25,624 nt of DNA from a virus: positions 1 to 25,624 of IMG/VR virus record IMGVR_UViG_3300011010_000165; one strand, given 5' to 3'. This document shows, in pieces, positions 1 to 25,624 of the stretch. A model generated the notes under the pieces. That model saw only the letters and a program-made list of their open reading frames with translations, was not told the origin of the DNA and did not search any database. A program made the position numbers and the translations under genes. How positions within the stretch are numbered: the stretch's first letter is position 1; each line of letters opens with the position of its first letter.

Positions 1-779
1 GGGGCAGAGTTGATCGCTGATGTCGTGGGGATATATTCACCAACAGTGGAAGCTTGCTCTAGTTGGGCGCCCCAGAGGTAGATGCCAGAGGTGTTGTCGC
101 CCGCAAAGGAAGAAGAGCCCGAATTATTAATAATCGTCTGCAAAACAGCAAGTGTCATCGTTCCAGTTGCCGTTGCCGTAAAAGTAGCGCCGACTCGATA
201 CCACCCGTTGCCTACAGGGGTTGCAAACGCTGAGCTATTAAAAATAGCATCTTGTGAGACAACCGGATTGCTCAAGCTAAGGTTTATTGTTGCAATTTTG
301 TCTCCTCCTACTGCAGTGTTACCGGGGCCGAAGTTAAAACGATTGTATTCACCGGCTTTTACATAAAATGAGGTTGTATATGTGACTCCTGAGGTGCCGC
401 TAGTTATTTGAAAAAGTTGATGTGCGCCGTTGGTTGTTGTAGCTATTGCTTTATCGGCAGTCAGCGTTCCATTGGGGGCTACTATTGCATTCGGAGATAC
501 TGTAGTATTGCTTGTTTGCCATGACACTCCAAACTCCTCACTCCGCAGCAGCAGGTTCGTCACCGCCGACTGAATTAACCCATTGCTACCCACAAACGTG
601 CCGGGGCTGGCGCGGTTAAACGTGACGAGGTTAGCTCCTGTAATCGCATCAGTTAATAACTTATTATCAGCAAAACGTAAATCAAGTGATGGTACAGCAA
701 GGGCTTTGCGCCACAGTTCATTCTTGGCCCATCTAGGAACGGCAACAGCAGCACGAAGATTGGGAATTACAATACTCAT
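1..779 (-). CDS. Tail fibre / lectin-like receptor-binding protein (partial, 3' end outside window)
   Basis: An open frame of 259 codons runs from an ATG at 779 to the left edge without a stop, so the C-terminus is missing. The start overlaps the previous stop as ATGA. The N-terminus (SIVIPNLRAAVAVPRWAKNE) leads into a segment with RASPGTFVGSNG (about 58-69) and TNLLLRSEEFGVSW (about 76-89). A beta-rich domain follows, containing TSFYVKAGEYNRF (about 137-149), NGWYRVGATFTAT (about 191-203) and GIYLWGAQLEQ (about 231-241). The pattern of TFxRAS, LLLxSExFxxxW and IYxWGAQLEQ is typical of carbohydrate-binding, concanavalin-like jelly-roll domains in phage tail and head fibres, which bind surface glycans. 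That family reading is from recalled motif similarity. It is the last of a run of distal fibre genes, which supports a receptor-binding role. The precise ligand cannot be told. Confidence 0.75.
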   Translation of the reverse strand, partial: MSIVIPNLRAAVAVPRWAKNELWRKALAVPSLDLRFADNKLLTDAITGANLVTFNRASPGTFVGSNGLIQSAVTNLLLRSEEFGVSWQTSNTTVSPNAIVAPNGTLTADKAIATTTNGAHQLFQITSGTSGVTYTTSFYVKAGEYNRFNFGPGNTAVGGDKIATINLSLSNPVVSQDAIFNSSAFATPVGNGWYRVGATFTATATGTMTLAVLQTIINNSGSSSFAGDNTSGIYLWGAQLEQASTVGEYIPTTSAINSA

Positions 780-1165
780 GCCATCACCTCTCCTGACAAA
801 AGGTACTCTTCCGTACCAATCTTGATAATACTAGCAACAGCATATTGATAAGCAGTCTTAGTGGCACTTAGCGCACGTCTAACTGTTACTCCACTGGCAC
901 CAGAAATTGTCACTTGTCCACTGGCGGTTGTTTGCACCACCAAGCAATTAAAGCCATTTGCCAATCCTGAAGGTATTACGGCTGTAATGCCAGAACTAGC
1001 AGTAAATAAAGCCAAGCGATTGTTGTTAATAGAACTAAAACTATATGAAAACCCTGACACAGTGAGGGCAGAAGCAGCAATTCCTGCAGGCCCCTGGATG
1101 CCAGGCACTGCAATTACTACAGAAGAGGAGTCGGAATCAACAATGGCTAATTGAACAGTGCTCAT
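776..1165 (-). CDS. Small tail fibre protein with collagen-like GPAG motif and beta-rich C-terminal domain
   Basis: 129 residues from the ATG at 1165, which has AAGGA seven bases upstream. A TTG 51 bases further upstream would give a longer product, but it lies inside the previous gene and has no better ribosome site. Residues 1-20 form a short beta segment (STVQLAIVDSDSSSVVIAV). A brief collagen-like PGIQGPAG follows (about 21-28), then a beta-domain (about 45-129) with TAVIPSGL, GQVTISGASGVTVRR and a closing EEYLLSGEV. This arrangement of stalk then globular cap is common in trimeric phage fibres and appendages, where the cap folds around V-T-I-x-G-x-x-G-V strands. The stop overlaps the start of the next gene by ATGA, suggesting coupled translation with the lectin-like fibre. 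Fibre assignment is fairly secure; partner and ligand are unknown. Confidence 0.7.
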   Translation of the reverse strand: MSTVQLAIVDSDSSSVVIAVPGIQGPAGIAASALTVSGFSYSFSSINNNRLALFTASSGITAVIPSGLANGFNCLVVQTTASGQVTISGASGVTVRRALSATKTAYQYAVASIIKIGTEEYLLSGEVMA

Positions 1166-1167
1166 TT

Positions 1168-1758
1168 TTAATTCCTTGAGTGGGTGCGTTGAACAGTTGC
1201 GACACCCGTAAGCCAATAATAACGCTCGCCGCTCGTATTAGTAAGACTCAAGTCATAATTATACCTTCCTGCTTCAATGCCAGATGACACGGCTGGTGTC
1301 ATTGTCATTAAAATTTCACCATCTTCAGGAGCCGGGCTTGTGCAAACAAAAGTGGCCACTTGCGCTGCATCTACCAATCCCGTAAGATCAGAATCAATGG
1401 TATAGCCTGTAAGATTTACTGGCTCTGCCACGTAATACTGTCCCGAAGCAGTGCCATTTGCGTTAATTTGCGAACCGCTAATAGTTGTTGCTACCTTGAA
1501 ATTTTCACTAGTAAGACCAGAAGCGATGACAAAATACACTGAATTAAGATTCAGCCCACAAGGCACTGTTGCTCCAGAATCCGTGGTAAATACCACTTTT
1601 TCTCCAGCAAGCAACGAATGGCAAGGCTTGATAAAAGTGACCAAGCCAGAAGCAATGGCAACGTCAGTAAGTAATTGACGATTCTCCGTTGCCCTTATTG
1701 ATGCCTGCCAAGTGGAATTTTGGAGGATCACCGTGTCGTAAGATGCTGGGTAGATCAT
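1168..1758 (-). CDS. BppU-like tail appendage protein with inserted beta module
   Basis: 196 residues. The N-terminus (MIYPASYDTVILQNSTWQ) matches the opening of many phage baseplate or fibre-anchor proteins. Residues about 36-110 look like a separate inserted module: HSLLAGEKVVFTTDSG, CGLNLNSVYFVIASG, FKVATTISGS. This H-x-L-x-x-G-x-x-V-x-F-T...YxVI...F-x-(L/V)-A pattern recurs in many unrelated phage tail proteins. The C-terminal part, about 114-196, contains LTGYTIDSDL, ILMTMTP, GRYNYDLSLTNTSGERYYWL and a final GVATVQRT. That resembles the N-terminal beta domain of BppU-type upper-baseplate proteins (PF10651-like), which attach receptor-binding proteins to the tail. The gene is two bases upstream of the next fibre gene. 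The family match is by recalled pattern and moderate in strength; an appendage role is supported by position among fibre genes. Confidence 0.62.
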   Translation of the reverse strand: MIYPASYDTVILQNSTWQASIRATENRQLLTDVAIASGLVTFIKPCHSLLAGEKVVFTTDSGATVPCGLNLNSVYFVIASGLTSENFKVATTISGSQINANGTASGQYYVAEPVNLTGYTIDSDLTGLVDAAQVATFVCTSPAPEDGEILMTMTPAVSSGIEAGRYNYDLSLTNTSGERYYWLTGVATVQRTHSRN

Positions 1759-1854
1759 AGTCCCAATTCTAAGGTTAATACTGCTAAGTCAAATGTCACA
1801 GCAGATACAGTTGGGCCATGGTAACCTTTTTAAACTCTATTCATCTTAACTGTT
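1759..1854 (-). other. Non-coding gap with short ORF remnant and weak promoter-like hexamers
   Basis: This 96-base gap is one of the longest in the window. It holds an open frame of 24 codons after a TAA stop, ending in a TGA that overlaps the next ATG. The codons read TVSAVTFDLAVLTLELGL at the end, which looks like protein, but there is no ATG in that frame. An ATG preceded by AAGG in another frame gives only seven residues. TTGACT and TAGAAT hexamers lie 15 bases apart just upstream of 1758, closer than the usual 16-18. I see a possible gene remnant or small leader peptide and nothing firmer. Confidence 0.25.
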
Positions 1855-2001
1855 TTAGCCGTTACCTTGTCCTCTCATTGGCTTCTTACCTTTTCGTCGT
1901 GGCCGTGAATGTTTACCTTGACCAATGGAAGTAGTCTTGGGAGCGCCAGGATCATGCTGGCGCTTGAGGGCTGCGTTTCCTCCTTGTGATTTAATTCCCA
2001 T
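1855..2001 (-). CDS. 48-residue basic glycine/arginine/lysine-rich small protein
   Basis: 48 codons, too short for most gene callers, but the signs of a real gene are good. The ATG overlaps the previous stop as TGATG, and the composition is non-random. The sequence opens MGIKSQGGNAALKRQHDPGA, continues with PKTTSIGQGKHSRPRRKGKK and ends PMRGQGNG. It is strongly basic (many K/R, only one acidic residue, Asp17), rich in Gly and Gln, and lacks Trp, Tyr, Phe and Cys. Such a protein should be disordered and could bind nucleic acid or an acidic partner. I recall similar small proteins in genomes of phages of unicellular cyanobacteria, with no known function. No function is assigned. An eight-base-pair perfect inverted repeat lies inside the coding sequence. 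Confidence 0.7.
   Translation of the reverse strand: MGIKSQGGNAALKRQHDPGAPKTTSIGQGKHSRPRRKGKKPMRGQGNG
1942..1964 (-). other. Perfect 8-bp inverted repeat inside the 48-residue gene
   Basis: On the minus strand AGCGCCAG and CTGGCGCT are exact complements separated by the seven bases CATGATC. The transcript could fold into a GC-rich hairpin. It encodes the KRQHDPGAP segment, so part of the pattern may simply follow from codon choice. There is no following U-tract, so it is not an intrinsic terminator. A role in mRNA structure, transcript stability or protein binding is possible but unproven. Confidence 0.4.
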
Positions 2002-2180
2002 CAGCTTTCTATCTCATCATCGACACCAGTGGCTTCATCTTCTTCAGGAGCATATTCAATGGAATCAAGCAATGGTTGCAACATGCTTGCTGCAGCATTG
2101 ATCAAAGGATTGTCGTTAGTCAAACGAGCAGCCACATAAGAATTGATGGCAGTCACTAGTGAGCTTTTTTTGCAAGCCAT
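2001..2180 (-). CDS. Small protein of unknown function (59 residues)
   Basis: 59 residues from the ATG at 2180 (MACKKSSLVTAINSYVAARL). A TTG at 2198 would add six residues (MIHCLI) but has no better ribosome site, and neither start has a clear Shine-Dalgarno. The first 40 residues look helical and mildly basic. The last 18 are very acidic (EYAPEEDEATGVDDEIES). It sits between the tail-assembly-chaperone-like gene and the 48-residue basic gene, whose ATG overlaps its stop as TGATG. The pairing of an acidic-tailed protein with a very basic one in overlapping genes suggests they could interact; that is inference only. I recognise no family. Confidence 0.6.
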   Translation of the reverse strand: MACKKSSLVTAINSYVAARLTNDNPLINAAASMLQPLLDSIEYAPEEDEATGVDDEIES

Positions 2181-2213
2181 AATTAAACAATGAATCAACG
2201 CCTATCTTAGTTG

Positions 2214-2687
2214 CTACTTTAACCCCAGGGTACGCATTGCGCTAGGCCAGATAATATTCCATGGGAAGCCCTGTTGTGCTGGAACATCACGCAAAGCTTG
2301 GCGGTAAGCCGTCCAAGAAGCGGAAGCAAGTGTTGGGGCGTCAGTCAACTGCGTCCAATCACACTCGGCTAGGAGTTGATTACGTTTTTGTCTTGCGTCT
2401 TTAGCACAAGAAGCAGTGCGTTCTTGAATTTGTTCTTCAGTTGCTGGTATTTCAAGCCATTTTTCCACCCAGATACTGTCGTTTAAGATTGCGGTGCGCT
2501 TCAAATTAATGGTGTGTGTTTCCCGTGGAGGAGTGGTTGGCCTGACCGGCACCACCCCAAAAGATGCAGCGGTAGCATCGTCAATTTGTCCAGGAAAACT
2601 AGTGCGGGGGGTATCCCGCCTAAGGTCTGTAAGTGTGTAAGGATACCGCTCAACTGTTTTGTTGGCGGTGAGTTTAGCATAAAACAT
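2214..2687 (-). CDS. Phage_tail_APC-type tail fibre assembly chaperone
   Basis: 157 residues. The C-terminal half carries the signature of the phage tail assembly chaperone family (Phage_tail_APC, PF16778). RNQLLAECDWTQLTDAP lies at about 102-118, WTAYRQALRDVP at about 125-136 and GFPWNIIWP at about 140-148. In this family the block reads R-x-x-L-L-x-x-x-D-W-T...W-x-x-Y-R-Q-x-L-R-D...G-F-P-W. The N-terminal half (MFYAKLTANKTVERYPYTLT) is the variable region that often begins with a short beta segment copied from fibre-associated proteins. Members are usually encoded beside fibre genes and are thought to assist fibre folding or attachment, as it would here. Its ATG overlaps the previous stop as TAATG. 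The family call is strong; the chaperone role is inherited from the family name. Confidence 0.8.
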   Translation of the reverse strand: MFYAKLTANKTVERYPYTLTDLRRDTPRTSFPGQIDDATAASFGVVPVRPTTPPRETHTINLKRTAILNDSIWVEKWLEIPATEEQIQERTASCAKDARQKRNQLLAECDWTQLTDAPTLASASWTAYRQALRDVPAQQGFPWNIIWPSAMRTLGLK

Positions 2688-2938
2688 TAGGCAGCCTCCA
2701 ATTCGGCAATTTGATCCGCGATAACGTCACGGATAATAATGGCCTTAAGCTGTTCGATTTTGCTAGTAGAAAGCAAATGTGTCAAGTTGTCCTTGAACTC
2801 AATAATGGCAGTGTTATCGGCGTGCTCTGTGTTAATTTTGTCGATAGCACGGGCGTAATTGTCGATGTTAATTTGGTAGTCTGCGATCTCATTGTTGCGG
2901 CATTCGAGAGCGGATTTGAGAATTGCGAGTTTGTTCAT
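2687..2938 (-). CDS. Small helical protein of unknown function in the fibre cluster (83 residues)
   Basis: 83 residues, predicted almost entirely helical: NKLAILKSALECRNNEIADY, then NIDNYARAIDKI and a C-terminal EQLKAIIIRDVIADQIAELE. Hydrophobic residues recur at coiled-coil-like spacing and there is no signal peptide or membrane segment. It lies between the beta-propeller protein and the tail assembly chaperone, and its TAA overlaps the chaperone start as TAATG. No convincing Shine-Dalgarno precedes its ATG. Small helical proteins at this position are common in fibre modules and may bridge fibre and chaperone or trimerise a stalk. I do not recognise a named family, so function remains unknown. 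Confidence 0.65.
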   Translation of the reverse strand: MNKLAILKSALECRNNEIADYQINIDNYARAIDKINTEHADNTAIIEFKDNLTHLLSTSKIEQLKAIIIRDVIADQIAELEAA

Positions 2939-2946
2939 GGGAAAGT

Positions 2947-4044
2947 TTAGTTCGGGCTAAAGTTTACTTGAGGCAACACCGTGCCAGTGGCGAAGCTTGG
3001 CGCAGTGAAAGCAGTACCAAAACCAGATGATGAGTCCCATGCGTAAACTGAAATGCACTTGTGATTGCCATAATCATAATCATAGGCTAGCGCTATAGCC
3101 GTGCCATCAGCATTAAAATCTACGGATCTCCCTAAGATACTGGGCAGTGGCGTTGCAGGGTTACCATACTTAGTACCATAGCCACTGGCTGACCAAGGGT
3201 AAACAGAAACATGCGGGCTGTCCATGTGTGCAAAAGCCACTGCTAAACCATCAGGGCTAAAGGCAACTCCCGCTGTTATACCTTGAGGCAACGTTGCTGG
3301 CTCGGTGTATCTAGTGCCAAAACCAGTTGATGATGACCAGGGATAAGCCGCAAGGCGGGGACTGCTTCGTATTGCAAAAACTATTTGATTGCCATCTGGG
3401 CTAAATTTCACATCATATGCAGCGATTGAAGTAAAGCCCGGAAAGGAGGGATCAGCATACTTGGTACCAAAGCCAGTTGTTGATGACCATGGGTAAGCAG
3501 CAGCAGCAGCATTGGGGCTGAGACCTCCCCCTACTACTACAGTTGCGCCATCAGGGCTAAATGTTATTGAGCTGCCCCTCGTGTCAAAAGATGGAAGCGT
3601 TAGTGGATTGCTGTATCTATTGCCAAAACCAGAAGATGACCATCGGTAAGCAGAAATAAACGGAGAATTGGTGTGCGCCATGGCTACAGCCAATCCATCG
3701 GGACTAAAAGCTATCTTATTTACTGTGCCCGCTAATACTGTCTCTGGATCAAGATATTTAGTACCAAAACCAGAAGATGACCATGGGTAAGCACTGATCC
3801 AAGGAGCTCCTGTTGATGATCCTATAGCTATAGCTGAACTGTCAGAATTGAACCGTACACATGTTCCGCTATTAGGCAATGGTTGCGGATCGCTGTATTC
3901 ACTACCAAAGCCAGCGGGTGACCATGAATAAACTTTCACATAGGGGTTTGTGTTTTGGGTTGAAATTGCTATGTAATTACTTCTTTTTGCGCCGCCAGAA
4001 GCGCCTGCGGCTCCCATTAATAAATTTTGTGTAATTGGGTTCAT
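2947..4044 (-). CDS. Seven-repeat beta-propeller (WD40/YVTN-like) tail-associated protein
   Basis: 365 residues, composed almost wholly of seven repeats of about 47-50 residues. Each has a Y-x-W motif followed by SSSGFGTKY and then FSPDGLAVAxA. The Y-x-W motifs sit at about 39, 86, 133, 184, 234, 282 and 334. The FSPDG-like turns sit near 65 (FNSDS), 113, 162, 214, 262, 310 (FNADG) and 362 (FSPN). Seven units, each with one S-P-D-G turn, match a seven-bladed propeller. The extra N-terminal strand NYIAISTQ (23-30) would complete the last blade, whose strands stop at FSPN (velcro closure). Residues 1-20 (NPITQNLLMGAAGASGGAK) look like a short anchor. There is no signal peptide. It sits directly after the tail fibre gene, two bases away, and before a fibre chaperone. 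A virion adhesin role fits but is inferred; carbohydrate or protein ligand is unknown. Confidence 0.75.
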   Translation of the reverse strand: MNPITQNLLMGAAGASGGAKRSNYIAISTQNTNPYVKVYSWSPAGFGSEYSDPQPLPNSGTCVRFNSDSSAIAIGSSTGAPWISAYPWSSSGFGTKYLDPETVLAGTVNKIAFSPDGLAVAMAHTNSPFISAYRWSSSGFGNRYSNPLTLPSFDTRGSSITFSPDGATVVVGGGLSPNAAAAAYPWSSTTGFGTKYADPSFPGFTSIAAYDVKFSPDGNQIVFAIRSSPRLAAYPWSSSTGFGTRYTEPATLPQGITAGVAFSPDGLAVAFAHMDSPHVSVYPWSASGYGTKYGNPATPLPSILGRSVDFNADGTAIALAYDYDYGNHKCISVYAWDSSSGFGTAFTAPSFATGTVLPQVNFSPN

Positions 4045-4045
4045 A

Positions 4046-7000
4046 TCAAGTGGTGTAGTTGATCAAGCTAGACGCACGCCAGCGGGTGCCGCCGTCGTCA
4101 GTGACAAACATAAACAAATGGGTCTTGCCTGTGGTCAACGTGGGAGCCGTACTGCCTGGCCATTCTACACCGCTAAACCATGTAATAGTGCCACTGGTGT
4201 GGGTGACTTCTAGCGTGAAGGCAAAAGCGCGACTGGCTGGAGTGTTGCTTACCGTAAAGGTGCTGTTTCCATTAATTGTTTTAGTGAAATAATTGGAAGT
4301 GGAAAGGTCCAGATCAAGTGCTGTAACTGCAGTAATATTGCTGTCATACGGACCAGTAACTTGAAAACGTCCAACCGAGGTGGCTCTGTAACGCTCGAGG
4401 CCACCAGTCACTAGCACCAGTGTATCAGCCGAGGGCCTGTGGAAACCAGTATCAGGATCCCCAGCTACAGCCAGTCCAGGGAGTAAAGCCGTACCCGCCG
4501 CAACCAGCAGAGGGCCCGTCAGCGTGTCGCCAGCCTTCAACACATTGGAAGAAGCTGCGCCTGTCAATGCTGCCGTAATGGTTCCAGCAGAGAAGTTATT
4601 ACTGCCGTCACGAGCAACAATCGTTGAGCCTGTATTGGCGCTGGTCGCGGTAGTAGCGCTATTGCTTACTTTACCCGCAGTGGCAATAGTTGCAAGCTTG
4701 GTATCGACAATACCAGCACTTGCATTGATATCAGCGTTAACGATAACGTCAGCAGCAATGGCAGTTGCATTACCAACGCTAGTTACATCACCAGTCAAAT
4801 TTGCATTGGTGGTAACAGTAGCTGCATTGCCTGTACATGTAGCGGCGCTAGTCGCAAGTGATGCCGTACCAGTTAATGCAGCAGTGATTGTACCAGCGCT
4901 AAAGTTGCCGCTTGCATCGCGTGCAACAATTGCACTTGCAGTATTAGCATTTGTTGCAGTGGTTGCTGAGTTTGCAACTTTACCTGCTGTTGTGATTTGC
5001 GCTAATTTAGTATCAACAATTGCAGCACTAGCATTGATATCAGCGTCAATAATAACGCCAGAACTAATAGCAGTAACGCCTGTATTGCCAATTGATATAT
5101 CGCCAGTAACTGGCCTGACAGTTGCAACGCCTGCGCTGCTGCCTACAAGAATATTAGCATTTGCTAATGCAGCAAGTTTACTGTAACTAATAGCAGCATC
5201 AGATTTAATATCAGCATCTATAATTACGTCCGAACCAATAGCAGTAACGCCTGTATTGCTAATTGATATATCGCCAGTAACTGCTGTAACAGTAGCTACA
5301 TTACCGCTGCTGCCAACAAGTATATTTGCACTTGTTAATGCAGCTAGTTTGCTATAAGCAATAGCAGCAGATGCGTTTATATCAGCATCAAGAATCGTGC
5401 CATCCAGCAACATTGCGCTAGTAACGCTTCCAGTGTCGCCTGTTGTTATTACCGTTCCAGTAGCATTTGGGAATGTAATGGTGCGATCAGCAGTAGGGTT
5501 TACAACTGTAATAGTAGTTTCATGTGCGTCTGCGCTGCTGCCTTCAAAAGTTAAACTGCCTCCTGCGCCAATTTCTAAGTTGCCTGTTATTGTGCCGCCA
5601 GTTATTGATAGCTTTTCATCATCTAATTCTTCAATTGCACTTTGAACATTAGTTGCTACAATATCTCCCGCAGGTATAAATTCAATAATTGCAGCACTAT
5701 TAGCTGCTGCAACTGTTGTTGATACATCAACAAGCGTCCATGACGTTCCGACGGATATCAAGAAATCTGGGGGCTGTAATTGCACGGCAGGGGCTGGTGC
5801 CGTACCCTGACCTGGTGTTCCTACTACAACATAGTACTGCTTGTTTGTTTCAGATGAATTAGGTAATACACCACCTACGGCAAGACTTAATCCTAAACCG
5901 GCTGCCGATACAGAAGTCATACGATTTGTTGCTGCGTTATAGATACCTGCAAAAACTAATTCACCACTTGTTACCGTAACTGATAGCCATGCACTACCAT
6001 TCCAAATATATAAATCACCATTTAATTCATCCCAAAACAATTGCCCTTGGAAATCAGCCGTAGGAAATTCTACTACTCCAGATGTGCTCCCACTACCACC
6101 AAATTTTATTGTAGACGAATTAGCTAATTTTTCACCAGTAATAGTGCTAGTGCCAATTAAGTTTGCCGGAAATGTACCACTTGTAATCTTTGATGTATCT
6201 ATGCTTGGTATATCGCCAGCACTTAATGTTGCGCCAGTAGTAACATGCCCCCGGGCATCTACAGTTACTTTGGTGTAGGTGCCAGCCGTTACTGAGCTTG
6301 TATGATTTAATACGCCGCCAGTAACGGTAAGCCCCGTCCCTGGTTGCACTGCACCGTTAGTATTTGCGGTAGCTACTGGTAAATCAGTAGCAACTAATGC
6401 TCTGAATGTAGGTATAGCAGCACTGCCCGTAGTAGGGCCGCTAAGTATTGTCGCTGCGGCTTGAGTGTCAAGACTGCTTGTAATTGTCACAACACCTGTT
6501 AAGTCTACAGCCGCACTAAAAGTAAGCGGAGTAGTATCAGCAAATACAAAACTATTTACAATGCCAGCAGTTTGTTGCCATTCAGAACCATTCCAAACAT
6601 AAGGTAATTTTGTAACTGTATTAAACCATTGCTGCCCAGTAAAAGCACCGTTTATGTTAGGGGATACTGCTGCAATAACTGTTGTAGCTGCATCAGCAAT
6701 CTTGGCAGCAGTTACAGCATCATCATTAATCTTTTGCGTAGTAACTGCATTATTAATAATTTTTGCAGTTGTTACAGCATCAGTCCCAATGGTTGCAGCA
6801 AACGATCCGGTGCCTGTACCTGTTACATCACCAGTTAATGTTATAGTTTGATCGCCAGTATTAGTACCACTGCTAGCGCCTGAATGGGTGCCACTTACCG
6901 TGCCAGATTGTGTCGCTAACGTGCCAAGTCCTAGCGTGGTGCGTTGCGTTGCAGCATCTGCATCATCAAGCAGTGCGCGACCCGCAGCAGTAAGTGTAAT

Positions 7001-7699
7001 TTCTTCTATGTCGCCAGCGCCTGCGGTAGCGCGACCCAATAGCTTATCTGTAGCCGTTACATTTTGGATTTTTGCATAAGTAACTGCATCGTCTATGATC
7101 TTTGCAGTTGTTACCGCATCAGCAGCTAATTTGGTAGCACTAACCGCACTAGTCGCTATTTTTGCTTCGGTTACTGCTAAAGCTTGAATTTTGGCAGTTA
7201 TTACAGCATCAGTTGCAATTGCAGCAGCCGCTAAACCAGAAGCGTCGACCTTGGCTGTAGTAACAGCATTTGCAGCTAGCTTGTCAGTTATTACCGCAAG
7301 ATCTTCAATGCCTGCGGTTGGTGCAATAACTTGTTGGTAAACGCTGCCATCATAAACTTTTAAGTATTTAGTAGTGCTGCTAACATGGCCGCGACCTTCA
7401 AAATTATTAACCGTAGGTTCTGTTGGGCCATAATTGACGCTTGAATCATTAGCTAACTTTGCCGCTGTTATAGCATCATCTGCAATGGCAACAGTGCCAA
7501 GCTTTGTTGCGCTGCTTTGGTTCAGTGTGGCTAAATCAATAGTGCTGTTATCCGCTAAAGCAGCAGCCCCTTGGAACAGGCTTTTAGCTGTTATTTTTTT
7601 GGTTTCGCTGGAGCTGCTATCGACAATGGGCAACAAGTCGTTTGCTGCTATGGAATTTTGCCCCAGTTCAGTCAGTTGCGATATGCGCTGGTCAGCCAT
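4046..7699 (-). CDS. Large repetitive tail fibre protein
   Basis: 1,217 residues. The N-terminus MADQRISQLTELGQNSIAAN, then DLLPIVDSSSSETKKIT, is the typical virion-anchor start of cyanophage-like fibres. Residues about 130-345 are a stalk of short repeats built on DAVTTAKI and AVTEAKIA units. Three WNG-type beta motifs appear at about 105-123 (YLKVYDGSVYQQ), 354-375 (PYVWNGSEWQ) and 550-573 (LYIWNGSAWL). Longer tandem repeats fill about 770-1050, with YSKLAAL, NILVGSS, VTGDISI and GNFSAGTITAALTG each present two or more times. Near 1079-1111 is the GDPDTGFHRPSADTLVL and GGLERYRATSVGRF module. The C-terminus (about 1136-1217) holds NYFTKTINGNSTFTVSN and a final TGKTHLFMFVTDDGGTRW. Low-complexity A/T/S/G/D composition with almost no Cys (one) fits a fibrous trimer. 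The C-terminal domain is the likely trimerisation or host-contact tip. Receptor unknown. Confidence 0.85.
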   Translation of the reverse strand: MADQRISQLTELGQNSIAANDLLPIVDSSSSETKKITAKSLFQGAAALADNSTIDLATLNQSSATKLGTVAIADDAITAAKLANDSSVNYGPTEPTVNNFEGRGHVSSTTKYLKVYDGSVYQQVIAPTAGIEDLAVITDKLAANAVTTAKVDASGLAAAAIATDAVITAKIQALAVTEAKIATSAVSATKLAADAVTTAKIIDDAVTYAKIQNVTATDKLLGRATAGAGDIEEITLTAAGRALLDDADAATQRTTLGLGTLATQSGTVSGTHSGASSGTNTGDQTITLTGDVTGTGTGSFAATIGTDAVTTAKIINNAVTTQKINDDAVTAAKIADAATTVIAAVSPNINGAFTGQQWFNTVTKLPYVWNGSEWQQTAGIVNSFVFADTTPLTFSAAVDLTGVVTITSSLDTQAAATILSGPTTGSAAIPTFRALVATDLPVATANTNGAVQPGTGLTVTGGVLNHTSSVTAGTYTKVTVDARGHVTTGATLSAGDIPSIDTSKITSGTFPANLIGTSTITGEKLANSSTIKFGGSGSTSGVVEFPTADFQGQLFWDELNGDLYIWNGSAWLSVTVTSGELVFAGIYNAATNRMTSVSAAGLGLSLAVGGVLPNSSETNKQYYVVVGTPGQGTAPAPAVQLQPPDFLISVGTSWTLVDVSTTVAAANSAAIIEFIPAGDIVATNVQSAIEELDDEKLSITGGTITGNLEIGAGGSLTFEGSSADAHETTITVVNPTADRTITFPNATGTVITTGDTGSVTSAMLLDGTILDADINASAAIAYSKLAALTSANILVGSSGNVATVTAVTGDISISNTGVTAIGSDVIIDADIKSDAAISYSKLAALANANILVGSSAGVATVRPVTGDISIGNTGVTAISSGVIIDADINASAAIVDTKLAQITTAGKVANSATTATNANTASAIVARDASGNFSAGTITAALTGTASLATSAATCTGNAATVTTNANLTGDVTSVGNATAIAADVIVNADINASAGIVDTKLATIATAGKVSNSATTATSANTGSTIVARDGSNNFSAGTITAALTGAASSNVLKAGDTLTGPLLVAAGTALLPGLAVAGDPDTGFHRPSADTLVLVTGGLERYRATSVGRFQVTGPYDSNITAVTALDLDLSTSNYFTKTINGNSTFTVSNTPASRAFAFTLEVTHTSGTITWFSGVEWPGSTAPTLTTGKTHLFMFVTDDGGTRWRASSLINYTT
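5066..5112 (-). repeat. Direct repeat copy 1 in tail fibre gene
   Basis: A 47-base segment, nearly identical (one C/T difference seen) to 5237-5283. It encodes the VTGDISIGNTGVTAI region of the fibre. The offset of 171 bases is exactly 57 codons, so the duplication keeps the frame and lengthens the stalk by one module. Surrounding modules are diverged copies of the same unit. Confidence 0.8.
5237..5283 (-). repeat. Direct repeat copy 2 in tail fibre gene
   Basis: Partner of 5066-5112, encoding VTGDISISNTGVTAI. The near-identity at nucleotide level, beside other modules that match only at protein level, suggests a recent duplication or gene conversion. Confidence 0.8.
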
Positions 7700-7722
7700 A
7701 AGAAAATACCTGATGCCCTATT

Positions 7723-8589
7723 CTAGTCGGTAAGTTCAGTTAATAAGAAGTCTAGTGATTCTTCAATTTCAATACGATCGGTATCTTCTTTCAGTAGGTA
7801 GCCCGATGGTTCGCCAATCAATAAGCGGATTTCACCAGTTGTTACAAAGTCAAAAACGCATGAAATCACTTGGTCCGCCCTTACTTCGATGCCTGCCTTT
7901 ACTATGGCTGCATTAAATTCGTAATAAATATCTTGAGTTTCAGGGTAGATATCATCTTCTGTTAATTGCAGAAAACACTTAAACTCACTGCCAACATCAG
8001 TCCGGTTTATTAGTTGCAGCATTAGTAATGAATTTTCTGTTTGACCGCTATTTTCTGTATTAAAAAAGCAATCAATCGTACCACCACCACTAATCAAACC
8101 AGCCGAATACATCCGTTTAAATTTATCCGACATTGTTGTGGTTTCTATTGTTTCGCGATCAGTATTGAATGTAAAGCCCGTTACATCACCTAACACACGC
8201 TCGATAGACCCGCTTATTTGCACTTCAATGTTTAATGCGTCACCAGTAAATGCCTCTAGTTGATACTCGTCCGCCCTAATGTTATTGATTGCAGAGCTAA
8301 ATGTTTCAAATAAACGCAGGCCCCCTAGAGCGTTTATACTTATATAAGCTTTTATATTATTTTGGGTTGTGCCGTCAATCCATGTGGCAGCAGGTAAAAA
8401 ATCTAGCCCTCGGCTATCTGTTGTTGTAATCGTAATTTGATCCCCGGTTACTATGTTTTCCAAGGACTCATCAAAACTAAAACGGTTTAATGTTACATTT
8501 ATATCTGCTGGCGATATCTTGCCGCTAAATACTTCGGCAGATTTGCGTTCTAATTTTACTTTGCCATAATGGCCTAAAAAATAAGTCAT
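7723..8589 (-). CDS. Tail-tube-like protein, second (longer) copy after the tail tip gene
   Basis: 288 residues. An N-terminal beta domain (TYFLGHYGKVKLERKSAEVF, then LNRFSFDESLENIVTGDQIT) is followed by a segment resembling the neighbouring 168-residue protein. The shared features are IETTTMSDKFK (148-158), a glycine-rich AGLISGGGTIDCFF (163-176) and a closing strand pair, YYEFNAAIVKAGIEVRADQV (222-241) then ISCVFDFVTTGEI (242-254). The neighbour has ETTTIDTAVK, PGVVSSTGSATVLYY and ISINFTVDGQF in the same order. Those elements are typical of the phage tail tube fold. It is encoded two bases after that neighbour, implying co-expression. Position after the J-like hub is unusual for a tube protein, so it may instead form a distal ring, collar or fibre-attachment part of the tail tip. 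Tube-fold assignment is inference from pattern. Confidence 0.55.
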   Translation of the reverse strand: MTYFLGHYGKVKLERKSAEVFSGKISPADINVTLNRFSFDESLENIVTGDQITITTTDSRGLDFLPAATWIDGTTQNNIKAYISINALGGLRLFETFSSAINNIRADEYQLEAFTGDALNIEVQISGSIERVLGDVTGFTFNTDRETIETTTMSDKFKRMYSAGLISGGGTIDCFFNTENSGQTENSLLMLQLINRTDVGSEFKCFLQLTEDDIYPETQDIYYEFNAAIVKAGIEVRADQVISCVFDFVTTGEIRLLIGEPSGYLLKEDTDRIEIEESLDFLLTELTD

Positions 8590-8591
8590 GA

Positions 8592-9098
8592 CTATGCGTC
8601 AGGAATTTCAAGGAACTGCCCATCAACTGTAAAGTTGATCGAAATACTAGTTAATTCACCAGTTGATACTTGCAATGATGCAGACGTGATAAAAGCCATA
8701 AATGAAATATCGTCTTTAATATCCACACCTGCGCCTGGTGTATTCCCAACTCTAAGCCCAAGCACCACGCGATCTGATGCTGTAACACCAGCAGAAGTAG
8801 TTTTCATTACTTTTGATAACAGCTCATCAAAACGACGACCAGCGGCACCACCTTCTTCCCTGTAATACAATACAGTTGCACTACCTGTTGAGCTAACTAC
8901 GCCTGGGGTGTAAGTTTTTACAGCCGTATCAATAGTAGTAGTCTCCAATAGCTCCATCGATGTTTCAAGGCTCCAGTCACGAATCTTGAATACACGGTTT
9001 ACATCATTGGCGCCAGTACCAAAATCCGGTTGTGTCGTATATGTAGCGGAATCTGGGATAAGGAACAACGCTCCTGTACGTCCTGAATAAAATGCCAT
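8592..9098 (-). CDS. Tail-tube-like protein, first copy after the tail tip gene
   Basis: 168 residues, a normal length for a tail tube subunit. MAFYSGRTGALFLI is followed by FKIRDWSLETSMELLETTTI (37-56), then KTYTPGVVSSTGSATVLYY (61-79), a helix GRRFDELLSKVMKT (87-100) and the strands FMAFITSASLQVSTGEL (133-149) and ISINFTVDGQF (152-162). In tail tube proteins of the lambda gpV/Phage_tail_3 type, an L-E-x-T-x-x-x-D segment precedes a glycine-rich turn, then a helix, then two long strands ending in F-x-x-x-G. That order is seen here. AGGAG lies 17 bases before the ATG, too far to be convincing as a Shine-Dalgarno. It lies just downstream of the J-like gene. It could be the true tube subunit or a tail-tip ring built from a tube paralogue. 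Confidence 0.6.
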   Translation of the reverse strand: MAFYSGRTGALFLIPDSATYTTQPDFGTGANDVNRVFKIRDWSLETSMELLETTTIDTAVKTYTPGVVSSTGSATVLYYREEGGAAGRRFDELLSKVMKTTSAGVTASDRVVLGLRVGNTPGAGVDIKDDISFMAFITSASLQVSTGELTSISINFTVDGQFLEIPDA

Positions 9099-9118
9099 TA
9101 GCTTAAATGCCGATGCTC

Positions 9119-12100
9119 CTAATCTAGCGCACCAGTCACAGTAAAAATACCATCGCTGAAATTTGCAATTTCTGATAACCCATCGCTAGTGCATGGGTAG
9201 TTTGTACCGCGTACCGTGATCTCGCCTTCCTCATCCATCTCCACCTCTGTCACTCGGAATACACGTCTAGTAGTGGTTTTCTGACCAAGCACAAATAGGT
9301 AGCCCTCCAAGTCAGCTAATGCAGGAGCAATAGAGAACAATTCATAATTTATTGATGGGGCAGGAAAAAGACTACTAGTAGTAGCAGTTCTTGAAATTAC
9401 TCCTTTGCCGCTTTGGTATAGCAAAAATTCATAACTGCCATCAATCAACGAGTTATCCAATGGGATATTCAATGCACCGCCAGGGCCAATGATGCCTGTG
9501 CGAATACCATCCCAGCTATTCTGCCCAATATCAACATAGATAAATGCACCAGGGCTGACAGGATCCATGGTAGGAAATGTCTTAAATTCAATGCCCACCT
9601 TTATATGTCGCCGTATTTGACATAGGAATTTGCCATAGATTATTGCCTGCTCTCTGGTGCTAACAAACTGCGCAACATAAAAGGTTTCGCGTACTGCATC
9701 AACTTCTGATGTATTTGTTAGCTTTACTTCTATTGCGCGATTAGCTGAAAATGTGCCATTTACATCAGCACCACGATATACAATGGTTGCAATTAAATCT
9801 TGAACACTGGAGCCATAATCAAGATGTTCTTCTTTATAGCTGCCTTCCATTATGTTGCCTTGGTTAAATAATGCAGTTACATTTACAATGCGATTCATCG
9901 CGCCAGTATTTTCATCGTATGGTACGGCTGGGATTAATGTTTCCCTGCCGCCGATACGTGCAAATTCCAGCAAACTAAATGGTGCAACATCCACCCAGAA
10001 CTGTCGCCAGTTAGTAGTATCAGCAATAATGCCATCCATAAATAACTTATTTACACGGCAGAACCGTTTTGATTTTGCAAGTTGTACAGAATCTATGCCT
10101 TCAATTTTGGCATATTTGCCAATACCATCTTCTGCATCAACGATAGTATCTAAAAATATATCTGGTGCATGTGCTGCACAGCCAACAGCATCCGACTGAT
10201 CCAATCGTGTTGATACTCGGCCATGAGTTACAAATGCAGTAAAGCTGCGGAGATCTTGTAAATTACGACCAGAATATAAATTAAGGCCCACCATGTTAAG
10301 GTTTTTATATAAGTTTGGAAATTCACTAAATGATTGTATTTGTTGTTCCGTCACGCAAGTAAGCGTAAATTCAGGGCCTGCTTCAAACGAAAATTGGCAT
10401 TGACTGTCAGCATCAAGATTAAATAAATCCCATTCCGTAATGCTGCGTGGTGATTCATTCAATGGTGGAAAGCCTTGCGAGCTATTAATTAACCGACCTG
10501 CTGCTTGTAATGTTCCTACATTTGGTAAGGTAATCGTCACGGCATTTGGTGAATTTTCTAAATATAAAAAGTTTGTGGATCCATTATCTAACCGCAATTC
10601 AGGGTATTTTTTGATCTCAGCAAACGTTTCAGCAATTGATTCCAGCTTAAATTCCCAATAATTCGCTATAGCTGGTGTGCTAGCAAATTTAATATAGTTA
10701 AAATTATCAATATCACCAGCGCGACTTACGGCAATAATTAATGGCGCTATTGCAAATGAAGGCTCTCCAGCTTTGCGATACTTGAATAAAAACATTGCAA
10801 CACGGTTTTTGATACCGTTGTCACTGATAGGATAGCCTCCGAGATTGTTCCTGCCGTAACGTTCTTGTCTGCCTGATATACGCTTGAAGATGCGGCTTTT
10901 AATAGCAAAGTCAACGATATTACATTGTTGAATTGTGCGATATGATGCAAATTCTGCTCGCGCTAAAGCTTTAGTAAAGAATAATGATTCGGGACCAGTT
11001 ATGGTAGATTCAGCATTCTTGTAAACAAAATAAGCGCTGCGTTCATCTGCTGTGATATCTCTTTGCTTAGTGTAATACCCTGTAAAAAATGTCACGTCAT
11101 CACCAGTTTCGCTTGGGGCTATAGCGTATATTGCTTTATAAATTCCAGAGCTAGTTAGTCTGGTAGCATTGTTTACTGCTTCTACAGTATATTCCCATTG
11201 CTCCGCTCCAGGGGCAGTGTTTTGCGGTGGGTGCGTTCCCTCTACTATATTTGCAAATGAATAAGCTAAATATTCATAATTAAATGTCCCGCCATCTATC
11301 TGACTTGTTATTCTTCTTGCTATTCTATCATCCTCTAACTCTAATTTATCTAAAATTTTTACTGCATTTACATAAGCATCAGTGGTTCTTACTTGACTTG
11401 CGTTGCCATTGGTTGCTGCTGGTGATGTTACATCACCATAACCAGAATACGGCGCATAACCCGCTTCTGTGCATCTTAATTTTATGTGCATGTCTTGCTC
11501 ATCTGGTGATCCTGCATCAATATCTGTCACCTTAAATATTGCAGAACCCAATTTAAATATGCCGCTTCTATCAAATGCAGTTGCTAATGTGCGCCTTGTT
11601 TCTTGGGCTTGCTGGAATAGGTCGTTTTGACCCATAAAGTCCTCAGGGCCTAATCTATCATCTTTTGTATTTGTTATTGTTATTGTTATTTCAGCATCTT
11701 GCGCTAAAGCTTCCCCGCGAGCCCAACTATAGTTTGAAACAATACCAACTCCTTGCGATATTTTATCACCGTTTTCATTGCGTTGATATACAAGCGTATT
11801 GATTGGCACAATGCCATAAACACCAAATGCGTTTTGGGTGCCAGGGCTGTACGCCTGGCTAAATCCATCCACTCGCGTATCATCCGACAATGGTTGTAAA
11901 CGGTAAGGATTGTTTAGCCCATCGCCGTAAAAGGTAGGATCTGATGATGCGCGACCATAATCCTCATCGTTCCAAGTTAATAAACCGGTGCCTTGATTGT
12001 TGTGGTAAAAGAATTTATTTTGTGCTACTAAATCTTCTAATGCAACTTGCCCAAATGCTGACTTATCGGCATTTATGCCTGCAATACGCCCAGCACCTAA

Positions 12101-12583
12101 TACCAATAAAAGCTGCACAAATTGCGATGATCCATAACTACGTACAGCGCTCCACACTAATGATGTGGCGGCACGTACTGCACCTTTAGGATTAATATCA
12201 GTATTGCAATAGATTAAATTTATTGGGTCACCATATTTTGCTAAATCTTGCTGTCCATTGAAACCAAATCGTGGTGAGAATCGTTGCTCACGGGTTTGCG
12301 CTTGACCTCCGATACCTTCTGTTGGTGCGCCAACTGGAGTGCCAACTGCTACTCCTTGCGGAGTGGTAATTTTAGGCTTTGGCCGCAGTAAAGTTGAGGC
12401 AACTGAAAATATAAGACCGACAATAGTTATAACAGCACTAACTACCTCACCACGTGCATCAAGAACAGTGCCTATTTTGGGGTCGTTATATGCAGCTTGT
12501 ACAGCAATAAATTCTAAATATTCTTCTTTACTAATCCCTAGCTGTTCGATTAGCTGGTATTCGTATGGTAGTAATTTACGCAT
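9119..12583 (-). CDS. J-like central tail hub / tail tip attachment protein
   Basis: 1,154 residues from the ATG at 12583, which overlaps the previous stop as TAATG. A TTG at 12601 would extend it by six residues but has no support. Residues 1-45 are charged and helical. Residues 47-64 are a hydrophobic segment (VVSAVITIVGLIFSVAS) followed by TLLRPKP, as in lambda gpI-type proteins. From about 80 the J-like hub begins (RFSPRFGFNGQQDLAKYGDP). The conserved hub core is at about 795-940: CAAHAPDIFLDTI, DGIGKYAKIEGID, KSKRFCRVNKLFMDG, WRQFWVDVAPFSLLEFARIG and LDYGSSVQDL. The C-terminus, VFRVTEVEMDEEGEITVRGT, is the typical fibronectin-like end of the hub. In lambda-like phages this protein closes the tail tube, anchors fibres and often contacts the receptor. 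Position after the NlpC/P60 gene agrees. The fused hydrophobic I-like part is a notable difference from lambda. Confidence 0.85.
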   Translation of the reverse strand: MRKLLPYEYQLIEQLGISKEEYLEFIAVQAAYNDPKIGTVLDARGEVVSAVITIVGLIFSVASTLLRPKPKITTPQGVAVGTPVGAPTEGIGGQAQTREQRFSPRFGFNGQQDLAKYGDPINLIYCNTDINPKGAVRAATSLVWSAVRSYGSSQFVQLLLVLGAGRIAGINADKSAFGQVALEDLVAQNKFFYHNNQGTGLLTWNDEDYGRASSDPTFYGDGLNNPYRLQPLSDDTRVDGFSQAYSPGTQNAFGVYGIVPINTLVYQRNENGDKISQGVGIVSNYSWARGEALAQDAEITITITNTKDDRLGPEDFMGQNDLFQQAQETRRTLATAFDRSGIFKLGSAIFKVTDIDAGSPDEQDMHIKLRCTEAGYAPYSGYGDVTSPAATNGNASQVRTTDAYVNAVKILDKLELEDDRIARRITSQIDGGTFNYEYLAYSFANIVEGTHPPQNTAPGAEQWEYTVEAVNNATRLTSSGIYKAIYAIAPSETGDDVTFFTGYYTKQRDITADERSAYFVYKNAESTITGPESLFFTKALARAEFASYRTIQQCNIVDFAIKSRIFKRISGRQERYGRNNLGGYPISDNGIKNRVAMFLFKYRKAGEPSFAIAPLIIAVSRAGDIDNFNYIKFASTPAIANYWEFKLESIAETFAEIKKYPELRLDNGSTNFLYLENSPNAVTITLPNVGTLQAAGRLINSSQGFPPLNESPRSITEWDLFNLDADSQCQFSFEAGPEFTLTCVTEQQIQSFSEFPNLYKNLNMVGLNLYSGRNLQDLRSFTAFVTHGRVSTRLDQSDAVGCAAHAPDIFLDTIVDAEDGIGKYAKIEGIDSVQLAKSKRFCRVNKLFMDGIIADTTNWRQFWVDVAPFSLLEFARIGGRETLIPAVPYDENTGAMNRIVNVTALFNQGNIMEGSYKEEHLDYGSSVQDLIATIVYRGADVNGTFSANRAIEVKLTNTSEVDAVRETFYVAQFVSTREQAIIYGKFLCQIRRHIKVGIEFKTFPTMDPVSPGAFIYVDIGQNSWDGIRTGIIGPGGALNIPLDNSLIDGSYEFLLYQSGKGVISRTATTSSLFPAPSINYELFSIAPALADLEGYLFVLGQKTTTRRVFRVTEVEMDEEGEITVRGTNYPCTSDGLSEIANFSDGIFTVTGALD

Positions 12584-12969
12584 TAGTTCATCCAGAAACA
12601 ATAGCCCATATCAACAGGCCATTTGGTTCGTACTACATTACCGCTAGGTGCAAGGAATAACGCACCATCAGCTACTACTGTTGCTAATGCAGCGCCTGCA
12701 TGTCCTGGTAGTAACAATACGGCCCCAACTTGTGGTGCACCTAGTCTAGTGCCATGCTGCAATAGCCATCGTGGTATCAATCGTCTGCGGAATGTATCTT
12801 CTGTGTACTGGTCATACACCCATTCAAACCGCTCGCTATAGTCGCTCATTCCCATACGGCGACGCATTTCACATACAAGCTGAAAGCAGTCTGTCATGCC
12901 CGTACCATCGCCTGGTGCATATCCCCAGCCATACTGCAAACCGATTAAATCATTGGTGGTTATGTTCAT
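12583..12969 (-). CDS. NlpC/P60-like tail tip peptidase (lambda gpK-like position)
   Basis: 128 residues. MNITTNDLIGLQYGWGYAPG is followed by TDCFQLVCEMRRRMG, where Cys28 sits as the NlpC/P60 nucleophile (D-C-x-x-L). The second signature GAVLLLPGHAGAALATVVAD places His90 as the catalytic base in the usual G-D/A-V...H-x-G-x-x-x motif. The segment LFLAPSGNVVRTKW fits the third strand pair after it. Length is right for a bare NlpC/P60 domain. Such proteins (lambda gpK C-terminal half) sit in the tail tip and cleave peptidoglycan peptides during infection or assembly. It overlaps both neighbours (ATGA and TAATG), placing it between L-like and J-like genes as in lambda. The active-site pattern is visible; enzymatic activity is inferred. 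The N-terminal JAB/Mov34 domain of lambda gpK is absent. Confidence 0.78.
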   Translation of the reverse strand: MNITTNDLIGLQYGWGYAPGDGTGMTDCFQLVCEMRRRMGMSDYSERFEWVYDQYTEDTFRRRLIPRWLLQHGTRLGAPQVGAVLLLPGHAGAALATVVADGALFLAPSGNVVRTKWPVDMGYCFWMN

Positions 12970-13436
12970 TGCAGAATCAGTTGCGCATCTAATGGTAATA
13001 TACCAGCCAGTTCGCGGGTTAATGTACGGTTTGGGAAGTTAGACGACACGCTATCAATTGAACTTCTAAATCTTAGCTCTAAAGTAGTTTCGCTAATAGA
13101 AGAACCAACACCAATATAATATTCTGTTAATGCTGTTCCGGCATAAGCATTTTCAGCCGTCAGCCATTGCGTGGTAAGTTCCATCACGGATAGGCGGTTG
13201 CTATTGCTGCTATAAAGTAACTGCACTGCAAAATCTACATTGGGAAATAATACTTGCAACACATTGTTATCACCGTTTAAAGATGCTGTTGTTCCTTCAG
13301 CGCGGAATGGTGCAAAGCTATATAATTTGCCGCCATAATTTATGGTTTCATTAGCGAAATAATTCTGGTAATAATGTTCTTGACCATTAGCTGCTTGTAA
13401 TTTAAAAAACTGTGCAATACGGATATCAAGTGCCAT
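12966..13436 (-). CDS. L-like minor tail (tail tip) protein
   Basis: 156 residues, beta-rich: ALDIRIAQFFKLQAANGQE, KLYSFAPFRAEGTTASLNGD, NVLQVLFPNVDFAVQLL, then LTEYYIGVGSSISETTLELR and a C-terminal RTLTRELAGILPLDAQLILQ. It lies between the M-like gene and the NlpC/P60 gene with ATGA overlaps on both sides, which is the position of lambda gpL and of DUF1833-type proteins in other siphophages. The EPF-x-A-E-G/A-P-FRAEG-type segment followed by a short helix and two long strands recalls DUF1833. Unlike lambda gpL there are no cysteines, so no Fe-S cluster is expected. The tail tip role rests mostly on gene order; the family match is approximate. Confidence 0.6.
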   Translation of the reverse strand: MALDIRIAQFFKLQAANGQEHYYQNYFANETINYGGKLYSFAPFRAEGTTASLNGDNNVLQVLFPNVDFAVQLLYSSNSNRLSVMELTTQWLTAENAYAGTALTEYYIGVGSSISETTLELRFRSSIDSVSSNFPNRTLTRELAGILPLDAQLILQ

Positions 13437-13840
13437 CAGTCATCACTCCTAGGATCACGGATTTCGCCAATTAGTGATACGCTAATGCTTGAACGACCTG
13501 GCCTTACTGATTGAACTGATGGCGGATCTTTATATTCAAATCGTAAATTATCAATCGTACCATTGGCAATGCTAACTAAACCTGAATCCATGCCGCCCAT
13601 CGTTGTTGCGGATAGCTGAAATCTTTTATTAATTGCGGTTTGGTTGCGATAATGATTAATGATCGCGGTAGCAGTTGAGTCAGCTACATTATCAAAACTC
13701 ATATCTAGTGTTGATTGGCTTGGTGCATTACCAAATGTGCGTTTGGTTACCACCCCTGACAATGAACGATAGGAACGTTGCGGATAAATGCCTGGCGTGA
13801 AGTTGCGTTGGCTTGGTGTAAAAGAAGGGAAAGCAGCCAT
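13436..13840 (-). CDS. M-like minor tail protein
   Basis: 134 residues. AAFPSFTPSQRNFTPGIYPQ, then RSLSGVVTKRTFGNAPSQST, LDMSFDNVADSTATAIINHY and the long strand FEYKDPPSVQSVRPGRSSIS, ending VSLIGEI. Phage minor tail proteins of the gpM type (PF05939) share this layout: an N-terminal P-S-x-x-x, an R-x-x-G/FG turn, a helix before H-Y/F-x, then beta strands closing with an L-x-E/G-x-I. It starts immediately at the end of the tape measure gene (TAATG) and precedes the L-like gene by ATGA, exactly the lambda H-M-L order. In lambda, gpM is a ring in the tail tip around the tape measure C-terminus. The family match is moderate, the position strong. Confidence 0.65.
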   Translation of the reverse strand: MAAFPSFTPSQRNFTPGIYPQRSYRSLSGVVTKRTFGNAPSQSTLDMSFDNVADSTATAIINHYRNQTAINKRFQLSATTMGGMDSGLVSIANGTIDNLRFEYKDPPSVQSVRPGRSSISVSLIGEIRDPRSDD

Positions 13841-16800
13841 TAGCCTAAACCTACTCTGCTACGGGTGGATGGTGATTGTTGTAGTTTATCTAATGTCATG
13901 GTCATACCACGTCTAGCGCCTGCTTTTGTCGCTTCCGCTCTGGTTTGCATCATTGCTGCTTCCAGTTGTTCACGGCTAACATAATCGGTATTGCCAAACC
14001 TTGTAGTTTCAAAGCTCATGCTAAGCACTGGTGATACAGAATTATTATTACTATTATTATTCCCCATAGCACTTCTTAATGATGACTCTTGATTAAATTG
14101 TACAGGAATAGACCTCCCATTAGGTAGAGGAACAATGGCTTCGTTATACTTACCCTCGCCAACCATACCAAGTGTAGGCCCCGATACCATCCCACCATCA
14201 GCAAAACCAAATATTTTACCAAATCCACCAATAGCGCCACCTGCACCCATCAAGATAGAACCAATACCACCCAAGACATTAGAAGTACCTCCTTTACCGA
14301 TTTGACTGATACCAGCAGCAATCCCAGCAATACCTGCGGCTGCTGCACCAATCCCCCCAACAAAACTAGTTAAACCTTCACCAAATGTAGCTCCTTGAGT
14401 TTTAACATCCTTGCCAGCAGCAGTAATTGTATTGGGTAAATCAACTATTAAAGCTTGCTGAAAAGGTTCGGAAGATATTTGTAAATTAGCAGTTGCTTCA
14501 TCTAAAGAAGAAGGAATTTCAGCTAAACCTGCTCTAATTTGTTCATTAAGACCACTAAACATACCTTCAGTGTTAAGACCAGTAAACATATCTTTAGTGT
14601 TAAAGTCTGCAAAAGCACTTTCAGAAGATACAAATGGTTCCGTTTTAATTGGTACACCTTTACTAAAGTCTTCTAAAGACATTGGATCGACTTCTTTTCC
14701 TGAAACTTTACCACCAAGAGCGCTTGTGTTGGCCTTAATAGCTTCTGTATTCGCATCAGTGGCAGTTGTATTGGCGACTACAGGCACTTCAGCTTCATTC
14801 ACCTTAGGTATATCAGCCTTACGCGCAAACAATCCTCCTAATGATTTTTTCATTACTTCCTCTACAGGAGCCATGGCAAAATCAAGGAAAATTGTTAGTA
14901 CTTTATCAGTTAAACCTTCTTGGAATTTTTGCAATGCATCCACTGCATCTTCGCCTGAAATCACAGCTTTCAAGAAGCCCTTGTAATCGCTTAAAGTGCT
15001 GCTAACGAAATTACCAATTAGGGCTTTAGTATCTTCTAAATTTCTTGCAACTTTTGTTAAATCATAAATTTCTTGTTGTTTCTCTGGGCTTGAATCACGA
15101 TAATCTAATGAAATTTGCGTTTTAAGCTCTTGGTCTGAAGTAAACGCTTGTGCCATTTTCATTCGATCTTTCAATGAAGTTATTGCTGATTTAAATGAAG
15201 TTTCCGTCGTTAATTTTGCGGTTCGAGCTAGTTCATTGTTAAACTCAGCTTGTAATTTTGGGAGACCAGCAAGAATAGCTTTATATACTGCGATCTGGTC
15301 TGTTAAGAATTTTATTTGTTCCTTTTCTTTTTCTGTTGGCGTTTTTATCTTATTGTATTCTTTTAAACTTGTTTCATTTTCTGTAATTTTATCAGTGTAA
15401 GTCTTCATGGCTAAGGCGCTTTCTTTTATTGCTTTTGCCTTTGCAACTTCCATGTCAATCATTTGTTTTGATGCTCCTTTGGACTCAAGGTTATTGCGTA
15501 GCTCAAGCAAATCATTTTCTAATTTTTGTTCTTTTACGGGGAAAATAGAATCTATGTTTTGTTTTACTGAAGTGATAGTTCGTTGAAGAGCTAAATCATT
15601 TTCATTTCTAAGTATTATCGATTTTTCTAATGCACGATTTTGCGCATCTTGTTGCTCTACTGCGAGGTTACCTTCAGCTTTATCTTCACGACGCCCCATA
15701 GCATATTCGCCTGGCCTTGTGTTGGTATCAACAGATCTAGACTTGGGTCTGGGGCCACCTGAGCCCACATTCAAGTAGGCAAGCGAAGCTCCCGCCTGTC
15801 CGCTGCGGTAACCATGTGGAGCGCTTTCTTGATGAAGGTGAGCTGGACCAGCTCCTGTATCACCTGTCTTCGCAATAATTTGATTTGCCTCAAAGCTCTG
15901 TCCAGCAGCTAACAACACTTCACTTAAATGCATCGACATGCCAGTAATACCATTGTTAAGCATTACTTCAATCGTTTTGCCTGCTTTGCCCCTTCCAACC
16001 TTGTCAATGCTTTTTACTATACCTCCAATGGAATAAGAAAGTGCAGTGCCAATAGGCGTTGCAAAATCAAAACCTTCGTGAGTACCATTGCGGTACGCAC
16101 GAGATTCGCCTGGTAGACCTGTTACCTCGAAACCTTGGAATTTAGATCCCTTGGCAGGATTCACGGATCCAAGGCCACCACTGACGGGCTTCCCTGCTTT
16201 TACAGTTGCTGACCTTAAATCTTGAACAGCTTTAACTGCATCTAATTCTGCTTTTCTAATGCTATCAATACGACGATCTTCAATTGCTTTTAAATCTTGC
16301 TGATGTTTCTTTTGACGAGCTTCAATGGAATCAAGCCCTGATATTTCACGTGCAAAATAGTCATCTTGTAATGCTCTCTTGTGATCATATTCAGCATCAC
16401 TCATTCTTAATCGACTATCAAAACTGCTTTGATCAAGAGCAATTTGACGGTTTGCTGCTTCTTGATCTAACTGACTTTGCCTATTTGCACGTGTATCTTC
16501 TAGTTTTTTTTCTTGCTCCCTCTTTCTCTTCTCCTCTTCTGTTTCTCCTTCGTTGGTTCCTGTACCTAACGTGGGATCATTTAGTCCAAGCCGTTTTGCG
16601 TTACGCAATGCCTGTTGCTGCTGTTCTTTTAAAAGAATTGAAGACTTGCGTGTTTCGGCTGAAATTTGCCCAGCCTGCTCTCGTGCTTGGGACAATTGTG
16701 GCATCAAGAATGCTTGAATCTCAAATCCTTTTCCTCCTTTTTTGAGTTGATTGCCAGAAATAATTCCAGCAATTTCATTGGAATATTCCGCCGCACCCTT

Positions 16801-19722
16801 CAATGATGCCATGTCACTAGTGGAAATTATTGGCCTACCTCCACCTCTCATGATTGCCTTGTTAGTGTCATGTATACGCTCAAGAGTTTTAAGTCCTTCC
16901 GACACAACTCTATTTTTAGCCAATTCTTGATTTAATTGAGCTGTCACTGGAAGCACTTGGCCCATAGCAGCGGCATGTGCTCCTTCTTTTATTGCATCCC
17001 TAGAAGCTTCTCCCGCTTCTTTAGCTCTATCTCTCATAGATAAGAATGCCGTTGCAAGAGATCCCACTAAAACCACTAAAAGTCCAATGCCGGTGCTGGC
17101 TATTAATCCTTTTACTGCGGTGCCAAATCCCATTGTGGCAATTTGAGCACCAGTAGCTTGTACTCCAACAACCCTAAATGCGCCTGCCAATAAAGTGCTT
17201 TTAACCGCTGCTGCCATGCTAATAGTTCCGTTAGCCGCCACCACTGTATTCACAGTCGCCAATGTCCCCGTAAATAATAGGGCTGCTAGTCTTATAGCAG
17301 TGAAGCCCAAAGCAAAAAGTGTAAGATTTCCAATTATAGATGTAAAATTACCGCCAAGAATAGTAAGAAACGGGCTTAGCACGTTGCCAATAACGCCAGC
17401 CAAGTTCATCACAAAAGTACCAGCTTTTGCTAGCTCAGTGGTAAAATTTCGTATATCATTTACTCTTTGAACCATTGCGGGATCTTGCAAGGTTGTATTT
17501 AGCTGTTTATAACGCATTTCCAGTGCTAATACATTTTTTTCTGCTGCTTTAATCTGCTCTGGTTTAGCACCGCCAACTTTTAAATCCACGACAATTTGCT
17601 TTGCGTCTTTTATTTGCGCTTGAACCCTTCCTACCTCTCCCATTGCAATTTGAGCTGCAATTCCAACATCTCTGAGCATCCTTGATAGTGGACCTAATGT
17701 TGCTTGAGCCGCCGAATCAGCCAAAGGCGCAAAACTTTCTAACGTGCGAGTAAAATCACCGCCAACAGTATTAATCAGACCTTGTAATGATTTACCAGCA
17801 ATTTGAGCACCAGTGCCAAATCTATTGATCAGCTCATCACTTACCTTGGCAAATACTTCTCTAAAGCGATTACCAGTAAATTCCCCATCCTCCATTGCTT
17901 TGCTAAAGTCCTTCACGGACATCCCAGCGGCTTTAGCGAAAATTGCCAACGCTCCAGGCAACACGTCGCCTAATTGTCCTTTGAGTTCTTCTGCCATGAT
18001 TTGGCCTTTACTGGCCATTTGCCCGAAAGCATAAATAACGCGCTCAGCTTTATCTGGCGTTAGTTGTAAAGCCGCAGTAGCAGCACTAATGCCAGTAAAG
18101 AGTTTTTCAATGGACCCGGAATCAAATCCTGTTGGAGCCATTGAAGCAAAAAGCCTAACAAAACCAGTTCTAGTAGTTTCTAAATTAAGGCCAAATGCTC
18201 GCTGAACATTATCAACAAAAAGCATTTCTTTTGCAAATGTACCAGTTTCTTGTGTGGAAACTTTTAATGCATTTGTAAATTGCTGTTGGCTTTTTGCTGC
18301 ATTAAGAAGCTGGCCAGGTAAGCTTATGATAAAGCTTAATCCTTTATATGCAGCGCCATAAAGCAATACTTGTTTAGTCGCCTGTCCAAGTTCTCCCGCG
18401 ATGCCTTTAAGTCCGCCAATTAACGGAAGTTGACTTGCACTGAAGTTTCGGCTGGATGCAGCAGACACATCTAATGCTGTTTTAAATTTCTCCATTTGGC
18501 TGCCAGCGCCAATGAAAGTTGCTGGTCCTTGTTTCCCTATCGGCATCCTCCCGTCAGAAGGGAATCCACCACCACCTGCGCCACCACCGCCAACAGGCAT
18601 TCCCCCGACCGCACCACCACCTGCGGCTTGTTGAACTTGTGTGGCTCTTTGAGAGAAACCACGGAAACCCCCTTGAGTCACAGGTAGCGGTTGAACTTGA
18701 GCAGCGTTCCTGGAAAATTGCAGAAAACTATTGGGATCAGCAATAGGAGGCGTACCACGAAGACGTGAAACCATTCTTGGTTCATATCCTGAATATCCAA
18801 ATTGGCCCCTATCCCCACGAGCATAAGGAGCTTCGGATCCTACAGGTAGCGGGCCAATGGGAGCTGAATACATGCGATTGCCGACAAGTTGTTGACGCAA
18901 TCTCCCCGTAGTAGGACCAACACCAGCCCCACTTATATCTTTAATTTTGGCAAACTCTAATTTCAATAAAGCAACAATTGTTCTAACTTCTGAAATTGAT
19001 TTACTCTTAAAATCTTTTAATCCATTTAAAAAGCCAAGTTCAAGACCATCAACGCTAAATTCACCAATTTGCCTAAATACTTTCGATGGAGATGCAATAC
19101 CAAGTGCATCTTTGATACCGCGAATGCCTTCTTCACCCACCTTGGCGGCAGCTTGCCCAATTTTTGATGAAGAATCCTTTAATCCAGCAGCAAAACCATT
19201 AATTGCTTCTTGCCCACTATTAGTAAAACCTTGAATAATTGATTTTTTATATTCATCTGTTGATGCTTTAGCAAGATTTCCCATCTCGCCGACAGACATT
19301 CCAGCGCCCACCATGGCTTTGCGAGCACTTTGTAATTGCGACCTGCTCAAGCCTTCTATTGCTTGAGAGCCCCTTACGCCTCCTGAAACGGCTCGACCTA
19401 TCTGAGCGGTCCCATCAGAAGGTGGTTTGCCAACTTCTACATATTTAACTTTAATTTCAATGGGAGTAGAAGTTGCTCTACGCAATGTTGCTAAACTTTT
19501 ATTTAACGTACCAATTCTTCTCTTTGCAGCATCAAGCTGACTATCGTTAATTGTTATAACTGGTTTAATTTTTTCTAGATTTGTTAATTGTTTCTCAAAA
19601 TCTACTGTGTCTATTGATAACTTGACACCAAAAAGACGAGTACTTGCTTCTGTAGCTAGCTTGTCTAACTGTGCGCGAAATCCTGCTAGATTTAGCGTTA
19701 CGTCAAGTCTTAATTCAGCCAT
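13840..19722 (-). CDS. Tape measure protein with embedded M23 (LytM) peptidase domain
   Basis: 1,960 residues from the ATG at 19722. A TTG nine bases upstream is less likely, because AGGG lies too close to it. The N-terminus is helical. At about 205-225 GIASPSKVFRQIGEFSVDG resembles a motif usually seen near tape measure C-termini. A glycine-rich linker spans about 361-395. At about 470-640 a tape measure core contains QFTNALKVSTQETG, QMASKGQIMAEELKGQLGDV and FTGNRFREVFAKVSDEL. Hydrophobic segments lie at about 775-900 (membrane-spanning type), with a charged coiled coil at about 1060-1165. An M23 domain follows: HEGFDFATPIG (His1215, Asp1219) and GPAHLHQES (His1295, His1297), the metal ligands of LytM enzymes. 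Then come more helices and a C-terminal VGEGKYNEAIVPLPNGRS. It determines tail length and passes into the cell at DNA ejection. At about 0.15 nm per residue the tail could approach 300 nm. The gene starts after the chaperone gene and ends on the M-like gene start. Confidence 0.92.
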   Translation of the reverse strand: MAELRLDVTLNLAGFRAQLDKLATEASTRLFGVKLSIDTVDFEKQLTNLEKIKPVITINDSQLDAAKRRIGTLNKSLATLRRATSTPIEIKVKYVEVGKPPSDGTAQIGRAVSGGVRGSQAIEGLSRSQLQSARKAMVGAGMSVGEMGNLAKASTDEYKKSIIQGFTNSGQEAINGFAAGLKDSSSKIGQAAAKVGEEGIRGIKDALGIASPSKVFRQIGEFSVDGLELGFLNGLKDFKSKSISEVRTIVALLKLEFAKIKDISGAGVGPTTGRLRQQLVGNRMYSAPIGPLPVGSEAPYARGDRGQFGYSGYEPRMVSRLRGTPPIADPNSFLQFSRNAAQVQPLPVTQGGFRGFSQRATQVQQAAGGGAVGGMPVGGGGAGGGGFPSDGRMPIGKQGPATFIGAGSQMEKFKTALDVSAASSRNFSASQLPLIGGLKGIAGELGQATKQVLLYGAAYKGLSFIISLPGQLLNAAKSQQQFTNALKVSTQETGTFAKEMLFVDNVQRAFGLNLETTRTGFVRLFASMAPTGFDSGSIEKLFTGISAATAALQLTPDKAERVIYAFGQMASKGQIMAEELKGQLGDVLPGALAIFAKAAGMSVKDFSKAMEDGEFTGNRFREVFAKVSDELINRFGTGAQIAGKSLQGLINTVGGDFTRTLESFAPLADSAAQATLGPLSRMLRDVGIAAQIAMGEVGRVQAQIKDAKQIVVDLKVGGAKPEQIKAAEKNVLALEMRYKQLNTTLQDPAMVQRVNDIRNFTTELAKAGTFVMNLAGVIGNVLSPFLTILGGNFTSIIGNLTLFALGFTAIRLAALLFTGTLATVNTVVAANGTISMAAAVKSTLLAGAFRVVGVQATGAQIATMGFGTAVKGLIASTGIGLLVVLVGSLATAFLSMRDRAKEAGEASRDAIKEGAHAAAMGQVLPVTAQLNQELAKNRVVSEGLKTLERIHDTNKAIMRGGGRPIISTSDMASLKGAAEYSNEIAGIISGNQLKKGGKGFEIQAFLMPQLSQAREQAGQISAETRKSSILLKEQQQQALRNAKRLGLNDPTLGTGTNEGETEEEKRKREQEKKLEDTRANRQSQLDQEAANRQIALDQSSFDSRLRMSDAEYDHKRALQDDYFAREISGLDSIEARQKKHQQDLKAIEDRRIDSIRKAELDAVKAVQDLRSATVKAGKPVSGGLGSVNPAKGSKFQGFEVTGLPGESRAYRNGTHEGFDFATPIGTALSYSIGGIVKSIDKVGRGKAGKTIEVMLNNGITGMSMHLSEVLLAAGQSFEANQIIAKTGDTGAGPAHLHQESAPHGYRSGQAGASLAYLNVGSGGPRPKSRSVDTNTRPGEYAMGRREDKAEGNLAVEQQDAQNRALEKSIILRNENDLALQRTITSVKQNIDSIFPVKEQKLENDLLELRNNLESKGASKQMIDMEVAKAKAIKESALAMKTYTDKITENETSLKEYNKIKTPTEKEKEQIKFLTDQIAVYKAILAGLPKLQAEFNNELARTAKLTTETSFKSAITSLKDRMKMAQAFTSDQELKTQISLDYRDSSPEKQQEIYDLTKVARNLEDTKALIGNFVSSTLSDYKGFLKAVISGEDAVDALQKFQEGLTDKVLTIFLDFAMAPVEEVMKKSLGGLFARKADIPKVNEAEVPVVANTTATDANTEAIKANTSALGGKVSGKEVDPMSLEDFSKGVPIKTEPFVSSESAFADFNTKDMFTGLNTEGMFSGLNEQIRAGLAEIPSSLDEATANLQISSEPFQQALIVDLPNTITAAGKDVKTQGATFGEGLTSFVGGIGAAAAGIAGIAAGISQIGKGGTSNVLGGIGSILMGAGGAIGGFGKIFGFADGGMVSGPTLGMVGEGKYNEAIVPLPNGRSIPVQFNQESSLRSAMGNNNSNNNSVSPVLSMSFETTRFGNTDYVSREQLEAAMMQTRAEATKAGARRGMTMTLDKLQQSPSTRSRVGLG
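14039..14061 (-). repeat. AAT trinucleotide repeat encoding an Asn/Ser stretch in the tape measure
   Basis: The minus strand reads AAT/AGT triplets (ATT/ACT on the plus strand), giving NNNSNNNS near the tape measure C-terminus, just before the final conserved segment. It is a flexible linker and a possible site of replication slippage. No frameshift is seen. Confidence 0.6.
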
Positions 19723-19754
19723 ATTCGACAATAGCCCTATTATTCATAATATAG

Positions 19755-20225
19755 CTACTCGCCACTTGGTTCACGGGTGGAAGCAGTTTTTAGTTCATCA
19801 GCTAATAACGCAATAACTCGACCATCTAATCGTCTGGTGCGCATCAAACGCTGCAGTACGCCCAAGCTTTCATCCGTCATGCCATTTTGCTTCTTCAATC
19901 TTCTGGTATCAAACGGTAAGAAATCATCTGCTGATACCTTTGCCTTTTTCCCTCCTAGCGCTCCTACAACTACAGTCCCTAACTTAGCTGTTGCAATACT
20001 ACTAATATTATATTTTGTAATATCGTGATTTTCCAGCCATTTCAATGCTGTCACAACATCCTTTACACGCTGCTTACCAAAATTATGCGCCTCCCATCGG
20101 CAATCATTAAAATCTGATGAATTAAGACGAAAATAAATTTCATCCCATTTTGTTAAGTTTTTTAAAAATTGCCGGGCTTGTTTCTCTAGTCGCTCGGCAA
20201 AGCTTCCTTCGTCCGGCGGGGTGCT
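19755..20225 (-). CDS. T-like extension of the tail assembly chaperone, reached by -1 frameshift
   Basis: This is the minus-one-frame continuation of the G-like gene. Its frame is open from the slippery heptamer at 20231-20225 to the stop at 19755, 156 codons. Reading on from the slip gives STPPDEGSFAERLEKQARQF, then WDEIYFRLNSSDFNDCRWEA and KQRVKDVVTALKWLE. The only possible independent start is a GTG at 20054 with conserved-looking sequence in front of it, so a separate gene is unlikely. In lambda, G and GT products bind the tape measure protein and help it fold, with GT made in a few per cent of events. The extension is acidic and basic in alternating blocks, ends DELKTASTREPSGE and stops just before the tape measure gene. 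Combined G and GT length is about 326 residues. Confidence 0.85.
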   Translation of the reverse strand, partial: STPPDEGSFAERLEKQARQFLKNLTKWDEIYFRLNSSDFNDCRWEAHNFGKQRVKDVVTALKWLENHDITKYNISSIATAKLGTVVVGALGGKKAKVSADDFLPFDTRRLKKQNGMTDESLGVLQRLMRTRRLDGRVIALLADELKTASTREPSGE

Positions 20226-20734
20226 TTTTTTGCTTGTCCTGCTTCTTTCGTCTCAGCCTCTTGCTCACTCGCTATAAATTCCATGCCTTTAGCAATTAAA
20301 CGCCTTCCCATTGATTTAGTGTCTTCAATGGACCAATCATCAAGGGGCAGCCATTCCCCATCGCTCATCAAACCTTCACCCCTGCAACGCATAAATACTG
20401 TCACCATACGAGCATTGCCTAGTTCAACGCCACCACTACTATTGATCATCCCTAGTGTTTCCTCAGTGAAATCATTTAATAGCTCCATTTCACTCATATC
20501 AGCACCGCCTTGCAGCAAAGCAAATGCTTCATCTAATGGAATATCTTTTGCAATGGCAATCCGTTTTGCTAATTGCACCGCACGAATAGTTGCTTGACTT
20601 TGCACCTTGCTAAGTTCTTCTTGCTCAATACCTTCTGCAACTAACCATCCGCCATGTCGCCTTAGGCGCAACTTGGGGCTGAGTTCAAAAAATTCAGGCT
20701 CTTCGCTTTGAAGTAGGAAGCTATACTTGCTCAT
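20186..20734 (-). CDS. Tail assembly chaperone (G-like) with programmed -1 frameshift
   Basis: 182 residues, encoded directly upstream of the tape measure gene. SKYSFLLQSEEPEFFELSPK, LRLRRHGGWLVAEGIEQEEL, then a helical core ending LLNDFTEETLGMINSSG and a middle VTVFMRCRGEGLMS, then DWSIEDTKSMGRRLIAKG. The tail is charged (EAGQAKKAPRRTK) and encodes a heptamer at 20231-20225. Residue 170 is the last Lys before the slip. Non-shifted ribosomes stop 12 codons later (TAG at 20188-20186), and shifted ones continue into the extension at 20225-19755. Location, size, and frameshift are all diagnostic of the phage tail chaperone pair (lambda G and GT, though sequence families vary widely). Its ATG overlaps the end of the previous gene by 14 bases, suggesting coupled translation. 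Confidence 0.88.
   Translation of the reverse strand: MSKYSFLLQSEEPEFFELSPKLRLRRHGGWLVAEGIEQEELSKVQSQATIRAVQLAKRIAIAKDIPLDEAFALLQGGADMSEMELLNDFTEETLGMINSSGGVELGNARMVTVFMRCRGEGLMSDGEWLPLDDWSIEDTKSMGRRLIAKGMEFIASEQEAETKEAGQAKKAPRRTKEALPSD
20225..20231 (-). promoter_or_regulatory. Slippery heptamer A AAA AAA for -1 frameshifting
   Basis: Seven A residues on the minus strand are in the correct zero-frame phase (gcA AAA AAA gca), so both tRNA-Lys can re-pair after moving back one base. The new frame is open for 156 codons. AGGA lies five bases upstream and could act as an internal Shine-Dalgarno-like stimulator. The region just downstream is GC-rich (CACCCCGCCGG), which could add a pausing structure. 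Confidence 0.85.
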
Positions 20735-20960
20735 GATTTAGAACGGTTAAAGTGGCATTGAAGACCTTTACTCTTTCGCTTTGGGAGCGAAATTCTTTAG
20801 GCACTTCAACAAGAAAAGAATGATCTTCGTTTGAAATTCTAATGGCATCTTCAGGAAATGCCATAAGGCAAAGAATACCTATTTCAACGCTGGCTCCCAC
20901 GTAAGAGCAATTAATGGCATGACATCGCCCGTCCTTGCTCCATAAGTAATCAATTTGCAT
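20721..20960 (-). CDS. Small protein of unknown function before the tail chaperone (79 residues)
   Basis: 79 residues: MQIDYLWSKDGRCHAINCSY, VGASVEIGILCLMAFPEDAI, then EDHSFLVEVPKEFRSQSER and VKVFNATLTVLNHEQV. It looks like a compact beta-rich protein with three cysteines (13, 18, 31) and no signal peptide. Its ATG lies 11 bases inside the previous gene and its stop lies 14 bases inside the chaperone gene, so translation should be coupled. Small proteins at this position in siphophages are often tail assembly or capsid-tail factors of no named family. I do not recognise it and assign no function. Confidence 0.6.
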   Translation of the reverse strand: MQIDYLWSKDGRCHAINCSYVGASVEIGILCLMAFPEDAIRISNEDHSFLVEVPKEFRSQSERVKVFNATLTVLNHEQV

Positions 20961-21399
20961 TGAGAGCCGTTAATTCTGCTTGCACTCTAAGTGCAAAAGC
21001 TTTAGCTACTGGCTTCCTGAAAGAGAATGCAATGGATAAATCATCAGTGAATTTCCTGGGATACCCTGCATTTGTTCCTGTGCCTTCATGCACATATTCT
21101 GCATATTCTTTGCCACTATTGTTTTTAGCATCCCAATACCAACGTGCTGTTACGTTATCTGCGGAGCTTGTTAACTTGTAACTTTCTTTGCCACTATTAT
21201 AAAGTTCTCCTAAATCATAAATATCGCGAGGCGATCCTACTATGTCACCATTTTTTCTTCTTGTTTCTGAACTATGATCCCACTTGTCTTCTTTAAATTG
21301 ATCGTCCCAGAAAGCATCATTAATATCTCGCTCCGTCCAGTCTGTAAAAGCTTTTACTAAAGCCCGCTCAATCTGATTGCCACCACTAAGACTTGCCAT
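20950..21399 (-). CDS. HK97 gp10-like tail completion / neck protein
   Basis: 149 residues. ASLSGGNQIERALVKAFTDW opens it. The middle has VGSPRDIYDLGELYNSGKES (about 53-72), SADNVTARWYWDAKNN and EYAEYVHEGTG (98-108). The end is FTDDLSIAFSFRKPVAKAF, then ALRVQAELTALNAN. In HK97 gp10-type proteins a long helix is followed by an R-x-x-x-x-x-L-x-x-S segment, beta strands and a (Y/H)-(A/V)-x-(Y/I)-x-(H/N)-E-G turn, then C-terminal helix. The Y-V-H-E-G-T-G here matches that turn. It lies between the terminator-like gene and the chaperone region, as the tail completion protein does in HK97-like phages. Family match moderate. Confidence 0.68.
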   Translation of the reverse strand: MASLSGGNQIERALVKAFTDWTERDINDAFWDDQFKEDKWDHSSETRRKNGDIVGSPRDIYDLGELYNSGKESYKLTSSADNVTARWYWDAKNNSGKEYAEYVHEGTGTNAGYPRKFTDDLSIAFSFRKPVAKAFALRVQAELTALNAN

Positions 21400-21401
21400 G
21401 G

Positions 21402-21812
21402 TTAAGGACCAGGAAAAATACGACGAATCGTCATATCAGGAATAATAAAACGGCAACGTTCATATGCCACATCGTCACCAGGCGTAAATCGTAATCTGGC
21501 ATCAGGGAATCGCCTCACCATTCGATCCATTGCTTCTGCGATTTGCTTGCCATCAGGGTTATATTGCGTCATTACTACTTCCCATTGTTGTAATACACTT
21601 ATCATTCCTACACCAGCTTCAGGCGATAATTCCGGATATTGCCTAATGGTGACTTCCATGCCAGTAACTTTCCATTCTGCTGGCACACCTTTTTGTCCAA
21701 CTACATAAATTGCTGGTACTTGTGTATTATCAGGAAATATGTAAGAACCAATTAGATCAGGAGCTGCTGAAAGTAATTTGTAAATTGTTTCCCTAAGTTG
21801 ATTGATGTTCAA
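21402..21812 (-). CDS. Tail terminator-like protein (TTG start, Shine-Dalgarno within a terminator hairpin)
   Basis: 136 residues. The start is TTG at 21812: the next in-frame Met is far inside, and GGAGG lies 10 bases upstream, in the descending arm of the hairpin at 21811-21840. The protein begins NINQLRETIYKLLSAAPDLI, continues FPDNTQVPAIYVVGQKG, ISVLQQWEVVMTQYNPDGKQ and IAEAMDRMVRRFPDARLRFT, and ends YERCRFIIPDMTIRRIFPGP. The N-terminal helix, a P-A-I-(Y/F) strand and a Q-W-x-V-x-(V/M) strand followed by a long helix are the layout of lambda gpU/gp24-type tail terminator proteins, which cap the tube at the head side. Location near the neck genes agrees. The family match is from fold-level pattern, so moderately sure. 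Confidence 0.6.
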   Translation of the reverse strand: MNINQLRETIYKLLSAAPDLIGSYIFPDNTQVPAIYVVGQKGVPAEWKVTGMEVTIRQYPELSPEAGVGMISVLQQWEVVMTQYNPDGKQIAEAMDRMVRRFPDARLRFTPGDDVAYERCRFIIPDMTIRRIFPGP

Positions 21813-21840
21813 AATAAAAAGCCTCCCCGTAAGGAGAGGC
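21811..21840 (-). terminator. Intrinsic terminator overlapping the Shine-Dalgarno of the tail terminator-like gene
   Basis: On the minus strand GCCTCTCC, loop TTAC and GGGGAGGC form an eight-pair stem (one G-U), followed at once by TTTTTATTTT. The descending arm holds GGAGG, which is the best ribosome site for the TTG start at 21812. It follows the tail-tube-like gene, so transcription may stop there for the strongly expressed upstream genes, with some readthrough to the rest. Confidence 0.85.
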
Positions 21841-21865
21841 TAGCAGAAAACAATGGAAAGAGCGC

Positions 21866-22444
21866 TTAGTTAGGAGCAGTTGGGATGATGCTGCCAGTGT
21901 TAGTGGCGTTTTGGTGGATACCAATACGACCACGGCTCACAAGATCAAAGGTCACTTCAACTAAGTTATCAGCAGGATAGCTTTCGCTGTAGCTCATAAC
22001 ACGACCAACATAAGCTACGCGGTCGTAGAAGTAAGTGGTGCCACTAACGCCAAGTTGCTTGTTGATTTCAACGTACACTTCCGCGTCTTTGTCATAGCGA
22101 TTAGCAGCAATCACTTGGAATGCTTCATCAAAACTATTTGGAACAAATACCGTGCCATCAACATCCTTCTGGAAGTAGGAAGTGATAGAAGCTGTTGCTG
22201 CACTGGTAACAATTACGCTATCAGAGAAGCCACCGCCACCAAGTAAGTTAAACTCAGTGTTGGTATCATTGAAAGTAACAGAAGCTGTAGTAGCTGCTTG
22301 CAGCGTGAAAAGAGTAGGAGCGCCAGATACAGTGAAAGTAGCGCCACTTTGAGTGATAACTGGACGACCGCTTGCGGTGATAATAGAACCAATACGTACA
22401 ATTACGTCTTGGCTCTTAACCAGTTCTGTGGGATGGTAGAGCAT
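21866..22444 (-). CDS. Tail tube-like protein (likely major tail protein)
   Basis: 192 residues. LYHPTELVKSQDVIVRIGSI, then an inserted-looking ATFTVSGAPTLFTLQAATT (36-54), VTFNDTNTEFNLLGGGGFSD (57-76), SVIVTSAATASITSYFQKDV (76-95), SFDEAFQVIAANRYDKDAEV (104-123) and DRVAYVGRVMSYSESYPADN (141-160). It closes with LVEVTFDLVSRGRIGI. The strands ASITSYFQ, a helix around FDEAF, then the paired long strands ending F-D-x-V-x-x-G-x-I are typical of tail tube subunits. The end resembles the closing strands of the two proteins at 8592-9098 and 7723-8589. GAGG precedes the ATG by about seven bases. An intrinsic terminator follows, as is usual after strongly expressed structural genes. Tail tube is therefore my leading call, with a capsid or neck component the alternative. 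Confidence 0.6.
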   Translation of the reverse strand: MLYHPTELVKSQDVIVRIGSIITASGRPVITQSGATFTVSGAPTLFTLQAATTASVTFNDTNTEFNLLGGGGFSDSVIVTSAATASITSYFQKDVDGTVFVPNSFDEAFQVIAANRYDKDAEVYVEINKQLGVSGTTYFYDRVAYVGRVMSYSESYPADNLVEVTFDLVSRGRIGIHQNATNTGSIIPTAPN

Positions 22445-22484
22445 GAGAATGCCTCAACAATGGGAAAGAGAAAGTGGTTAAGCG

Positions 22485-22874
22485 TCAGACGTTCTGTACG
22501 CTTCCTTTACCAACCAGTCTAAAGATTCCTCTGATTGGTGTGCCTAAAAACTGCCAATAATGTTCAGCAATTTGTTCATTAGGCAATAGCTCAAATCGTC
22601 CTTCCCTTCCATTGATTATGGCAGAAGCTGAACTTCCAGGAGTAATACCAGAAAGAGCCAGAGGCCCAGTCAAACGTCCCTCCATGTACACAGCAGTATT
22701 ATCAGCACCAAGCAAATAATCATACTGTGGATTACGTTTTTGCTGTAACGTGGCGTAATAAGTAACACCAGTAGCAGTTGAAACGTAATTACCAGTGCTT
22801 GAATCAACGACATAACCAGAAGCTACGGACCACACAAGAGTGGCATTAGCTAATGGCAATAGTACGTTGGTCAT
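22485..22874 (-). CDS. Neck / head-closure-like protein
   Basis: 129 residues, beta-rich: NVLLPLANATLVWSVASGYV, then VTYYATLQQKRNPQYDYLLG, NTAVYMEGRLTGPLALSGIT, and a final FLGTPIRGIFRLVGKGSVQN. Q-Y-D-Y-x-x-G-x-D-x-x-x-x-Y-M-E-G-R and a closing T-P-I-R-G-I-F-R-L-V-G-K-G look like a small beta-barrel. Its ATG overlaps the stop of the DUF4054-like connector gene (ATGA). In siphophages the gene after that connector is often the head-closure or stopper protein, a beta-barrel that seals the portal ring. That role is inferred from order and predicted fold only. I recognise no named family. Confidence 0.5.
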   Translation of the reverse strand: MTNVLLPLANATLVWSVASGYVVDSSTGNYVSTATGVTYYATLQQKRNPQYDYLLGADNTAVYMEGRLTGPLALSGITPGSSASAIINGREGRFELLPNEQIAEHYWQFLGTPIRGIFRLVGKGSVQNV

Positions 22875-23185
22875 GCAACAAAACCAATTGAAAGAGAGCC
22901 AGCGACGGTTCCAAGCATTCGTTTAAACTCTTGGCCATATTGCGTGGCCTCCAGTCCTTTACCGTAAACCTTGCCTTCTGTGGCGCCAATTTGAACGCCC
23001 ATTTGTGCAAGTTGAATGGCAACGATATGTGCTGTTAAATGTTTTACTGCTCTGTCTACTTGACTGCCGAATACATCTGCTGATGCATCTGCAGTAGCTT
23101 CGAGCAATGCCCCATTTACGATCCCCGATGGATGAGGAGTAAATTCAGGGAAACGATCTAAGAATGCTGCATACGTAACAGCCAT
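22871..23185 (-). CDS. DUF4054-like head-tail connector
   Basis: 104 residues: AVTYAAFLDRFPEFTPHPSG, then VNGALLEATADASADVFGSQ and VDRAVKHLTAHIVAIQLAQM. The opening F-L-D-R-F-P-E-F, then a helix, then (A/V)-F-G-x-x-x-(D/x)-x-A-x-x-x-L-x-A-H-x-x-A is the family signature of DUF4054 (PF13262), small all-helical connector proteins that join the portal to the neck in HK97-like virions. The second half (GVQIGATEGKVYGKGLEATQ, then YGQEFKRMLGTVAGSLSIGF) has the typical Y-G-x-x-(F/Y)-x-x-M/L of the C-terminal helix. The gene lies two bases after the unrecognised 128-residue gene and overlaps the next gene by ATGA. The family match is good by recall. Confidence 0.75.
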   Translation of the reverse strand: MAVTYAAFLDRFPEFTPHPSGIVNGALLEATADASADVFGSQVDRAVKHLTAHIVAIQLAQMGVQIGATEGKVYGKGLEATQYGQEFKRMLGTVAGSLSIGFVA

Positions 23186-23187
23186 GG

Positions 23188-23574
23188 CTATGCCTTGCCT
23201 GCTTTGATGGATTCCTGACGTTTAGCAATGCCATTACGTACTCTCACTCGCCCTTCAATCTTTTTCCATGCCGCGAGTTGATCGAGGTCATGGATTATTT
23301 CGATGACTCGTGAGGCTTCAATAATAGGAAGATTAGAAAGGGTTTCTACATCCTGCGGAATTGCTTCCACAGTCACTCGTTCCCTTACTTCTTCAATGGC
23401 CCCAATAGTAATCAATTTTTTTACGATTGCATTTTCTTGGGCAATTCTCCATTGTGATTCTGGTACATCCTGATTTAAGCCAGGAGTAAGTTGAATCATG
23501 CCACCATCGGTGATGATACCAAACCCACCTTCGCGGGGTGGATTTTCAAGCTCAGGGCGATAAGCAATCAACAT
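23188..23574 (-). CDS. Unrecognised protein between capsid and connector genes (128 residues)
   Basis: 128 residues: LIAYRPELENPPREGGFGII, then GGMIQLTPGLNQDVPESQWR, KLITIGAIEEVRERVTVEAI, EASRVIEIIHDLDQLAAWKK and RVRVRNGIAKRQESIKAGKA. It has a beta-like first half (G-M-I-x-L-x-P-G-L-N-x-D-V) and a basic C-terminal helix ending in K-A-G-K-A. The ATG has no clear Shine-Dalgarno. It sits in the stretch between the major capsid gene and the DUF4054-like connector, where HK97-like phages often encode a head completion or head fibre protein. A role in virion head assembly is the only supportable guess. I recognise no named family. Confidence 0.6.
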   Translation of the reverse strand: MLIAYRPELENPPREGGFGIITDGGMIQLTPGLNQDVPESQWRIAQENAIVKKLITIGAIEEVRERVTVEAIPQDVETLSNLPIIEASRVIEIIHDLDQLAAWKKIEGRVRVRNGIAKRQESIKAGKA

Positions 23575-23627
23575 GTTAAAAGGTTCAGAAGAACTGATGA
23601 TAGCTTAACGCCCATTGCTAGGTTAGG

Positions 23628-23645
23628 CTCAAGCCGAAGCTTGAA
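23628..23645 (-). other. cUUCGg tetraloop hairpin across the capsid gene stop codon
   Basis: On the minus strand TTCAAGC, loop TTCG, GCTTGAG form a seven-pair stem (outermost pair G-U) with a C-G-closed UUCG tetraloop, the most stable class of RNA hairpin. It covers the last codons (VQASA) and TGA stop of the major capsid gene. No T-tract follows, so it is unlikely to be a full terminator. It may protect the capsid message 3' end or slow ribosomes or nucleases. Sequence constraint from coding is small at this point. Confidence 0.7.
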
Positions 23646-24543
23646 CGTAAATTACGCTCTTAGGGAAGTACAGTGCTACACCACCCACGCGAGCGTGAGC
23701 AGGAACAATGAACTCAAGACCGCGCTGTTGAGGAGGGAACAATTCGAGAGGCTGAGGAATATGCAGTTGCACTTTCTCAGGATCGCGCTTGTAAACCACC
23801 ATACGATTAGTATTCAATTCGCTATTACCTTCATCCAGTTGATTGATCGGCTCAATATTACGGATGTAAGGATTAGTACGAAGGAAATACTCAAGCACAG
23901 TAACGTCCGAAGAATCGGAATTACGAGTGGTGCTTACTACGTTGTAGTCTTCGTAAGCCATCAAGATGGTGTCGGGCTGCTCCTTCATCTTGGAAGCATT
24001 GATGATGGCAGAAACGCCATAGTTCAATAGTTCCAGCATGTCTTGAGCAGTGCCACTAGCAGTAGTGCCAGTGAACCACTTGTTGGCTGCAATTACATCA
24101 ACAGTTGCATTGTTAAAGAAACCAGCCAAGCCAACAGAAGATTCGCCAAACATGGCAACAGCTTCCACTTTCTCTTCATAAGCACGACGCACTGCTTGGG
24201 CGCGACGTTGCTCAAGAGCAATATTAGCCATTTGAGCAGCACGTAATTCTTGTACGGTATAACCGAAGCTACCACCGAAAGAACGAATGTTGATGCTCTT
24301 TTCCACTTGGCTAATGTCTGCACGTGGCAAATCATCAGCAGCATCTGCAATCAATTTGAACTCACCAGTGGAGTTCATGATGCGGAAAGTGAAAGTTTGT
24401 GCGCCAGGACCAGCTTCGCTAGTTACAGGCAAGATGGTTGGATATTTGATATCGGCATAAACCGTTTCAAATACTTGAGGGCGGATGAACTCAAGCTGAC
24501 GCTCAAGAAACAGACCCGCGTCGTCTAGACGAAAATCAGACAT
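23629..24543 (-). CDS. Major capsid protein (DUF2184 family, HK97 fold)
   Basis: 304 residues, the usual length for the family. Residues 1-60: SDFRLDDAGLFLERQLEFIR, ILPVTSEAGPGAQTFTFRI. The hallmark block ADDLPRADISQ lies at about 69-79. At about 94-144 come GYTVQELRAAQM, LEQRRAQAVRRAYEEKVEAV and GLAGFFNNATVDV. The latter half has ASKMKEQPDTILMAYEDYNV and a C-terminal FIVPAHARVGGVALYFPKSV, then IYVQASA. DUF2184 proteins (PF09950) are HK97-fold major capsid proteins with this A-D-D-x-P-R-A-D...Y-x-x-x-E-(I/L)-R-A-A...L-E-x-R-R-x-x-A-x-R-A-(Y/H)-E-E-K pattern. The ATG has a perfect AGGAGG eight bases upstream, as expected for the most abundant virion protein. A stable hairpin lies over the stop codon. 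Neighbours (protease/scaffold, cement, connectors) agree. Confidence 0.93.
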   Translation of the reverse strand: MSDFRLDDAGLFLERQLEFIRPQVFETVYADIKYPTILPVTSEAGPGAQTFTFRIMNSTGEFKLIADAADDLPRADISQVEKSINIRSFGGSFGYTVQELRAAQMANIALEQRRAQAVRRAYEEKVEAVAMFGESSVGLAGFFNNATVDVIAANKWFTGTTASGTAQDMLELLNYGVSAIINASKMKEQPDTILMAYEDYNVVSTTRNSDSSDVTVLEYFLRTNPYIRNIEPINQLDEGNSELNTNRMVVYKRDPEKVQLHIPQPLELFPPQQRGLEFIVPAHARVGGVALYFPKSVIYVQASA

Positions 24544-24551
24544 TAGTAGGG

Positions 24552-24557
24552 CCTCCT
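24552..24557 (-). promoter_or_regulatory. Perfect AGGAGG Shine-Dalgarno of the major capsid gene
   Basis: AGGAGG on the minus strand, eight bases before the ATG at 24543 and just after the stop of the cement gene at 24559. This is among the strongest ribosome sites in the window; most other genes here have weak or no such site. Confidence 0.85.
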
Positions 24558-24558
24558 A

Positions 24559-25119
24559 TCAAGAATCAGCGGAAAGAACAAAGCCTGGTCCGTTTAGTTC
24601 CAGAATCGCCAAGCCACTACCAGTGGTAGTAGAAAGGAAACGAGCATTGGAAAGACGGGAAGTCTTACCTGAAGCAAAAGCATGACTGAATTGACCAGCC
24701 TTACCAGTGCCACTTGCTGAGAACAACACACGAACAGGGGATGCAGGGGTGACGGCGCCAGTCACATAAACAGCAACTGCACCTTCGTTAGCAACGTTAA
24801 GCACTTGGTCAATTTTCACGCCAGGACGGCTATCGCCATTCAAAGCGGTTTCATCAACGTAAGTGAGAACATTGACACCAACAACGGTATCGCCACTAGC
24901 TGAAAGGGTCTTAGCAGAATTAGCTACGGTGCCAGCAGAGTTGAACACTTGTACATCACCGAAAGGCAGTACAACTGCAGTTTCGTTGACATAGGTGCCA
25001 ATGGTATTGTCGCGAATATCAGAGAGTTGACCTTCCACGAGTGATGCGTGAACGAGAGCATAGCTCTGTTGCACGCCACCAGCAGAAGCAGTCCCTGACG
25101 TGGTAAAAGTTACAGCCAT
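24559..25119 (-). CDS. Capsid cement / decoration protein
   Basis: 186 residues, mostly small and polar residues in beta strands: AVTFTTSGTASAGGVQQSYA, QLSDIRDNTIGTYVNETA, VLPFGDVQVFNSAGTVA and TVVGVNVLTYVDETALNGDS. Near 104-130 come VLNVANEGAVAVYVTGAVTP and SPVRVLFSASG, with a final FLSTTTGSGLAILELNGPGF. This layout resembles the structural cement protein Gp24 group: an (I/L)-x-D-(I/L)-R-x-x-(D/N) segment, a G-x-x-V-x-x-x-x, a G-E/A-x-x-V-Y/W-V strand and a final G-x-A-x-L-x-x-x-G. Such proteins bind the outside of the assembled shell and stabilise it against DNA pressure. AAGGAG lies nine bases before the ATG. It is encoded between protease/scaffold and major capsid genes, the usual place. 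Recalled family similarity is moderate. Confidence 0.7.
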   Translation of the reverse strand: MAVTFTTSGTASAGGVQQSYALVHASLVEGQLSDIRDNTIGTYVNETAVVLPFGDVQVFNSAGTVANSAKTLSASGDTVVGVNVLTYVDETALNGDSRPGVKIDQVLNVANEGAVAVYVTGAVTPASPVRVLFSASGTGKAGQFSHAFASGKTSRLSNARFLSTTTGSGLAILELNGPGFVLSADS

Positions 25120-25122
25120 GGA

Positions 25123-25624
25123 TCAGCGCTCCTTAGAGACGGAGAGAGGGGATTTCCAAGCATTCTGCAATTTATCCATGTAGGACGAAGGTGCAGACAT
25201 TGGAGAAACAAGAGAAGCAACAGCTTTACGCAGTTCTTCTGTAGCAGCAGAATCACCACGGGAGGTTGATTCAGCTAAGGTGTCGAACATAGCAGTTACA
25301 TAATCATCGGAACGGTCCGATAAATCAGCATCACTACGAACGGCTTTGATGGAAGTTTCCATGATTTCACGAGCAGTTTTGCCAGTAAAATCAAAAGCAG
25401 CATCAAGAGAAGGACGAGCTTTATCGATTAGCGCAATACGCTCTTCAACAAGGCTGTCAACATTCGTTTTTTGCGCTTCGGACAATTCACCTTTAAGGCT
25501 GTCTACTTCTTCAGTAAGTGCATCAGCACGTCCTTCAGCAGCATCAACTTTGCCTTTCATTTCCTTGTACATGGCATCCATTTCTTCCTTCATTTTGGAA
25601 GCTTCTGCCATCATGCCATCGTAC
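25123..25624 (-). CDS. DUF2213-type prohead protease/scaffold, C-terminal part (5' end outside window)
   Basis: 167 residues are visible, with the frame open through the right edge, so the N-terminal protease part is missing and the Met at 25614 is internal. Visible residues are mostly a charged helical coiled coil: KMKEEMDAMYKEMKGKVDAA, then ADALTEEVDSLKGELSEAQK. A compact domain follows, with RIALIDKARPSLDAAFDFTG, KTAREIMETSIKAVRSDADL and a final SYMDKLQNAWKSPLSVSKER. DUF2213 (PF09979) proteins carry an N-terminal protease domain followed by a coiled-coil scaffold region and an (R/K)-x-x-L-x-x-A-x-(A/S)-x-(F/L)-x-(D/F) segment. Position just upstream of the cement and capsid genes fits. The coiled coil would act as an internal scaffold during prohead assembly. 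The family is inferred from the C-terminal part only. Confidence 0.68.
   Translation of the reverse strand, partial: YDGMMAEASKMKEEMDAMYKEMKGKVDAAEGRADALTEEVDSLKGELSEAQKTNVDSLVEERIALIDKARPSLDAAFDFTGKTAREIMETSIKAVRSDADLSDRSDDYVTAMFDTLAESTSRGDSAATEELRKAVASLVSPMSAPSSYMDKLQNAWKSPLSVSKER

What the first reader, a model, noticed from the sequence alone, without database searches (positions are those of the whole stretch)
2947..4044. A seven-bladed beta-propeller protein inside the tail fibre module
Seven repeats of about 47-50 residues, each with Y-x-W and FSPDG, plus an N-terminal strand that could close the last blade. Propellers of WD40/YVTN type are uncommon as phage tail components. The protein sits between the main fibre gene and a fibre chaperone, so it may be a novel adhesin, receptor-recognition disc or glycan-binding tip.
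Basis: partly seen in the sequence, partly recalled or inferred. Interest (0 to 1): 0.65.

Follow-up and report, generated by a model that had tools for sequence, protein, structure and literature searches.

The report
Propeller-shaped cap on phage tail fibre
This phage gene encodes a seven-bladed, ring-shaped protein that hundreds of environmental phages carry directly behind the tip of their tail-fibre gene, always together with one small helper gene, and most likely it is an exchangeable head with which the virus grips its host cell.

Summary
The finding is real. Window 2947-4044 (minus strand) encodes a 365-residue protein with seven YxW repeats. AlphaFold predicts a closed seven-bladed propeller (pLDDT 85, pTM 0.87), the N-terminal strands completing the last blade; best PDB match, a seven-bladed designed propeller (Z 36). 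It is not isolated: 381 IMG/VR stretches encode relatives of its 14-repeat homologue from a Manatee Spring podovirus. (1) Repeat number is quantised: 72 of 83 clusters have exactly 7, 14 or 21 blades, and the only long junctions (52 instead of 47 residues) follow blades 7 and 14, so these are one, two or three rings. (2) The gene sits in a tightly packed cassette: fibre with C-terminal domain 'X', propeller, ~83-aa protein, tail-assembly chaperone; the small gene has a propeller upstream in 140/140 loci. (3) The propeller's N-terminal peptide class tracks the fibre's X domain (60/61), the ring does not (40/66), and the most variable blade loops lie on one face. Best reading: a modular receptor-binding cap docked on the fibre tip. 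Receptor, virion location and docking are inferred. Propeller receptor-binding proteins are known in other phages, so this is a new variant.

The parts
2947..4044 (-). Propeller protein, 365 aa, seven four-stranded blades closed by the N-terminal strands
3976..4044 (-). N-terminal peptide MNPITQNLLMGAAGASGGAKRSN (residues 1-23), low-confidence helix; proposed docking peptide for the fibre tip (inferred)
4049..4378 (-). Domain X: C-terminal 110 aa of the upstream fibre, beta-rich, found at the end of the gene before the propeller in most related loci
4046..7699 (-). Main tail fibre gene, 1217 aa (PHROG tail fibre matches); its stop codon ends one base before the propeller ATG
2687..2938 (-). 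Small 83-aa conserved partner protein, probably a propeller-specific assembly factor (inferred); in relatives always directly behind a propeller gene
2214..2687 (-). Tail assembly chaperone (Pfam Phage_tail_APC, 3.4e-20), start overlapping the stop of the small gene by one base

Best explanation
The protein is a separate, exchangeable receptor-binding cap for the tail fibre. It is encoded directly behind the fibre and folds into one seven-bladed propeller ring (two or three rings in relatives). It is held at the fibre's distal end by its short N-terminal peptide, which contacts the fibre's C-terminal domain X. The ring's variable loops (b-c and d-a, all on one face) meet the host surface, plausibly a glycan or other repetitive surface polymer. 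The ~83-aa partner and the APC-type chaperone help ring and fibre to fold and join. Shown by computation: fold (predicted at high confidence), ring quantisation, cassette, tight packing of the genes, co-occurrence of peptide class with X, concentration of variability in the two loops. Inferred: virion location, docking, receptor binding, role of the small protein.
For: Fold: pLDDT 85.2, pTM 0.87 with 17 natural sequences; VIA Z 36.1, rmsd 2.0 over 286 residues to the seven-bladed designed propeller 7bid, and Z 33.5 to the YVTN propeller of an archaeal surface-layer protein, 1l0q. Rings: 7 (20), 14 (48), 21 (4) of 83 clusters; 32 of 39 in the set reached through the small gene. Junctions are 47 aa except 52 aa after blade 7 (47 fourteen-blade proteins) and after blades 7 and 14 (four 21-blade proteins). 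Cassette: small gene preceded by a propeller in 140/140 loci (65/65 in loci found through the small gene); propeller followed by small gene and chaperone in 41/41 clusters with room. Fibre stop to propeller start is -1, 1 or 8-9 nt in all 55 measured loci and 1 nt in the window. Domain X ends the upstream gene in 51 of 72 clusters by a first automatic pick and in 72 of 82 by a wider second pick. N-terminal peptide class against X class: no crossing. Nearest neighbour has the same peptide class for X 60/61, chaperone 56/61, small protein 52/64, ring 40/66, chance about 0.37 (chaperone versus ring Fisher p 5.5e-5). Entropy of the b-c loop 2.06 and d-a tip 2.40 bits against 0.71-1.25 for the strands and 1.16 for the c-d turn. 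Relatives occur fused behind a tail-terminator domain (ZRG1), beside a collagen-like fibre (POR1), and in a phage entry named for a coagulation factor 5/8 C-terminal domain, a frequent carbohydrate-binding module (general knowledge).
Against: No virion or binding data. The peptide-X association may be only physical linkage: the two stretches are neighbours in the DNA. Ring nearest neighbours are blurred by blade homogenisation (fourfold-site identity between blades 0.46 against 0.34 expected), so 40/66 may understate ring linkage. The peptide and X classes were regular expressions set by eye after inspection. The a-b turn on the other face is also fairly variable (1.88 bits). Some upstream genes lack X (L087, L093, L094, L098, L104). 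No sugar site was identified.
Confidence: 0.55

Rival explanations
1. Structural connector: the ring is an architectural part of the fibre or baseplate (spacer, hinge or hub), like the seven-bladed propeller domain in the SU10 nozzle, and binds no host receptor itself.
For: Published nozzle propellers with velcro closure. One relative is fused to a tail-terminator domain. Domain X weakly resembles phage spike and connector domains including T4 gp9 (Z 6-8, within the noise level the tool states).
Against: Nozzle propellers are embedded in a larger protein; here the ring is a stand-alone gene product with 1, 2 or 3 rings, exchanged against the fibre tip, which fits an end piece better than a load-bearing link.
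Confidence: 0.2
2. Enzyme: the ring is a lactonase-, gluconolactonase- or depolymerase-like hydrolase acting on the host envelope.
For: Several 6-phosphogluconolactonases are among the best fold matches (Z about 33); Pfam Lactonase matches the Salicola phage relative (1.5e-9); the XacN1 relative sits in a protein with a GDPD domain.
Against: Invariant positions of the 17-sequence alignment are glycine, proline, aromatic, valine and lysine positions of the repeat motif; no invariant Asp, Glu or His that could form one active site. NCBIfam gives no lactonase match to the window protein. The number of rings varies.
Confidence: 0.08
3. Non-virion protein acting inside the host, for example a decoy or inhibitor against bacterial propeller-based immune sensors, or an assembly factor only.
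For: Highly repetitive WD40 (WRAP) propellers in bacteria are tied to STAND immune proteins (PMC9218822).
Against: Packed into the structural operon right behind the fibre, invariant cassette, and a fusion to a virion domain in ZRG1.
Confidence: 0.08

Closest known systems
Manatee Spring podovirus MW202701 'wD40 repeat protein' UOF80687
   Same: 50% identity over 89% of the window protein; same gene order with homologous small protein (41%) and chaperone (40%)
   Different: 14 blades (two rings); a podovirus; annotation only, no experiment
PhiKZ gp131 C-terminal seven-bladed propeller (4GBF) and phi11 receptor-binding protein (five-bladed), as described in PMC4901313
   Same: Propeller at the periphery of a phage tail, proposed or likely receptor-binding domain
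   Different: Domains within a larger fibre polypeptide; here a separate gene with a small partner gene, and 1-3 rings per chain. No sequence relation tested directly
SU10 nozzle propeller (PMC9509320)
   Same: Seven blades with velcro closure in a phage tail
   Different: Embedded in the nozzle protein lining the DNA channel
WRAP-type highly repetitive WD40 propellers (PMC9218822; fold matches 7bid, 2ymu)
   Same: Repeats amplified from single blades, 14 blades as two sevens, best fold match
   Different: Bacterial STAND-type proteins; here a phage fibre module. Window blades are only about 40% identical
beta-propeller lectin plus collagen shaft fibres of eCIS (PMC12923769)
   Same: Propeller combined with collagen-like fibre, as beside the POR1 relative
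   Different: One polypeptide in contractile injection systems; sequence relation not tested
PHROG 19311 (unknown function)
   Same: Window protein matches at 2.2e-12; POR1, ZRG1 and Salicola relatives match too
   Different: No function assigned

Membership tests
WD40/PD40 beta-propeller superfamily | Score above a curated Pfam cut-off | tested here: met
   PD40 PF07676 30.0 bits, cut-off 20.9; WD40 PF00400 itself not reached (21.7 of 27)
WD40/PD40 beta-propeller superfamily | Closed ring of four-stranded blades | tested here: met
   Predicted structure and Z 36.1 to 7bid
WRAP-like recently amplified propellers | Median blade-to-blade identity above 60% | tested here: not met
   Window protein mean 0.40; median over family proteins 0.61, L085 0.79 (means, not medians, per protein)
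Phage receptor-binding protein | Encoded in the tail fibre module | tested here: met
   Directly behind the fibre gene, before a tail assembly chaperone
Phage receptor-binding protein | Present in virions and binds the host | not testable with these tools
   Needs proteomics and binding assays
Beta-propeller lectins (tachylectin-2, PVL, AAL) | Sugar-binding site repeated in each blade | not tested
   Site geometry was not examined
6-phosphogluconolactonase / lactonase | Curated family score | tested here: not met
   No match of the window protein to these models in NCBIfam or Pfam
Phage_tail_APC chaperone (neighbour 2214-2687) | Score above Pfam cut-off | tested here: met
   72.1 bits against 26.6

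The most novel reading that the evidence does not exclude
A widespread, previously undescribed class of modular phage adhesins: free-standing propeller caps with one, two or three seven-bladed rings that plug onto a conserved fibre-tip domain through an N-terminal peptide, with a dedicated ~83-aa partner, so that phages exchange the receptor-reading ring without changing the fibre.
Probability: 0.45. Interest if true: 0.75.

Novelty: new variant of a known kind. Interest (0 to 1): 0.55.

Why it matters
Receptor-binding proteins of most environmental phages are unknown. A recognisable four-gene signature, present in hundreds of uncultured phage contigs, would mark the receptor-reading part directly from sequence, and its 7/14/21 ring pattern with blade homogenisation is a natural record of how propellers are built and swapped. 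The small partner gene is a sensitive search tag for such modules.

Tried and rejected
A viral-contig scan with the window protein alone found nothing, and an alignment including the distant Pseudomonas phage relatives had no stretch conserved enough to search with; the repeat-rich homologue P0012 and the small partner gene worked. Whole-ring duplication as a recent origin of the 14-blade forms: blade i is hardly closer to blade i+7 (0.622) than to other blades (0.611), so not supported. Pure purifying selection on each blade: fourfold-site identity exceeds expectation in many proteins, so recent blade homogenisation occurs; in the window protein the excess is small (0.41 against 0.34). Chance repeats: rejected by shuffles. 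Fusions of X with blades, or of blades with the small protein, in one ORF: none found. A published description of this phage family was not found, in an open-access library only. The PhiKZ and lectin propellers did not appear among the fold matches listed; the lists were capped, so this says nothing. The window's tail protein P0007 only weakly matches a Synechococcus phage, S-LBS1 (27% over 14%), so the host is not known.

Full report
What was checked. The reported ORF exists at 2947-4044 but on the minus strand. Cutting at the YxW motif gives seven units of 47-52 residues (the last one truncated) behind a 37-residue N-terminal piece. The exact string FSPDG is in four units. A repeat profile scores it 408.5 bits, and 2000 shuffles at most 13.3; the profile includes this protein's own repeats. 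Pfam PD40 (30.0 bits, cut-off 20.9) and PHROG 19311 (2.2e-12, unknown function) match.

Structure. AlphaFold2 with 17 natural family members gave pLDDT 85.2 and pTM 0.87. The chain begins with strands 24-28 and 36-42 and ends with strand 359-362, so the N-terminus completes the last blade. Residues 1-18 are low confidence, with a short predicted helix. Foldseek's top match is 7bid, a seven-bladed designed propeller. VIA-align gives Z 36.1, rmsd 2.0 over 286 residues; 6-phosphogluconolactonases and the YVTN surface-layer propeller 1l0q follow at Z about 33. A shared propeller fold says little about function.

Relatives. In named phages the closest is a 714-aa 'wD40 repeat protein' of a podovirus genome from Manatee Spring (50% identity). 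Weaker relatives are in Pseudomonas phages ZRG1 and POR1, Salicola phage CGphi29 and Xanthomonas phage XacN1. In IMG/VR 381 stretches encode relatives of the Manatee protein; the best 80 were kept, which favours 14-blade forms. A scan with the small neighbour gene, which does not look at the propeller, gave 156, 80 kept. Four bacterial contigs also carry relatives; two of them, in a Tepidiforma and a Fimbriimonadales record, appear to lie in prophages, judged by eye from the neighbouring ORFs.

Ring quantisation. Complete propeller ORFs collapsed at 90% identity give 83 clusters: 20 with 7 repeats, 48 with 14, 4 with 21 and 11 others. In the subset reached through the small gene, 32 of 39 are multiples of seven. 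In 14-blade proteins every junction averages 47 residues except the one after blade 7, which is 52 and mostly carries a signature like VAWSTVGDxxYxQFxAVAH. In 21-blade proteins the long junctions follow blades 7 and 14. The simplest reading is one, two or three closed rings. Several exceptions lack one or two blades in one ring (for example 7+5 or 6+7), and others hold divergent blades the profile missed; collapse of repeats in metagenome assembly is possible.

Cassette. The small gene has a propeller directly upstream in 140 of 140 loci with room (65 of 65 among loci found through the small gene). Propeller clusters found through the propeller are followed by small gene and chaperone in 41 of 41 with at least 800 nt downstream. 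In the window one base separates the fibre stop from the propeller ATG, and the chaperone start overlaps the small gene's stop. Across 55 loci the fibre-propeller gap is -1, 1, 8 or 9 nt, which suggests translational coupling. The gene upstream usually ends in a ~90-residue domain, here called X: 51 of 72 clusters by the first automatic pick, which took the longest nearby upstream ORF. A second, wider pick, which took any X-bearing ORF ending within 260 nt of the propeller ORF or, failing that, one with a WP..V.WP motif near its end, gave partners for 72 of 82 plus-strand clusters. The two figures come from different selection rules, and the second was written after seeing the first. X is predicted as a beta-rich domain (pLDDT 86); its best structural neighbours are phage spike or connector domains, but at Z below 8, which the tool says may be only a common arrangement.

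What moves with what. Propeller N-termini fall into a few classes (MFSS/MFSA, ML.xK, MIGGKLL, LLMAA). They pair with classes of the X tail without a crossing: 33 MFSS with GQNY, 16 ML.xK and 6 MIGGKLL with GARVGDA, 6 LLMAA with GKDVK or SLINY, the rest unclassed. The classes were regular expressions set by eye after inspection and slightly widened. MFSS with GQNY occurs with 7, 14 and 21 blades. In a nearest-neighbour test, X shares the peptide class in 60/61, the chaperone in 56/61, the small protein in 52/64 and the ring in 40/66, with about 0.37 expected by chance (chaperone versus ring p 5.5e-5, treating loci as independent). Loci L038 and L079 have identical small-protein regions but different N-termini and X tails. 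So rings appear to have been exchanged against fibre tips, and the chaperone, though farther away than the ring, follows the fibre tip more closely. Two cautions: the N-terminal peptide is the immediate DNA neighbour of X, so linkage alone could give that part of the result; and homogenisation among blades blurs ring phylogeny.

Variable surface. Over 960 blades the highest entropies are at positions 6, 7, 35 and 37, in the b-c and d-a loops, which in propeller topology lie on the same face. Regional means are 2.06 and 2.40 bits, against 1.16 for the c-d turn and 1.88 for the a-b turn of the opposite face; region limits were drawn from the model's strands after the per-position values had been seen. 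This favours a recognition face but is not a clean contrast. Invariant residues are those of the repeat motif, with no invariant Asp, Glu or His, which speaks against one conserved active site.

Mechanism. The best-supported reading is a receptor-binding cap: fibre tip X holds the propeller by its N-terminal peptide, the variable face reads the host surface, and the two downstream genes assist assembly. The fold, the rings, the cassette and the co-variation are computed here; docking, virion location, ligand and the role of the small protein are inferences.

Known context. Propellers are established in phage tails: the five-bladed receptor-binding protein of phi11, the PRD1 P2 head domain and PhiKZ gp131C (PMC4901313), the SU10 nozzle (PMC9509320) and a Kelch-type virion protein of CBB (PMC5259590). 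eCIS fibres combine propeller lectins with collagen shafts (PMC12923769). Fourteen-blade proteins folding as two sevens are known from WRAP (PMC9218822). What was not found described is a separate propeller gene with a dedicated small partner, 1-3 rings, and exchange against a fibre-tip domain. The verdict is a new variant of a known kind.

Noticed in passing
window 15823-16083 (-): The 1963-aa tape measure protein (13840-19731) carries an internal peptidase M23 domain (residues 1217-1303, Pfam 1.4e-10).
   Followed up: no
L002:11783-13930 (MW202701): In the Manatee Spring record an open frame with domain X lies directly before the propeller where the record annotates 'ribonuclease E' on the other strand; the propeller's annotated start is probably about 100 bases too early.
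   Followed up: partly
L055 and L071: Two nearly matching 14-blade loci differ by one missing 47-aa blade: natural blade loss or assembly collapse.
   Followed up: partly
L085:10067-11884 and L088:10088-11842: Prophage-like relatives in Tepidiforma and Fimbriimonadales records have a long alanine-rich C-terminal extension and share the ending TGGFGSSRMGSSKSGS.RFWRP.
   Followed up: no
L003:7996-9798 (phage ZRG1): A propeller fused behind a tail-terminator domain through a long PDPDPT repeat linker.
   Followed up: partly
L093, L094, L104, L098, L087: Upstream genes end in other C-terminal domains than X, and their propellers have other N-termini; the ending in L093/L094/L104 looks by eye like the window's P0009 (776-1216 -).
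   Followed up: no
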